From: SAR324 cluster bacterium
GTDB lineage: Bacteria; SAR324; NAC60-12
NCBI GenBank assembly: GCA_015231885.1
Contig: JADGAT010000004.1
Span: 29,369-93,368 of the forward strand
Reading direction: 5' to 3'
DNA: 64,000 nt
Of this stretch, positions 1 to 64,000 are shown piece after piece. Positions within the stretch are counted from its first letter, which is position 1; each line of letters begins with the position of its first letter. The translations under genes were made by a program, and so were the position numbers. The notes under the pieces are model-generated. The model was given only the letters and a program-made list of their open reading frames with translations. It was not told where the DNA came from and made no database searches.

Positions 1-478
1 AAGCTTTATAACAGGTTTCCATGTCCGTTAAGTTTAGGTTGGTCATCATGTTGGAGAGGAGAGTGAGGAACCTGTTTCCAATAGAATGCCAAAAATACAG
101 GACCCGATGGGAATCACTGCCAACAAAACGTGACCCGTAAACAACATCGGCCTTGTTATCCAAAATGGGCTGAAGGAGCCTGTTGTATTCCTGTGGATCA
201 TATTCCAAATCCGCATCCTGGATCAGGACAATGTCTCCGGTGGCTGCAGAAAAACCGGTTCTCAGCGCTGCTCCTTTGCCACGGTTGAGCGCATGATAAA
301 TGACTTGATCGACTTGGCTCTCGACGCTCCTTTTTAAAACGTCAGCAGTACCGTCGGTAGAGGCATCATCCACAATGATGATCTCTTTGTTTTTCACAGG
401 AGCCTCCTTAACAGCCTGTATCAATTTTTCAACGGTTTCAGCTTCATTAAAACAAGGGATAACAATTGATACTTTCAT
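1..478 (-). CDS. Family 2 glycosyltransferase (DPM1-like), C-terminus cut off by the window edge
   Basis: The reading frame opens with ATG at 478 and is still open at base 1, so about 159 residues are seen. The protein begins [12 protein letters not shown], followed by the [11 protein letters not shown] nucleotide-sugar loop, the acidic QDADLEYDP metal-binding motif and DMETCYKA near the edge. These are hallmarks of GT-A glycosyltransferases of the dolichyl-phosphate mannose synthase type, which move a hexose from a nucleotide sugar to a polyprenyl phosphate on the cytoplasmic side of the membrane. It starts 4 bases after the hemC stop, so it is probably co-transcribed with hemA-hemC. The family is clear; the acceptor and any C-terminal membrane domain lie outside the window. 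Confidence 0.88.
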
Positions 479-482
479 GATT

Positions 483-1403
483 TCATCCTTCAAGTGATTG
501 TAAGATTTCTTTTCCACCATTATCCAGTATTTGTTGTGCAATCGAATTGCCCAAAGATTCTGCATCAGAACGATTGGATGCAGCCTTTCGTCGGATAACG
601 TGTGTTCCGCAGGGACTGGCGACCAGAGCAGTGAGCCGCAGTTGGTTCTCAACAATTATACAATGACCCGCCAGTGGTATTTGGCAGTTTCCTTCCAGCG
701 CTTTCAAAAGGGCCCGTTCGGCGTCCAAACAATCAGCGGTATTGATATCGTGTAAATGATGGAGGTATGATAAAGTTTTTTTGTCCCCAATGCGGGTTTC
801 TATTCCAATGGTTCCCTGGGCAACAGCAGGCAACATGATGGAAAATGGGATGGACTGCCGAATATGCTCAGACAATCCCAGGCGTTTCATTCCGGCCACT
901 GCCATGATGGCAGCATCGTATTCGTGGTTGAGAATTTTTTTCAGTCGTGTGTCGACGTTACCACGCAGGTTTTTGATTTGCAGGTCTGGACGAAATGCTT
1001 TCAGTTGTGCTCCTCTCCGTAGTGAGCTCGTCCCGATGACTGCATTTTTCGGCAATTCATCGAGGGTTGATATTTGGGATGAAACCAGCCCATCGTATGC
1101 ATTTTCACGCTTGGTGATGATTTGGATCTCCAAGCCATCGGGCAACAGACCAGGAACATCTTTCATACTGTGTACGGCCATGTCGGTTTGATTTTCCATC
1201 ATTGCCGTTTCCAATTCCTTGACAAATAGTCCTTTACCTCCGATTGTTGACAAGGGGCGGTCCAGTATTTTGTCTCCCTGGGTTTTAATAATGACTAACT
1301 CAATATGAATCGAGGGATGCCTGGCAAGAATTTGATCTCTAATCCAGTTTGCCTGCCAAATGGCTAATTGACTGCCTCGTGTTCCGATACGTAGTGTTTC
1401 CAT
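483..1403 (-). CDS. hemC: Porphobilinogen deaminase (hydroxymethylbilane synthase)
   Basis: This cytosolic enzyme polymerises four porphobilinogens into hydroxymethylbilane in tetrapyrrole synthesis. The 306-residue protein starts [14 protein letters not shown], the usual N-terminus of the family. It carries HSMKDVP with the catalytic aspartate near residue 82, LRGNVDTRL near 146-154, and the dipyrromethane-cofactor cysteine at about 240 in the motif EGNCQIP. Most family members have EGGCQ, so Asn replaces the usual Gly beside the cofactor Cys. Length is normal. It lies 39 bases downstream of hemA on the same strand, the common hemA-hemC order of the C5 pathway. Confidence 0.97.
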
Positions 1404-1442
1404 AGAATATGCTGTCAGTTTTAAAAAAATAGGGTAATTCTT

Positions 1443-2774
1443 TCAAGGTGATGTTGATTTCTTTTTAATCAGTTGGAGAGAGGGGGTGGACGATGATTCT
1501 TCTACAGAAAAATGAGGTGGTGATAATTCAAATAATTGGTTTAATATATCCAGATAAAGATAACCATCCTCTTGGTTACTAAACTTTCTCAGGTTACAAG
1601 TGGGGGTATGTAATAATTTGTGCAGGATGGTATGAACCAAGCGCTCCACTTGTTCTTTTTGCTCGGGTGATAGTGTATTTAATTTCTGAAATGCTTTCTC
1701 CAATTCATCAAAGCCGATCTGATGGAAAGAATTCCGCAATGCTCGAATGGCAGGAACTGCAGATAGTGTTTTGAACCAGTTGTTCAGCTTTTCAGCTTCT
1801 TCTTCAATAATATCTTCAGCCAATTCTGCTTGACGCAAGCGTTCTTTCCGATTGTCCTCAATGATATTTTGTAAGTCGTCAATATCATAAGAGTAGACAT
1901 TGGCAATTTCATTGAGGCGTGGATCAATATCTCTGGGAACTGCAATATCAATAAAAAACATCGCCCGTCCTTTACGCCGTTTGATGCTCTGTTTGACGAT
2001 ATCGTAGTTGATGATGAAATTGTGCGCGCCCGTTGAGCCGATAATGATGTCGGCATTATCGAGATAATTCGAAAGTTGTTCGAATCGGATGGCCGATCCC
2101 TGGTATTGTTCAGCCAGAATGACAGCATTGGAAAACGTGCGATTGGTGACCAGCAGCTTGGAAACTCCATTTTTTATGAAATGTTTGGCGGCCAATTCCG
2201 CCATTTCTCCGGCTCCAATGATCATGACGGTTTGTTCAGAAAGGTCACTGAAAATACGTTTTGCCAACTCGACTGCCGCAAAACTGATGGAAACGGCAAA
2301 ATGGGCAATTTGTGTTTCAGTACGGATCCGTTTTGCTGTTGAAAAAGCACGGGGAAAGAGTCCTTTAAAAAATGAACCAATGTATTCATTTTCCAAAAAA
2401 TACTGGTAGGCGGTCTTGACCTGGCCTTGAATTTGAGGTTCTCCAATGATCATGGAGTCTAAGCTGGAAGTCACTCGGAATAAATGTTTAACGGCTTCTT
2501 CATCGTATGCTGGATAACAAAGTTCCTCGAGCTCTGGCAAATTATAGTGTGCGATCAGTTGTTTTAGAAGAATGCCTAACGTAGATCGGGTGTTCGGGGC
2601 AACAAAATAAAATTCGGTACGGTTGCAGGTAGAAAGTATGGACAATTCCTGTAAAGCCAGATCACGGCAGAGTCTATCGGCCAATTCCAGCTGGTCGGTT
2701 TGTGGTATCGCTAATTGTTCCCTGATTTCAATGGAGGTCTTTCGATAGTTCCATCCTAATACAGCAAACTTCAT
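1443..2774 (-). CDS. hemA: Glutamyl-tRNA reductase
   Basis: This enzyme reduces glutamyl-tRNA to glutamate-1-semialdehyde with NADPH, the first committed step of tetrapyrrole synthesis by the C5 route. In the 443-residue protein the catalytic cysteine is at about 50 in LSTCNRTEFY, the substrate domain shows GEPQIQGQVK, the Rossmann NADPH site is IIGAGEMAELAAKH, and a helical dimerisation domain follows (roughly 310-420). The start is the ATG giving MKFAVLGWNYRK, typical of the family. It is divergent from pgsA and is the first gene of the hemA-hemC-glycosyltransferase run. The C-terminal 20 residues are basic and serine-rich with no known role. Confidence 0.97.
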   Translation of the reverse strand: MKFAVLGWNYRKTSIEIREQLAIPQTDQLELADRLCRDLALQELSILSTCNRTEFYFVAPNTRSTLGILLKQLIAHYNLPELEELCYPAYDEEAVKHLFRVTSSLDSMIIGEPQIQGQVKTAYQYFLENEYIGSFFKGLFPRAFSTAKRIRTETQIAHFAVSISFAAVELAKRIFSDLSEQTVMIIGAGEMAELAAKHFIKNGVSKLLVTNRTFSNAVILAEQYQGSAIRFEQLSNYLDNADIIIGSTGAHNFIINYDIVKQSIKRRKGRAMFFIDIAVPRDIDPRLNEIANVYSYDIDDLQNIIEDNRKERLRQAELAEDIIEEEAEKLNNWFKTLSAVPAIRALRNSFHQIGFDELEKAFQKLNTLSPEQKEQVERLVHTILHKLLHTPTCNLRKFSNQEDGYLYLDILNQLFELSPPHFSVEESSSTPSLQLIKKKSTSP

Positions 2775-2894
2775 GAGTTTGGTCCATGTGCTATATAAAT
2801 TGATTCAACTTGTTGAAAACGGTTGCCTAATTTTTTCATTCAGTTAAAATTTGTAGCTCTTTTGTCAATAATTCGCAATTTCGAAAAAATAAGA

Positions 2895-3464
2895 ATGATA
2901 CATTTTTTTAAAAAATGGATAACCCCCAACCAATTAACGGTTCTTCGTATTGCCCTGATTCCTGTCGTTTATTTCATGGTCACGTTAGATACCAGGAACA
3001 TGCTTTTTATCGGATGGATTCTATTCGCGTTTGCCTGTTTTACCGATTACTGGGATGGTCTGTTAGCACGGCATACAGATACTACCACAGATTTCGGCAA
3101 ATTACTCGATCCGATTGCAGATAAGATTTTAATAGCTGCTATTTTGATCCTTCTTGTCTCGATGGGAAGAGCTCCTGCTTATTTGGCAGCAATCATTATA
3201 GGACGGGAATTTGCTATCTCTGCCATGCGCTCTATTGCCGCATCAAAAGGAGTTGTCATTCCCGCCAGTTCTGGAGGGAAAATCAAAACCATCTCCCAGA
3301 TGCTGGCTGTGGGCTTTTTGATTATCCACTATGATACTTTATGGATTCCCTGCCATGCTGTGGGAACGGTGCTGCTCTGGATTGCCACAGTGATTACATT
3401 ATGGAGTGGGGTAGACTATTTTCTCGCTTTTCGTAAAGTAACGTTAACAGCTTCAGAAACCTGA
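2895..3464 (+). CDS. pgsA: CDP-diacylglycerol-glycerol-3-phosphate 3-phosphatidyltransferase
   Basis: This inner-membrane enzyme makes phosphatidylglycerol phosphate from CDP-diacylglycerol and glycerol-3-phosphate. The CDP-alcohol phosphotransferase signature is complete: TDYWDGLLAR, then eight residues, GKLLDPIAD, giving the D-x2-DG-x2-AR-x8-G-x3-D-x3-D pattern. Several hydrophobic membrane segments flank it. The frame stays open upstream to a TTG at 2823, but family members begin near (M)xxxxPNxLTxxRI. The ATG at 2895 (MIHFFKKWITPNQLTVLR) therefore fits best and gives 189 residues. The upstream ribosome binding site is weak. It stands alone, divergent from hemA and convergent with thiH. 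Confidence 0.93.
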   Translation: MIHFFKKWITPNQLTVLRIALIPVVYFMVTLDTRNMLFIGWILFAFACFTDYWDGLLARHTDTTTDFGKLLDPIADKILIAAILILLVSMGRAPAYLAAIIIGREFAISAMRSIAASKGVVIPASSGGKIKTISQMLAVGFLIIHYDTLWIPCHAVGTVLLWIATVITLWSGVDYFLAFRKVTLTASET

Positions 3465-3493
3465 CTTGTCTGCCAATAATTTTCACAAAACTA

Positions 3494-4609
3494 TCAAGTT
3501 GTCATGTCAATAGCGATATCCCAGTCTTTCCAGACCGCTTCGTATCCAGAGGATTGGAGGATGGATGCTATTTTTTGCGGGGAACGGCTATCCTCGATGG
3601 TGAATTGTTCCAATGCTTTTTCCTGCTGACTGTATCCTCCCGGGTCTGTCTTTGAACCTGCACTCATGGATGTAATGCCCAGGGCAACCACATGATCTCT
3701 GAAATTTTCGGTTTCTCGAGTCGAGAGAGACAGTTCCACATTTGCATTAAAAATACGGTAAGCACAAATCAATTGAACCATTTGACGGTTACTCAAGATC
3801 ACTTGGGGTTCTATGCAGCCTGTTGCCGGCCGAATGCGAGGAAATGAAATGGAGAACTTTGTTTTCCAATACTTCTTTTCCAGGTAATCCAGGTGCAGGC
3901 CCGTGAACCAGGAATCCGTCCTCCAATCGTCCAGTCCTAATAAACATCCCAGTCCGATCTTGTGTATTCCTGCTTGCCCTAGGCGATCAGGTGTGGTGAG
4001 TCGGTACTCAAAATCACGCTTTCTCCCTTTGGGGTGATAATTCGCATACAGTGGGCCATAAGTTTCCTGATAAACATACACAGCACTCAAACCTGCCGCA
4101 ATCAACTGACAGTATTCTGATTCTTTCAGTGGCTGAACTTCCATTGAAATTTGGGAAAAAAAAGGACGAATCGCATCCAGGATTTCCTGGAAATATGACA
4201 AATCCACATGGGTTGATTCCCCTGTCACTAAGAGAATGTGATCAAAACCATAACCTTTGATGATGTCTACCTCAGAAAGCACTTGTTCAGGGGTCAGCGT
4301 CAGTCTGTTTATTGGATTGGTCAGACTGAATCCGCAATAGGTGCAAATATTCTGGCACTCATTGGATAAGTAGAGAGGAATGTACATTTGAATAACTTTT
4401 CCAAACCGGCGTTGAGTGATTTTTTGACTCAGCACCGCCATCTCTTCTAAGAACGATTCTGCAGCTGGTGAGAGAAGTGCCATGAAATCATGTAAATCCC
4501 GTTTCCCTTTTTTGTGGAGAGCAAAGCGAACATCAGCGCCTTCTTTTCCATAGATTTGCTGAGAAATTTCTTCCCATGTGTACTGCCCAAAAATTTCCTG
4601 AAAAGTCAT
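3494..4609 (-). CDS. thiH: 2-iminoacetate synthase ThiH (radical SAM tyrosine lyase)
   Basis: ThiH cleaves tyrosine to p-cresol and dehydroglycine, which feeds thiazole formation by ThiG. The 371-residue protein has the radical SAM cluster motif CX3CX2C in CQNICTYCGF, followed by LLVTGES (SAM-binding region) and the family C-terminal domain with MSAGSKTDPGGY. Length matches E. coli ThiH (about 377). It is the last gene of the thiamine operon, 9 bases downstream of thiG. Choice of the tyrosine-lyase route rather than the oxygen-dependent glycine oxidase ThiO suggests that thiazole can be made without oxygen; this last point is inference. Confidence 0.96.
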   Translation of the reverse strand: MTFQEIFGQYTWEEISQQIYGKEGADVRFALHKKGKRDLHDFMALLSPAAESFLEEMAVLSQKITQRRFGKVIQMYIPLYLSNECQNICTYCGFSLTNPINRLTLTPEQVLSEVDIIKGYGFDHILLVTGESTHVDLSYFQEILDAIRPFFSQISMEVQPLKESEYCQLIAAGLSAVYVYQETYGPLYANYHPKGRKRDFEYRLTTPDRLGQAGIHKIGLGCLLGLDDWRTDSWFTGLHLDYLEKKYWKTKFSISFPRIRPATGCIEPQVILSNRQMVQLICAYRIFNANVELSLSTRETENFRDHVVALGITSMSAGSKTDPGGYSQQEKALEQFTIEDSRSPQKIASILQSSGYEAVWKDWDIAIDMTT

Positions 4610-4618
4610 GGATTTTTC

Positions 4619-5383
4619 CTATGATGCATTTAGAAATTCTGTCAGAGACGTGGCATTTGCGATCTTGGTGACAGGGCCCAATCCGGCTTCAAAGGCATTT
4701 CTTCCTGCAATGACAGCTTGCCGAAATGCATCTGCCATCATAATGGGATTTCTTGCAACTGCAATGGCTGAGTTGACAAGTACGGCATCAGCGCCCATTT
4801 CCATCGCAGCGGCTGCATGTGAAGGGGCCCCCAAACCCGCATCAATAACAACGGGTACATTACTTTGCTCAATAATAATTTCTAACATGGCTTTGGTCTC
4901 CAATCCCTGGTTGCTGCCAATAGGGGCTCCCAGTGGCATGACCGCGGAGGTGCCCGCTTCTTCCAGCCTTTTACACAACACCGGATCAGCATTGATATAC
5001 GGTAAAACAATAAAGCCCTTTTTGGCAAGTTCTTCGGTGGCTGACAAGGTTTCGACAGGATCGGGTAATAAGTACCGCGGATCCGGATGAATTTCCAGCT
5101 TAACCCAGTTGGTCTCCAGGGCTTCTCTAGCCAGCTCGGCTAAAAAAACGGCTTCTTTGGCTGTGCGGACCCCTGAGGTATTAGGCAGCAGATTGACGTT
5201 CTCTACATTCAAATAGTTGAGCATCGAATCGTCCTGTCCTTGCAGTTTCACTCGTTTGAGCGCAACAGTTACCAACTCTGATTGAGATACCACGAGAGAC
5301 TCGTGCATGACCTCATTGGAACTGAATTTTCCCGTACCAAGAAAGAGCCTGGAATGGAATGACTTTCCTTGAATTGTGAGCAT
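4619..5383 (-). CDS. thiG: Thiazole synthase ThiG
   Basis: ThiG condenses 1-deoxy-xylulose-5-phosphate, dehydroglycine and the sulfur carried by ThiS thiocarboxylate into the thiazole phosphate of thiamine. The TIM-barrel protein shows the Schiff-base lysine in [11 protein letters not shown] (about residue 95), [11 protein letters not shown] and the phosphate-binding [12 protein letters not shown]. The open frame extends to a TTG at 5401, but the ATG at 5383 has a good ribosome binding site (GAAGGA, about 8 bases upstream) and gives 254 residues, matching the family length of about 256. It follows thiC directly and precedes thiH. Confidence 0.96.
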
Positions 5384-5401
5384 AGTAGTTCTTTCCTTCA
5401 A

Positions 5402-7382
<1,981 letters not shown>

Positions 7383-7399
7383 GATCCTCCCTGTTGAGT

Positions 7400-8227
7400 T
7401 TAAGGCATATTCAGGCGCCTGTTAAAAAAATGAGGCAGAGGGCCATTCCCTTTTCCAATTTTCCAATTTTTTCCGGCAAGCAGTGCCCCTGTCAGGTAGG
7501 CTTTTCCCTGCTGGACGGCGTCCGTCAAAGACGACCCTGCTGCTAAATAAGCAGCAATAGCCGCAGAAAGAGTACAGCCGGTACCATGGGTATTGAGGGT
7601 TTTTACTCTTTCATGGGTAAACCAGTTGAAAACAAATTCGCCTGTTCTTGTTTTAGAAATTAAACAATCGCCGCATTCATTTCCTGCGGTATGCCCCCCT
7701 TTGATCAAGACGGCGGAAGGGCCCATCTCGATGATTTTCTTTCCTCCCTGCTCAATTTCATCTCTGGTATGAAGCGTTGCTCCTGCCAATGATTGAGCTT
7801 CTGCCAAATTTGGAGTGAGCAGCGTGACCAAAGGAAAAAGTACCTGAATCATTGTTTGTCGTGCCTCTTCGGTCAGCAATGGCGTGCCGGAAGATGAACA
7901 TAAAATGGGATCAAGCAAAATCCATTTTCCTGAGAATACACGCAGATGGTGTTGAATCGCGAAAATAATTTCGGTTTGATACAACATTCCAATTTTGATC
8001 GCATCGATTTGAAAATCATCCAAAAGCGTTTTCAGCTGCAGGGAAACAAAGTCAGCGGCAACCGGATAAATTCCTTCCACACGGCTCGTATTTTGTGCTG
8101 TTAGGGCCGTGATGACTGATAACCCGTAACTTCCCAAACTGGCAAATGTTTTCAGATCTGCTTGGATTCCAGCACCACCGCCACTGTCGGAACCAGCAAT
8201 GGTCATACAGACAGGAGTCCTGCTCAT
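7400..8227 (-). CDS. thiD: Hydroxymethylpyrimidine/phosphomethylpyrimidine kinase ThiD
   Basis: ThiD phosphorylates HMP and HMP-P to HMP pyrophosphate, the pyrimidine partner for ThiE. The 275-residue ribokinase-fold protein starts with the family signature [19 protein letters not shown] near residues 8-26, has VLIKGGH for phosphate binding, and ends with the anion-hole and catalytic base region [15 protein letters not shown]. Start and stop fit closely: the thiE stop is at 8228-8230 and the thiD ATG at 8227, so the two are translationally coupled. Confidence 0.96.
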
Positions 8228-8872
8228 TTATTTTAAATCTTTCTGCAGCCGACCAAATTCATGGACGTATTTTTCAGCTTCCTCATGAATGTTCTCAGCC
8301 TGCATGATTCCTCGAATTAATCCAAAACAACCGACTCCTGTTTGTGCGATCTGGTATAAATTATTCAGTTCAATTCCTCCTATTGCAACAATGGGTAATC
8401 CTTGAGCCTGTAAAAGAATCTGAGTGAGAAGATCTATACCCACAACATGGTCTGGGACTTCTTTGCAGTCGGTTTCAAAAACAGGGCCCACGGAAAGATA
8501 GCTGATCTTTTCTTCAAGGGCTTTCTGTGCTTGAGCATAGGAATGAGAAGATTTGCCAATGATTTTATCACCTATAATCGACCGGGCCTCTTGCACACTC
8601 ATGTCATCAGGGCCCAAATGCACTCCATCGGCATGGCTTTGCATGGCTAAATCAGGGCGATCGTTGAGGATGTATGTGACATGATACTTATAGGCCAGTT
8701 CACGTACCCTCAAGCTCAATTCCAAATGCTCTTTATCAGAAAGATCATCCTTGACCCTGAGCTGAAACAGGCGAACTCCTCCGAGAAATGCTTGTTCCAC
8801 CGCTTCTATAAAAGACGGAATAGAGCGGTGGAAGCGTAATCCTGCTACCAGGTAAACACCTTCGATGGACAT
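8228..8872 (-). CDS. thiE: Thiamine phosphate synthase ThiE
   Basis: ThiE couples HMP pyrophosphate to thiazole phosphate, giving thiamine phosphate. In the 214-residue TIM barrel the substrate-binding stretches are FQLRVKD (Q and R/K contacts), [31 protein letters not shown] and AIGGI. It is the first gene of the thiamine operon, 136 bases downstream of the riboswitch aptamer. The ribosome binding site is poor, which fits control of initiation or elongation by the leader. Confidence 0.95.
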
Positions 8873-8955
8873 GTTTTTTCTTATCAGAAATGAAAAAAGT
8901 AATGACCTGAAAAATACTAGAGGGAGAAAACAGGAAGTGGAAGTAATTTTTTATT

Positions 8956-8995
8956 CAAAAACTACTAAGCAGCCTTTGAGCAGAGTGTTCAAAGG
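8956..8995 (-). promoter_or_regulatory. Hairpin in the expression platform of the TPP riboswitch
   Basis: Just downstream of the aptamer the minus strand can form a perfect 7-bp stem, CCTTTGA (8995-8989) with TCAAAGG (8979-8973), with a 9-base loop. A short T-run follows 12 bases later (8960-8956). The gap makes it an imperfect intrinsic terminator. It could be the off-state structure of the switch, but this is inference. Confidence 0.5.
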
Positions 8996-9008
8996 ATGTA
9001 ACTTCAAG

Positions 9009-9083
9009 TCGACGTCCCTACGCTGGCATTAACCAGATCAGGTTCGGCGAGTGTGATCTCAGCATAAAGCACCCCGCGTCATT
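9009..9083 (-). promoter_or_regulatory. TPP riboswitch (THI element)
   Basis: On the minus strand the sequence contains all conserved blocks of the thiamine pyrophosphate aptamer in order: CGGGGTGC, GCTGAGA, ACCTGATCTGG, TAATGCCAGCG and TAGGGA. A closing P1 stem can form between GACG at the 5' end and CGTC at the 3' end. It precedes the thiE-thiD-thiS-thiC-thiG-thiH operon, so it should repress that operon when TPP is plentiful. The usual loop between GCTGAGA and ACCTGATCTGG is short here (CACACTCGCCGA). Confidence 0.97.
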
Positions 9084-9091
9084 TTTGTGAA

Positions 9092-9119
9092 ATTGTCCCT
9101 TTTTCTAAAAAACAGTCAA
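9092..9119 (-). promoter_or_regulatory. Putative sigma-70 promoter of the thiamine operon
   Basis: On the minus strand TTGACT (9119-9114) is followed after 16 bases by GACAAT (9097-9092). These match the -35 box in five of six positions and the -10 box in four of six. Transcription would start a few bases before the TPP aptamer, which is the expected position. Confidence 0.5.
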
Positions 9120-9157
9120 GTCTTCTGTTTTTAAAACAATTTTTTCAAGCCTGAAAA

Positions 9158-10123
9158 TCATTCGAAGCCTGTCATTTGAAAATATTCTATAATTCGTTTT
9201 TCTGACCAAACGTAAGATTTGCAAGGCCAGCTCCCGCTAATGAAGCCCACATGCCCGCCCGCGGGTAAAAGATCGAGTGTGATGGAAGCAGAGAGATCTT
9301 CAGGTTGAGGAATCGCCTCAGGTGTCATAAAAGGGTCGTCTTCTGAGTGGATCATCAATGTGGGGATTTGAATATCGCGGAGGTATTGTTTGCTGCTGAC
9401 TACCGAGTAATAATGGTCCACATTCTCAAATCCATGTAAAACGGCCGTTACCTTATCATCAAACTCTCTAATGGAACGGATGGAGCGGATGGAAGTGGGA
9501 GGAAAAGGAGGAGGGAGCTGCTCAAATTTCCGTAGCGCAGATTGACGCAATTTTTGCAGTAAATGCCAATGATAAATTCTAGAAAACCCATGCTCCAATG
9601 TATGAATGGCATTGTGAAAGTCAAACGGGACGGAAACAACGGCTGCCGCATGCAAGGGCGTTGGTGTTTTCTGTTTTCCAGACGAACCCAGCCATTTCAG
9701 TAACACATTGCCTCCCAGCGAGTAGCCAATGGCGGCCAGTGCGCAGTCAGGCTCCCTTTGTTGTAAACATTGTATCAGGTAATCCAAATCACCAGTATCC
9801 CCTCCGTGATAGCTGCGAGCCTGGCGATTGGGTTTTGTGCTGCAATTGCGAAAATGCATCAACACACCACGCCACTGCATCTCGGTGATTGCATGTAAGA
9901 TACCCTGGGTATATCTGGAGTGAATCGAACCTTCCAGGCCGTGCAGCACAACCACAATAGGCCCCTTTGTGCCGCCAGCCCAATGTAAATCTACGAAGTC
10001 CCCATCGGGTAATTCCAACTGCTCTTCTTTAATAATGATTGCCGGTGTTTTTCGCAGCAGAGCGGCCCATAATGTCTGACTGTGCCCGTTCGGCAGCCAC
10101 CAGGCTGGTTTATAAGGGTGCAT
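9158..10123 (-). CDS. YheT-family alpha/beta hydrolase
   Basis: The 321-residue protein matches the YheT (UPF0017) hydrolase family. It begins with the family-specific WWLPNGHSQTLWA, then VVVLHGLEGS, MHFRNCS, and the nucleophile elbow GYSLGG with the serine near 135. A likely acid lies in HSEDDPFM and the histidine in GGHVGFI. Family members are esterase-like enzymes of the cytosol or membrane face with no settled natural substrate. The gene stands alone between the thiamine operon and plsC. The ATG at 10123 matches the usual N-terminus. Confidence 0.88.
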   Translation of the reverse strand: MHPYKPAWWLPNGHSQTLWAALLRKTPAIIIKEEQLELPDGDFVDLHWAGGTKGPIVVVLHGLEGSIHSRYTQGILHAITEMQWRGVLMHFRNCSTKPNRQARSYHGGDTGDLDYLIQCLQQREPDCALAAIGYSLGGNVLLKWLGSSGKQKTPTPLHAAAVVSVPFDFHNAIHTLEHGFSRIYHWHLLQKLRQSALRKFEQLPPPFPPTSIRSIRSIREFDDKVTAVLHGFENVDHYYSVVSSKQYLRDIQIPTLMIHSEDDPFMTPEAIPQPEDLSASITLDLLPAGGHVGFISGSWPCKSYVWSEKRIIEYFQMTGFE

Positions 10124-10271
10124 CGTGGAAAATTGAAAACTTGATTTGTTGTTTGCCGATCAATATAATATTAATTTTATATCCTCTCCTGACACATTTC
10201 TTGAATGCGTTTGTATACACAACTCCCTGAATAAACTACCGCTAAATTCTTAAGGAATCAAGCAATCGCCT

Positions 10272-11012
10272 ATGATACTTCGTACACTTTGGATTTTTGT
10301 ACAAGTGATGGCAGCGACCATGCGCATTACGATACCCACCGTATATGAAACACAGCGTGGGAAATATCGACGTGAAGCGGCAGATGCCCGTTTGGCTTGG
10401 TGGTCTGCTAAGGTGTTGGGCATTACTAAAGTGTCTCACACCATTTTTAATCCATTTCAAGTGGAGTTGAAACCAGGAAAACCTTATGTGATCATGAGCA
10501 ATCATGGGAGTTTTTACGATATTCCTCTGGTGTATACAGGATTTTTGGGGAGTATTCGTATGCTGGCCAAAAAAGAACTGTTTCGGATTCCATTTTTAGG
10601 AAGCGGGATGGGTGCCTCAGAATTTATTTCAGTCGATCGTCATAATCGTCAGCAGGCGCTTCTGGATTTGGAGAATGCTCGCCAAAAAATGGTGAGCGGC
10701 ATTACTATCTGGCTAGCTCCTGAAGGGACACGCTCTCGTTCCGGAAAGTTGCAACCCTTCAAAAAAGGAGGGTTCAAACTGGCGCTGCAGATGGGGGCAA
10801 CCATCATTCCCATGGGAATTCGCGGTACCCGGGAAATCATGCCTCCTGATTCCTGGAGTATTCATCCGGGAAAACATGTGGAAATCCATATCGGTGAGCC
10901 CATTGATACAACGCCGTATGCTCCTGCAGTCCGTGATGAACTGATGGAGAAAGTAGCACAGCAAATTCAGAAGCTGGCCAACCTTGAAAGGCAAAAGAAA
11001 CATTCTAAATAG
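10272..11012 (+). CDS. plsC: 1-acyl-sn-glycerol-3-phosphate acyltransferase
   Basis: This enzyme acylates lysophosphatidic acid to phosphatidic acid at the inner membrane. The acyltransferase motif H-x4-D is NHGSFYD (His about 78, Asp about 83), motif III is PEGTRSRSG (about 150-158), and FKKGGFKLAL and IPMGIRGTRE follow. An N-terminal hydrophobic stretch probably anchors it. Length (246) is typical. It lies 14 bases upstream of hisB on the same strand, so the two are probably co-transcribed although their pathways differ. Confidence 0.93.
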   Translation: MILRTLWIFVQVMAATMRITIPTVYETQRGKYRREAADARLAWWSAKVLGITKVSHTIFNPFQVELKPGKPYVIMSNHGSFYDIPLVYTGFLGSIRMLAKKELFRIPFLGSGMGASEFISVDRHNRQQALLDLENARQKMVSGITIWLAPEGTRSRSGKLQPFKKGGFKLALQMGATIIPMGIRGTREIMPPDSWSIHPGKHVEIHIGEPIDTTPYAPAVRDELMEKVAQQIQKLANLERQKKHSK

Positions 11013-11026
11013 AAAGAAGATAAACC

Positions 11027-11617
11027 ATGACTCGCATTGTTAAATGTACCCGTGAGACAAAAGAAACCTCTGTTGAGTTGGAACTGAATCTGGATGGCAC
11101 AGGGCAGTATGATATTAATACCGGTATTGGATTTTTAGATCACATGCTGGAGCAGTTGTCCTTTCATGGTTTATTTGATTTGACCCTCCGCTGTAAAGGA
11201 GACTTGCACATTGACAGTCATCACACCACAGAAGACATTGCTCTGACCCTTGGTGACGCATTTTTACAAGCATTGGGGGAGAAAAAGGGTATTCGTCGCT
11301 ACGCTCATGCCTATATTCCGATGGATGAAGCATTACTTCGTACAGTAGTTGACCTCTCGGGTCGCCCTGAATTTCACTTTCAAGGAAAGTTTACGCAACT
11401 TGCATTAGGCGGGTTAGCAACTGAATTGATTCCGCACTTTTTCAAATCTTTTGCAATGGCGAGCCGTATTACTTTGCATATGGCTATTTTGTACGGAACA
11501 AATGATCATCATACGTGTGAAGGACTTTTTAAGAGCCTAGCCCGTGCTTTATATGATGCAGTACAGATAGATCCCCGAAGGGAAGTCGCAACGTCAACTA
11601 AAGGAACTTTATCGTAA
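11027..11617 (+). CDS. hisB: Imidazoleglycerol-phosphate dehydratase
   Basis: This cytosolic enzyme dehydrates imidazole-glycerol phosphate in histidine synthesis. The 196-residue monofunctional form shows the metal-binding histidine motifs DSHHTTEDIALTLG and DHHTCEGLFKSLARAL, and GIGFLDHMLEQLSFHG near the N-terminus. There is no phosphatase domain fused to it. No other his gene is in the window, so it is separated from the pathway operon. Its 3' end overlaps the convergent rsgA by 9 bases. Confidence 0.97.
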   Translation: MTRIVKCTRETKETSVELELNLDGTGQYDINTGIGFLDHMLEQLSFHGLFDLTLRCKGDLHIDSHHTTEDIALTLGDAFLQALGEKKGIRRYAHAYIPMDEALLRTVVDLSGRPEFHFQGKFTQLALGGLATELIPHFFKSFAMASRITLHMAILYGTNDHHTCEGLFKSLARALYDAVQIDPRREVATSTKGTLS

Positions 11618-12526
11618 ATTGTTTTCCAGCAGCGATTCATAAATGGAGCAGTAGCTATGGTAACGCTGCTCTGTGATGTGTCCTGTTCGCACGGCATCTT
11701 GAATACCACAGCTGGGTTCATGACGATGGGAGCATCCTTTATATTTACACTGGTTTCTCACGGTCTCAAACTCAATAAAAAACTGATCGAGTTCTTCGGG
11801 CGGAAGCTGATATAATCCCAATTCCCTTATTCCTGGTGTATCCACCACATATCCTCCTCCTGGCAAAGGAAACATCTCGGAGATAGTGGTCGTGTGCTTT
11901 CCCTTGTGAGAGGTACTGCTGACACTCCCGATCTTTATTTCCCAGTTTGGAAATAAAGCCTTAAGTAAAGAAGATTTTCCTACGCCAGAATGCCCAGATA
12001 ATACGGAAGTTTTTTTTTGCAGCAACGCCTTTAACTCATCCAGTCCTGTTTGCTCGGCAGCACTGGTTTGTAAAACAGAATATCCCAGGGATTCGTAGGG
12101 CGCTGTGATTTCCATGATAAATTGTTGATCGGATAAATCGATTTTGTTGAGGACGATGACGGGCTTCAAGCCTCCTCGTTGTGCTGTGATTAAAAAACGA
12201 TCCACAATGCCTGAACGGAAAGGAGGGTCTTTAACGGAGGTAATGATCAGCAGACTTTCTATATTACTAACCAGCACCTGCTCAACTTTCCCATCTCTTG
12301 CAGGACGGGATAATTTGCTGTGGCGTGGCAGTATTTTATAAATCCAGCCCGCATCTTCTGAAGCATCCAGATCGATTTCTACTTGATCGCCGACGGCAAC
12401 ACTGTTCCCATATAAATTTTTTTGAAACAGATTCCCCTTGATGCGGCATAGATGGATCGTTCCCTCTACATCTACATAATAAAATCCTTTCATTCGCTTG
12501 AATACCGTACCAACCTGTCGACTCAT
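11609..12526 (-). CDS. rsgA: Small ribosomal subunit biogenesis GTPase RsgA
   Basis: RsgA is a circularly permuted GTPase that helps mature the 30S subunit. The 305-residue protein has an N-terminal OB fold (about 1-80), then the permuted motif order NKID (G4, 127-130), GHSGVGKSS (G1, 178-186) and DTPGIRELG (G3, 229-237). The C-terminal zinc site has Cys260, Cys265, His267 and Cys273 (CKYKGCSHRHEPSC). All key residues are present. It is convergent with hisB and overlaps it slightly. Confidence 0.97.
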   Translation of the reverse strand: MSRQVGTVFKRMKGFYYVDVEGTIHLCRIKGNLFQKNLYGNSVAVGDQVEIDLDASEDAGWIYKILPRHSKLSRPARDGKVEQVLVSNIESLLIITSVKDPPFRSGIVDRFLITAQRGGLKPVIVLNKIDLSDQQFIMEITAPYESLGYSVLQTSAAEQTGLDELKALLQKKTSVLSGHSGVGKSSLLKALFPNWEIKIGSVSSTSHKGKHTTTISEMFPLPGGGYVVDTPGIRELGLYQLPPEELDQFFIEFETVRNQCKYKGCSHRHEPSCGIQDAVRTGHITEQRYHSYCSIYESLLENNLR

Positions 12527-12641
12527 GCTGTTATCTTCAGAAGGTTCTCCTTAATTTGGTAAGGTGGTTGCATATTATGAATCACTATCAAATATTTATT
12601 TATTTTCCTATTTACAACAAATTTCTATTTACCGAGAAAAA

Positions 12642-12905
12642 ATGCCTAGAGGTGGATTTCGCAAGGGGGCAGGTAGAAAACGTGAATACCAGGAACCAGT
12701 ACAAAAGATTCTTCTGGGATTGCCCCAATCTGTTTTAGAAAAGCTTGATGCTTATGCAAAATCGCATCAGTTGTCACGGCCCAAAGCCATTGCTTTATTG
12801 TTAGAAAATCAGGAAATTGCAGAAGGGCCTGTTGTAGTTCCTGAATCAATTCCGAAAAATAAGTTGCTGGAAGAATTGAAAGCTCTTAAAAACAGCTTAC
12901 ATTAA
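12642..12905 (+). CDS. Small basic protein with an N-terminal GAGRK motif, possible ribbon-helix-helix DNA binder
   Basis: The 87-residue protein starts MPRGGFRKGAGRKREY, a motif found at the head of many small phage- and plasmid-type proteins. It is followed by a stretch (ILLGLPQSVLEKLDAYAKSH) that could form the strand and helices of a ribbon-helix-helix domain. The C-terminal part is helical and charged. The open frame begins at 12564, but the ATG at 12642 gives the conserved-looking N-terminus. It is divergent from rsgA by 115 bases. The DNA-binding role is inferred from pattern only. Confidence 0.6.
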   Translation: MPRGGFRKGAGRKREYQEPVQKILLGLPQSVLEKLDAYAKSHQLSRPKAIALLLENQEIAEGPVVVPESIPKNKLLEELKALKNSLH

Positions 12906-12941
12906 TCAGGCAATTCCTGTTGTATTCTGGAGGCAGATTTT

Positions 12942-13556
12942 CTACAGTTTTTTCAACAGTTCCACAATAGACGTGTGTCCCTTTTGGGAGGCCCATACCA
13001 TGGCTCCGTTGAGATCGGCTCCTTTAGATGCCAGCAGCCGCATGGTTGCGATTCGTCCTTTACGGCTGGCAAGAGTTAAAGCAGTCCAGCCTCCCTCGCT
13101 CACAGTGTTCACTTCAGCTCCTCCTTCCAGTAATGCTTGAACCGCTGTATTATGTCCATTCAAGGACGCCCACATCAAGGCGGTCCATTTTTTATGATCC
13201 TTAAAGTTGATATCTGCTCCCTGACTCAATAAATAGCGAATCATATCAACTTGCCCAATGGCCGCGGCCCACATGATTGGAGTCTGTCCTGTTATTTCCT
13301 GGATATTGACATCGGCACCATGCTGGATGAACAGTTTTGCCATTTCCACGCGATTCTCCAAGGCTGCCCACATTAAGGCAGCCTGGCCCACGTTATCTCT
13401 TGCATTCACATCAACGCCCTTGGCAAGATATTGCCTCACTTCATTCATATTGCCTTTGCGAGCGGCTTCTCTGAAGGCTTCTTCATCCTTACTTTGACAT
13501 CCTGTGGCCCACACGGCCACAAGTAACACAATCCAAATCCATCCTCTCTTTTTCAC
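12942..13556 (-). CDS. Ankyrin-repeat lipoprotein
   Basis: The 204-residue protein has a lipoprotein signal peptide ending in the lipobox ATGC (lipidated Cys near 20), followed by five or six ankyrin repeats. Recognisable units are VDVNARDNVGQAALMWAALE, ADVNIQEITGQTPIMWAAAI, ADINFKDHKKWTALMWASLN and AEVNTVSEGGWTALTLASRK. It is probably anchored in the envelope and binds a protein partner. The start is a GTG with a GAGG ribosome binding site just after the selD stop, so it is likely the last gene of the selD transcript. Confidence 0.85.
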   Translation of the reverse strand: MKKRGWIWIVLLVAVWATGCQSKDEEAFREAARKGNMNEVRQYLAKGVDVNARDNVGQAALMWAALENRVEMAKLFIQHGADVNIQEITGQTPIMWAAAIGQVDMIRYLLSQGADINFKDHKKWTALMWASLNGHNTAVQALLEGGAEVNTVSEGGWTALTLASRKGRIATMRLLASKGADLNGAMVWASQKGHTSIVELLKKL

Positions 13557-13566
13557 AGATAACCTC

Positions 13567-14622
13567 TCATTTAAAAATCAAAAATTTTTGTTCCTGTGGA
13601 CGAACCTGCCCAATGACTCGCGCATCCATCACTCCTGCTTTGTGCAATTCTTGTATGATGAATTCGCCTTGTGCAGCGGGTACAGAAACCAATAATCCTC
13701 CACTGGTTTGAGGGTCTACAAAAATTTCTTCATGCCAGGAAGACAGATTTCCGACAAACCAAGTGTCGGCAGAAACCTTAAGCCTATTGGAACGATTCAC
13801 TCCTGTGCTCATACCCCGCTTATACATTTCCAGAGCTTCTTGCATCACTGGTACAGACGCCGTGTCGATTTCCAGGGTGACAGCAGATGCTTTTGCCATT
13901 TCCATAGAATGGCCTGCCAGGCCAAAACCTGTGATGTCCGTAGCCGCATGCACATCAAAGGAAGACAATACCTCTGCTGGCACTTTATTTAAGATGGTCA
14001 GAAGCCGCAGGCATTTTTCCATGGCCTCTGGAGAAACCCACTTTTTTAAATTAGCATTGAATAAAACTCCACTGCCGATGGGTTTTGTCAAGATCAGCAC
14101 ATCGCCAGGCTGCGCTCCTGCATTGGCCCAATAGCGTTCAGGGTGGACGATTCCTGTCACGGATAATCCAAACTTAGGCTCTTCGTCTTCCACACTGTGC
14201 CCTCCTGCTAAGACGGCACCCGCTTCTGTGATTTTATCCAGGGCGCCCTCAATGATTTCAAGCAGGATCTGTTGATCCAGTTTGTCAGCAGGAAAGCCAA
14301 CCAGGTTCAAGCAAGTGATCGGTTTTCCTCCCATTGCATACACATCGCTCAGTGCATTGGCGGCTGCAATTTGGCCAAAGAGACGAGGATCATCCACCGG
14401 TGGTGTGATAAAATCAGCAGTGGTGATGAGTGCCATTTCATCATTTAAACGGTAAACGGCACCATCATCGTTATTCTCAAATCCTACCAGAAGATTGGGA
14501 TCCTGCTTTTTGGGCAGTTGATCCAGTAATTTCTGAAGCCCGACCGGACTTATTTTTGCTGCTCAACCACATGTTTTAGCAAGGCTGGTCAGCGTTGCTT
14601 TTTTCAATAATTTATTTAGCAT
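13567..14622 (-). CDS. selD: Selenide, water dikinase SelD, a selenoprotein with an in-frame UGA codon
   Basis: SelD makes selenophosphate from selenide and ATP, the selenium donor for selenocysteine and selenouridine. Read from the ATG at 14622, the frame gives MLNKLLKKATLTSLAKTCG, then UGA (14565-14563), then AAKISPVGLQ and on to the stop at 13567: 351 residues with selenocysteine at 20. The U-A-A-K-I-S context matches the active-site Cys/Sec of SelD (Cys17 of E. coli). Downstream are FENNDDGAVYRL, YAMGGKPITCLNLVGFP, LAGGHSVEDEEPKFG and DVHAATDITGFGLAGH, all typical of SelD. Conventional calling would start at 14436 and lose the catalytic N-terminus. The first codons overlap the preceding gene by 11 bases. 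Total length fits the family (347 in E. coli). Confidence 0.95.
14536..14565 (-). promoter_or_regulatory. Bacterial SECIS element in selD
   Basis: Eleven bases after the UGA, the minus strand can form a 6-bp stem AAGTCC/GGGCTT (14551-14546 with 14541-14536, one G-U pair) closed by the four-base loop GGTC (14545-14542). The loop begins 17 bases after the UGA. Position and a loop containing GU agree with bacterial SECIS hairpins that bind SelB. It lies wholly inside the coding sequence. Confidence 0.8.
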
Positions 14623-15613
14623 AATTCTTTGTATTATTTACTACAGAAAGACGCATTCGCACAAACCCAAATGCTAAAAAAATCAACACGACGAATAAAC
14701 CCACTCCCAAATAAATATAGATCGTTTGGCCCATGGGGATGGCACTCAGATGAATTTTCAATTGAGGATTATCCAGCGCCTTCATTTTCCATACCTCAAA
14801 CTGTGCAGATCCAAAGGATTCCAGACCAGCCTTTTTTAAATGAGGAGATTCTATCTTAATTTGCCCGGCAGGTATCAAAATCTGTCCCTTCTGCAAAGAG
14901 TAGCGGTATTGTTTTTCCAATTGATGGCTGCCAAAGGGAACCGCAATGTTGTATTTAAAAATCAAGGTAACGGGGCCTGGTGCAAATTGCCGAATAATCT
15001 GCAATTGTTGACCGGCCAGTTGATATACATCCTTGCTGGAAGACGATTCGTGTATTTGACTGAATGCCTGGTAAGCATCCGGCAGTTCAAAGACCATAGG
15101 GTTGTTTTGTGTGTCAATGACATCTGGACCTGGATTCACAATCCGCAGAACTTCGGTGATTTGCAGCATTTCCATACCAGGCTCAATGAAAACGGCAACG
15201 CTTTGGAGTTGAAGGTCCTTGGTTTTTTCAGAAACCCCCGGAACAATGACATTGATATCAATGGTTTTTTGATCTGGTTGAAGAAAGAAAAATTTGGAAC
15301 TGATCAATTCCCCCTGGTATCGACTGCCAATCTGGTAAGCTGCCTCGGTTTCTGAGAGCAATCCCTCAAATTTAAAGCGTCCCGCTACTGTTTTGGTGCG
15401 GGCAAGCGGTCCATCGGTACGAAGCTGCCCTTGTTTGTCTAATGTGAATTTTAAAAGCACCACCGCAATATCATCGTCTTCAATAATTTTTCCCCCAGAG
15501 TGTATAAGACGGCCAGTCACTTCAAAGGTCGTTTGGGCAAGCAGACCAGGAATCTCCACGATGCCAATAAAGACGCAAACCAGGAAAATAATTTGTTTGT
15601 ACTTCCAATGCAT
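14612..15613 (-). CDS. Secreted protein with a C-terminal membrane anchor, function unknown
   Basis: No family was recognised with confidence. The 333-residue protein has a signal peptide (about 1-26, ending near GLLAQ) and an extracytoplasmic region rich in beta-strand-like segments. The N-terminal part (TFEVTGRLIHSGGK, GRFKFEGLLSETEAAYQIG) resembles carboxypeptidase-regulatory/CNA-B type folds. One transmembrane helix (about 298-320) and a short basic tail end the protein. It therefore looks periplasmic and tethered at its C-terminus. It overlaps the selD start by 11 bases and lies 67 bases downstream of moaE. The context does not define a role. Confidence 0.75.
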   Translation of the reverse strand: MHWKYKQIIFLVCVFIGIVEIPGLLAQTTFEVTGRLIHSGGKIIEDDDIAVVLLKFTLDKQGQLRTDGPLARTKTVAGRFKFEGLLSETEAAYQIGSRYQGELISSKFFFLQPDQKTIDINVIVPGVSEKTKDLQLQSVAVFIEPGMEMLQITEVLRIVNPGPDVIDTQNNPMVFELPDAYQAFSQIHESSSSKDVYQLAGQQLQIIRQFAPGPVTLIFKYNIAVPFGSHQLEKQYRYSLQKGQILIPAGQIKIESPHLKKAGLESFGSAQFEVWKMKALDNPQLKIHLSAIPMGQTIYIYLGVGLFVVLIFLAFGFVRMRLSVVNNTKNYAK

Positions 15614-15680
15614 AAATCAATCATGTTGAGGGAACAGCCTGTGTCCCCAATGAATCCAAAAAATCAAGTAGAAATGGTGT

Positions 15681-16226
15681 TTACATGGAGGATATGCTGC
15701 TCTGTTGATTGGGGACATGTTGGTCAGCCATGGACTCAGGGCTATGCTCATGAACTCCGCATGCTTCGCACCCTTTGCTCCATTCCTCAGTACCATTCTG
15801 AAAGCATTCTTTTTTCCAGATAGGTACTGTGTGCTTGACCGTATCGATGAGATAGCGGCTGGCGGCATAGGCGTCGCTACGGTGGGAAGTCGCCACGGCA
15901 ATGGCAATGGAACATTCGCTGATGCCCATCTTTCCAAAGCGGTGAATGACTTCGACAAAGTGCAACTCCCAGCGTTGTTGTGCCTCTTTGACAATATCAT
16001 CTATCTGTTTCAATGCCATCGTCTCATGGGCTTCGTATTCCAGAGCAATGACTTCTTTTCCATTGCTGTGATTGCGCACATCGCCACAAAACAAAAGCAT
16101 AGCTCCTGCCTTGGGATGATGAGCACGGAATCGCAAATTTTCCAAATCAATAGGGGTGCGTGTGACCAAATTCATGTTTCTGTCTTTGTTTAGTTCAAGA
16201 ACATTCATATTCATACGAATTGACAA
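15681..16226 (-). CDS. moaE: Molybdopterin synthase catalytic subunit MoaE
   Basis: MoaE, with the sulfur carrier MoaD, converts precursor Z into the dithiolene molybdopterin. The core is clear: HPKAGAMLLFCGDVRNHSNG, LEYEAHETMA, VEVIHRFGKMGISECSIAIA, TSHRSDAYAASRYLID and the catalytic VPIWKKE. The start is uncertain: the frame opens with TTG at 16226, with ATGs at 16214, 16208 and 16175, and none has a strong ribosome binding site. A C-terminal tail of about 30 residues extends beyond the usual end. No moaD lies in the window. It sits between the ABC exporter genes and selD on the same strand. Confidence 0.92.
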   Translation of the reverse strand: MSIRMNMNVLELNKDRNMNLVTRTPIDLENLRFRAHHPKAGAMLLFCGDVRNHSNGKEVIALEYEAHETMALKQIDDIVKEAQQRWELHFVEVIHRFGKMGISECSIAIAVATSHRSDAYAASRYLIDTVKHTVPIWKKECFQNGTEEWSKGCEACGVHEHSPESMADQHVPNQQSSISSM

Positions 16227-16258
16227 AAAAATCCAGCTTATTGAAAATTCGATTGTTT

Positions 16259-18115
16259 TTATTCGCCTTCTGTCTCCAGGCTTTTCAACAGATTGGCATA
16301 CAACCCTTGTGTGTTGATCAATTCTTGATGGGTGCCTCTTTCTGCAATTTTCCCTTCCTGCATCACCAGAATGAGGTCTGAGTGCTGAATGGTACTCAAG
16401 CGGTGGGCAATGGCAATGACCGTCTTCTCTTGAAAGACCTTCTCAGTGGCTTTTTGAATCAGGTTTTCGGTGACAGAATCCACGGAGCTGGTGGCTTCAT
16501 CTAGAATGATCATTTCATTGCTACCTGCAATGGCACGTGCAAAAGACACCAGCTGTGCCTGGCCTGCTGACAGGTTTTTCCCATTGTCCAAAATGGGAAA
16601 ATCATAATCCCCTGGCAATTGCTCAATAAACGAATGGGCATATACATACTCTGCGGCTGCTTGAACTTCCTTTTTTCCAATGCCGGGGCGGTGCAACCCA
16701 ATGTTGAAAGCGATACTCTCATTGAAAAGATAGACGTCCTGCTGCATCATGGCGATTAGTTGGTCCAGTTGGGCTCTGGGAATATCAGAAAGCTCCACAC
16801 CATTGATGGTGATTGAGCCCTGGTAGTTGGTATAATTTTTTGTCAATATCCGTACAATAGTTGATTTTCCAGACCCAGTGGTCCCTACCAGTGCAAGCCG
16901 ATCCCCTTTTTTGATTTGAAAGGTAACGCCTTTCAAAATATCAGGCCCCTGGCTGCTGTATCGGAAATAGACATTGTTGAAACGTAATTCCTGAAATTCT
17001 CTGAGAGTTTCCTGATGGGCTGTACTGACTGATTCCACAGTGTCTTCGGGTGGTTCCTGGAATAAACGATGGATGTGCTCCAAGGCCGCTAATGCGCGCT
17101 GGATGGCAGAAATTTGCTGAGTGAATTGGCGAATGGGAATAAAAATGCGATTCAGGGTATTGATGAACCCGATCAATATCCCGATAGTTATAAAACCTGC
17201 TAGAATTTGCCCGGAGCCGTACCAGATCATCAACCCCAGGCTGATGGAAGTGATTCCTTCAATGATGGAAAATAAAGAGGCGTCATAAAAATTACTGCGG
17301 GTTTGTGCTTTTAAAAATTCCCTGGTTTTTTCTTTGTAGCGTCGAATCACCTTGGTTTCAGCAGCATACAGCTGGACGGTTTTGACCCCATTCAGGCATT
17401 CCTGCAAGAAACCGGTTGAATCGGCCAATGCTTCCCTGGTTTGATTATAATAATAGCGCAGTTTGCTGCGTAAAAAATTACTGATCACATAAATAACAGG
17501 CAGGAGCAGTAAGATGACCAGGGTCAGTTTCCAGCTGATGTAAAGCAGCAAAATGAAAAGGGCAAGGGTTTTGACAATATCTGTCAAAATAGAAAGCACC
17601 CCCACAGCCATTGATTCTCCCAGAGCCTCCATATCGCTGGTCAACCGTGTCAAAATCACACCAACAGGATTGTGGTCATAAAAGATGCGGGGAAGCTGCA
17701 TGACATGGGCAAAGAGTTCTTTACGCATATCGGAAATGCCCATCAAGCCAGCTTTTTGCAAAGCATATGTGTAGATGGCATCTCCTATGTATCCAATCAC
17801 TACCGTTGCTGCCAGCAGAAAAGCCATCTGGTACAAGCCTTCCAAATTACTGACCATCACATAGTCATCCACAATTCGAATGATCAGCCAGGGCTGCATT
17901 AAGGTAGCACCCACAGCAAATGGAATCGCAATCAAACTGAGAAAGACTAACTTCCAGTAGGGAATGAGGTACCGAAAAAAAATTCCCAGCAGTATCCAGT
18001 CTTTGGGCGGTTTCACAAAGGTTTGTGCTGCTTTTTCCGGCTTTTTGCGATCCTCAGTCTGTTCCGGTGCGGAAGAGATCGGGATGGCATTTTTTTTTGT
18101 GTGCTGTTCTTTCAT
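16259..18115 (-). CDS. ABC exporter subunit (MdlB-like), with the catalytic glutamate
   Basis: The 618-residue half-transporter has six transmembrane helices (about 45-340) and a C-terminal ATPase. Walker A is GTTGSGKST, the signature is LSAGQAQLVSFARA (LSAGQ rather than LSGGQ), Walker B is MIILDEATSSVD with its glutamate, and the H-loop is IAIAHRLST. It fits the lipid/multidrug exporter group (MdlAB, BmrCD, TM287/288). The partner gene ends 7 bases upstream, so the two very likely form one heterodimer in the inner membrane. The substrate is unknown. The N-terminal 35 residues are charged and poorly conserved-looking. Confidence 0.92.
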   Translation of the reverse strand: MKEQHTKKNAIPISSAPEQTEDRKKPEKAAQTFVKPPKDWILLGIFFRYLIPYWKLVFLSLIAIPFAVGATLMQPWLIIRIVDDYVMVSNLEGLYQMAFLLAATVVIGYIGDAIYTYALQKAGLMGISDMRKELFAHVMQLPRIFYDHNPVGVILTRLTSDMEALGESMAVGVLSILTDIVKTLALFILLLYISWKLTLVILLLLPVIYVISNFLRSKLRYYYNQTREALADSTGFLQECLNGVKTVQLYAAETKVIRRYKEKTREFLKAQTRSNFYDASLFSIIEGITSISLGLMIWYGSGQILAGFITIGILIGFINTLNRIFIPIRQFTQQISAIQRALAALEHIHRLFQEPPEDTVESVSTAHQETLREFQELRFNNVYFRYSSQGPDILKGVTFQIKKGDRLALVGTTGSGKSTIVRILTKNYTNYQGSITINGVELSDIPRAQLDQLIAMMQQDVYLFNESIAFNIGLHRPGIGKKEVQAAAEYVYAHSFIEQLPGDYDFPILDNGKNLSAGQAQLVSFARAIAGSNEMIILDEATSSVDSVTENLIQKATEKVFQEKTVIAIAHRLSTIQHSDLILVMQEGKIAERGTHQELINTQGLYANLLKSLETEGE

Positions 18116-18122
18116 GTTGTCT

Positions 18123-19883
18123 TTATGAAGTTGTCATTTCATTTTGCAGCATCCAGGTTTTCTGGTAGTAGCCGGGACGGCCCAGTAATTCAGAATGAGT
18201 CCCCTGGTCTACTATTTTGCCATCTTCCAGAATCAGAATCCAATCCGCTTTTTCCATAGATTTGGCCCGATGAGAGACAATCAGCAGACTTTGGGCGTGC
18301 TGTTTGCGAAGAATTTGTTGTAACAAAAAACTCTCGGTTTCGGCATCAACGGCAGAAAGGACATTGTCCAGGATCAATAAATCGCAATGGGCAATCATAG
18401 CCCGCGCCAAACTGATCCGCTGTTTTTGTCCTCCGGAAAGCATGATTCCTTTCTCTCCCACCAATGTCTTTTCTTGTAAAGGAAAACGCTGAACTTCCTC
18501 ACTCAAGGCACACTCAAAGAGCAACTGCTCCAGGTTGGCGGATTCATTGTCATCCTCATGTTCCTGTTTTCCAAATGTGATGTTATTATCCACCGTATCA
18601 GAAAATAAAAAAGGATCCTGAGTGACCGTTCGGATAGATCCGCGTAGATCTGAATTGCTCAAGGTGTTGATGTCCTGACCACCTATCCATACTTGCTGAT
18701 CACCAACCGTCAGATAGCGGTTCAAACAATTAACCAGAGTGGTTTTACCGGAACCGATTCGTCCCAAAATTCCAATGGTCTGGCCTGGAAGGATATGAAA
18801 ATCAATACTGTGTAAGGTGGCCTGGTCCTGTCCGGGATAGTGGTAATTCAGGTTGCGGATTTCCAATCCTGTGCCAAACAGAGAATGGGACTCTTTGGCA
18901 GGGAGTGAAGGGATCTTATGGAAATGACTTTCTTCTTTCATGATGGTCTGCACACTTTCCAGTCCCACCATCCCCTGCTGAAGCATCGTACTCACCCATC
19001 CCAATCCCATCAAAGGCATGGTCAGTAAACCCGCATAGGTGATAAAGGCTGTCAATTCCCCAATAGTGAATTGTTCTTCAATGACAAAAATACCGCCAAC
19101 CAGCAAAATGAGGGTTTTGAGAATATTTTCCATATTGTTCAAAACCGAGATCAGAAACGAACGTACCCAGGAAATATTCAAAGAGCGTTTGAGCATTTCC
19201 TTATTTTCTTTGTCAAACTCGTTCTCTACCCATCGTGCCATCCCAAAACTTTTGATCACATCAATTCCTGATAAAGCAGAAACGGTGAACCCGGAAAGAT
19301 CCTGCAGGGCTACCATCCGTTCCCGCATGTTTTTCACAAGATAGCGCATTCCGATCCGGACTATGGTAAAGACCAATATGATGGGAATCACACAGTAGAG
19401 AGTCAAGCGAGGCGAGAGCTTCCACATCATGAACGGGGTCAGGGAAAGGGCAGAGATAATGTTGAAAGCCTGCATCATGGCAAAGCCGCAAAGCAGGCGG
19501 ATGCCGTTGACATCATTATTGAGCTTCGAGATGACAGTACCCGAAGGATTTTTGTCATGATAATCTTTTTGCAGCTCCATCAGCTTGGCGAACATGTCAT
19601 TTTTGATCTCACACTCAATGGCACGTCCTGGCGTGAAAAAGAATATCCGTGATAAGGTGCGAATGACAATCATACTGATGGCCAGTCCCATGATAGTCAT
19701 GATGTATTCTGCCAAAAGCTCTTCATTCTGAGCCAGCTGATCAGAAAGGAGATCCATGCTCTTTTGGATGTATTCCGGGATAATCACGGCAACCCAGTTT
19801 GTCACCACAATAAAAAATACCCCAAGAGCATAAGACAAGGTGTGAGCGCGGATGTATTTCAATAAAAATGAAATTTTCTCCAT
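18123..19883 (-). CDS. ABC exporter subunit (MdlA-like), with a degenerate ATPase site
   Basis: The 586-residue partner of the next gene has six membrane helices followed by an ATPase domain. Walker A is GRIGSGKTT and the signature is a canonical LSGGQKQRISLARA. Walker B reads LLILDNVLSAVD, so Asn (about 507) replaces the catalytic glutamate. The H-loop VSHRAKS is present. Loss of the glutamate in one subunit, with an altered signature in the other, is the pattern of heterodimeric exporters with one weak ATP site. It lies 80 bases downstream of the DUF3015 genes, separated by a strong hairpin. Confidence 0.92.
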   Translation of the reverse strand: MEKISFLLKYIRAHTLSYALGVFFIVVTNWVAVIIPEYIQKSMDLLSDQLAQNEELLAEYIMTIMGLAISMIVIRTLSRIFFFTPGRAIECEIKNDMFAKLMELQKDYHDKNPSGTVISKLNNDVNGIRLLCGFAMMQAFNIISALSLTPFMMWKLSPRLTLYCVIPIILVFTIVRIGMRYLVKNMRERMVALQDLSGFTVSALSGIDVIKSFGMARWVENEFDKENKEMLKRSLNISWVRSFLISVLNNMENILKTLILLVGGIFVIEEQFTIGELTAFITYAGLLTMPLMGLGWVSTMLQQGMVGLESVQTIMKEESHFHKIPSLPAKESHSLFGTGLEIRNLNYHYPGQDQATLHSIDFHILPGQTIGILGRIGSGKTTLVNCLNRYLTVGDQQVWIGGQDINTLSNSDLRGSIRTVTQDPFLFSDTVDNNITFGKQEHEDDNESANLEQLLFECALSEEVQRFPLQEKTLVGEKGIMLSGGQKQRISLARAMIAHCDLLILDNVLSAVDAETESFLLQQILRKQHAQSLLIVSHRAKSMEKADWILILEDGKIVDQGTHSELLGRPGYYQKTWMLQNEMTTS

Positions 19884-19913
19884 TGATGAGGAGGATACGG
19901 GTCAATTTTAATG

Positions 19914-19940
19914 GTGACAGAGGCATGCGACCTCTGTCAC
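19914..19940 (-). terminator. Strong hairpin after the DUF3015 genes
   Basis: A perfect 10-bp inverted repeat, GTGACAGAGG and CCTCTGTCAC, with a 7-base loop lies 23 bases past the stop of the upstream gene. The T-run after it is poor (CATTAAAATTG), so termination may be partial and allow some read-through into the ABC genes. Confidence 0.6.
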
Positions 19941-19962
19941 AAAATCATGAGAACGGTAGGAC

Positions 19963-20451
19963 TTATGAAACTTTACAAAGAGAGGCCAGTGCTGGTTTCT
20001 TGATCATGTCTTGTTTGATTTTTTGAAGAAAGGCTTTTCCTGTTTCCTGATCCTGAACCTTTTCTTTAAAAATTTGATCAAAATTCGATTGGAGCAATTG
20101 AGCAAGCGCTCCATGTGCTTCAGGAGAGCAATCCATCAATTCAGCCAACCCCGTTAAATAAGGGCCTTCTCCTCTGGCAGCATCTTCTTCCAGATTGATA
20201 TACGTTTTTGTGATATAAAACTCCTGTAATTTTTCCTTTTGAACAACACCGCTAAAATCGCATCCAGAGGTTTGCGTAACGACGGATGTTATATGAGATG
20301 TGCCATTGGTGGTATAGGCAAATGTTTGTGAAACGATACTTTTGTCTTTTAAAACGGTGGAACCCAGCCCACAGTCCGCATAACTCGCAAATGCTGATGT
20401 CGAGTAAGTGAATAAGGATACAATCAATAACAGTAAAATTCTTTGAATCAT
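19963..20451 (-). CDS. DUF3015 family secreted protein, copy 2
   Basis: The 162-residue protein has a signal peptide (about 1-23, cleavage near AFA) and the DUF3015 pattern: CGLGSTVL near the mature N-terminus, TFAYTTNGTS, ITSVVTQTSGC, YINLEEDAARGEGPYL and a Cys near the C-terminus. It is expected in the periplasm or outer membrane, perhaps with paired cysteines. The family has no established function. A strong ribosome binding site (GGAGG) precedes the ATG at 20451. It lies 31 bases after its paralogue. Confidence 0.85.
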   Translation of the reverse strand: MIQRILLLLIVSLFTYSTSAFASYADCGLGSTVLKDKSIVSQTFAYTTNGTSHITSVVTQTSGCDFSGVVQKEKLQEFYITKTYINLEEDAARGEGPYLTGLAELMDCSPEAHGALAQLLQSNFDQIFKEKVQDQETGKAFLQKIKQDMIKKPALASLCKVS

Positions 20452-20482
20452 CTTTTCCTCCGAAAATTATATTCATATTTAT

Positions 20483-20977
20483 TTAAGAAACGCGTTGACA
20501 CTGGTTTTGAAGACTTGGGTGGTCAAGGATGTTGGTGATGGTTTGTAAAAATGTTTCGATGCGTTGTTCTCGATTGCCTTGTTCTACAAAAATTTGTTCG
20601 TACTTTTGCTGTGATAATTGAACAAACTCAGGTTTTGCATCCACAGAACATCCCATTACTTCAATCAATGAATTCAAATACGCCCCATCTCCTTTGGCGA
20701 TTTCTTCTTCCAGATTAGTATAGGTCTGACTGATGAACATTTTTTGTTGTTCAACTTTAACAATACCCGAGTTGGAACAGCCTAATGTGCCTGTTGAAAT
20801 AGCAAACAAGTTGGTTATTCCAAAGGAACTGTCCGTGATAGTGGCTACAGTTTGTGATAGTAAACCATTACTGCCTTGAAGCACGGTTGGTCCTAAACCG
20901 CACGAATTTTTTGCGCTAGCACTCATGGGTACTAAAATGAATACTAATAACACAATGAATCGGCATATATTCTTCAT
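20483..20977 (-). CDS. DUF3015 family secreted protein, copy 1
   Basis: The 164-residue paralogue of the next gene has a signal peptide (about 1-22), CGLGPTVLQG at the mature N-terminus, SFGITNLFAISTGTLGC, YTNLEEEIAKGDGAYLNSL and a terminal cysteine (NQCQRVS). The shared N-terminal CGLG motif, the TGTLGC/TSGC motif and the NLEE block show that the two arose by tandem duplication, though much of the sequence has drifted. An AAAGGAA ribosome binding site precedes the start. The function of this family is unknown. Confidence 0.85.
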   Translation of the reverse strand: MKNICRFIVLLVFILVPMSASAKNSCGLGPTVLQGSNGLLSQTVATITDSSFGITNLFAISTGTLGCSNSGIVKVEQQKMFISQTYTNLEEEIAKGDGAYLNSLIEVMGCSVDAKPEFVQLSQQKYEQIFVEQGNREQRIETFLQTITNILDHPSLQNQCQRVS

Positions 20978-21234
20978 ATATTTCCTTTCACGTTAAGGTA
21001 AAAATTCTTTTTGATCCAACAACCCTCATGCATTAGAAGATCATCGCCCGCATAAGGTTCAAAAACAATTCGTTTCTCATTCAAATGAGTCGAAAAACAA
21101 ACCCTGCACTGGAAAATCCGTCAACGTATTGAGCGAAAGAAAGATGTTTCATCTTGATTTGAGTGCACAGGCTTATAGAATGCAATTGTCATGCTGAGAA
21201 CACAAAATCAAGCCAAAGTCTATTTTTTGCTGAT

Positions 21235-23124
21235 ATGAAACGTTTTATCTCTGGAATTATTCTCATCTTGTTTAGTTTTCCATCTTTTCTCCAAGCAGAG
21301 AATTTTTTTACGTATCTGGAAAATCTTCAAAAAATTGCACAACAAAGAAAATTGTATGAAAAACAACAGTGGCTGCGCTTACTCCATTACACTCCATTGA
21401 AAGTGGAGGGTGAGAGTGAAATCGGAGACCCTCGTTTTTTTAATGCCCGTGATGGAGCAGACCATCCAGCACATGAATTGTATGAAACTCTGGAAGCCAT
21501 TTTTGATCCGGTGTTTGAGCGAGGGAATGGCCATGGCATTTGTCGTTTCCCTGCGCGTTTTTATTGGCTCAATCAGCAGCTGCACTTTGATCCTCAGTAC
21601 TTACCACCAGTTGATTGCAGAAGTTACAATGCCTGGCGAAAACTGATTGCTGCGAAATCGGTCAGTGTTGTTTTTGCTTCCTCGTACATGGGAAACCCTG
21701 CTTCTGTTTTTGGACACACCTTTCTGAAATTCAACCAAAAAAAAAGAAATCCTTCGCTGAATTTATTGGCCCATGTGGTCCAGTTCCAGGCCATTGTTGA
21801 TGATCAAATTGGTGTGCTTTATGCGTTGAAAGGGTTGTTTGGCGGGTATGACGGTTATTATGCCCTCAACCCGTACTATACTCCCATTCTTTCAAATATC
21901 GAATTTGAGGACCGCAGTATTTGGGAATATGAATTGAATTTGACTACAGAGGAACTGGAGATCCTGATCATGCACAGCTGGGAAATGGCGAACTCTTACA
22001 TCCCCTATTATTTTACTTTGGAGAATTGCAGCTATCGCACTTTAGAATTAATAGAAATTGCGGCACCTCAGTATCCGTTGAAATCCCCTTATCATTTATG
22101 GGCTATTCCTGCAACGACTGTACGTGATGTGATCGATCAAAAAGGATTGTTTGCAAAAATGAATTATTTTCCTGCACGCACCAGGCAGCTTTTGCAAAAA
22201 TTCAATACGCTCACGGATGCTGAAAAGGACATCTTACTCACACTTGTCGAACAACCCGAATGGGTTCAATCGGAAGCCTATTCTCTTTTACCTGACGAAA
22301 GAAAAGGGTTGATTCTGGATACGGCGCTTGATTATTTACGCAGTCGCTTGAACGAAAACCAGGATGACCTGGAATCCGAAAAAAAGCGTCGGTATCTCCT
22401 GCGCGTACGCAGCCGTTTGAAAAACGTGATGCCTGCTCAATTACCACTAACTCAAGAAAAACCACTGCAGGATGGTCATTCTGCGAACCGAGTCCGATTG
22501 GGAATTGGCGGCAACAGAGAAGGAGTTTTTCAAGAATTTGCGATTTGGCCGGCGTATCATGATATTTTAGCCGATGAGTCCGGCCATCTGGAAAATTCAC
22601 AGTTGAGCGTATTGGATGTGAGAGTCCGACGTTACCCCAATAATGAATGGACCATGCATCAACTGGATATGACCAATGTGATCAGTCTGACTCCTCTTAG
22701 TTTGATTCGGAGTGATTGGTCATGGCGTGTTAAAACCAGTGTGGAACCTTCTACAAAAAGAATGTGTCGTGTTTGCCGAAAAGTACTGGGGCAGGTTGGG
22801 CTGGGATACAGTTGGGAAATACATTATTGGAAAAAAGCAGTCTCCTACTTCATGGGAAATGTGACTGCGGAAGTGGACACAGCCTACCATTATGATTATA
22901 TGATAGGAACTGGTATGTGGGGAGGTGTTTTGTTAGAATGGACACCTCAGTGGAAAAGCCATCTGGAAATTCAAACGACGCAGGGATTGTTGGGAGATCC
23001 TCACTATTATATTAACGGAAAAATACATCAAAGGTGGACCCTGAATCAAAATAAAGATTTACGAGTCGAATTGAATTTTGGGCATTTTGGAGAACTATTA
23101 ATGGCCTTAAATTTCTATTATTGA
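21235..23124 (+). CDS. DUF4105 (Lnb-type) secreted protein
   Basis: The 629-residue protein has a signal peptide (MKRFISGIILILFSFPSFLQA) and the DUF4105 domain. Its marks are SSYMGNPASVFGHTFLKF with a histidine near 161, and YFTLENCSYRTLELIE with a cysteine near 264. These His and Cys residues fit the predicted papain/NlpC-like site of the family. The last 200 residues (from about 430) have an alternating hydrophobic pattern and end in LMALNFYY, as in an outer-membrane barrel. The frame is open from 21163, but the ATG at 21235 puts the signal peptide at the N-terminus. It lies directly upstream of a lipoprotein hydrolase, suggesting a joint envelope role. Confidence 0.82.
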   Translation: MKRFISGIILILFSFPSFLQAENFFTYLENLQKIAQQRKLYEKQQWLRLLHYTPLKVEGESEIGDPRFFNARDGADHPAHELYETLEAIFDPVFERGNGHGICRFPARFYWLNQQLHFDPQYLPPVDCRSYNAWRKLIAAKSVSVVFASSYMGNPASVFGHTFLKFNQKKRNPSLNLLAHVVQFQAIVDDQIGVLYALKGLFGGYDGYYALNPYYTPILSNIEFEDRSIWEYELNLTTEELEILIMHSWEMANSYIPYYFTLENCSYRTLELIEIAAPQYPLKSPYHLWAIPATTVRDVIDQKGLFAKMNYFPARTRQLLQKFNTLTDAEKDILLTLVEQPEWVQSEAYSLLPDERKGLILDTALDYLRSRLNENQDDLESEKKRRYLLRVRSRLKNVMPAQLPLTQEKPLQDGHSANRVRLGIGGNREGVFQEFAIWPAYHDILADESGHLENSQLSVLDVRVRRYPNNEWTMHQLDMTNVISLTPLSLIRSDWSWRVKTSVEPSTKRMCRVCRKVLGQVGLGYSWEIHYWKKAVSYFMGNVTAEVDTAYHYDYMIGTGMWGGVLLEWTPQWKSHLEIQTTQGLLGDPHYYINGKIHQRWTLNQNKDLRVELNFGHFGELLMALNFYY

Positions 23125-23138
23125 TGAATTGCTTTACC

Positions 23139-23987
23139 ATGAAAATAAAAGACGCATTTTGGCTGCTTGTTTCCTTAGTATTGGCCTTGATTCCGGGTTG
23201 TAATCAGCTGTTTTACAATCCCACCTCCTTGGAATACTTGACGCCTAAACAACTTGGATTTGCTTATGAAAATGTTTATTTTCACAGCCAGGACGGCACT
23301 AAGCTCCATGGATGGTTCCTTCCAGCCCAATCCGGTAATGCCAAAGGCACCATCATTCATTATCATGGCAATTCTGAAAATTTATCCCATTATTTTTTTC
23401 ATGTATTCTATTTTGCGCAGCGCAGTTATAATTTATTCATGTTTGATTACCGGGGGTATGGAAAGTCCAGTGGAGAAGCCACTCCTCAAGGAGTGTATGA
23501 AGATGCCATTGCGGCTTTGAATTATGTGAAAAACCGTCCTGATGTTCATCCGGACAAACTGATTGTCTTTGGGCAAAGTTTGGGAGGAGCACTGGCATTG
23601 AGGATGATGGGCGAAATCAAACCAGAAGGAATTGTGGCTGTGGTGACGGAAGGAGCTTTTTATGCGTATCAGCAAATTGCAGAAGAAAAAATGCAGGAAG
23701 TGTGGTTCACGAAGTTGTTGAAGTACCCTCTGTCCCTGCTGTTATTTGATGATGATTATGCGCCTGCTCCTGTGATCAAAAATATTGCACCAGTACCTTT
23801 ATTGATTGTTCACGGCACCCGGGATAATGTGGTGCCTTATCACCATGGGTCCCAGATTTTTAAAGCAGCTCAGGAACCTAAACAGATGTGGACGATTGAC
23901 AATGGAAAACATGTACAAATGTTGACAAAGTACCGCAGCATTTATCGAGACCGTTTAATTGCTTTTTTTGACAGCCATGTGGATTAA
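23139..23987 (+). CDS. Lipoprotein alpha/beta hydrolase (BEM46/FrsA-like)
   Basis: The protein (282 residues from the ATG at 23139) has a lipoprotein signal with lipobox IPGC, so it is probably tethered to a membrane. The hydrolase core shows IIHYHGNSEN, DYRGYGKSSG, the nucleophile elbow FGQSLGG, the acid in VHGTRDNVVP and the histidine in DNGKHVQM. It matches the BEM46-like serine hydrolases of unknown substrate. An alternative start at 23121 (TTG) or 23124 (ATG) would overlap the upstream stop but would add residues ahead of the signal peptide. Confidence 0.85.
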   Translation: MKIKDAFWLLVSLVLALIPGCNQLFYNPTSLEYLTPKQLGFAYENVYFHSQDGTKLHGWFLPAQSGNAKGTIIHYHGNSENLSHYFFHVFYFAQRSYNLFMFDYRGYGKSSGEATPQGVYEDAIAALNYVKNRPDVHPDKLIVFGQSLGGALALRMMGEIKPEGIVAVVTEGAFYAYQQIAEEKMQEVWFTKLLKYPLSLLLFDDDYAPAPVIKNIAPVPLLIVHGTRDNVVPYHHGSQIFKAAQEPKQMWTIDNGKHVQMLTKYRSIYRDRLIAFFDSHVD

Positions 23988-24058
23988 ACTCTCTCGATAT
24001 AACTCAATTCAATCAAGTATAAATAATTTTTTCCCTGACTTCATTTCAGAGGTTTGTC

Positions 24059-27000
24059 ATGCCGACTCTTTATTACTCCAATCACTTGGAAAATCTGGTG
24101 GTTTCCCTTGCTGAAAATTCTGGAGAAACAGATCCATTTGAGCCCATTTTTATCATTGTTCCCAACTTTAATTTACAAAAATGGCTTTCGTTGGAGTTGG
24201 CGCAGGTCAAAGGAGTTGTTGCCAATTATCGTTTTTTGCCTCTTGAGACAGCAATTGCCGAGGCCATCCTGGATCTTGATAAAGCAGTGCAGGAGCAAAG
24301 ACCCTTGTCAAAAGAAAAGACTCTGCTCCGCCCCGTTCAGCTGCAGCGTTTGATTATCCAGACACTGACAGATGTCCTGCAAGAGACACAGGAGGGAGAT
24401 GATGGGGTGTGGTCATCACTGAGGGTTTATCTGCAGCACCATACGTCCCCTGAGGAATCCATGGAGAAGCGTCTGTTTCAGTTGTCTGCTCGCATCACTC
24501 GTCTATTCCAGGATTACAGTTACCATCGTCCCGATTTGCTACAGCAGTGGGAAAATGGGCAATTTTGTTTTTCGGAAACGATGGCCGCAGCAACAGAAAA
24601 GTGGCAGCGCCAACTCTGGCTGGAGTTGTTTGGTGACACCCCTCGTTCTTCCCTGGTGACATTGTCCCACCTGATTACTCATTACCATCCGGTTGTCCCT
24701 GCTGTCAAAAGCAAGCTGCATATTTTTGGAATTTCTTATATCTCCCGGCTCCACCAGGAAGCCTTGTCCAAATTGGACTGCCAATATGATATCTTTGTCT
24801 ATGCACTCAACCCCTGTATGGAATTTTGGGAAGATTTAAAGGCCGATTGGGAAGTGCGGCGTGAGGCACGTAAAAATATTCTGGTGTATCAAAAGGATCC
24901 CATCAGTATGGAAGAATTTGAAGCAGGAGGATTGATCCAAAATGAAGAGGACACTCCTCTTCTTCAGGCATGGGGACGGCCTGGAAAGGAAAATATTCGC
25001 CTGCTCAACGAGTGGACAGGATGGGTTTTTACAGAAAAATTTGTTGATCCACGACAGTCCGTTCCTCCCACTCTGCTGGAACAGGTTCAATATGATATTC
25101 TGGTACGCGAACCCAGGCGCCGTGAACCGATGCATAAAAAGCAGGACGAGAGCATTGAGGTCATGGCCTGCCCCAATGTCCGCCGGGAATCAGAAATTGT
25201 TGCCAACCAGATATGGGACCTGGTGCAAAAAGATCCGACACTCAAATTCAATGACATTGCCGTGGTGGTGCCGGATATGGGAACCTACCAAGCTGATCTC
25301 GAATTGTGTTTTACCAAACTGCACCAGCTTCCTTACAGTTTGATTGATGGCACCGTTGATTCGGCAGGGCGCTTGGTGGAAGGATTTTTAAAGCTGCTCC
25401 AGCTGGGATTTAGCGAGTACAACCGTAAAGATTTATTTGAGATTTTTTGCCATCCGAATTTTATGGCACGTTTTGAAAAGGACAATGTCGATGTGAGCCA
25501 GTGGCTGTCGTGGGCAGATGAATTGGGAATTTTTTATGGCATCAATCGTGAGAAAAATAAGGAAGACGGATTTCATTATGTTAATAAGGATCTGTACAAT
25601 TGGGAACAGGGATTCAAACGCTTGACACTGGGTATGTATCTCCAGCAGGAACAGGAGTGGAATCCTCTGATATATGCGGTGTCTGGGGATAAATATATGC
25701 CCGTTGCGCTGCACAGTTCCCAACATGATGAAGCCGTGCGCTTTATGGCCATTGTGCGCTCGTTGATTGCTGATACGAAAGACATGCCGGGCTGGAAAAT
25801 GAGTGCCACAGCATGGGGACGGTACCTGGCACTCCTCGTAAAAACCTACCTAGGGCCTATCGATGCTTCGGAAGATTCGATATTTCGTAATATTCTCAAT
25901 AGCCTGTCGGATTTGGAAGCACTTGATCAGGTTTGTGCGGATCCTGATAAAGAGATGCTGAGTTATCGAATTGTCTATGACTTTGTAAAGCAGCATCACA
26001 GTCAAATTTCCATCAAACGAGGATTTTATTTGGCAGATGGGGTAACCATTGCTTCTTTTTTACCAATGCGTCCGATTCCCTTTCAGGCACTGTTTGTGAT
26101 GGGACTCGGCGAAGGGGTGTTTCCCAGGCTGCTTAAAAAAGACAACCTAGACTTACGGGAAGCTCCGGTGCCTTTGAAAAGTCGAGTGTTGGGAAAACAT
26201 TTCAGGGAACGGAGCATTGGTGATGTTTCCAATGCGGAACGCGACAAATACATGTTTCTCGAAGCTCTGATTTCTACTCGAAAATACCTGTGCTTGAGCT
26301 ATGTCTCACGGAATATCCATTCCGATGACCTGCTGGAACCTTCATCGATTCTGCAGACCTTACTCGGTGTGATCGAATCTCAATATTTACCAGCCGATGA
26401 AAAATTTATTCCCCAGTCCTACCCTCTGAAAGGGTATTCTCTTCAACATTTTCCCGAATTGGCTTCAGAGGCTCATAATGCGCGGGGGGGGCTTGTCAAC
26501 TACGATGTCCATGCTTTCCGGCAAGCACGTGCGTTGCAGCTGCGTAAACAATTAGAAGATAATTTGAGCAATCACTTTCATAGGTCGGTAGCTCTCTCGA
26601 AAGAACGGCTGCTGCATCAGGCCAGGAAATGGCAAATTACCAGTGATGTGTCCGCTCATTCCCAAGAACTACTAACTGAGACTGAAGCAGATGAACTGGA
26701 AACCATTCCTCTTTATTTTTCCCAGATCCGGGCTTTTCTAGAATGTCCGCTGCAGTCAACAGCGCGTCGTAAATTGGGAATCATGGAAGAAGACGAAGAA
26801 GATCGTTCCGAATTGATTGACGAGCCCTTTGAAACACCGTTTTTACAGGAAAATGTACTCCTCAAAACAGTATTTGCTCATGCCGTGGAGAAAAAAAATC
26901 CGGATTGGGCGACACTGTATGAAAAACATGCAGAAATTTTTGAACTGCAGGGAAAGATGCCAACTGGTGAATTCAAGGAATGGAACAGGACTCGTCATCT

Positions 27001-27721
27001 CCGGCAGCTGGAAGGCTGGCAGGAAAATTTACAGCAAGCGATGGCCCCCCAGCAATCCTGGTCGAAGTTGGTAGAAGGTGCTCAGATTTTCCGTTTTGGG
27101 CGTCCTCTGGAAGGAGAAAAATATTTTGAGACCCAAACCATTTTTTCTCCAATTTCTTTGGAAATTCAGAGGCTCACTGGTAAATCGGTCAAAATTGAAC
27201 TGCAAGGCAATACGCAATGGTGTATTCCGCGGAGTGAATGCTGGTATTCCATTTATTTGAGCAACCACACCAAACAATTGTCAACACGACATTTTCTGCG
27301 CGGTTTCCTGGATATGGTTTTTTTATCAGCATCCGGGCAGGCTCCTTCTGCATCTACTATGCAAAGTTTGCTGATGCCTGCCGCCGCTGGAGAGCATCAA
27401 AGACAAACCCTGAAGGTTTTCAGTCAGGAAAAAAGCCAGGACTACCTCTGTCAACTTATTGGAGAGATGCTGGATGCCAATTATGCGTTTTTGATGCCCA
27501 TTGAAGCCATTATGACGGTTTGCAAGAAGCAAATCCCTGATTCTGAAGAGAATTTTCAGCAAATGCTGAACCAGGAAATTCAGAAACTCGTTGACAATCC
27601 TCGCTCCTCCTTCAGTTCCAAATGGGGTCCTGTTCAGGATCTTTCTTCTTTTGGGCCTCCTTCCCAGGCCTACTCCCTTTTCCAAAAACGATTTTCACCT
27701 TATTTTGAAACTTTGGCTTGA
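24059..27721 (+). CDS. recC: Exodeoxyribonuclease V gamma subunit RecC
   Basis: RecC holds RecB and RecD together and reads Chi in the RecBCD helicase-nuclease. The 1220-residue protein (E. coli RecC is 1122) starts with FIIVPNFNLQKWLSLELAQ and VVANYRFLPLETA, which match the degenerate helicase head of RecC. Later it has VMGLGEGVFPRLLKKDNLDL and LYFSQIRAFLECPLQSTARR, the degenerate RecB-nuclease-like segment. The usual helicase motifs are absent, as expected for RecC. recB and recD are not next to it: the next gene downstream is a ParB-domain gene on the opposite strand. The start ATG is preceded by only a weak ribosome binding site. Confidence 0.92.
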   Translation: MPTLYYSNHLENLVVSLAENSGETDPFEPIFIIVPNFNLQKWLSLELAQVKGVVANYRFLPLETAIAEAILDLDKAVQEQRPLSKEKTLLRPVQLQRLIIQTLTDVLQETQEGDDGVWSSLRVYLQHHTSPEESMEKRLFQLSARITRLFQDYSYHRPDLLQQWENGQFCFSETMAAATEKWQRQLWLELFGDTPRSSLVTLSHLITHYHPVVPAVKSKLHIFGISYISRLHQEALSKLDCQYDIFVYALNPCMEFWEDLKADWEVRREARKNILVYQKDPISMEEFEAGGLIQNEEDTPLLQAWGRPGKENIRLLNEWTGWVFTEKFVDPRQSVPPTLLEQVQYDILVREPRRREPMHKKQDESIEVMACPNVRRESEIVANQIWDLVQKDPTLKFNDIAVVVPDMGTYQADLELCFTKLHQLPYSLIDGTVDSAGRLVEGFLKLLQLGFSEYNRKDLFEIFCHPNFMARFEKDNVDVSQWLSWADELGIFYGINREKNKEDGFHYVNKDLYNWEQGFKRLTLGMYLQQEQEWNPLIYAVSGDKYMPVALHSSQHDEAVRFMAIVRSLIADTKDMPGWKMSATAWGRYLALLVKTYLGPIDASEDSIFRNILNSLSDLEALDQVCADPDKEMLSYRIVYDFVKQHHSQISIKRGFYLADGVTIASFLPMRPIPFQALFVMGLGEGVFPRLLKKDNLDLREAPVPLKSRVLGKHFRERSIGDVSNAERDKYMFLEALISTRKYLCLSYVSRNIHSDDLLEPSSILQTLLGVIESQYLPADEKFIPQSYPLKGYSLQHFPELASEAHNARGGLVNYDVHAFRQARALQLRKQLEDNLSNHFHRSVALSKERLLHQARKWQITSDVSAHSQELLTETEADELETIPLYFSQIRAFLECPLQSTARRKLGIMEEDEEDRSELIDEPFETPFLQENVLLKTVFAHAVEKKNPDWATLYEKHAEIFELQGKMPTGEFKEWNRTRHLRQLEGWQENLQQAMAPQQSWSKLVEGAQIFRFGRPLEGEKYFETQTIFSPISLEIQRLTGKSVKIELQGNTQWCIPRSECWYSIYLSNHTKQLSTRHFLRGFLDMVFLSASGQAPSASTMQSLLMPAAAGEHQRQTLKVFSQEKSQDYLCQLIGEMLDANYAFLMPIEAIMTVCKKQIPDSEENFQQMLNQEIQKLVDNPRSSFSSKWGPVQDLSSFGPPSQAYSLFQKRFSPYFETLA

Positions 27722-27799
27722 GTGGTCGCTTTATAATCCCATTTTCAATAGTTCAGACAATTTTTTTTGGTACGGTTTAGAAAAAATAGACAAGAATAT

Positions 27800-28618
27800 T
27801 CAAGAGACGAGTTCATCAATCAGACCAGGAAAAGCATTTTTGACAAGCTCCAGATGATCTTCGTTGAAACTTTTTCCTTCCAGTACAAGGATGAGCGATA
27901 GCAGCGTTTCATTATCTATTTTATAGCTCTGGGCCTTTTTAGTTTCCATTTTTCGAGCAATATTCTTTTTAGCCGTTCTAAAAGTCAGGGGTTTTTTAAT
28001 CGGCTGGGGTTTCGATCCGCCCGCTGAAAGTGCCTTAAGTTCCGTTTCAAGAATCTTTCTTTCATTACCGGCAGGCGCATTGAGAACGGCTCGACAAATT
28101 GATTTAGCCCGGGCCCAGGATAACTTTCCATCTTCAAGAAGTTTTCTGAGTCGGTGATCCATTCCCGGAGCATAACGGATAATATCTTCTATCCATGAGA
28201 CGCTCCTGTCTATAAATTCCGATATCCTCTCCGTCGACCAGTTCGCATTATTCAGATAGATCACAATATCGAAAAAATCCGTTATCTTTGTGTCCACTCT
28301 GTCTGCATTGAGTTTAAGGTTCAGGGCTTTGATTTCGTCAAATTCTCCGCTCACGACTCTGATATCTACTCTGTCAAAATAACCAGGATTCTTTTTTCTT
28401 ATACCGTTAATAGCAGCGAGACGATGGAATCCACCTATCAAATAAAACTCATGCGGTTTCTTTTCCCATACGACAAGAGGTTCGAGGAGCCCATTTTTCA
28501 AGATATCCTCTTCATAGTGGGAAACTTTCTGCAGGTTCAAGGCTCTATGATTGCTGATATCGGGATGTGACTGAATTTTGTGAATTTCCGTATATTCATA
28601 TCTCTTTGTTGTAAGCAT
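27800..28618 (-). CDS. ParB/KorB-like DNA-binding protein
   Basis: The 272-residue protein begins with a ParB/Srx-type domain: YTEIHKIQSHPDISNH, EEDILKNGLLEPLVVWEK and FYLIGGFHRLAAIN near residues 58-70. A helical part follows (about 120-175, STERISEFIDRSVSWIEDII) that looks like the helix-turn-helix of KorB/ParB, then a basic linker rich in Lys. Chromosomal ParB normally sits beside parA; here there is none, and the gene lies alone between recC and recJ on the opposite strand. It may be a transcription regulator or part of a lost mobile element. Function is unassigned. Confidence 0.75.
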   Translation of the reverse strand: MLTTKRYEYTEIHKIQSHPDISNHRALNLQKVSHYEEDILKNGLLEPLVVWEKKPHEFYLIGGFHRLAAINGIRKKNPGYFDRVDIRVVSGEFDEIKALNLKLNADRVDTKITDFFDIVIYLNNANWSTERISEFIDRSVSWIEDIIRYAPGMDHRLRKLLEDGKLSWARAKSICRAVLNAPAGNERKILETELKALSAGGSKPQPIKKPLTFRTAKKNIARKMETKKAQSYKIDNETLLSLILVLEGKSFNEDHLELVKNAFPGLIDELVS

Positions 28619-28646
28619 ATCTTATTACTATGGATGGAAGTTAAAA

Positions 28647-28910
28647 TTAATTGCAGCGGCTACGGTTTATTTCGTATTTCAGATCAAGTTGTATAAAATA
28701 GCGAAAAACATCTATATTGTAAACTTCGATATTCGCAAAATTCCCGATCTTGCAAAATCTTGGGCATGTGGACTGCTGGAATTTATCTGTAAATTTATAT
28801 GCGCGTTCCCCGGATTTGAGTCTTGAGTTTTCAAACGCCGACCCATATTGTGGAAATATCATGTAAGCATACTGAACGGAATCTAACACTATCTTCATTT
28901 TTTTCGACAA
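28647..28910 (-). CDS. Possible small hypothetical protein
   Basis: An open frame of 87 codons (TTG at 28910, or ATG at 28898) lies 28 bases upstream of the ParB-like gene and ends 3 bases short of the divergent recJ start. It has no recognised motif and only weak ribosome binding signals. It could be a real small partner of the ParB-like gene, a gene remnant, or just chance in a 295-base intergenic gap. Confidence 0.25.
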   Translation of the reverse strand: MSKKMKIVLDSVQYAYMIFPQYGSAFENSRLKSGERAYKFTDKFQQSTCPRFCKIGNFANIEVYNIDVFRYFIQLDLKYEINRSRCN

Positions 28911-28913
28911 CCC

Positions 28914-30644
28914 ATGAATCTTTCATTTTCTCAGCTGTTATGGCAGACCACAGAGTCTGAATCGAAGCCTCAACAGATTGCAAATCTATGCCGAGAAATG
29001 AAAATTTCTCCGACCTTTGCTAAAATTTTAATCAACCGCAATCTGTGTGAACCAGAAACGATCCATCAATATTTAAATCCAGCACGTCAGCAATGCCATG
29101 ATCCTTTTTTGATGCATGACATGAACAAGGCGGTCCAACGCGTTTATTCCGCCCTAAAGCGCCGTGAAAAGGTCGTTATCTATGGAGACTATGATGTTGA
29201 TGGAACGGCAGGAACCGTCATCTTGTACAGGTATCTCAAACGTATTGGGCTCCGCATCTATTATTTCATTCCCCTGCGTTTGAAAAATGGTTATGGCATG
29301 ACCGAATCGACCTTGCTGGAGCTCCATCACAAAAAAACAGATCTCATCATCACAATCGACAATGGAATCACCGCAATTGCAGAATCACGATTGTTACATC
29401 GGCTTGGGGTAGATTTAATCATTACAGACCACCACCAGACCTGTTCGGAACAACCGATTGCAGAAGCCATCTTAAATCCCCAAAAGCCCGAATGCCCTTA
29501 TCCTTTTGAGGGATTGAGCGGGACGGGAGTTGCTTTCAAATTTCTGGAAGCCTTTGATCAATTTTTAACTGAACAAGGGTATTGGGATCTATCAGGTTAT
29601 ATTCGTCCAGATTTGCAGAGAGATTTGGACTTGGTGGCTTTTGCGACAATTGCGGACCGGGTACCCTTGATTGATGAAAACCGGTATTTTGTAAGAGAAG
29701 GATTGGAAATGATCAATTCCAACCCTCGTCCCGGCTTACAAGCATTGATCAAAGAAAGTAACATCAGGGGATACATCACCCCAAACATCATCAGTTTTAA
29801 ACTGGCCCCCAAAATCAATGCTGTTGGACGATTGAGCGACCCCAACCTGGGCGTGCATCTGCTGCTCTCGCATTCACAGTCAGAAGCCAGGCAGCATGCG
29901 GTGAAGCTCATTCAGATCAATACAGAAAGGCAGCAAATCGAGTATCATGTGCTCAAATCAGCATTGTCCCTGGCAGACCGTCAACAAGATCAGGATATGA
30001 TCATCCTGGTCAATGAGAGCTGGCACTCTGGAGTGATTGGGAGTGTTGCCGCAAAAATTGCGGCACGTTTCCAAAAGCCCACAGTGATTGTAACATTGTT
30101 TGAAGACCAGCTGGCGATTGGATCTATCCGCAGTGTCGGAAATTTTGACATCTGTTCTGCGTTGCAAGACTGCAATGAGTTGCTGGACAAATTTGGCGGG
30201 CACAAAGCAGCAGCAGGTATCAGCCTACAGACAAAGCACATTGAAGTGTTTTGTAAACAATTTAGGCAAACCATCCCCTCCGGCTTTGCAAAAGCAATGG
30301 ATCATGAAGCTCTAAAAATTGAGGCCTGGGTCGGGTTACAGGATTTAAAAGATGGTCTTGTACATGAGTTGCTGCAAATGTCACCATTTGGTTCTCATAA
30401 CCCTGAACCCATATTGGGAATCAAAAAAACACGTTTAAAAGACATCACGGTTTTTGGCAACCAACATCTTAAATTTTGTGTGAATACTGCAGAGATGGAT
30501 ATGGAGGTCTTTGCCTGGGATCACTCCGATTGGCAAACCAAACTGGAAGGGCTATTGGATCTTGCTATTATTCTCCAAATGCACCATGTCTCTCACAATG
30601 CACCATTACAGTTCAAAGCCATTGATATTAAACCAACGTCATAA
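28914..30644 (+). CDS. recJ: Single-stranded-DNA exonuclease RecJ, copy 1
   Basis: RecJ degrades single-stranded DNA 5' to 3' in recombination and mismatch repair. The 576-residue protein has the DHH-family motifs in order: VIYGDYDVDGTAG (about 81-93), DLIITIDNGI, LIITDHHQTC (about 168-177), LVAFATIADRVPL and, in the DHHA1 part, WHSGVIGSVAAKIA and GGHKAAAGISL. Length matches E. coli RecJ (577). The residue after DVDG is Thr rather than the usual Ile/Val, a minor change. It lies just downstream of recC in genome order. A second recJ gene is at 39134-40816. Confidence 0.95.
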   Translation: MNLSFSQLLWQTTESESKPQQIANLCREMKISPTFAKILINRNLCEPETIHQYLNPARQQCHDPFLMHDMNKAVQRVYSALKRREKVVIYGDYDVDGTAGTVILYRYLKRIGLRIYYFIPLRLKNGYGMTESTLLELHHKKTDLIITIDNGITAIAESRLLHRLGVDLIITDHHQTCSEQPIAEAILNPQKPECPYPFEGLSGTGVAFKFLEAFDQFLTEQGYWDLSGYIRPDLQRDLDLVAFATIADRVPLIDENRYFVREGLEMINSNPRPGLQALIKESNIRGYITPNIISFKLAPKINAVGRLSDPNLGVHLLLSHSQSEARQHAVKLIQINTERQQIEYHVLKSALSLADRQQDQDMIILVNESWHSGVIGSVAAKIAARFQKPTVIVTLFEDQLAIGSIRSVGNFDICSALQDCNELLDKFGGHKAAAGISLQTKHIEVFCKQFRQTIPSGFAKAMDHEALKIEAWVGLQDLKDGLVHELLQMSPFGSHNPEPILGIKKTRLKDITVFGNQHLKFCVNTAEMDMEVFAWDHSDWQTKLEGLLDLAIILQMHHVSHNAPLQFKAIDIKPTS

Positions 30645-30653
30645 AAGGCACCA

Positions 30654-31463
30654 ATGATCGTTGAAGCAGGAATATGGATCAGCCTACTTTGTTACTTAGC
30701 AGGCTGGAGTGCCCAATTTTCTAAATTTCAAAGCACAGTAAATATCCCTGAATTGTCGGGGCTTCGTATCTTGCAGGCAGGCTGCATCATACACTTCGCC
30801 GCAATCTGCTATTTCTTTTATAAACACTCATGGCCAGAAACATTAATCTCTGATTTTCTCAACTTGATTGCCTGGATTCCAATTTTTCTCCACCTCCTCA
30901 CAAGAAAATACATCACCAGCAAAATCAGTACAACGGTCATTCCTCCTTTCTCTATTGTTCTGTTACTGATCTCCTATCTGCTGCACGCACAAAGTATTCC
31001 GACTCTTGAATTAATTCGCGAAGCCCCGCTTCTGAACCAGACCTTGTTGATCACCCATATTTCAGCACTCATTGCAGGATATGTTCTGTTTGGTTTTTCC
31101 TGCATTTCCAGCATTATTTTTCTGTACCAGGATCATCAAATCAAAACCAAACTTGTCAAGCTGCTGGTCAATCAGTTTCCATCCTTATCCACTCTGGATC
31201 AGACGAGCTATAAATCGATCATCATGGGTTTTTTTTTTCTAACCATTGGCTTGATATTAGGCATCATCCTAAGCATAGACCTGCAAAGTTCCCGCAGTAT
31301 TTTACGCTTAGGATTTTCCATCCTGATTTGGCTGCTTTACGCTTTTTTTCTAATGGAACGTTTCTTTCAGGGATACCAGCGAAGATTTTCAGCCATATGG
31401 TCGGTTATTGGTTTTTTTCTAGTTCTGATGTCGTTGATCATTGAATCCATGTATTTGGCCTAA
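30654..31463 (+). CDS. HemX/CcsA-like cytochrome c assembly membrane protein
   Basis: The 269-residue protein has about eight transmembrane helices. It matches the HemX/YpjD branch of the CcsA family in HISALIAGYVLFGFSCISSIIFLYQD and in LPSL-like FPSLSTLDQTSYKSIIMGF followed by FLTIGLILGIILS. The tryptophan-rich haem-binding WWD motif of true CcsA is not seen, as in HemX. In many genomes this gene precedes hemA; here it lies 28 kb away and 9 bases after recJ, with a good ribosome binding site (AAAGG). HemX is thought to affect glutamyl-tRNA reductase levels or haem handling; the role here is inferred. Confidence 0.78.
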   Translation: MIVEAGIWISLLCYLAGWSAQFSKFQSTVNIPELSGLRILQAGCIIHFAAICYFFYKHSWPETLISDFLNLIAWIPIFLHLLTRKYITSKISTTVIPPFSIVLLLISYLLHAQSIPTLELIREAPLLNQTLLITHISALIAGYVLFGFSCISSIIFLYQDHQIKTKLVKLLVNQFPSLSTLDQTSYKSIIMGFFFLTIGLILGIILSIDLQSSRSILRLGFSILIWLLYAFFLMERFFQGYQRRFSAIWSVIGFFLVLMSLIIESMYLA

Positions 31464-31548
31464 ACCTTTCCGAAATTAGAATACTCTATTTGAGCCAAGA
31501 CACATTGCGTCATAAGCCGAACCGTTCATTAATAATGATTCCCACTTC

Positions 31549-32700
31549 ATGACCCCACGAACAAAAAATAAACCGCTCCCTCTCTATAAAAAAGGGTTTC
31601 TGTGTATTTTTCTGATTATCGGTTCACTGGTTACTCTCACAGTGATTTTTACCGCATATGATCTGGACCGTCAAATCGCCGGTTTTTTTTATACACCTGA
31701 GGAAGAGTGGCTTTTATTGGAAAAACAGCCTTGGAAATGGCTTTACAGTTATGGAACCATCCCAGGATTATTATTTACAATAGGGGGAGTGATTGTACTT
31801 TTCTTAACTTATATCAGACCACAATTGTATTCCTGGCGCCGCTATGTAATGGTGATTGTTTTGACTTCTGTAGTGGGTGGAGGAATTATTGTCAATGGGA
31901 TTTTAAAAGACTACTGGGGGCGGACCCGACCTCGTCAAATTCAAGAATTTGGCGGACGATGGGAGTATCTCGATGTAACCCAACCCGGAATACCAGGTAA
32001 AGGAAAATCATTCCCATGCGGTCATTGCACCATTTCTTATATTTTTGTCACCTCCATTTTTCTACACAGAAAGTCCCGGTGGATATCCTGGACCGGGACC
32101 ATTACCGGGATCCTGTATGGAGGATTGATGAGTGTGGCCCGTATTGGCCAGGGAGGGCATTTCCCGACCGATACATACTGGGCACTAGGGGTGGTGCTTT
32201 TGACAGCAAGCCTGCTATACTACTTTATATTGCGTCCTCCGCATTACATAATTTATCAAACCACTCCTCCGAGCAAAAAAAAAGTGATAGGAATCAGCAC
32301 AGGTACTATCTGCCTGATTGTTGTCATGGTTTTTCTGTTTTTGACTCGTCGTCCGGTTTTTGAGGACCATCAACATGGTTTATCTCTTTATCAAGATACA
32401 AAAGAAATACAGCTGCATACCAATATTGACCGAGGGGATATTAAAATCAAATCGGATGAAGGCAAGACTCCGCACATTCGTACAATCGTCAGGGGATTTG
32501 GCTGGCCGGAAGCCTACCATGAGTTACATGTCCAAAGAATTAGCAGACAAGGAGGGCTCTTTTATATTGATTACCAACTCATTGGACATGGCTACTTTTC
32601 TGAACTAAACATGGAAATGTCACTCCACTTGCCGGAGCACCTGCACAGCCGAGTCATTCTGATGCCATCAGAAAAAACAGAGATACCACAAAAGAAATGA
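31549..32700 (+). CDS. PAP2-family membrane phosphatase with a C-terminal extension
   Basis: The 383-residue protein is a type 2 phosphatidic acid phosphatase. Motif 1 is KDYWGRTRPR (K-x6-RP), motif 2 reads FPCGHCT where most members have PSGH, and motif 3 is ARIGQGGHFPTD (R-x5-H-x3-D). About six membrane helices surround these, so the active site faces the periplasm, as in lipid A or undecaprenyl-pyrophosphate phosphatases. After the last helix (about 250-265) comes a soluble extension of about 115 residues (RGDIKIKSDEGKTPHIRTIV) of unknown fold. Substrate cannot be told from sequence. Confidence 0.87.
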   Translation: MTPRTKNKPLPLYKKGFLCIFLIIGSLVTLTVIFTAYDLDRQIAGFFYTPEEEWLLLEKQPWKWLYSYGTIPGLLFTIGGVIVLFLTYIRPQLYSWRRYVMVIVLTSVVGGGIIVNGILKDYWGRTRPRQIQEFGGRWEYLDVTQPGIPGKGKSFPCGHCTISYIFVTSIFLHRKSRWISWTGTITGILYGGLMSVARIGQGGHFPTDTYWALGVVLLTASLLYYFILRPPHYIIYQTTPPSKKKVIGISTGTICLIVVMVFLFLTRRPVFEDHQHGLSLYQDTKEIQLHTNIDRGDIKIKSDEGKTPHIRTIVRGFGWPEAYHELHVQRISRQGGLFYIDYQLIGHGYFSELNMEMSLHLPEHLHSRVILMPSEKTEIPQKK

Positions 32701-32716
32701 TATCAGGAGGGAGGCT

Positions 32717-34036
32717 CTAAAACAAAGACTGGGTCTGTTCGTGTAATTTATTTGCAAGAAGACGAGCTAGAAAAATACCATAGTGTGGATATTTTTGAAC
32801 AGCAGTCATCCATTCCAAAGCATTAATCGCAACCAGTTGTCCTTCTGTTTTGGCACGGACTGTTGCGGTACGGCGGTTTCCCAGAAGAAATGCCATTTCT
32901 CCTAAAAAAATATCCGTATTGTTCAGGGTGGTGACTACTTTTTCTCCTGACAGGATTTCAAATTCTCCACCTACAATATAGTAGAGAGAATTACTTTTAT
33001 CATTTTTCTGAAAAATAATATCCCCAGGTTTAAAATCCATCATCTGGCTATTCATGAAACCTTCCGGGACACTACGGCTTGGGTCTTCCGTGTGTATGAT
33101 CACCAATTTGACTTCATTGCCCTTGTCATTATAAGTCAGCTCTTTTACATAATTACGGGTCATGAAAACCCCTCGCCCATGGAGTTCCATAATCGCCAAT
33201 ACATCTTCGGGATCTGGCAGCGTCGAAACATCAAATCCAGGACCTTCATCATTGATAACAAAATGTGATTCTTTATCAAAAATTTCAAACTTTAACTTCA
33301 CACGTTTCGAAGCAATCGTTTCATCTTTGCACTTTTCTTCTATAAGCTGCACAATGTCTTTTCCGCTTTCCAGCCAATTGGTTTTCTCCTCATAATCAAT
33401 TTCACAATTTCCATGCTCCACGGCATTCATTAACATTTCTACCAAACTGAACTTGAGCCCGTATTTGGTCTGTATATCAATCAAATTTTGTCCATATAGG
33501 AAACTGGAAATCAATTCGGCATAACCTTCCAGCAGCAATGGTTTGTTTTCAATGGACAATGTCCCTGTACGGCCTAATTGCTGAATCATGCCGGTCTGCA
33601 ATACCAACTGCTGATTGTAGCTCAGGATATTGACAATATGGGGCAGCAATGTCCCCAGCTGAGTGTAGGTCATGACGGAAAAAATACCAGGATAGGCAGG
33701 AAGGTGTTCTGAAGATTTTCCAGACATGCCCAGAAAACGTACATTAAACAGGAGGGGGTCATTCACTATTTTTTTCACCATTCCTTCTTCTGTCATGCCG
33801 GGATCGTCGAGATCAAACAAAACAAACTGAGGGGCATCATAATAAAGGTGGTGTTCTATTCTCTCTTGATCTACTATATGATAAAACTCTAGATCCTCTT
33901 GGAATTCTGTTTTTAAGAGTTCCTGGATACTCTTGACCAGATCACTTTTTTTACAAAATACGGTAAAACTAATCATCTCTGAATAAATTTTTCTAAGTTG
34001 ACAAATAATGCAAAGTTCAATAGCCTTATCATTCAA
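32717..34036 (-). CDS. Composite regulator: receiver-like domain, histidine-kinase-type ATPase and cyclic-nucleotide-binding domain
   Basis: The 439-residue protein has three parts. Residues 20-145 look like a degenerate receiver (ISFTVFCKKSDLVK, QFVLFDLDDPG with an acidic centre, FLGMSGKS). Residues about 170-330 are an anti-sigma-factor type ATPase: LVEMLMNAVEHGN (N box), INDEGPGFDVST (G1) and LHGRGVFMTRNYV (G2). Residues about 335-439 are a cyclic-nucleotide-binding domain: FMNSQMMDFKPGDIIFQKND, YYIVGGEFEIL, FLGEMAFLLGNRRTATV. There is no histidine phosphorylation domain, so it probably acts as a serine kinase/anti-sigma-type switch controlled by a cyclic nucleotide or by a partner. It is divergent from moxR. 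The ATG at 33976 is an alternative start. Confidence 0.83.
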   Translation of the reverse strand: MNDKAIELCIICQLRKIYSEMISFTVFCKKSDLVKSIQELLKTEFQEDLEFYHIVDQERIEHHLYYDAPQFVLFDLDDPGMTEEGMVKKIVNDPLLFNVRFLGMSGKSSEHLPAYPGIFSVMTYTQLGTLLPHIVNILSYNQQLVLQTGMIQQLGRTGTLSIENKPLLLEGYAELISSFLYGQNLIDIQTKYGLKFSLVEMLMNAVEHGNCEIDYEEKTNWLESGKDIVQLIEEKCKDETIASKRVKLKFEIFDKESHFVINDEGPGFDVSTLPDPEDVLAIMELHGRGVFMTRNYVKELTYNDKGNEVKLVIIHTEDPSRSVPEGFMNSQMMDFKPGDIIFQKNDKSNSLYYIVGGEFEILSGEKVVTTLNNTDIFLGEMAFLLGNRRTATVRAKTEGQLVAINALEWMTAVQKYPHYGIFLARLLANKLHEQTQSLF

Positions 34037-34168
34037 GTCCCCGCATTCATAGAATTATCCATGATCTGTTAACTGTTTTCATCACTATAATGGAGTCTGG
34101 AAGATGTGTCAAATAGTATTCCGATTCGTTCATTGAGCAAAACGCCCTACCATCCATAGAACCCATGC

Positions 34169-35179
34169 ATGTATCCTGAAAAAACGGATTTTTCATTACA
34201 ATCCATGGAACAGCTTCATCATTCATTAATGGATTTTGCTGAAAAATTCAGACAAGAAATTGCAAAAATCATTGTAGGTCAGGAAAAAACCCTGGATTTA
34301 ATGATGGTTGCTTTACTTTGCAATGGACATGTCCTTTTGACGGGCGTACCCGGACTCGCCAAAACACTACTCATTAAGACAGCAGCCTCGCTGTTTCATC
34401 TGCATTTCAATCGTATCCAATGTACCCCGGATCTCATGCCTTCTGACATCACAGGAGTGGAGATCTTAGATGAGGCACATGGAATAGAACGCGGTTTTCG
34501 CTTTATCAAGGGACCTGTTTTTACCAACCTTCTGTTGGCAGATGAAATCAATCGCACTTCACCACGAACACAAGCAGCATTACTCCAAGCTATGCAGGAA
34601 AAGCAGGTAACGGTTGTAGGAAAAACATACTCTTTAGACCCCCCTTTTATTGTCTTTGCAACACAAAATCCGATTGACTCGGAAGGGACCTACCTCCTTC
34701 CAGAAGCACAACTTGACCGCTTTTTATTTAACATTGCAATGGATTATCCTTCTTTGAAAGAAGAAATGGAGATTGCCGCACAAACACAGCCAGCCTCTTT
34801 AACTCCAGAACCGATCCTTGCTCAAACCCGTCTGATCGAATATCAAAAACTGGTTCATGAGATGCCAATTCCTCAATATCTGGTACAATGGATTGTCACC
34901 TATGTGAGAGCCTCCCGCCCTGAGAAAGGAGCACATGACGACATCAGACGCTTTGTCGAGTGGGGAGCAGGAGTACGAGCATCACAAAACATTGTCACTG
35001 CCTCCAAGGCAAAAGCTTTATTATCTGGACATAATACTGTGGCAACAGACGATATTCTCGCAGTGCTGTATCCCATTTTACGACACCGAATCATTATCAA
35101 TTTTGTCGGAGAAGCTGAAGGATGGAACAGTGACCGGATCATTGCCTTATTACTGGAACAACATCCTTTTACTGTATGA
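34169..35179 (+). CDS. MoxR-family AAA+ ATPase
   Basis: The 336-residue protein has the MoxR set: IVGQEKTLDLMMVALLCNGH, Walker A GVPGLAKTLL, LMPSDITGVEI, Walker B LLADEINRTSPRTQAALLQAM, FATQNPIDSEGTYLLPEAQ and the sensor-2 lid domain (about 250-336). MoxR ATPases act as chaperones that mature or insert cofactors into large complexes, usually beside genes for DUF58 and von Willebrand A proteins. Neither is present here: the next gene, 82 bases downstream, encodes a protein of unknown family. Start is the ATG at 34169. Confidence 0.93.
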   Translation: MYPEKTDFSLQSMEQLHHSLMDFAEKFRQEIAKIIVGQEKTLDLMMVALLCNGHVLLTGVPGLAKTLLIKTAASLFHLHFNRIQCTPDLMPSDITGVEILDEAHGIERGFRFIKGPVFTNLLLADEINRTSPRTQAALLQAMQEKQVTVVGKTYSLDPPFIVFATQNPIDSEGTYLLPEAQLDRFLFNIAMDYPSLKEEMEIAAQTQPASLTPEPILAQTRLIEYQKLVHEMPIPQYLVQWIVTYVRASRPEKGAHDDIRRFVEWGAGVRASQNIVTASKAKALLSGHNTVATDDILAVLYPILRHRIIINFVGEAEGWNSDRIIALLLEQHPFTV

Positions 35180-35261
35180 GGTTGTCACGAATATTGCAGT
35201 ATTCCCTGCTGTGGGAAGCAATTGCCTATTCTGAAAACCAAATAATAACCGTAAACTTGAT

Positions 35262-36980
35262 GTGAGTAAACAACCGTTGACATGGATTGAGCACATTCGC
35301 TCTCTTCAAAAAAATTTACAAAACTCGCCCTCTGCCTTTGTAACACAATTCAGCCTCCGGTTAACCGAAGCAGTCGAGCAGTTTATCAAAGAACAAGCCT
35401 CCCTTCCCCTCATTTCTCATCGGGAAACATCTTCACAAAAAGCCTTTATTCACGCACTCCAACTCTATGATTCGACCAGCCTCTTAAAGCTCATCGCCAA
35501 TTATGATTCTGGTCAAGAAATACAAGCCATTGGCGGAGCAGCAATCAAAAAGACCCTTCACTCGCTTTACGTGATCCCCAACCTAGAAAACGTAGCTGTC
35601 ACACCGATGGAAAAGGATACCCTGCTTGCTTATACCAACCAGCTGAGAACTCACCTGATGCATGCGTTATCCTGCTCTGTGGAGCATTTAAGCCAGCCCA
35701 GAACAATTGAACAAATACTGAACTCATTTGCAAAAAAACAGACATTTGATGATGCATACATAAAGACTTTTTTTACAGAGCGTCTGGAACTCCTGTTTTC
35801 TTCTGCTTATCAAACATACTTGATCTTGCGAAATCGTTACTTTTTGGACTATCTTCGCGAAAAAAGTGAAAATAAAAAGCAATCAGACTGGCTTCATGAC
35901 ATGCTGGATCAAATCAAAGACGTTTCAGAAGAAGACCTGGCGGTTCGCTTGACCAGCTTGAACTTCAGGACTGTGGAATACCTGGTCCAGTTAATACGCC
36001 AAGCTTTCCCCAGTAGCAATGCGCACCAGGAGCAACATGCTCAACCCCTAATTGAAGCAGTTTGTGAAGGAGACAATTTATTTTTTGATAAAACACCGGC
36101 GTTTTCTCCGACGATCTCCTCAAAATCCATCGTTCAACTATTACGCAACATTGAAAACATTCCTGTCACCCCTCCACTTGCCAAAGAGTCAACAGAAGAT
36201 GGTACTCCGCCTTCCACACAAGCCCCCAATTACCCCCTTCAACGAAGCCCCTTTGAAGAACTATGTTTTCAATATCTGGAAGAAATCATTTACCTGGCAA
36301 ATCATACAGAATTATTAACTGACTGCAGCGCGCCCTATTTATTCCCCAAGATAGAAGAATACATTTCAGCACAAAATCAGGTCTTCGAAGAATTTTTCAA
36401 TAATGACTCGAATGTCTTAGGGGAGTTGACAAATTTCACGACGCAGCTGCTTCAAAGAACAGAATTAGAGAATCCCTTTGGTATACAAAAGGAAGAAATA
36501 GGAATCTTCACTTGGGCAGAAAGGGACTGGCATGTTACAGGAACACAGGAAAGAAATCGAGAATGGACTGTTTTACTCAAAAGCAGGCTGCCGCTTGCCA
36601 TGCCTCTGAGCTATGGATATAATGAATTCAGGATTGAAAAAGGACGAAGTTTCATTATACAATTTGGAACAACCTACTTTGACTATGATTTGCCAAAACA
36701 AAAACAGCACCGATCTTCTCTTGCAGGCTATTTTAAAGTATTGGTCCGAGGAACACAGTTAGCCCCCAATTCTGCTGTAATTTACGCAGGCAATGATCCA
36801 TTTTATAAACTAACGGACTCTCAATTACGGCAATGGCAGGGGCTCATCCTGCTTTATTTGATTGTCATACGGAACAAATATGGGATTGAGCTGCCAGAAG
36901 CGCTAAAAGACTATTTAGTGAGGAAAATTCCTCAGACTCTCACAAAAAAAAAGGTAGGAAGACGATCACTGTCTAAATAA
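35262..36980 (+). CDS. Large cytoplasmic protein of unknown family downstream of moxR
   Basis: No family was recognised. The 572-residue protein begins with GTG at 35262 and has no signal peptide or clear membrane helix. The N-terminal half is mainly helical (WIEHIRSLQKNLQN, WLHDMLDQIKDVSEEDLAVR). A proline- and threonine-rich linker (about 305-325) leads to a second half with more strand (EIGIFTWAERDWHVTGTQER, FIIQFGTTYFDYDLPKQ). The tail is very basic (KKKVGRRSLSK). Being the only gene following moxR on that strand, it may be the client or partner of the ATPase; this is inference from context. Confidence 0.7.
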   Translation: MSKQPLTWIEHIRSLQKNLQNSPSAFVTQFSLRLTEAVEQFIKEQASLPLISHRETSSQKAFIHALQLYDSTSLLKLIANYDSGQEIQAIGGAAIKKTLHSLYVIPNLENVAVTPMEKDTLLAYTNQLRTHLMHALSCSVEHLSQPRTIEQILNSFAKKQTFDDAYIKTFFTERLELLFSSAYQTYLILRNRYFLDYLREKSENKKQSDWLHDMLDQIKDVSEEDLAVRLTSLNFRTVEYLVQLIRQAFPSSNAHQEQHAQPLIEAVCEGDNLFFDKTPAFSPTISSKSIVQLLRNIENIPVTPPLAKESTEDGTPPSTQAPNYPLQRSPFEELCFQYLEEIIYLANHTELLTDCSAPYLFPKIEEYISAQNQVFEEFFNNDSNVLGELTNFTTQLLQRTELENPFGIQKEEIGIFTWAERDWHVTGTQERNREWTVLLKSRLPLAMPLSYGYNEFRIEKGRSFIIQFGTTYFDYDLPKQKQHRSSLAGYFKVLVRGTQLAPNSAVIYAGNDPFYKLTDSQLRQWQGLILLYLIVIRNKYGIELPEALKDYLVRKIPQTLTKKKVGRRSLSK

Positions 36981-37049
36981 TTGTTGAATGTTCCGTCAAT
37001 TGGGATATTTTATACAGTATAAGCAAGAAACATTTCCAAAGGCAGGGAT

Positions 37050-37274
37050 ATGACAAAACAAAACATAACTGATGAAGAATGGGGCTTTATCAAAAAACCT
37101 GTACAAACCAGGCAAGGGATCACCATCAGGAAGACATACCCTGCTAATGATCCAAAGTTAAAATCAATATTAGAAAACCCCGAAACCAGCAGTCAAGTGG
37201 TCAGTATCTTTTTTAAATACGATGACGGCCCTCCACGCACAGTGACTGAGGTAGAGCTGCTTATCCGAAATTGA
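37050..37274 (+). CDS. Small hypothetical protein
   Basis: The 74-residue protein starts at an ATG with a fair ribosome binding site (AAGGCAGGG). It is hydrophilic, with no signal peptide, membrane segment or cysteine. It contains DEEWGFIKKPVQTRQGITIRK and a C-terminal part that could be a beta-strand pair (VVSIFFKYDDGPP, TVTEVELLIRN). It lies 69 bases after the unknown gene that follows moxR, so it may belong to the same transcript. No family recognised. Confidence 0.55.
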   Translation: MTKQNITDEEWGFIKKPVQTRQGITIRKTYPANDPKLKSILENPETSSQVVSIFFKYDDGPPRTVTEVELLIRN

Positions 37275-37279
37275 ACCAA

Positions 37280-38944
37280 TTAGAAGGAATAATAAGCTCT
37301 GGCAACCACATGGATGATCAACTCATTTCTTTTCAAAGGAGCCTGATTATCAGCGAAGCTAAAAGCATCTCCGGGTTGCAGCAAGTTCAGTTCAAAATCT
37401 GTGTGAAAGTGCTTATCCATTCTCCAGGCAAAGGTATGATCCCATTCCACGCCAATGTTAGTAACCTGCTTGCCTATTTCATTGAATACAGGCTTCATTC
37501 GCTTCAACTGAAATAGTCCTGTTTGATAAGAAAATGGAGTTTCCATCAAATCCCAGCGGTACCAGCCTCCTAAAAGACCCGTATTACTGATCGAATGCCC
37601 TAATCCGGTTCCGCTTTCTAAACTATTCCTTTTTCCATTGAAATAAAAATTAGTTCCTTGATAACTTCCGGGTACAATTTCATAGTAACTGTTCAAGACC
37701 CTTAAAAAATTATCACCGTCTACGTCGGTATCCAATTTTTCTTTGTCTCCTGTAGCAAACATGCCTCGAAAACCAAACTGGTGATTATCCAGCTGATAGC
37801 TCACTTCTAATTCACTCGCCACTCCAGCTAACGAGCGTTTTGCCACATCAGACGACTTGAATGCAATCGAATTCTCCCCTAAATCGGGTCTTTCTCGTAC
37901 TCCATCTTCATCACGAAGCAGATGATAATGGCGTTTTCCCTGATTAGCAGTTACATCAAACCTTACAGAAAGTGCTTTTCTTTCCCAGAGCAAACGGACT
38001 CCAAAGTACTCTTGTCCAATAGCATCATAAAATAGGGGTCTTCCCTGACGATCTGCAAATTGCCTGGAAAGCGCCCGCGTTTTTTGTTTTTGAGTGTCAT
38101 TGTCTGTCGCATGCGCCAACGCTAATTCCTCCAGCATGGCTTCATTTTCAAAAGTAGGTATATTCAATGTACCAAGTGGAATATCGCGCTCCGTATAAAA
38201 AATTCGAAAAACTTCCACCTCCAACTGATGAATGGTTGAGTTAGCCGCATCCTCCACTTGAAAAACAGGATAGCTCAACGAGCCAAAATACAACCAGTCG
38301 GCAGGATGTTTACCTAGTTTGGCTGCTCCGATTTCATAGCACCATGTTCCTAATTTACAATTTTGTGAAATACCAGTCAGCACTCCTGAAAAAACCTTAC
38401 CATGCCGATCACCAAGGTTGAGATAATGTTTCCCCAGTTTGAAAACATTTTTAGGATTTGAATTGTATTCCAAATAAGCTTGACGTGCACCAACACCTGT
38501 AATTTGAGCATCAATATTCTGTTCATGGTCAGATTGAATTTGTGACCGTAAGTCTCCACCCTGAAATGGTTTCTGTTGTGTCTCCATCTCCAAATTAAGA
38601 GACATATTGCGATTCACTGTGGAACGTAATTGAATTCTTAGTTCATGATGGAAAAACAAAGTATCTTGTCCATCCTCTTCTTCCCGATTTGGAGGAAATT
38701 TACCACTGTTTTTTTGAGTGGCATATATCCGATAGTCTCCTGTCAATTGGAGCCCTGGAGAAAAGGCCCACCGGTCTTCTCTTTCTGTCAGATCTCCTGG
38801 TTTGAGAGGAATAAAATTTGATTGAGCAAAAATACTGGAATTTCCACCCCATCCCAGGAGAATCAAAACCAAAAGTAAAAAAAGAGAGCTCTGCCCTGGT
38901 GAGTGATTGACTGCTGTCCTGCTATCTAATGGAATAATATTCAT
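37280..38944 (-). CDS. Outer-membrane beta-barrel protein (alginate-export/porin-like)
   Basis: The 554-residue protein has a signal peptide with a long N-region (hydrophobic core about 21-36, cleavage near IFAQ). Many amphipathic strand-like segments follow (LQLTGDYRIYATQ, HHELRIQLRSTVNRNMSLNLEM, LSVRFDVTANQG), and the protein ends in Phe (VVARAYYSF), the usual outer-membrane barrel C-terminus. Phrases such as RQAYLEYNSNPKNVFKLGKHYLNLGD resemble the alginate-export (AlgE-like) barrel family. It is probably a channel or uptake porin; the substrate is unknown. It is convergent with the small protein at 37050-37274. Confidence 0.8.
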   Translation of the reverse strand: MNIIPLDSRTAVNHSPGQSSLFLLLVLILLGWGGNSSIFAQSNFIPLKPGDLTEREDRWAFSPGLQLTGDYRIYATQKNSGKFPPNREEEDGQDTLFFHHELRIQLRSTVNRNMSLNLEMETQQKPFQGGDLRSQIQSDHEQNIDAQITGVGARQAYLEYNSNPKNVFKLGKHYLNLGDRHGKVFSGVLTGISQNCKLGTWCYEIGAAKLGKHPADWLYFGSLSYPVFQVEDAANSTIHQLEVEVFRIFYTERDIPLGTLNIPTFENEAMLEELALAHATDNDTQKQKTRALSRQFADRQGRPLFYDAIGQEYFGVRLLWERKALSVRFDVTANQGKRHYHLLRDEDGVRERPDLGENSIAFKSSDVAKRSLAGVASELEVSYQLDNHQFGFRGMFATGDKEKLDTDVDGDNFLRVLNSYYEIVPGSYQGTNFYFNGKRNSLESGTGLGHSISNTGLLGGWYRWDLMETPFSYQTGLFQLKRMKPVFNEIGKQVTNIGVEWDHTFAWRMDKHFHTDFELNLLQPGDAFSFADNQAPLKRNELIIHVVARAYYSF

Positions 38945-39133
38945 AAATGTTATTTCAAAATATAAATGTGTTTTAAATGAGCGAATTGAAGCGCTTGATT
39001 TATAAAGAAAAAGCCGTTGTTTCTCAAGCGTTTTTTATGATAAATCGGAAAAGACTGGTCTTTCTGCCATACTTCTATTAGGTAGATAATTTTAATTTTC
39101 TCTTGCCTTGGTGTCTCAGTAAAGTTTAATAGC

Positions 39134-40816
39134 ATGCCCTTATACAAAATCTGGCAATTGCCAACTCCTCCTAAACATGATCTGGTCGAACAACTCAGCC
39201 AAGCATTTCAGCTATTCCCACTCGTCTCTTCCATTTTAATCCGGCGCGGCTATACCACAGTCGAGGAGGTTGAGGCATTTTTATCCCCTCAACTTTCCAG
39301 ATTACATGACCCGTACCTCATGCGGGATATGAAAGAGGCCGTTTGTCTGTTGAAACGCACTATCTTGTCGAACAAGCGTATTGTCATCTTAGGAGATTAT
39401 GATGTGGATGGTATCACAGCAACCACAATGATGACACTGTTTTTAAATGAATGCGGTTGTAATAATACAGATTATTTCATTCCGAATCGTTTTGAACATG
39501 GATACGGTCTAACACAAGCCAGTGTCGATGTTTTGCTGGGAATGAAGCCCGATTTAGTGCTGACCGTCGATAATGGCATTACCGCAGTCCGTGAGGTACA
39601 GCGACTTCATGAGCATGGCATTAAGACATTGATCACCGACCATCATTTGCCCTATCAGGACAATATTCCGGCAGGAGTGATTCTGAATCCGAATCATCCG
39701 GATTGCAACTATCCTGATAAAAAAATTTCAGGCTGTGGGGTTGCTTTGAAACTATTAATGGCAATGAGAAAAGAATTCAGGGATAGCCAATACTGGTCCA
39801 GTCAACGACCAGAGCCTAATCTAAAGTCATACCTGGATCTGGCAGCATTGGGAACTGTCGCTGACGTTGTTCCCCTGGTCAACGAAAATCGTCTTCTTGT
39901 GTATCATGGCATAAAGGTGATGAATACCCAGCCCCGTTTTGGCATTCAAGCTCTTGCACAGCTTAAAAATGTAAGAACCATCACTTCTCAGACATTAGCA
40001 TTTCAATTTGCACCCTTGCTCAATGCTGCAGGAAGAATGCATGAAGCTTCTGCAGGAGTGAAATTATTGCTCAGCACGGATCTGCACAAGGCTGCGGAGA
40101 TTGCTAAATCACTGGATCAAGTTAACAATGAACGTCGTACCAGAGAAGCACAGATGCTCCAACTCGCACTAGAACAGGCAAAGGGACTACAACATAAAAG
40201 CAGCTTGGTGGTGACCTCGTCAGAATTTCACGAGGGAATCAGTGGAATTGTGGCAGCACGACTGATGGAGCATTTTTATAAACCCGCATTTGTATTTGCT
40301 GTAAATGGAGAGTTTTATAAAGGATCCGCACGCTCCATTCCTGAGCTTCATATTAAAAATGCTCTCGATCAGTGTCAAGGATACCTGGAAAAATATGGAG
40401 GACATGCTGCGGCTGCAGGTTGTACAATTCACCAATCACGATTTGAAGCATTTACCAAAAAATTTGAGGCATTGTGTCTCGAAGAATTGACACCCTCCCC
40501 ACAGCCTCTGCTGCAGCTTGATGGGAAGCTGGAGATAGAGATGATAGGCTGGGATTTAATCGAACAACTGGAACTCCTGCAGCCTTTTGGCGCGATTAAT
40601 TCACCGCCTATTTTCTCCATTCCGGCACCTCAACAATCCTATCAGATTATAAAAAGCACACATGCCAAATGGAATTTTCGAAGGCTGGAGATTATGGGAT
40701 GGAATTTAGCCAAACCCTTTTACGAAAATCCTCCAAAGAGTTTAGCTGTTCATTTGGGTATCAACGAATTTCGTGGAGAACGAAAAATTCAATTAGTCGT
40801 GCAAGCATTCCAATGA
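39134..40816 (+). CDS. recJ: Single-stranded-DNA exonuclease RecJ, copy 2
   Basis: The 560-residue protein shows the full RecJ motif set: VILGDYDVDGITATT, VLTVDNGI, LITDHHLPY, LAALGTVADVVPL, FAPLLNAAGRMHEAS, EFHEGISGIVAARLME and YGGHAAAAGCTI. The ITA after DVDG is closer to the RecJ consensus than the corresponding TAG of copy 1. The C-terminal OB region ends FRGERKIQLVVQAFQ. Start ATG at 39134. It is divergent from the outer-membrane gene upstream and convergent with the secreted-protein pair downstream. It may be the main housekeeping RecJ, but relative roles cannot be set from sequence alone. Confidence 0.94.
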   Translation: MPLYKIWQLPTPPKHDLVEQLSQAFQLFPLVSSILIRRGYTTVEEVEAFLSPQLSRLHDPYLMRDMKEAVCLLKRTILSNKRIVILGDYDVDGITATTMMTLFLNECGCNNTDYFIPNRFEHGYGLTQASVDVLLGMKPDLVLTVDNGITAVREVQRLHEHGIKTLITDHHLPYQDNIPAGVILNPNHPDCNYPDKKISGCGVALKLLMAMRKEFRDSQYWSSQRPEPNLKSYLDLAALGTVADVVPLVNENRLLVYHGIKVMNTQPRFGIQALAQLKNVRTITSQTLAFQFAPLLNAAGRMHEASAGVKLLLSTDLHKAAEIAKSLDQVNNERRTREAQMLQLALEQAKGLQHKSSLVVTSSEFHEGISGIVAARLMEHFYKPAFVFAVNGEFYKGSARSIPELHIKNALDQCQGYLEKYGGHAAAAGCTIHQSRFEAFTKKFEALCLEELTPSPQPLLQLDGKLEIEMIGWDLIEQLELLQPFGAINSPPIFSIPAPQQSYQIIKSTHAKWNFRRLEIMGWNLAKPFYENPPKSLAVHLGINEFRGERKIQLVVQAFQ

Positions 40817-40821
40817 GGACG

Positions 40822-42285
40822 CTAGTTCATCAATGAGCTTCTTAAAATGCGGAGTTGCTTTAAAAATTCACGGTTTGTTGTAATGTGTTCAGCATGCTCA
40901 ATGTGACGAAGCAGCATACTTCTATCAAATTGTCGGTCTGTTCTGTGAAGCTGCTGTTGGGTATTTTCCACCACCATTTTTGGCAAAACATCAAACAGTA
41001 CATCACGCTGCTGCAGCGCCTGAGCGACTTGTTGGTCTGTTTTTGTATTCATTGCTGCTTTTTTCAGCAGTTCAACGGCTGCTAGATACGTTTCAATTTT
41101 CAAATGCAGACTATGGTGTCCCTGGACAGAACGTATTTTTTCTACGGCTGCTAGATAATACTTATCATACTCTGTATCCTTGGGCATCGGTTCCAATGCT
41201 GGATGCATCATCGTTTTTGCCTGGCTGATCTCCACAAAATCCGGACGCTTCACCATACTCTGATCGGTTACAATGAAAAAATTTACTTTAACCGATTGGC
41301 GGTTGGTCACTTGGATATACGGAGGCAGCTCAAAAACATCTGGATTGATTTGCGCACGCAAGAATACACGGTTTTGATGGGCAATGTCTGTAATAATATT
41401 AACATGCTGCAAATACTCCAGGGTCCGAATTTCAGGAATTTCCTGCACTTGTTCTGTATTAGGAAATAGAACATGAATATAAAAACGGGTTTGCCGCTCC
41501 CCTGTTTCTGGGTGGCGCATGGTCTCTTCTACAATTTGTATTGGAAATAAATCGGGAGACAAGGGCATGGGCTGATTCAACAGAACTTCTACACCAAAAC
41601 TCCAAATATTTCGAATTTCATCCTCCACTTTCTTTCGAGTCGCTTTCATTCCCTGTACCTGAAATGCCCGATTCAGAATAATATCTGTTGGTCCAGGCTT
41701 TTGGATAAATGCTCCATTGTGCATGAGTTGATAAGCACTCAAATAAGTCAGAATTTCTCGAGACCCATTCTTGAATTCCAGGACGTAACGAAATCGATTA
41801 CCCATATTATCGGTAACAAATAAATCATCATCTTCTGGTTGAATCAGCCGAAACCGACGCATTGCAAATTTTAAATTTTTCTCAGCAAGAAGATCATGCT
41901 CTTTATAGGTTTTCACAAATGCAGAAGAACTCAAAGCAAGACGATAAAACGCATTTTTGTCCAGTACATAAAATTCGGTGCTTTCATCTGATGGAAATAC
42001 CAACACCCTGTTATTAGCAAGGACAAGCTGATCATTCAACGCCCACTGGTAAATGCGATCCATCAACCACTCATGGCTGGAACCATCATCCAGGATGACC
42101 TGAAGATAAAATTCATTAGGAGTCCGATTTTTTACAAATGCAGACGCAATACGGTGAGAATTGAACACCCCTTTGTCAATCACTTTGGCCAACCTCAGCG
42201 CATTTTCCCGTGTGGTGTACTTTGGGAATGCATTCACCGTATTGGACATCAGCAACAAAATCAAAATAATCCAAATTTTTTTCAT
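40822..42285 (-). CDS. Secreted protein of unknown function
   Basis: From the ATG at 42285 (ribosome binding site AAGG) the 487-residue protein has a signal peptide MKKIWIILILLLMSNTVNA. The frame is open further, to 42336, but that would overlap the upstream gene and bury the signal peptide. The mature part mixes strands and helices and includes YTTRENALRLAKVIDKGVF, DNMGNRFRYVLEFKNGSREI and a charged helical tail (QQLHRTDRQFDRSMLLRHIE). No known family was recognised. It lies 16 bases after the LytR_C-like gene, so the two are probably one periplasmic unit. Confidence 0.7.
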   Translation of the reverse strand: MKKIWIILILLLMSNTVNAFPKYTTRENALRLAKVIDKGVFNSHRIASAFVKNRTPNEFYLQVILDDGSSHEWLMDRIYQWALNDQLVLANNRVLVFPSDESTEFYVLDKNAFYRLALSSSAFVKTYKEHDLLAEKNLKFAMRRFRLIQPEDDDLFVTDNMGNRFRYVLEFKNGSREILTYLSAYQLMHNGAFIQKPGPTDIILNRAFQVQGMKATRKKVEDEIRNIWSFGVEVLLNQPMPLSPDLFPIQIVEETMRHPETGERQTRFYIHVLFPNTEQVQEIPEIRTLEYLQHVNIITDIAHQNRVFLRAQINPDVFELPPYIQVTNRQSVKVNFFIVTDQSMVKRPDFVEISQAKTMMHPALEPMPKDTEYDKYYLAAVEKIRSVQGHHSLHLKIETYLAAVELLKKAAMNTKTDQQVAQALQQRDVLFDVLPKMVVENTQQQLHRTDRQFDRSMLLRHIEHAEHITTNREFLKQLRILRSSLMN

Positions 42286-42301
42286 AGAAACCTTGCCCCA
42301 A

Positions 42302-43237
42302 TCATTCAAAGTTGGCTCCCACATAAATCTCCACATCCAATCCTAGTCGCCCTCGACGCTCCAAAGACATCTCCTCGACAACCTGTTCTCCTGGAATCAA
42401 ATGAGCCAGTGCCAAGGCCGCCGTCAAGTAATTGGGACGAAAATAAATTTTTGTTTTATGCAGGATCATTTGCTCTTGCACAGAGGAAATATTGGTAATA
42501 TCTAATTTCATATCTAATCGGTTCTCCAATGCTCTGCGCTGGTGGCGATCCATTAAAATAGCAAGGCGCTGCGCCGCATCTTTCCTTGGGGACGCATTTA
42601 AAATGGAGAGATGTAATACCGATGGCCTCTGAAAAACCAACATAGCTGAAACGGGATGCAAGAGAATTTTATCCGTGTCTTCCATTCCCACCTTCTTTGG
42701 CATACTCATTTGCTCCTTTGTCTCCGAAAGTAAAGGTGCCTGCATTCCCTCTCTTTGCGTATTCACTTTGCCGGCAGACCCTTTCTCAATAACTCGATAA
42801 ACAATTTGTTGTGAATTGGTCCTAGATTCATCAAAATTTAAGAGAACAGGTTGACTGGATGTCACTAATAATTTAGCCTGAAAGTCGAAACCTCCTGCAC
42901 CATTTTCCAGAATATCTTCTATAAACTGGATTGATTCCAGAACATCTCCGGATCTGAAAGAGACGGTCGGAGGTAAGGTCACATTATTGAAAAAGCCATT
43001 TGGAATAGAAATTGTCGAATGGAGAGAGTCTTCTTTTTGAACCACCTTGATGGAGGACAATAATGCAGGAGATATAATGCCACGAATAACCAGGAAGGCT
43101 TCTTTTCCTTCTCTAGAAAGCTCAACTTGATCTAGTACATGACCATCCATCATTCCGTTCGACTGGGCATGTACAGGAGTCCCCCATAACAATAGGATCA
43201 AAAGTCCTCCCTGGAGATAAAGTAACCAATGCTTCAT
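42302..43237 (-). CDS. Secreted protein with a LytR_C-like C-terminal domain
   Basis: The 311-residue protein starts at an ATG with an AAAGGA ribosome binding site and a signal peptide (about 1-24, cleavage near VHAQ). An AMIN-like or strand-rich N-terminal region (about 35-150) is followed by a linker. The C-terminal part (about 205-300, SVLHLSILNASPRKDAAQRL, TKIYFRPNYLTAALALAHLI) resembles the LytR C-terminal domain, a fold found in cell-wall-associated proteins. It is paired with the unknown secreted protein downstream. An envelope role is likely; the detail is inference. Confidence 0.65.
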   Translation of the reverse strand: MKHWLLYLQGGLLILLLWGTPVHAQSNGMMDGHVLDQVELSREGKEAFLVIRGIISPALLSSIKVVQKEDSLHSTISIPNGFFNNVTLPPTVSFRSGDVLESIQFIEDILENGAGGFDFQAKLLVTSSQPVLLNFDESRTNSQQIVYRVIEKGSAGKVNTQREGMQAPLLSETKEQMSMPKKVGMEDTDKILLHPVSAMLVFQRPSVLHLSILNASPRKDAAQRLAILMDRHQRRALENRLDMKLDITNISSVQEQMILHKTKIYFRPNYLTAALALAHLIPGEQVVEEMSLERRGRLGLDVEIYVGANFE

Positions 43238-44025
43238 GCATATCCTTTCTAGTATTCACTCTGCGCTAAGCCAGACAACACTAACCATGCAGCAGAATTA
43301 TAAACATAACTTAATTACAGATATACAGAAAGTATGCCATGCTATTACTCTGTCGTCCTTTTTTGGATGGGTGAGTACTAGATCACTCTGATTTGCCTTT
43401 ATCTGTTGCTTTCCTTCGTTACTCCGCAAGACGAAAATACGTTGTCCCAATGTTTGCGAAGATTTTTTTGCAGAAGGCTAAGGAATGACTCGGCCAATCA
43501 TGGAAGTGCATGTACTCTTTTATAAGGAATGATCAATATCAAACTTGCTTTACAGGCTCCTGACAGGGTTTTCAAAAAAGGGCATTGTAAAAAACATTCT
43601 GGAATCTGAATTAAAACTATCACATAGCAGTAGACCGTTTGGACTTGTGAAAAAATAACTATCCAAACTTTTCGATAAAATTTGGAACAGCAATGTAATT
43701 CCATTTGGATAGAAATGAATCAAACTGGATCTTTATGGTGTCTTTAAATTCTTGATGGTATTTTCTTTTTGTCAAATATTGTTTTTCAGTAATACAGGTA
43801 TCCGAATCAGGGCAATCGCATTAAAATTTTGTAATTAGGGAGTCATTGCTATCAGGCTTCGTTATTTCTCTTATAGTTCAAGAGGTCCACTGACTCCGAT
43901 CATGTACCAGGGAAAACAGAAAAAGACTCTCGATGCTGCAAGATTTCCATCTAGATTCAAGGCGTTTTATCAGGTGCATAGCTTGTTTGTAATACTTGAG
44001 CATCCGCAGCAGAAAGTCTCTCTCC
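43238..44025. other. Intergenic stretch of about 790 bases holding one copy of a dispersed repeat
   Basis: No convincing coding frame was seen; short frames here lack ribosome binding sites and recognisable motifs. The right-hand part contains the repeat copy at 43943-44020. The left part is AT-rich and includes the upstream region of the LytR_C-like gene. Confidence 0.6.
43943..44020. repeat. Dispersed palindromic repeat, copy A
   Basis: The first 45 bases (43943-43987, core AGATTCAAGGCG, TTATCAGG and TGCATAGCTTGTT) match 47619-47663 at about 39 of 45 positions. The right half is a poor mirror of the left, less well kept than in copy B. It ends close to the 3' end of the aspartoacylase-like gene. 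Confidence 0.65.
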
Positions 44026-45051
44026 TCAATCCGCAGCAACGACATAGCACAAACAGTCGCTTTCGGCTATTTCGGGGTTGGTGGTCACCATGAACAATTT
44101 GAGGGGGCGAGCGGCAAACAGGCAGCCGTTGTGCTCTGTAAAATAGTCGTGCAGCACATCCTTTCCTTCCGCATCATAAACGGCCAGCATTTTCAAACCG
44201 AGAGGACCCAGCCAGCCGAACATTTCTCTAGGATTCAAGATACCAAAATTATATTCTTCCACTTCTTCGGGCAAAGTCAATTCAACATCCGGTTCAGGGC
44301 TTCTCGCATAAGCGACTTTTGCTCCATCGCGCAGCTCGAGACGTGCCGGATTGTTCAGCACATCGCCCATCCATACGCCATCAAGGGAAAGCACTGATTC
44401 CGCAGTCGCATAACGCTCTAGCCCTTTCAGAGCAATGGCGTGAGAATCAGGATCCCTGGCTCCTCCGCATTCTATAGTAATCGTGGGGAAATGATTATCT
44501 GCCATTTCCATGAGTGTCCCCAGGCGTAGATGGGTGATCACCAGCGTATCGGCAAATAAAGAAACCAGTGCCTTGTGTGTGTCATCTTCATGAAGTGACA
44601 AGCCATAGGCCGGCCCTCTGCCCGAAGTATTATGGATATCAATCAAGGCTTCTGGTTTGGCGTTCAGGAGTTGTTGCATCAAGGATTCGGCAATCTGTCC
44701 TTCCTCTCCATGAAAAGGAGGCAGAAAGCAGCGGTTCAAATCCTGATGACATGGCAATGCCCGGTGCGTGAATTTTGGAGCAGCCAGTGCCGCATTGACA
44801 GAACCCACAAAGCACAGTAAATCGACAGCAGGCTTTTGCCCGGAACGAATCCAATGACGAACGGCTCGCACTCCTGAAGGCTCATTGCCATGCAGCAGGG
44901 TAGAAACAGCACGTATTCGGGAATGGTCTTCTCCTCGCAAATACAATAAGGTGGGGCCTCCCAGTCTGGACAGAAAATCTTCGATGGAATTGCCAACGTC
45001 CGTAGGCAATGGGTTCTCCCAAATTCGGACAGGAGTAGAATTCTGAATCAT
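44026..45051 (-). CDS. Aspartoacylase/succinylglutamate desuccinylase-family zinc deacylase
   Basis: The 341-residue protein (ATG at 45051; a TTG at 45072 overlaps the upstream stop) belongs to the M14-like AstE/AspA zinc hydrolases. It has the zinc motif LLHGNEPSGV (His and Glu), DLNRCF, the third zinc ligand in LIDIHNTSGRGPAYG, and ITIECGGARDPDSH with the catalytic Glu. These enzymes remove acyl groups from N-acyl amino acids. It follows a DadA-like oxidase, suggesting a short pathway that deacylates then oxidises (or the reverse) an amino acid. The substrate is not evident. Confidence 0.85.
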   Translation of the reverse strand: MIQNSTPVRIWENPLPTDVGNSIEDFLSRLGGPTLLYLRGEDHSRIRAVSTLLHGNEPSGVRAVRHWIRSGQKPAVDLLCFVGSVNAALAAPKFTHRALPCHQDLNRCFLPPFHGEEGQIAESLMQQLLNAKPEALIDIHNTSGRGPAYGLSLHEDDTHKALVSLFADTLVITHLRLGTLMEMADNHFPTITIECGGARDPDSHAIALKGLERYATAESVLSLDGVWMGDVLNNPARLELRDGAKVAYARSPEPDVELTLPEEVEEYNFGILNPREMFGWLGPLGLKMLAVYDAEGKDVLHDYFTEHNGCLFAARPLKLFMVTTNPEIAESDCLCYVVAAD

Positions 45052-45068
45052 AGTCTCTCTTAATTTGA

Positions 45069-46322
45069 TCAAGAAAAGCGCCCTACACGCAGTGGATGGA
45101 GGTCAATTGCAGGTTTTTTATTCAAAAAAATCTGAGCTACCAGCAATCCGGTAACGGGAGCCAGGGAAATACCAACCATTGCATGACCAGCCGCCACAAT
45201 CAGGTTCGAAATGTTCTCAGCCCGGCCAAGGTAAGGAAGCCCATCCGGAGTACAAGGCCTCAAGCCTGCCCATATTTTGGCATGGGCCAGATTTTCTGAG
45301 GCAAATTCTGGTAAATAGCCTGGTACCGCATGCAGAATTGCCTGAACCCGCTGCTGGTTGATGGAGGAATCCATCCCGGCCAGCTCCAGTGTCCCTGCAA
45401 AACGAAGCCGCTCTCCCAGAGGAGTGATAGCAACCTTCGCCTCCCTCAGCAGCAGGGGAGTGGACATTATTTTCTTTGCAGGTTTGATCGTAACACTATA
45501 CCCCTTGGCTGGCTGTATCGGAATTTTGAGCGGTATACTCTTCACAATTCCAGGCGACCAGGAACCACTGGCTAAAATCACTTGATCCGCGATGAAATGA
45601 CCTTTAGTCGTATGCACTTGACTGATGGTGCCATCCGAATTTTCAAAACCAACAACTTCAGTATTCTTATGGAATATCACTCCCTGCTCAGCCAAAAAAC
45701 TGGCTAAATTGCACACAAAGTCGGCTGGATTCAAATGAGCATCCTGAGGGTAGTACAACCCACCAGTCACTTCCATTTTCAGATTTGGCTCCAGCTCTTT
45801 GATTTGTCGGATATCCAAGAGTTCTATCGGCACACCCAGCTCGTTGGCTATTTGTGCTTCAGCATGAATACTCTGGGCACCTTCTTCTTTATAAAGCAAG
45901 AGCAAGCCTTTTTTGTCAAATCCAAACTGCATTCCTTCCAATTGCACCAATTCTTCATACAAAAAACGGCTGACTTCTCCCAATTCATAAAGCAATGGTG
46001 CCACGTCGTTGACATGGCGTTTATTGGCAAACTGGCAAAATTTCCATATCCAGGAAATCAAATCCAAATCAAAACGAGGTTTGATATAAAAAGGACTCTG
46101 GGGAGCAAACATCCATTTGAGACCTTTGCGTAATGCTTCTGGTGAGGCAAGCGGGATGAAATGACTGGGCACCACTAATCCTGCATTCCCATAAGAAGAG
46201 CCTGCGGCAATCTCGTCCTTTTCCAATAGTGTGACTCGAACCCCTTTTTTCCAGAGATAATAGGCACAGCACACTCCAATGGCGCCTCCGCCAATGACTA
46301 ATGCTTCAGTTTTAACTTTCAT
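45069..46322 (-). CDS. FAD-dependent amino acid dehydrogenase (DadA-like)
   Basis: The 417-residue flavoprotein starts with VIGGGAIGVCCAYYLWKKG (FAD Rossmann), then LLEKDEIAAGSSYGNAGLV, typical of D-amino acid dehydrogenase small subunits. It ends with GLRPCTPDGLPYLG and AAGHAMVGISLAPVTGLLVA. It would oxidatively deaminate a D- or N-substituted amino acid and pass electrons to the membrane chain. The ATG has a good ribosome binding site (AGGGAAA). It sits 21 bases after a radical SAM gene and just before a deacylase. Glycine oxidase (ThiO) is a related alternative, though thiH is present in the thiamine operon. Confidence 0.88.
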   Translation of the reverse strand: MKVKTEALVIGGGAIGVCCAYYLWKKGVRVTLLEKDEIAAGSSYGNAGLVVPSHFIPLASPEALRKGLKWMFAPQSPFYIKPRFDLDLISWIWKFCQFANKRHVNDVAPLLYELGEVSRFLYEELVQLEGMQFGFDKKGLLLLYKEEGAQSIHAEAQIANELGVPIELLDIRQIKELEPNLKMEVTGGLYYPQDAHLNPADFVCNLASFLAEQGVIFHKNTEVVGFENSDGTISQVHTTKGHFIADQVILASGSWSPGIVKSIPLKIPIQPAKGYSVTIKPAKKIMSTPLLLREAKVAITPLGERLRFAGTLELAGMDSSINQQRVQAILHAVPGYLPEFASENLAHAKIWAGLRPCTPDGLPYLGRAENISNLIVAAGHAMVGISLAPVTGLLVAQIFLNKKPAIDLHPLRVGRFS

Positions 46323-46343
46323 GCGTTTCCCTGTTGACTACCG

Positions 46344-47465
46344 CTATGCAAAATATCGAAATTTTGTGATCAGGTAAGGAGAGATTTGTGCCGCCGTGAC
46401 CAAAGAAAGCGATTGCCGAAACAGCTCCATTTCAGCATCCGAATCCGCAGCCCCAGATGTTCCTTCCAAAGGAGAAAGATAGACCAAATCGTTTTTATCC
46501 AGCTGCATTGCTTCAACCACTTGAGTGGTTGCCGTCTGATGTACCTCTATTTTTTGTGCACCGACCCCAATCAAAACCGTGATAGCACAGCGAATTCCTG
46601 CAGATTTTTGGTCACGAACAACTTTGAGCAGATGAGAAATGTCGGCACTTTTGTGAAAACTTTTCCTCAATTCCGGATCTCCTGTCTCCAAACCAATAGT
46701 AACATGCCCTAGCCCTTTATCAGCTAAAGCGTCATAGTCCTCTGGCTTTCGTTGAGGCGAATGATCGGCATCATGGAATGCGGCAATGCCATGAGGAAAT
46801 TTCCCAAAAACATCATTCACCATCTGCAGGCATTCTAATATTTTTTTTTGAGGCATGGACAAAGCACTGGCTGCCCCTAAAAATAGTCCTTTTTTTCCAT
46901 TCAAGGCTTTACCGAATAAGGCTTTCACTCTTGTTATGTGCTCGACAAAGGCTTCTTTGTTCAGAACCCGGAATCGCTGCCCTTGATAAAAAGCACAAAA
47001 AGTACACTGGTTGTTAGGACATCCTAATGCAGGTAAAAGGACCAGATCCTGATATCGATCCGGAGGCAAAATTTCAATAGTTTCAGGATAGGCATTCTGA
47101 AATCTAGTCATTTCTTCAGCATACCTTTCGGAAGTCCATTGCAGTGCTTGCTGGACACGCTCCATAAAAATGGAATGTTTTCCCTGTTCTCCATAAAAAG
47201 TGATAGGGAATGACGGATTATCAGCAGCCCCCCCTACTTTTTTTAGGAAGTGCAGAATTTTTTGATGAAGGTCCTCTGCCTGCTCACTGGAGCAATCCGC
47301 ATATCCCCTTCCCTGGCGCAAAACCACTTCTCCTGCCATGGTCCGGCGATAAAAATTTTCATCATCTCGGAAAGAACCCCATCGGCCTTCTGCATCCAGA
47401 CGAATGATCCGCCCCTCAGACCATTTCAATTTCAGGCTATGATTGGTAATTCTTGCACTTGGCAT
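46344..47465 (-). CDS. Radical SAM protein with a CX4CX2C motif
   Basis: The 373-residue protein carries LPALGCPNNQCTFCAFYQG (about 154-172). The three cysteines are spaced CX4CX2C rather than the usual CX3CX2C, a spacing seen in a subset of radical SAM proteins. Later blocks such as GAASALSMPQKKILECLQM, VTIGLETGDPELRKSFHKS and ITVLIGVGAQKIE fit the radical SAM barrel. N-terminal 50 residues are a separate small domain. The substrate is unknown; it heads the run with the DadA-like and deacylase genes (21 bases to the next), so it may modify a related compound. Confidence 0.85.
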   Translation of the reverse strand: MPSARITNHSLKLKWSEGRIIRLDAEGRWGSFRDDENFYRRTMAGEVVLRQGRGYADCSSEQAEDLHQKILHFLKKVGGAADNPSFPITFYGEQGKHSIFMERVQQALQWTSERYAEEMTRFQNAYPETIEILPPDRYQDLVLLPALGCPNNQCTFCAFYQGQRFRVLNKEAFVEHITRVKALFGKALNGKKGLFLGAASALSMPQKKILECLQMVNDVFGKFPHGIAAFHDADHSPQRKPEDYDALADKGLGHVTIGLETGDPELRKSFHKSADISHLLKVVRDQKSAGIRCAITVLIGVGAQKIEVHQTATTQVVEAMQLDKNDLVYLSPLEGTSGAADSDAEMELFRQSLSLVTAAQISPYLITKFRYFA

Positions 47466-47618
47466 ACTTTTTTCTGGATAAACCTTTCTGGTTCCTATTC
47501 AAACAGAATATATTAGCACAATTGTCAAATTTTGTTATCCGAAGATTTACGTACCTGTCTGTAGTATTCCACAGTGTCTTAGGAATGCGAAAATAATAAC
47601 ATGCGAAAGTTACACAGG

Positions 47619-47702
47619 ATTTTCATCGAGATTCAAGGCGTCTTATCGGGCGCATGGCTTGTTGCTATGTAACCGCTAAAGCAACGCAGAAGATCGTTGA
47701 AC
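47619..47702. repeat. Dispersed palindromic repeat, copy B
   Basis: The left arm TCATCGAGATTCAAGGCG, then TTATCGG and GCGCATGGC, is followed by a centre near TTGTT and a right arm (GCTATGTAACCGCTAAAGC, ACGCAGAAGATCGTTGA) that is an imperfect reverse complement. This fits a REP- or MITE-like palindromic unit of about 84 bases. A related copy lies 3.7 kb away at 43943. Confidence 0.7.
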
Positions 47703-48037
47703 AGGCAAGTAGATTTGCTAAGTTATTGTTTGAGCATTCCTTAACATTTGTAAGTGGAAAAATGTACCACTATTTGACGTTGTAAAAACAGCTTAGTTTT
47801 TTCTCTGATAAAGAGGATCTCGGGACAACAAAATCGGAATTTCCCAGAGTGACAGGAGTCAGCAAAATACGGCCGGAAGGCCAAGTAAAAATCTTTCAGG
47901 TGAAAGCTCAATTTCCGCATATGGAGTCAAACAATTTCAGCAGTACCTAATCAGAAACCATAAATTAGTATGGTAAATTTCAAATCTGTCAAGGTTATTT
48001 AACTGAAATATCAGGACATTTATGATTTACGAATGAG

Positions 48038-48077
48038 AAAAAAATAATAAAAGACCTCCTCAAGATAGAGGATCTTT
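48038..48077 (-). terminator. Intrinsic terminator after the pseudo-cyclase gene
   Basis: On the minus strand a stem AAAGATCCTC/GAGGTCTTT (one bulged T) with a 9-base loop is followed by TATTATTTTTTT. It lies 59 bases past the stop at 48136 and probably ends the five-gene run that begins at 55444. Confidence 0.8.
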
Positions 48078-48135
48078 GTTATGTAAATAAAATGCGATAA
48101 ACAACAAATACTTCATCAAGAGGAGGGATCATGAA

Positions 48136-50112
48136 TCATCTGGATTTAACCCCAAAACCAAGGCGTGGTTCTGTCTGAAAGATCACATGGACTTTTTTAT
48201 CTGCAAGAACAGGATTATTCGAGCATTGCCGGGATCGTTCCACATATTCTTGTGCCATCATGTCCTCCGGAAACTGTTCTAAACATTCGGAAAACAAATC
48301 GATCGCCCTTGTCCATTCCTGATCATGAAAGGCATCCACTCCCTGCTGAAAGATATCGAGAGTTTGTTCCTTCTGCAGCTTGATTTCTTCCAAATCTGTA
48401 TTATAAATCTCATAGACTCCCAGAGGATCTATCTCCGGATGAAGCTGAATGTAGTCTAATTTTCTACAATAAAACGCATGATCCGTTGGTAACAGTTCGA
48501 ATACACGTTGAGAAATGATGATTTCCCTTTGGTAAATTTTTGCGATCGTTGCCAAGTCCCGAGAAATCCCAATAGCTTCTCCCATCAGGTTGAGATCCAT
48601 TCGTGTTTCATCTCCAACCGTTCCTATTTTGAGTGGGCCATTATGAATTCCAATATTCAGCGAAACCACAGGAAGATCTTCCTTCGCACAGGTTTCATTG
48701 AATTTTTGTATTTTTCGTTGTATTCCAATTGCCGCAAATATGGCATAAACAGCTTCAGTCGAGGGAGAGTCCAAGCCAAACGATGCAATGATCGTTGATC
48801 CAACAAAGCGATCAATAAAACCGCCATTACTGACAATAGGTTCATGCACAAAATTAATATAAGTATTGATAAATCGGAACATGTCTTGTGGAGGCAGCGA
48901 AGTAATTGGAGTACTGGACGCCAAATTAATAAAAAGCATCGTCGTCTGGAAATCATCCTCTAAGGCTCCTAGCCGGACAGCATTAAGACCTCCCCGTGCC
49001 ATTTTCGCCAAAAACTGTTTGGGGACAAATTTTTCAAAGGTTTTGGTCAATTGAAGGTTCTGCTTACGCTCCGCCACCAAGTTGTTCCACATCTTCATAA
49101 AGGATTCTTCTAAAACTTTGATTTCATTGTGTCCTTTTGTTTGTGTGTCCACTTGGGGGATATCCAGGTTGTCAAGGTGAAATTGGCTTGCCGCACTAGT
49201 CAGTCGACTCAATGGGCGAGTCAATATCCGATGACTGGCCCAAAGAAAAATCCCCCACAGGGTTATTGTTTTTAAGACCGCAATGACGATGATAGAAAGA
49301 AAAACAAAGCGTACTTTTTGAAAAACAACTTGAGCGCCAGAATAAAGAGTAATGGTACCCAGGTTATAATCCTCCCCATCTTCTTGATAAACAAGCGGTG
49401 CTTGATAATCAATCACCCGTAAAGGCCGCGTCTGTGTCTCTTTTATTTGCAGATCTCCTTCTTCTGTGTGAGAGGCATCATTCACATTTCCATCCTGATC
49501 TAAAAAAATACCGGATGCCGTCAATAGTTGTCCTTCCGAGCCTTGAACCTTAACTCCTATGGCTGCCGGCATATTCAAGATACCTTTCAATGAAGCCTGT
49601 TGCTGCAAACGGTCCTCCTGCCAAAGTGCTGTTTTCAAGGAAAAGGCAAAACCTTCCTGAATATTTTGTAAATCATATCTTATTTGCTGCTCCACCGTCA
49701 GATATTCTAACCCCATGTGGAAGAGTGTTAATACAACCGTAACGATGCAATAAAAACCAAAAACAACTTTTAGTAAAGCCATGCCAATGGAGCTCGTCAA
49801 CCCCACTTCAATGGTTCCAACAGCGTGAGGGTCCGCTTTTTGATTGTACTTGGAAAGCTCCTGTTCTTCTTTTTGACTTAGATTTTGTTTTTGATCCGTA
49901 TATCGCTCAAAAAGAGTTTTTTGTTCTTTATAAAAAGCGGTTTCTAATTGAGTCTTCTCTTCACTAATTGCTGATCTAAGTCGATGGATTTCAGTTTGTG
50001 TATCGACGGGCAGCAAAAAATTAAGGCCACAGGCATAGCAATTGACTTTTGAAGAATCCGTGATTTTCTTTATGGTTTGTGTGGAATGACATTCGGGACA
50101 GCTGATTTTCAT
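48136..50112 (-). CDS. Membrane-bound class III cyclase homologue lacking metal-binding residues
   Basis: The 658-residue protein has an N-terminal zinc-finger-like motif (CPECHS and CYACGL, Cys 5, 8, 25, 28), a coiled coil (about 40-92), a membrane helix (about 112-132), an extracytoplasmic sensor domain (about 140-262), a second helix (about 268-292), a HAMP-like linker, and a class III nucleotidyl cyclase domain (about 385-570). A TPR-like tail ends it (about 590-625). In the cyclase part the two metal-binding aspartates are replaced: FINLASS (Asn396) and RFVGSTI (Ser439). The usual VNxAxRL motif reads IGISRDLA. It is probably not an active cyclase but could bind a nucleotide or act as a sensor. 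It is the last gene of a five-gene run, 19 bases after the ion channel gene. Confidence 0.82.
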   Translation of the reverse strand: MKISCPECHSTQTIKKITDSSKVNCYACGLNFLLPVDTQTEIHRLRSAISEEKTQLETAFYKEQKTLFERYTDQKQNLSQKEEQELSKYNQKADPHAVGTIEVGLTSSIGMALLKVVFGFYCIVTVVLTLFHMGLEYLTVEQQIRYDLQNIQEGFAFSLKTALWQEDRLQQQASLKGILNMPAAIGVKVQGSEGQLLTASGIFLDQDGNVNDASHTEEGDLQIKETQTRPLRVIDYQAPLVYQEDGEDYNLGTITLYSGAQVVFQKVRFVFLSIIVIAVLKTITLWGIFLWASHRILTRPLSRLTSAASQFHLDNLDIPQVDTQTKGHNEIKVLEESFMKMWNNLVAERKQNLQLTKTFEKFVPKQFLAKMARGGLNAVRLGALEDDFQTTMLFINLASSTPITSLPPQDMFRFINTYINFVHEPIVSNGGFIDRFVGSTIIASFGLDSPSTEAVYAIFAAIGIQRKIQKFNETCAKEDLPVVSLNIGIHNGPLKIGTVGDETRMDLNLMGEAIGISRDLATIAKIYQREIIISQRVFELLPTDHAFYCRKLDYIQLHPEIDPLGVYEIYNTDLEEIKLQKEQTLDIFQQGVDAFHDQEWTRAIDLFSECLEQFPEDMMAQEYVERSRQCSNNPVLADKKVHVIFQTEPRLGFGVKSR

Positions 50113-50131
50113 GAAATATCATATTAAATGA

Positions 50132-52117
50132 TTATGTTCTTTGGTTTGCGAGGGTAACAAGCCCATCGCCTTCGTTTAGTTCAAAAACTTCGCTTTTATA
50201 TGGCAGGAGATGAATACCATAATGCTGTTCTTTATCATCCCACTCCTCATTCAATCGAACCCCAAAACAAGTTTCCCGGCGCATTTGCGCAACCTTCATA
50301 CAATTGGCAAAAGAGATCGTAACCGGCAGGCGTTCAAAAAATAGATTCACGGGCTTGACATAGATGCAGCAGCCTTCAATCTTGAACAATTCATCATAGA
50401 TTTTTTTTACTTCCAGTTCTTGAGAAAGCTGGGCAAAAATTTTAGAGATGAACTGATGAGGAATGATAAAATCACGGGCACCCGTTTCAACAATGAGTTC
50501 TGCATTTTCAAAATCCATTACTTCTGTAACCAGTTTTGTTGTGACAGAAATCCCATTTTCTTGTTCCAGTTTTCTAAAAAAATTCCGAAATTCGAGAAGC
50601 CTGGATATGGTATTGGCATCCACTTCTTCACTGTTTTTTTTATCTTCTGCTAAAAAAATAACACTGTTATAAGTGTGAGGAGCCAAATCAACCAGATTTG
50701 AAGGATTATGCAAATCAACTTCCATCACTTCAATCAATAAATAGGGGTATTGAACCTGTAATTCTTTGGTAGCCTGTTGAATCTCCTCATTAAGCGATTC
50801 CACAACAATATGGATGATAGAACGGTCTACCGTATATTTAGCAAACTCGTCTATTAAAGAAAGAATTTTATTGTTCCAACCAACCACCATCAGATTTTCC
50901 ACACTCAATACCGTTTTTTTAATAAAAAATTTTGGTTCTTGAACTGATACTACCTGGTGATGGTAAAAATGAATGGAAGAATCATCTTCTGCTAAAAAAA
51001 TCCCAGCTTCCTCATCACCAGGGATGTAATCGGGATGAGGATTTAACACAACAGAGCCATTCTGCTTGCGAAAACCAAGCAAAGCACTTTGGATAAAATG
51101 AAACTGCAGCTTTCCATAAGAGTGCCCAAGCCATCCTTGGGGGAGATGGTAAAAATAAATTTCGTTTCCTTCAAATCCAACCATATCCGAATAAACCGAT
51201 GCCAACCCAGTCGATATGGTAGTTTGAACAAGGATACGGGATAAAATATCATTGGAGTCCAATGTTTGAATTGTTCCCGGTACCAGATTTTCAGCAAGTC
51301 TTCGGTTGGTTGCAGAATAAATTTGTGCTACCACCGGAATCATGTTTTCTTCACCTACCAGAGAAACCAAAGCCATCAGAGCTTTCAACACCCGGGAGTC
51401 GCCAATGTTCTGTTCCTCCAAATTACCAGCAATATGAGCTGAGTTTAAAATAATAACCGTTTTTGCTGTAGTCACTCCAGCACGCTGCAGAGCCTGAAGA
51501 TTTGTGGTATTTCCTGTGCGTGTTACCAAATGGGTGTTTTGAAAATTCTTGACTTTCTCCTGTAGGAAATCATCCATTTCTTCTTTTGGTTTTTCCGACA
51601 AAATGACTAAAACGGGATGATCTTCAGACTCATTGGCTATGATCAATTCTAAAATAATGTCCAGCAACGGTTCGCCAAACCCTAAAATCAAAGTATGCCC
51701 TTCTTCCAAAACCACACTTTTTCCTTTACGCAGTTCACGTATTTTCGCATTAAAAAGACCCGTGATAAAGGCGACCAAACTGGAAAAAATGACCATACCT
51801 GCAATGACTGTCACAAAACCAACCACTTTATTCAACGCATGGGTTTGAGTGTCTCTAGCCATACCGGCCAATCCGATTTGCAGGACAACCTGCCACACTT
51901 GCTCGGCAATCGAAGACAGGTTTTCATCAAACCAAATCAATCCGACAGTAATGCGCAATACTGCTAAAAAAGAAAAAGCCAAAAAGAAGAAACCCGCAAG
52001 GATCACTAAAATAGATCCTCCCCCCTTGGCCATAAAATTATCCAGCTTATAGGAGAGCTTCTGTTTGAAAGATATCTTTTTGTTGTGTGCAGAAGAGGAA
52101 AACATAGAGGAGGACAC
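50132..52117 (-). CDS. CASTOR/POLLUX-type ion channel with RCK domains
   Basis: The 661-residue protein matches the bacterial CASTOR/POLLUX-related channel family. It has an N-terminal cytoplasmic part, a hydrophobic helix (about 36-58), a loop with a pore-like segment (VWQVVLQIGLAGMARDTQTH), a further helix (about 95-118), then a TrkA-N/RCK-type domain starting HTLILGFGEPLLDIILEL. Later repeats are MVVGWNNKILSLIDEFAKYT and an acidic tail. Channels of this family in plants conduct cations at the nuclear envelope; bacterial members are little studied. The start may be GTG at 52117 or ATG at 52105. It lies 28 bases after the solute-binding gene. Confidence 0.82.
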   Translation of the reverse strand: MSSSMFSSSAHNKKISFKQKLSYKLDNFMAKGGGSILVILAGFFFLAFSFLAVLRITVGLIWFDENLSSIAEQVWQVVLQIGLAGMARDTQTHALNKVVGFVTVIAGMVIFSSLVAFITGLFNAKIRELRKGKSVVLEEGHTLILGFGEPLLDIILELIIANESEDHPVLVILSEKPKEEMDDFLQEKVKNFQNTHLVTRTGNTTNLQALQRAGVTTAKTVIILNSAHIAGNLEEQNIGDSRVLKALMALVSLVGEENMIPVVAQIYSATNRRLAENLVPGTIQTLDSNDILSRILVQTTISTGLASVYSDMVGFEGNEIYFYHLPQGWLGHSYGKLQFHFIQSALLGFRKQNGSVVLNPHPDYIPGDEEAGIFLAEDDSSIHFYHHQVVSVQEPKFFIKKTVLSVENLMVVGWNNKILSLIDEFAKYTVDRSIIHIVVESLNEEIQQATKELQVQYPYLLIEVMEVDLHNPSNLVDLAPHTYNSVIFLAEDKKNSEEVDANTISRLLEFRNFFRKLEQENGISVTTKLVTEVMDFENAELIVETGARDFIIPHQFISKIFAQLSQELEVKKIYDELFKIEGCCIYVKPVNLFFERLPVTISFANCMKVAQMRRETCFGVRLNEEWDDKEQHYGIHLLPYKSEVFELNEGDGLVTLANQRT

Positions 52118-52145
52118 TCACAAAGAATGAGAAAAAAGTAACTGT

Positions 52146-52901
52146 TTAATTGACATATTTTTTAGATATTTTTTCAAGTTTACCGTTGGCTTTTAACTCA
52201 TCAAGAGCCTTTTGCAGCTGGGTTATAATCTTATCATCTGTATCCTTATGAAAAGCATAATAAAGATATGATTTCTTGAGAACATACACTGCCTCAAATT
52301 CACCAGGATCGAAACCCAATTCTTTGATATACCATAACCCGACAACATGCCCGTATGCCAACATATCAACTTTATTTTTTTCAAGCATCCGAATTCCACT
52401 TAATCCTGAATTAGTCCGTTCAATCCTATTTGGAGGCACGCCTAATCCCAGTAGTATCAGTTCTCCCGCATCATCTCGTATTGCAGCCGTTTTTTTATAT
52501 TCATTGCTATTCAACTCATCAACGGAATTGAGTTTAATCCTACGGCTTTTTTTAGCAAGAAGGACAATATTAGATGGGCTTAAAGGGCCAACCCATTTGA
52601 ATAATTTTTCCCTTGCCTCCGTACGTGTCGTCGAAAATAAAGAGGTATTTTTTTTTTGTTGAACAATCTTGTACCCTCTTGCCCAAGGCCATAGTTTAAT
52701 ATCCTCAAGAGTTTTCTGAGAACCTACTATTTTGAACATTTCGACCAGGGCATCAACAGCAATTCCTTGGATTTTACCATCTTTTTTATAATTGTAAGGG
52801 GCATAATTTTCCGTGATGAACTCCAAATCATCAACAGACTGAGCAAAAAGAGAGGTTGATACACAGGCAAATCCTAACAACAATAATCCAATTTTTTTCA
52901 T
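52146..52901 (-). CDS. Periplasmic solute-binding protein, family 3
   Basis: The 251-residue protein has a signal peptide (about 1-20, LFAQ) and the SBP_bac_3 fold: ITENYAPYNYKKDGKIQGIA, AVDALVEMFKIV, LFSTTRTEAREKLFKWVGPL and DMLAYGHVVGLWYIKELG. Family members bind amino acids or similar small ligands for ABC importers. No importer permease or ATPase gene is in the window; neighbours are a DUF697 protein and an ion channel, so it may sense a ligand rather than import it. The resemblance to ligand-binding domains of glutamate receptors makes the channel neighbour notable. Confidence 0.85.
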   Translation of the reverse strand: MKKIGLLLLGFACVSTSLFAQSVDDLEFITENYAPYNYKKDGKIQGIAVDALVEMFKIVGSQKTLEDIKLWPWARGYKIVQQKKNTSLFSTTRTEAREKLFKWVGPLSPSNIVLLAKKSRRIKLNSVDELNSNEYKKTAAIRDDAGELILLGLGVPPNRIERTNSGLSGIRMLEKNKVDMLAYGHVVGLWYIKELGFDPGEFEAVYVLKKSYLYYAFHKDTDDKIITQLQKALDELKANGKLEKISKKYVN

Positions 52902-52929
52902 GGTTTTTTCGCTATAAAATCATTTTATA

Positions 52930-53748
52930 TCAACTCGCATTGTGTCTTGCGATCAACTGCTGGCCTTGTTTAACTTGCTCATTGAAATAATCTTTCGTTT
53001 TTTCCGGATTAAAATCCAATATGGTGCCACCCAATTCAAAGTGCTGAACAAAAACGTGGCCCAGTGCGTAAGTGCAAGCAGCTGAGGTTAAAGGCATTAA
53101 AACCACCCCAGCAATCTGTCCGATCACTGGAATGAATTTCAACAGGCTTCCCAGGCTGCCATAAATCGAAAGAGAGGCTACTGATCCGAGTAAAGTTCCG
53201 ATATAAGCACGGCTTTTTTCCTCCGAATACTTCACGTCATATAATTTAGAAAGAGACTTCACCATTTTTAGCTGAACCGCACTCAAGGCGATCGTATCCA
53301 GGATTGGAAAAGGAAGTATACCCACCCCTAAGGAAAGGAGCATATAATTGGAAATAATGACACTGGCTTTTTCTTTAGGAGACTGAATTATCGTGTATTG
53401 CTGCTTTCTATCGCTTACGATCAGGGGATCGTTTTTTTCATTTTGGATAAAAGCAATTTTTTTTTGTCCCGCAGACGTCGAAATAACAGTTCTCATGGAT
53501 ATAGCAACATCCACCTGTTGAGTATCCCCTTGCCACATGCTTCCTTGATCCACAGAAATAGAAGTTTCCTCCACTGGGTCTACATCCACTTGTTGAGTAT
53601 CGACCTGACGCCTATCTCCTTGTCCCACAGGAACAAGAGTTGCAGCCTCAATTTTCTTAGAATCAGACAGGGTACTCTCATTCAAGCTTTCCAGTACCGA
53701 ATCAAACAAATCATCCCAATTTTTGGTTTTGAATTGATTTCTGTCCAT
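52930..53748 (-). CDS. DUF697 membrane protein with an N-terminal repeat region
   Basis: The 272-residue protein has an N-terminal soluble half with two related repeats around 43-56 and 70-81, each holding QGD followed by TQQVDV. The C-terminal DUF697 region (about 130-265) includes LGVGILPFPILDTIALSAVQL, SLLKFIPVIGQIAGVVLMPL and TYALGHVFVQHFELGGT. Two to three membrane helices are likely. DUF697 proteins sit in the inner membrane and have no settled role. It lies between an ABC exporter and a solute-binding gene, and a shorter paralogue is at 59602-60126. Confidence 0.8.
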   Translation of the reverse strand: MDRNQFKTKNWDDLFDSVLESLNESTLSDSKKIEAATLVPVGQGDRRQVDTQQVDVDPVEETSISVDQGSMWQGDTQQVDVAISMRTVISTSAGQKKIAFIQNEKNDPLIVSDRKQQYTIIQSPKEKASVIISNYMLLSLGVGILPFPILDTIALSAVQLKMVKSLSKLYDVKYSEEKSRAYIGTLLGSVASLSIYGSLGSLLKFIPVIGQIAGVVLMPLTSAACTYALGHVFVQHFELGGTILDFNPEKTKDYFNEQVKQGQQLIARHNAS

Positions 53749-53815
53749 ATCATTGTTTTGTGGAAAGATCCTCGTTGTGCTACCAAAAGGTTCTTAATCG
53801 TTCCCAGAATACATG

Positions 53816-55444
53816 TTAATCTTGAGCATAAGGGATAAATTGGCCATACTCCATTTTTAAGACACGGTCTGCTACATGAAAATATTTATCGTCATGGGTG
53901 GCCGCTATGATTGTTTTTCCCTGTTTTTTCAAATCAGGTAAAATTGTTTCATAGAAATACTTGCGAAATTGAGGGTCTTGATCAGCCGCCACTTCATCCA
54001 AAACATAAATTTTTTTATCCTCTAATAAAGCAGCAACCAGGGCTAAACGTTTTTTCTGCCCGGTGGATAAATTAATATTTGAAAACCCACCGTCAACAAA
54101 TCGTGTTTTATTATCTATTTCCATCAAACGTAACAATTGATTCACTTTACTTGGTTCAATCCCTTTCAAACCATACAAACGATCAAATAAATGAAAATCC
54201 GTAAAAATAATGGAAAATAAGTTGCGATAATCTGGATAATTGTAGGAACCCACCCTTATCTCATCCAGAGTGATCGATCCCTCCATAGGATAATACAAAC
54301 CCGTCAATAGTTTCAAAAAAGTAGATTTACCGCTGCCATTTCCTCCCACAATAAACAAAATCTCGTTGGAATTGATTGTGAGATCACACGGCCCGACGGA
54401 GAAAGAAGGATTGCCTTCCGGGTCTTTATAGTGAAACTGAAAATTGCTTAGTTGGAGCTGCTGAAACCCTTCTTTCTCAGCCAATTCACTGTTGCCTGCA
54501 GAAATATAATTGTCATCTTCTACATTTAATTCTTCCTCAAACCGATACAAATTTTCTATGGCAACCGTAGTCCGGGAAAAAATCGAAATACTCCCCAAGA
54601 TATGATTGAAGGGGCCAACAACATAAAAAATAATTGCAACAGATTGTATAATAGCAGGCTCTGGAATCACAATGTATCTTGGTAAAACAAAAATGATAGA
54701 AATAATTAAAACATGCACAAAGGATAAAGAAAGAATCAGATTTTTGGTCAGTTGGAAAAAAAACTTGATTTTTAAATCTGTCGTTTGCTCAGAAGCAGGG
54801 CTCAGATAGTGGTTGTACAAATCATCACTTTTTGATTGGTTCATGCGAAGTTCTTGGAATCCATCCAGCATATGGTTCACAAAACCAAACAGCTCCGTTT
54901 CTTTCTGTGTAGATGCATGAACCAGCGCCTCTACCTTCTTTTCACTAGCATAGTAAATCATGCCACAGATGGCGAATATTCCTAAGGTCATTAAAAAAAT
55001 TGGTATGGAAATAAAGCCCAAAAACAAGATGGCAAACATCACCATTACCGCGGCTTGAGCAGTATGAATCATCGCACCAAACCCCATAGACACTTCCATG
55101 GTATCCTTGGTCAGCCGAGTATGAATAAAAGCCCTCCCCAAGTCTTCCACAAGCATCAGGTTCGCATGACGAAGCTTATCAATAATACGCATACGGACAT
55201 CACTCACTGCCGTTTCAGCAAGGACTGCAGCTTTGATGAGGCCATATTTTTTAGAAATTAAAAATATGACAAGTGCTCCAAGATACAACATGAAAAAACG
55301 AAAACTATTTTTTTCAGGAGAAACTGCTACTGCGCAAATAATTGATAGAATAATCGCATTGATGACTCCAGTAAAAAATATCATGAAGGTAATATGATTC
55401 ACCATCTTTGGTGAAAATCTTCTAAGCAATTTAATAATTTCCAT
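53816..55444 (-). CDS. Cyclic peptide export ABC transporter (SyrD/PvdE type)
   Basis: The 542-residue fused half-transporter has six membrane helices (about 12-285) followed by an ATPase: Walker A GGNGSGKST, signature LSTGQKKRLALVAALLEDKK, Walker B YVLDEVAADQDP with its glutamate, H-loop AATHDDKYF. Length and the odd signature match the TIGR01194-type cyclic-peptide/siderophore exporters such as SyrD and PvdE. The ATG at 55444 is preferred over the TTG at 55453. It would export a peptide product to the periplasm or out of the cell. No synthetase is in the window. It heads the run ending with the pseudo-cyclase. Confidence 0.87.
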   Translation of the reverse strand: MEIIKLLRRFSPKMVNHITFMIFFTGVINAIILSIICAVAVSPEKNSFRFFMLYLGALVIFLISKKYGLIKAAVLAETAVSDVRMRIIDKLRHANLMLVEDLGRAFIHTRLTKDTMEVSMGFGAMIHTAQAAVMVMFAILFLGFISIPIFLMTLGIFAICGMIYYASEKKVEALVHASTQKETELFGFVNHMLDGFQELRMNQSKSDDLYNHYLSPASEQTTDLKIKFFFQLTKNLILSLSFVHVLIISIIFVLPRYIVIPEPAIIQSVAIIFYVVGPFNHILGSISIFSRTTVAIENLYRFEEELNVEDDNYISAGNSELAEKEGFQQLQLSNFQFHYKDPEGNPSFSVGPCDLTINSNEILFIVGGNGSGKSTFLKLLTGLYYPMEGSITLDEIRVGSYNYPDYRNLFSIIFTDFHLFDRLYGLKGIEPSKVNQLLRLMEIDNKTRFVDGGFSNINLSTGQKKRLALVAALLEDKKIYVLDEVAADQDPQFRKYFYETILPDLKKQGKTIIAATHDDKYFHVADRVLKMEYGQFIPYAQD

Positions 55445-55568
55445 AGTCTTCAATTAACGAAACTTTGGTTACTCTAATAGAAAAATTAGAGAAGATTTAC
55501 AAAGGACAATCTATGATAATATATCAGGAGGGCGAAAACAAGGATGTATAGGAGAGAATGGATTAGAG

Positions 55569-55590
55569 CCTGCCTCTTTTCAGAGGCAGG
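55569..55590 (-). terminator. Hairpin after the serine hydrolase gene
   Basis: A perfect 8-bp stem CCTGCCTC/GAGGCAGG with a 6-base loop lies 15 bases past the stop at 55605. There is no T-run on the minus strand, so it may be a rho-independent terminator of low strength or only a 3'-end stabiliser. Confidence 0.5.
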
Positions 55591-55604
55591 AAATATAAGG
55601 ATGC

Positions 55605-56948
55605 TTATTCCGAGTGTTGTTCGTCGTAACCTTCGTACTTGCCGATTTCAGCGATGTCATAGTCTTCTGGATAAAGCTTCATAAAGATCTGGTCGATGAT
55701 GGTAAATACATCCATCTCTTTATTTTCTTCTTTATGATACCGGGTGCGATTCGTCAACACCACAATACTGACCTGTTTTTCTGCATATACCCCTGCGTAT
55801 GCAGAAAAACCATAAATTTCACCAACATGCCCCAGCATTTCACCTCTCTTGATCACCCCCATGCCAATTCCCATTCCAGCGTTAGCAAGAGTAGACTGAC
55901 TGCCAGCGTTTAAAACGCCTTCATACAGTGAATTCAGTCGTTGTGATTGCAATGTTGCACTAAGAGCACGTCCATTTGCACTAAAAGCAGCCTTTGTCCA
56001 AGCCAGCAAGTCTTTTGCATCTGTAAAAACAGCACCTGCCGCCCAAAGCGCAGAAGGATCAACATAAGGGACCAACTCTAACACAAAATTACCATCTAAA
56101 TCAAAGTATCCTGATGTATAATCTCCAGGAAACCCATCGCCTGCTGTTTGAAAAAAAGTATTTCTCAATCCAAGAGGAGAAAAGAACTCTTCAAACAAAA
56201 TATCTCCAAGAGGTTTGTCTTTTTCTTGCTCTAAAATCAATCCTAATAAAAGATAATTGGTATTGGAATAATTAAAATTTTTGCCAATGCTATCACTACT
56301 ACAAACCGGTCCTGCATCAATGGTCATTGCAATGAACTCTTCACGGGTCCACCTTCTGGCAGGATTGGCTTGAATACCATCTGAAAAGTCTTGATGACTT
56401 GTATAATTGTTAAGACAACTGGAGTGCATCAACAAATTCCGAATAGAAATTTCATTTCCATTGGGTATTATGCCTGGCAGCCACTCCTCTAGCTTATCAT
56501 CCACATCAAATTCTCGCATTTCCTCAGAAAGCTTCAAAATGGAGCTAGCCACAAAACTCTTTGTAATACTTCCAGCACGAAACTTATCATCCACATTCAT
56601 TGGAATTTTGCGTTCCAAGTCCGAATAACCACTTGCCCCAAACCATGCTTGTTTACCAGGTATCCGGATTCCAACAACCACTCCTGGAATTGGAGGCATC
56701 AATGAATTTTCAGGATTAGTATGCACCCCAGGCAAAAATGGTTTGCTTGTCGCACGCTCCAGAACTCCTTCAATTTGGCTAATGGTTTCCTCATCAAGAG
56801 GTATGCCTTCATACGCTTCTCGATGAGGGTTGGGATTATCTCTATCTACCTCATCTAACTGATAGCATCCATTGACTAACAGCAATATGATTATTAGAAC
56901 ACCCATACTGCCGAAAAATGATGACTTAACTTTTTTCATTACATTCAT
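55605..56948 (-). CDS. Beta-lactamase-fold serine hydrolase lipoprotein
   Basis: The 447-residue protein (ATG at 56948, ribosome binding site GAGGGG; 56960 also possible) has a lipoprotein signal with lipobox LVNGC. The class C beta-lactamase/penicillin-binding fold shows the catalytic AGSITKSFV (S-x-x-K, about 127-130), the tyrosine motif FNYSNTNYLLLG, and a possible third motif near HVGEIYGFSAYAG. Such proteins include esterases, D-aminopeptidases and prodrug-cleaving peptidases of peptide antibiotic clusters. Being next to a cyclic peptide exporter, it may process a peptide; this is inference. Confidence 0.85.
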   Translation of the reverse strand: MNVMKKVKSSFFGSMGVLIIILLLVNGCYQLDEVDRDNPNPHREAYEGIPLDEETISQIEGVLERATSKPFLPGVHTNPENSLMPPIPGVVVGIRIPGKQAWFGASGYSDLERKIPMNVDDKFRAGSITKSFVASSILKLSEEMREFDVDDKLEEWLPGIIPNGNEISIRNLLMHSSCLNNYTSHQDFSDGIQANPARRWTREEFIAMTIDAGPVCSSDSIGKNFNYSNTNYLLLGLILEQEKDKPLGDILFEEFFSPLGLRNTFFQTAGDGFPGDYTSGYFDLDGNFVLELVPYVDPSALWAAGAVFTDAKDLLAWTKAAFSANGRALSATLQSQRLNSLYEGVLNAGSQSTLANAGMGIGMGVIKRGEMLGHVGEIYGFSAYAGVYAEKQVSIVVLTNRTRYHKEENKEMDVFTIIDQIFMKLYPEDYDIAEIGKYEGYDEQHSE

Positions 56949-57069
56949 GTTTCCCCTCATCTTGGAGTTATCGATCTGAAGTAAAACAAACCTTCTCTTG
57001 TCACTTTAGAATCTTATCAGTTGAAAATGATTAGTCCAGAGTGTTGAATAGCTAATGCGTTCCAATGTT

Positions 57070-57261
57070 TTAGGAGCCTCCCGCAGAGTTTTCTGTTCTA
57101 GAACCAAACAAAATCACCCCTATAAAGGTCAGAAATGGAGTAAAAAAAATAGCACTTATGAAAATTCCCCAAGATCCTAAACGAGAATTACGCCCAAGCC
57201 ATGCAACTAATATACATAGAGTGATATAGACGCAAGCACCTACTATGATGACACCAGCCAT
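57070..57261 (-). CDS. Small two-helix membrane protein
   Basis: The 63-residue protein has two hydrophobic helices (about 2-21 and 30-52) with a short basic linker (GRNSRLG), ending in a polar tail (GSRTENSAGGS). It starts with an ATG preceded by AGGA at good spacing. No family was recognised. It lies between the serine hydrolase and the tiny ORF plus thioesterase. Confidence 0.65.
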   Translation of the reverse strand: MAGVIIVGACVYITLCILVAWLGRNSRLGSWGIFISAIFFTPFLTFIGVILFGSRTENSAGGS

Positions 57262-57347
57262 ATTGTCCTGCTAATATGTAGTCTTTTTATAATTCTCTGG
57301 TAGAATTTAGTCTTAACTATTGAAATCAACTTGCAAGGAGGAAGAAT

Positions 57348-57422
57348 ATGGTTTACAAAAATTTTCCTCAGTCTTCCCCTGGCCATTCATTCAATGACAA
57401 CAAAATACTGTCTGAACTATAA
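57348..57422 (+). CDS. 24-residue ORF with a strong ribosome binding site upstream of the thioesterase
   Basis: An ATG at 57348 is preceded by a perfect AAGGAGG (57335-57341) at optimal spacing. The frame reads MVYKNFPQSSPGHSF and ends LSEL before TAA at 57420-57422, 9 bases before the thioesterase ATG. The thioesterase itself has only a poor ribosome binding site, so the short ORF may act as a translational-coupling leader. It could also encode a real small peptide or the stub of an MbtH-like gene. No homologue was recognised. Confidence 0.5.
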   Translation: MVYKNFPQSSPGHSFNDNKILSEL

Positions 57423-57431
57423 AAAAATATT

Positions 57432-58193
57432 ATGTTAAAAGCTAATTCATGGATTATCACTCCAAAGCCTGTTCCTAAGGCAAAACTTCAATTATTTTGT
57501 TTTCCTCATGCAGGAGGAGGAGTTGCATTCTTTTCTCAATGGATTAAACACTTGCCGACAAACGTTGAAGTCCATCTCGTTTTGCTCCCTGGCAGAGAAA
57601 ATCGTTTCAAAGAATCGCCTTATACCGATATTAATCTTTTGGTCCATGACTTGAGTGAGGTGATCTCAGAATTTTTGAATATCCCTTATGCTTTTTACGG
57701 GCACAGCATGGGAGGGTTGATTAGTTTTGAATTAACACGTTATTTACGCCGATGCCAACAGCTTTGTCCTTCACACCTTTTTATTTCAGCCCACCGTGCT
57801 CCCCAGATTCCAGCACGTTTCGCACCCCTTCATAAACTCTCTCCCGCAGATTTTCTAGAAACTCTGCGACTCCTTGAAGGTACGCCCGATCAAATATTAG
57901 GCAACCGGGAGATGATGGAACTAATGTATCCCACCCTGCAAAGCGACCTTCAAATGTGTGAAACCTACCAGTATTCGCCGGAACCTCCTCTACAGTGCCC
58001 CATTTCTACCTATGGAGGAGTAGATGATCCTAGAGTCTCCTCACAAGATCTTGAGGAATGGGGAATTCAAACCTACTCCGATTTTCAATCAAATATACTG
58101 GCAGGAGGGCATTTTTTTATTCAAGATTCCCAGAAATTATTTTTAGAAATGCTTTCACAGGAATTAAATCAATTGCTTCTTACACTTGAATAG
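57432..58193 (+). CDS. Type II thioesterase (GrsT-like)
   Basis: The 253-residue alpha/beta hydrolase matches editing thioesterases of nonribosomal peptide and polyketide clusters, which clear misprimed carrier proteins. It has LFCFPHAGGGVAFFSQW, LLPGRENRFKE, the nucleophile AFYGHSMGGLISFEL (Ser92), acid in YGGVDDPRV (Asp198 or 199) and AGGHFFI (His227). All three catalytic residues are in place. No carrier protein or synthetase gene is in the window. It is convergent with a porin gene only 7 bases away. Confidence 0.93.
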   Translation: MLKANSWIITPKPVPKAKLQLFCFPHAGGGVAFFSQWIKHLPTNVEVHLVLLPGRENRFKESPYTDINLLVHDLSEVISEFLNIPYAFYGHSMGGLISFELTRYLRRCQQLCPSHLFISAHRAPQIPARFAPLHKLSPADFLETLRLLEGTPDQILGNREMMELMYPTLQSDLQMCETYQYSPEPPLQCPISTYGGVDDPRVSSQDLEEWGIQTYSDFQSNILAGGHFFIQDSQKLFLEMLSQELNQLLLTLE

Positions 58194-58200
58194 ACTTTTT

Positions 58201-59340
58201 TTAAAAACGATACACCAAACGCATTCTTGTGCCAATCATTTCTGTATTCCGATCAGGATTGGCAGCGGTCACTTTATCAGGTCTAACTTCTGTAGAAGTT
58301 CCAGAAACAGCCAATTTTAAAGCCGCCCCTCTTCCAATCGTCTGATGGAAGGATGCAAACCACTTGGAGCCACTCTCATCTGTTTCCATCTTGCTGCTGC
58401 CAGACTCAGACTCGATTGTATCATCTGCATGATGGTAAGCTACCCCAAACCATCGTTTGGCATTAACATAAAATGTAGCAAAAACTCCATATGTCACAGA
58501 ACTCAAGTCTTCCTCTTTAGAATATTGAATATCTGTTGTTTCCTTCTTGGAAGCATAACTGATACCAATCATACTGCCTGTTTCTCCAATGACTGGTATC
58601 TTTGGATCAACATATAAACTCAAACCGAACCCGGACATTTTATGCACTTCCACGGGAGCTTCGATTTTTTGGCCTTCTGTTTTTGTTTCTTTATCAATTT
58701 GATCTCGTTTTGTTTGTGTTTCCAAAGCACCAACAAAATTAATAGCTCCAAATTTTGTAGCTAAAAACGGGCGTGCACCAAGGACATTTTGACTGCCTTC
58801 AATCGTGTAAGGGACCCAAAATTGAAAATTCGTATCTCCTGATTCATAGCCTAGAGAAAATCCGTAGCTGGCCGCATCAGAAGCACCATAGCCTTTTGGA
58901 CCATAAAAAGCATGCACCACTAATGTATCTTCCCCAAAAATATAAGCATCCTCCAGGTCTTCTTTTCCCAGTTCAGCATAAAACTCACCTTTACTGAGTT
59001 TGATAAGTGATTTAACAACATCAATGGTATTATCCGTTTTAAACTCCATTTCCGTATCCCATGAAGCTCTCCAATCATTGTCGATGTCTCTTTCTGCAAA
59101 CATGGTTACTTCTAGAACACCATTGGACTCAAAACTTTCCCTAGCCACTGAAACTTTTTTTCCAGGAGCTTTTTCTTCATAATCCACATTCAAATAATCC
59201 ATATCCAACATAGCACGACTTTTGATATCAAGTGTTCCAGGATAGTCTTGAAATTTAAATTCAGTCGCAGATAACGATGGAATCAAAAAACTGATGGTGG
59301 TGATCGCACACAATAAAATTTTGGTAAAGCTACGTTTCAT
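58201..59340 (-). CDS. Outer-membrane porin-like barrel protein
   Basis: The 379-residue protein has a signal peptide (about 1-25) and strand-like segments throughout (FESNGVLEVTMFAERDIDND, TNFQFWVPYTIEGSQN, SVTYGVFATFYVNAKRWFGV). It ends in Phe (RMRLVYRF), the outer-membrane barrel signature. It resembles general porins of Gram-negative bacteria, with a DYPGTLDIK-like opening. The ribosome binding site is GAGGAG. It is convergent with the thioesterase. Confidence 0.82.
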   Translation of the reverse strand: MKRSFTKILLCAITTISFLIPSLSATEFKFQDYPGTLDIKSRAMLDMDYLNVDYEEKAPGKKVSVARESFESNGVLEVTMFAERDIDNDWRASWDTEMEFKTDNTIDVVKSLIKLSKGEFYAELGKEDLEDAYIFGEDTLVVHAFYGPKGYGASDAASYGFSLGYESGDTNFQFWVPYTIEGSQNVLGARPFLATKFGAINFVGALETQTKRDQIDKETKTEGQKIEAPVEVHKMSGFGLSLYVDPKIPVIGETGSMIGISYASKKETTDIQYSKEEDLSSVTYGVFATFYVNAKRWFGVAYHHADDTIESESGSSKMETDESGSKWFASFHQTIGRGAALKLAVSGTSTEVRPDKVTAANPDRNTEMIGTRMRLVYRF

Positions 59341-59520
59341 GTTAACTCCTCAGTAGATGAACTCTTTCAGCACTCGTATTCGAATTACTTAATTATGATG
59401 CGGATTGCTTAAAAAAGCTGCGCCTCCGCTTTGCCTTATTTGTCTATTTCAACTGGAAGAGCCAGATTAGATTCATCGACAAAAACCAGCAGAAATAAAA
59501 AAGCAAGAAAAATTGAAAGG

Positions 59521-59580
59521 CCCCTCTCTACTGAACTCTGCCAATAACAAATTCTGTATTTCATGAGAGGGGGAATTTTT
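59521..59580. terminator. Inverted repeat with flanking T-runs
   Basis: CCCCTCTC (59521-59528) and GAGAGGGG (59565-59572) form an 8-bp stem around a 36-base loop. The plus strand runs directly into AATTTTTT and the minus strand into CCTTTCAATTTTTC. It lies 22 bases past the second DUF697 gene, so it probably ends that transcript; the long loop is unusual. Confidence 0.55.
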
Positions 59581-59601
59581 TATGTGAAAAACTTATTAAT
59601 T

Positions 59602-60126
59602 TTAAGCCGTTACCGTTTTCTTTAAATTGGCGGCAACTTTTTTTCCTTCTTCGAATTGTTGCATGAAATAATCACGCACTTTGTCTGGGTCAAGATCAAG
59701 AAAGGTTCCACCAGAAGCAAAATGGACTAAAAATACTTTGCCCAATGCATAGGTGGTTGCTCCCGCCACTAAAGGCATTCCTGCTACTGTTGCGATAGCT
59801 CCAATGACAGGAATAGGCTTCATCAAACTAACCGTTGACATTCCCAAAACTCCTGTGCTCACCCCACCTACTAGCGGTCCAATAATATTTTTTGCACGAT
59901 GCTTAGAAAACTCTATACCATAATGTTTAGAAAGCTCGTTAACCATCTTCAACTGAATGGTACTCACAGCAGCCATATCAACGATAGGGAAAGGCACCAG
60001 ACCAGCTCCCATTGCCCACAACACATTTTTATTAATAACACCCTGTGCTTTTAAATCGTGCTCTGTATTATGAATATCGTGCTCTGTATGCTCCACATGC
60101 TCTTTCGCATTTTTTTTATCTTCCAT
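59602..60126 (-). CDS. DUF697 membrane protein, short form
   Basis: The 174-residue protein starts at an ATG with an AAAGGGA ribosome binding site and has a histidine- and glutamate-rich head (EHVEHTEHDIHNTEHDL) followed by the DUF697 region: MGAGLVPFPIVDMAAVSTIQL, SLMKPIPVIGAIATVAGMPL and TYALGKVFLVHFASGGTFLDL. It is clearly related to the protein at 52930-53748 over the last 140 residues, but lacks that protein's long N-terminal repeat part. Two to three inner-membrane helices are likely. Function unknown. Confidence 0.82.
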   Translation of the reverse strand: MEDKKNAKEHVEHTEHDIHNTEHDLKAQGVINKNVLWAMGAGLVPFPIVDMAAVSTIQLKMVNELSKHYGIEFSKHRAKNIIGPLVGGVSTGVLGMSTVSLMKPIPVIGAIATVAGMPLVAGATTYALGKVFLVHFASGGTFLDLDPDKVRDYFMQQFEEGKKVAANLKKTVTA

Positions 60127-60287
60127 AGTTTCCCTTTCTATTTAGATGAGTACCAGGAAACATTATATAATATAGCTTCCCGATTAATTTATCCATATGT
60201 ATAGTGTTTTTACATAAAAATCACAAATATTCTTTTAGAAAAAATGAAATTTATTTAAAAGGCTCTAGCGTGATGTTCTTCTTTAGA

Positions 60288-60695
60288 TTAAAATGGTCTT
60301 ACTTTGACCAAATAAATCATCACAGAAGCCACACAAAAGATTCCTATATGGACAAACATGGCAAAAGGTTTGGGCAAATCTTTATCATTGATTTGCCTGC
60401 CGTTGAGAAATCCAAACCCAATTAAAATCACCAACAGTACTAATTTCCAATGCAGCCATTTTCCCTGAGAAAAAGCCCCTGTGACAATTGCTAAATAAAA
60501 GCCCGTACCGATGGCAATGATTAAAATGGGATAATAAATAAACTTGTAAATTCGATACTGAATCCATTGAGCACCAATAATTTGCTCCTGTTTTTCCAAG
60601 CGAAGGCGAAAAATGACGGCTAATGATTGAACAAATTGCGTCCCTACTACCAGACAGATAGAAATGACATGGAGCATGACAAAAAAGTTATACAT
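60288..60695 (-). CDS. Four-helix membrane protein
   Basis: The 135-residue protein has four hydrophobic helices (about 3-28, 48-68, 83-98, 112-130). The tryptophan-containing stretch GKWLHWKLVLLVILIGFGFLN recalls small integral membrane families such as DUF2269, CopD or HemJ, but no diagnostic motif of these is complete. It lies downstream of the rpsA end and upstream of the DUF697 gene on the same strand. Confidence 0.7.
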   Translation of the reverse strand: MYNFFVMLHVISICLVVGTQFVQSLAVIFRLRLEKQEQIIGAQWIQYRIYKFIYYPILIIAIGTGFYLAIVTGAFSQGKWLHWKLVLLVILIGFGFLNGRQINDKDLPKPFAMFVHIGIFCVASVMIYLVKVRPF

Positions 60696-60731
60696 GAGTC
60701 ATCAAGGAGGGGGGAAATGTGATGTGAGGTT

Positions 60732-60752
60732 GGGAGCTCAGAAACAGCTCCC
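60732..60752 (-). terminator. Hairpin after rpsA
   Basis: A 7-bp perfect stem GGGAGCT/AGCTCCC with a 7-base loop lies about 30 bases past the rpsA stop. The minus strand has no following T-run, but a run of T precedes the stem. It may stabilise the 3' end or terminate weakly. Confidence 0.45.
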
Positions 60753-60781
60753 TGAATAGAAAAAAAGAGTTGAACGATGAC

Positions 60782-62647
60782 CTATTTATCTTCTGCTTTG
60801 GTATCGTTTCCAGCCTCTTCAGCAGACTCAGAAACAACCTCTGCCGTTGCTGGGGGCTCTGCAACTTCAGCCTTTGTTTCTTCTACAGCACTTACTGATT
60901 GCTCAGAAGCCGCAGATTTTGTCTCCTCTAATGTTGCAGAAGAGTCCTCCGCAACTTCTGCAGGAGCCGCTTCTTCGGGTTGGAGTTCTGGTGGTACAAC
61001 CGTTTGTGATTCCAGAATACTCAAACCCAAACGGCGTTCCTCTGGATCAATTTTGATAACCCGTGTACGAACTTCAGTTCCAATAGGATAAAAATCCAGC
61101 AATTTAGCTTTTGGAACAGCAGGATCAATTTCAGAAATATGTACTAAGCCTTCCACGCCTTCCAAAACTTCCACAAAAATTCCAAAATCGGTGATATTGA
61201 CAATCTTTCCTGTCACATCACTACTGATTTGAAATTTCTCATCTAGGTTTTTCCATGGATCTTCTGTAAGCTGCTTGATTCCTAGTGACAATCTTTCCTG
61301 TTCTACATCAATATTCAGAATCTTCACTTCAATTTCGTCCCCCTTCTTCACTAAATCAGCAGGACGCCTTTGGCGTTGACTCCAAGAGATATCAGAGATA
61401 TGCACCAAACCATCAATCCCCTCATCCAACCCTACAAAAATACCAAAGTCCGTGACATTACGCACATTTCCGCTGACAACGCTGCCAACAGGATATTTTG
61501 CCACTGCCTGCTTCCAGGGATTCGGTGTTGCCTCTTTCATGGAAAGGGAAATTCGTTTGTGCTCTACATCTAAATCTTTGACAATGGCTTCCACTTCATC
61601 CGCAAGGCTGACAAAACGAGAAGGATTGCGGATCTTTTTGGTCCAGGACATTTCAGAAACATGAATCAACCCTTCTACCCCAGGCTCCAGTTCAATGAAA
61701 GCTCCATAATCGGTGAGACTGACAATTTTTCCAGAAATACGAGTACCCACTGGATATTTGTTTGCCACAGCATCCCATGGATTTGGAAATTTTTGTTTCA
61801 AACCAAGAGAAACCTTTTGCTCCTCATTATCATACTTCAAGACAAGAACTTCTACTTCATCCCCCATTTCAAACATTTCGGAAGGATGAACAATACGACC
61901 CCAAGTCATATCTGTAATATGGAGCAACCCGTCCACACCGCCAAGATCAATGAATACTCCATAATCTGTGATATTCTTGACATGCCCTTTCATGGAGGCT
62001 CCTTCTTGCAGAACTTCCAGCGTTTCTTTCCGCCGTTTTTCGCGATCAATTTCTAGCAGAGCCCGACGAGATAAAACAATATTACCGCGTTTCTGGTTGA
62101 ATTTGAGAATGGAAAATTCAAACTTTTCTCCAATTAATTTATCCAGATTGCGCACAGGACGCAAATCGACTTGAGAGCCTGGTAAAAATGCTTTGATTCC
62201 AATATCAACCGACAGTCCGCCTTTAATACGGGCAGCAATTATTCCTTCAATGGTTTTCTGCTCTTCATAAACCTGTCCTACGGTCTCCCAAATACGTAAT
62301 TTCCTGGCCTTTTCCTTCGAAAGTAACGTTTCCCCATCATCCTCTTCCAAGGCTTCTACATAGACTTCTACCGGATCATTCAATTCAATTTTCTGCTCAC
62401 CGCTTACGTCTTCAAATTCTTCAATGGGAATCCGGCCCTCTGATTTATAGCCAATATCGACCATTACGAAATCTTTGGAGATGCGGGTCACTTTACCTTG
62501 GGCAATACCGCCTTCTTTTAAATTACCTAAGGTTTCTTCGCATATCAAATCAAAGTCGATCTCATCTTCAACGAAAGTAATGGAGAATCCCTCCAGTGTC
62601 GCATCTAATAATTCATTTGTTTCATTTGTGGGTTGTTCAATATCCAT
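60782..62647 (-). CDS. rpsA: 30S ribosomal protein S1
   Basis: S1 binds mRNA on the 30S platform and helps translation start on leaders with weak ribosome binding sites. The protein (621 residues from the ATG at 62647) has six S1 domains, e.g. VDIGYKSEGRIPIEEF, GVFIDLGGVDGLLHITDMTW, GAFIELEPGVEGLIHVSEMSW, GIFVGLDEGIDGLVHISDISW and GIFVEVLEGVEGLVHISEID. The last 75 residues are a low-complexity Ala/Glu/Ser tail (PEEAAPAEVAEDSSATLEE). It has no clear Shine-Dalgarno, as is common for rpsA. An upstream start at 62671 is less likely. Confidence 0.95.
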   Translation of the reverse strand: MDIEQPTNETNELLDATLEGFSITFVEDEIDFDLICEETLGNLKEGGIAQGKVTRISKDFVMVDIGYKSEGRIPIEEFEDVSGEQKIELNDPVEVYVEALEEDDGETLLSKEKARKLRIWETVGQVYEEQKTIEGIIAARIKGGLSVDIGIKAFLPGSQVDLRPVRNLDKLIGEKFEFSILKFNQKRGNIVLSRRALLEIDREKRRKETLEVLQEGASMKGHVKNITDYGVFIDLGGVDGLLHITDMTWGRIVHPSEMFEMGDEVEVLVLKYDNEEQKVSLGLKQKFPNPWDAVANKYPVGTRISGKIVSLTDYGAFIELEPGVEGLIHVSEMSWTKKIRNPSRFVSLADEVEAIVKDLDVEHKRISLSMKEATPNPWKQAVAKYPVGSVVSGNVRNVTDFGIFVGLDEGIDGLVHISDISWSQRQRRPADLVKKGDEIEVKILNIDVEQERLSLGIKQLTEDPWKNLDEKFQISSDVTGKIVNITDFGIFVEVLEGVEGLVHISEIDPAVPKAKLLDFYPIGTEVRTRVIKIDPEERRLGLSILESQTVVPPELQPEEAAPAEVAEDSSATLEETKSAASEQSVSAVEETKAEVAEPPATAEVVSESAEEAGNDTKAEDK

Positions 62648-62894
62648 AAGTTTTATATTACATGTTCGCACATTCTGTGCGGGTTAAAGGTTAACATTCC
62701 GGGGTTTCTTGGCCCAAACAGCAGTATTTTAGCCTCAAAATACGCTATTGTTCCGCAATGATTATCAACAAGTAAATTGAATATTTTAATCAATCAAATT
62801 TCTAGTGTCAAATTAATTAAACTTATACTGACATTTTAATGGTTTCATTTTAAGGTGCAGCACACTTTTCAATGACTAGAGAATTTGACAAGAC

Positions 62895-64000
62895 ATGAAA
62901 AATACTTTTGCAGCATTGTTCAACCTGGAGAAGGGAGAAGGAAAATTAGTCATACTAATTTTCCTTTTTTCTTTCTGGATCGGGTTTCCCAGAATATTCA
63001 CAACGACCGCAGCACAAGCTGTTTTTCTGGAAAAGTTTGATGCTCAATCTTTACCCTATGTTTATATTTTTGCAGCATTCGTCAATGTAATTGTAGGAGG
63101 GATTTATCTAAAATTACAGCAAAAACTAGTATTCCACAGGCTGCTGATAGGAACTCTGGCAATCATGATTGCCGTTGAAGCAACTTTGAATATTTTGGTA
63201 AAAAGTATTGGTGAGCGGTGGCCTGCCCTGCTGTTTGCTGTATGGAATGAAGCGGAATTTCTTCTGTTGGTGACACTGTTCTGGGCGTTAGCAGCCAAAG
63301 TTTTCAATGTTCGTCAAGGAAAACGACTCTTTGGATTAATTGGAATGGGAGAGGTTCTCACAGGAATTTTGGGTGGGTTGGCAATTCCCTTGATTGTGAA
63401 TTGGATCGGAACCATTAATTTATTGTTCATGTCCATAGGAGGACTGGGAGCTGCTATTTTGACTTTTACGATTCTGCAAAAGAATTTCCCAGAAAAATTG
63501 AGACGATCCCAACGCATCGAAACCCAGGCATCTACTCAAGAAAAGCCATCACTTCCCCTGAAACTAATTTTAAAAAGTTCTTACATCCATCTGATATTCA
63601 GCCTGGCTACTTTCACGATCATGTCCGATTATATTGTTTCCAATGCATTTTTTGATCGGGTATCCTTCCGGTATCCCGACAAAGATCAATTGGCGAGCTT
63701 CATGGGGCTTTTTTATTCAGCAAATTCTTTATTGAGCTTAATTATTGGAGTTTTCCTTGCTGGAAGATTGTTGAGCCAATTTGGAATTTTATTCGGTTTG
63801 ATTGCAATTCCAGTGACAGTCGGGTTGCATGTATTACCCATCTCGATTATAGGAACTGTTGCAGAGCCAGGTCTCATCGTCTTTTGTTTGATGGTTTCAG
63901 CAAGAATGTTCTTTAGGACGGGTTATTACACACTTTACAAACCGGCCATCACGACGCTTTATCAACCTCTCATTACCAGTCAAAAAGAAAGAGCGCAGGG
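62895..64000 (+). CDS. Nucleotide-transporter-like multi-helix membrane protein, C-terminus cut by the window edge
   Basis: From the ATG at 62895 the frame is open to the edge (at least 368 residues). The protein starts KNTFAALFNLEKGEGKLVIL and has many hydrophobic helices separated by short loops (about ten seen). The opening FNLEKGEGK and FWIGFPRIFTTTAAQAVFLE resemble the ATP/ADP-carrier-like (Npt/TLC) families and related major-facilitator transporters that often carry a cyclic-nucleotide domain further on. It is divergent from rpsA by about 250 bases. Substrate and the missing C-terminal part cannot be judged. Confidence 0.75.
   Translation, partial: MKNTFAALFNLEKGEGKLVILIFLFSFWIGFPRIFTTTAAQAVFLEKFDAQSLPYVYIFAAFVNVIVGGIYLKLQQKLVFHRLLIGTLAIMIAVEATLNILVKSIGERWPALLFAVWNEAEFLLLVTLFWALAAKVFNVRQGKRLFGLIGMGEVLTGILGGLAIPLIVNWIGTINLLFMSIGGLGAAILTFTILQKNFPEKLRRSQRIETQASTQEKPSLPLKLILKSSYIHLIFSLATFTIMSDYIVSNAFFDRVSFRYPDKDQLASFMGLFYSANSLLSLIIGVFLAGRLLSQFGILFGLIAIPVTVGLHVLPISIIGTVAEPGLIVFCLMVSARMFFRTGYYTLYKPAITTLYQPLITSQKERAQ

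Follow-up and report, generated by a model that had tools for sequence, protein, structure and literature searches.

The window, by which we mean the whole 64,000-nucleotide stretch of DNA that was analysed, carries a selD gene between a gene for a membrane protein and one for an ankyrin-repeat protein (Table 1). The selD product scored 380 bits against the curated SelD profile TIGR00476 (cut-off 125) and contains both the AIRS (PF00586) and AIRS_C (PF02769) domains, which places it in the SelD family. The order moaE, membrane-protein gene (14612-15613), selD is kept in a genome of the same genus, and the same order plus the ankyrin gene in a genome of the same family. Only one copy of SelD was found in this genome, a 241-contig draft. 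Elsewhere in the window, two genes (28914-30644 and 39134-40816) resemble recJ-type exonucleases by eye.

Translation confirmed the claim of the first-pass annotation that the selD frame (14622-13567, reverse strand) is intact save for one TGA, located at codon 20 (14565-14563); the terminator is also TGA. The residues around the internal UGA read T-C-G-U-A-A-K-I, where U stands for the UGA codon. As that annotation had also proposed, the UGA lies at the catalytic site, aligning with the Cys of the G-C-x-x-K motif in the PDB relatives 3u0o and 2yye, which we take to be the SelD proteins of E. coli and Aquifex and whose aligned Cys we take to be catalytic. In each protein a Lys follows three residues after the Cys or Sec position (G-U-A-A-K here, G-C-G-C-K in 3u0o, and G-C-A-A-K in 2yye). 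A plain ORF call starts at ATG 14436 and, as foreseen, loses the first 62 residues, including the UGA-encoded position and the nearby Lys.

Table 1. Features of the selD locus, in window coordinates.
Feature	Position	Strand	Basis
selD, selenide water dikinase, 351 aa, predicted Sec at residue 20	13567..14622	-	TIGR00476, AIRS/AIRS_C, one UGA
In-frame UGA, predicted Sec codon at the catalytic Cys/Sec site	14563..14565	-	alignment to 3u0o, 2yye; relatives
Putative bacterial SECIS hairpin, 6 bp stem, GGUC loop	14536..14551	-	fold, covariation, frozen loop synonymous sites
Truncated 289-aa ORF of a plain ORF caller, start ATG 14436	13567..14436	-	ORF list
Upstream membrane-protein gene, overlaps the selD start by 11 bases	14612..15613	-	ORF list; no Pfam match
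Downstream ankyrin-repeat gene, conserved neighbour of selD	12942..13556	-	domain search, neighbourhood comparison

The class of this genome, which we take to be SAR324, includes Candidatus Lambdaproteobacteria RIFOXYD2_FULL_56_26 (contig 57 of genome G043 is the sequence of MFNF01000057.1 over the stretch tested). Of the same-class SelD matches, 45 extend over the catalytic site; each has UGA there, and no Cys was seen; the UGA is also the single one in frame in every match except a broken copy in genome G025. That copy (G025:C1:69854-70878) appears fragmented, with multiple stops that include TAA, TAG, and TGA, and assembly frameshift errors are possible there. Both searches combined gave 110 SelDs, with UGA at the site in 98, Cys in 12, and nothing else, the site codon being verified base by base for the fetched sequences. 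One genome (G048) has two different Sec-SelD genes, L115 and L148, which are 61% and 45% identical to that of the window and are found on separate contigs and in separate parts of the tree. Since TGA is one base from TGC or TGT, the codon could be a damaged Cys codon arising from a sequencing error or in a pseudogene. The probability of such damage is negligible: a base error is ruled out because every same-class SelD extending to the site shares the UGA, across independent assemblies, and the rest of the selD frame is intact and the Sec machinery (see below) is present.

We examined the sequence 3′ of the UGA for a SECIS element, the first-pass annotation having described a hairpin with a GGTC loop 11 bases past this codon. 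The hairpin was found (AAGUCC-GGUC-GGGCUU), its first base exactly 11 nt past the UGA. The bSECIS model specifies an apical loop of 3-9 nt, an upper stem of 4-16 bp, G in the first two loop positions, a UGA-to-loop distance of 16-37 nt, and an MFE of −7.5 kcal/mol or lower (quoted in PMC13188914). The selD hairpin fits this geometry, with a 4-nt GGUC loop, 6 bp, and 17 nt from UGA to loop, and the isolated hairpin misses the energy threshold at −5.9 kcal/mol (z = −1.26; 17 of 200 shuffles fold equally well), the 71-nt context reaching −17.1 kcal/mol (z = −1.32). Six pairs arise in 7 to 9% of synonymous recodings of the hairpin region, and six pairs together with a GGUC loop in just 0.6%. An Rfam search around selD returned nothing meaningful. 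The folding energy of this single sequence is not significant and does not prove a SECIS.

Conservation in relatives decides the question, and it argues that the selD hairpin is more than a chance fold. Among 33 distinct relatives, standard pairs occupy 94.9% of the pair cells of the stem, and 26 cells show double changes, a number reached by none of 500 shuffles; when structures were slid along the same alignment, standard pairs fell to 54% or less. Restricted to the 39 rows with 55% identity or more, the alignment shows GGUC as the loop in 37, and the codons of the loop are nearly frozen (CCG in 38/39, GUC in 37/39), compared with mixed usage elsewhere in those genes, where CCG accounts for 194 of 623 Pro codons and GUC for 237 of 927 Val codons. 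Counting either of two registers of the hairpin, all stem pairs are present in 49 of the 98 UGA genes versus 0 of 11 Cys-SelDs. We accept the hairpin as a probable SECIS because the stem co-varies and the synonymous sites of the loop are nearly frozen in relatives, and not on account of its energy. These data also bear on the reading in which translation truly ends at the UGA and the functional product is the shorter protein from ATG 14436. That start codon is available, and some termination at the UGA is to be expected, but the short product would be without the catalytic loop, the 62 codons before the ATG keep SelD sequence in relatives from about residue 2, and a conserved SECIS would serve no purpose; we regard this reading as very improbable.

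The two registers were defined by counting the U of UGA as nt 1. When all relatives were folded, the window and most sequences of its order took register A, with the loop at nt 21-24; register B, with the loop at nt 25-28, was taken by L150 and L151 of family f2, by five family f3 sequences, and by two sequences from outside. In register B 100% of cells are paired, with 4 double changes (0/500 shuffles), and register A scored on the register B sequences was no better than shuffled. In a quick SelD tree L124 groups as sister to L150 and L151 (support 88), and its sequence can form the hairpin in either register. L112 (register A) and L151 (register B) encode the same peptide, UAAKLSPVGLSE, and different synonymous codons build the two registers. 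The registers lie 4 nt apart and the loop is mostly GGUC in both (L112, L124, L150, L151, L142, L143, L145, L146, and L032). We lean towards the interpretation that the SECIS moved by 4 nt within one SelD clade while the Sec UGA stayed fixed, so that a recoding signal would have been relocated by mostly synonymous change. No report of SECIS relocation within a SelD clade was found in the literature searched, a search that was not exhaustive. The two positions could serve as a small natural test of how strict SelB is on spacing.

The first-pass annotation had expected SelA, SelB, and tRNA-Sec in this organism, and the genome encodes all three: a tRNA-Sec (62.9 bits; ARAGORN agrees, reporting tRNA-SeC with anticodon tca), SelA (TIGR00474, 526 bits, cut-off 268), and SelB with winged-helix domains. 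SelU was also found (320 bits). A UGA where homologues have Cys thus occurs in a genome with tRNA-Sec, SelA, SelB, and SelD all present. Of the 52 genomes of the class, 48 have SelB and the remaining four are drafts with completeness of 73 to 89%. Two SAR324 single-cell genomes have been tabulated as 'orphan SelD' (PMC5029168, Table 1); because SelB is so widespread in the class, genome incompleteness would be a likely explanation for these cases.

A genome-wide reassignment of UGA, such as the UGA-to-Trp change of code 4, would likewise open the selD frame without any Sec. However, TGA terminates 17 of the 47 genes in the window, and the genome encodes RF2 (494.9 bits), whose gene prfB (L155, G000:C174) carries the classic CUU-UGA +1 frameshift site, indicating that UGA is an ordinary stop here. 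The selD UGA moreover aligns with Cys, not Trp, and a read-through scan of the window found no UGA gene besides selD; other read-through candidates in the window were set aside, being antisense to selD or located where no gene was recognised. Reassignment is therefore exceedingly unlikely. The base that follows the frameshift site of prfB is A; at RF2 sites of this kind it is usually C. A TAG inside prfB was considered as a lesion and rejected, since it falls in the frame that precedes the normal RF2 +1 frameshift site.

Further selenoproteins had been anticipated as well, and we found five more genes in the genome with UGA at redox-Cys sites. They encode SelW (L132, UGA in C-A-V-U), a peroxiredoxin (L133, T-P-N-U), a TlpA-like protein (L134, W-U-P-S-C), a second TlpA-like protein (L152, contig C172 of G000, I-U-I-N-C), and a peroxiredoxin-like protein (L153, contig C215 of G000, G-U-V-I-C). 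Candidate hairpins can be drawn 3′ of the UGAs in all five, and the thioredoxin-fold genes L152 and L153, with UxxC motifs, are likely selenoprotein genes. In region L154 (G000:C231:9800-13200), a UGA-containing peroxiredoxin gene is flanked by two glutaredoxin-like genes. No UGA was found in the glutaredoxin-family matches of the genome or in its three molybdopterin-family matches, and hence no Sec formate dehydrogenase; a search of the genome for AhpD-like proteins found none. Because the five further genes and selD make six, the genome meets the definition of 'selenoprotein-rich', which is at least six selenoprotein genes (PMC5029168). This genome, from an uncultured bacterium of the Lambdaproteobacteria/SAR324 class, thus has every part of a Sec system and no fewer than six predicted selenoprotein genes.

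Together, these results suggest that the gene almost certainly encodes a Sec-containing selenophosphate synthetase in which UGA is read as Sec, both Sec insertion and enzyme activity being deduced from sequence. SelB carrying Sec-tRNA-Sec would bind the hairpin (14551-14536) and decode the UGA (14565-14563) as Sec, yielding the 351-residue SelD with Sec20 in a flexible N-terminal loop that would handle selenide. The product, selenophosphate, would be passed to SelA for synthesis of Sec-tRNA and to SelU for formation of 2-selenouridine in tRNA. Because the genome yielded no SelD other than this one with its predicted Sec, production of full-length SelD would need SelD's own activity, a positive feedback to be expected in any organism whose sole SelD contains Sec. 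The result corrects the annotation of selD in this lineage.

Among bacterial selenoprotein families, only one is more widespread than Sec-SelD. Many species have SelD as a selenoprotein (PMC4561486), it ranks with the most frequent selenoproteins of the marine GOS data (PMC2398784), and 394 selenophosphate synthetase selenoproteins have been counted in 383 organisms (PMC5029168, Table 3). The finding is correct and ordinary, Sec-SelD being already well known in bacteria; all predictions of the first-pass annotation that were open to testing proved right, and its sole overstatement was the surprise it implied, since such proteins are common. Bacterial examples of Sec-containing SelD/SPS2 are those of H. 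influenzae and Eubacterium acidaminophilum. About 310 residues of the window's SelD align with E. coli SelD (3u0o) and Aquifex SelD (2yye), with a common G-C/U-x-x-K motif, and the two chains as aligned have Cys where Sec is predicted here. The SECIS of E. coli fdhF is a hairpin about 11 nt past the UGA with a GGUC loop and a bulged U; the selD hairpin has like spacing and the same loop, but its six pairs, one of them U-G, are continuous, with no bulged U. Compared to known Sec-SelD/SPS2 proteins, the gene described here belongs to the same family, with UGA at the same catalytic site and a putative SECIS immediately 3′ in the coding region, and differs only in its lineage (the Ca. Lambdaproteobacteria/SAR324 class) and in the exact sequence of its SECIS.
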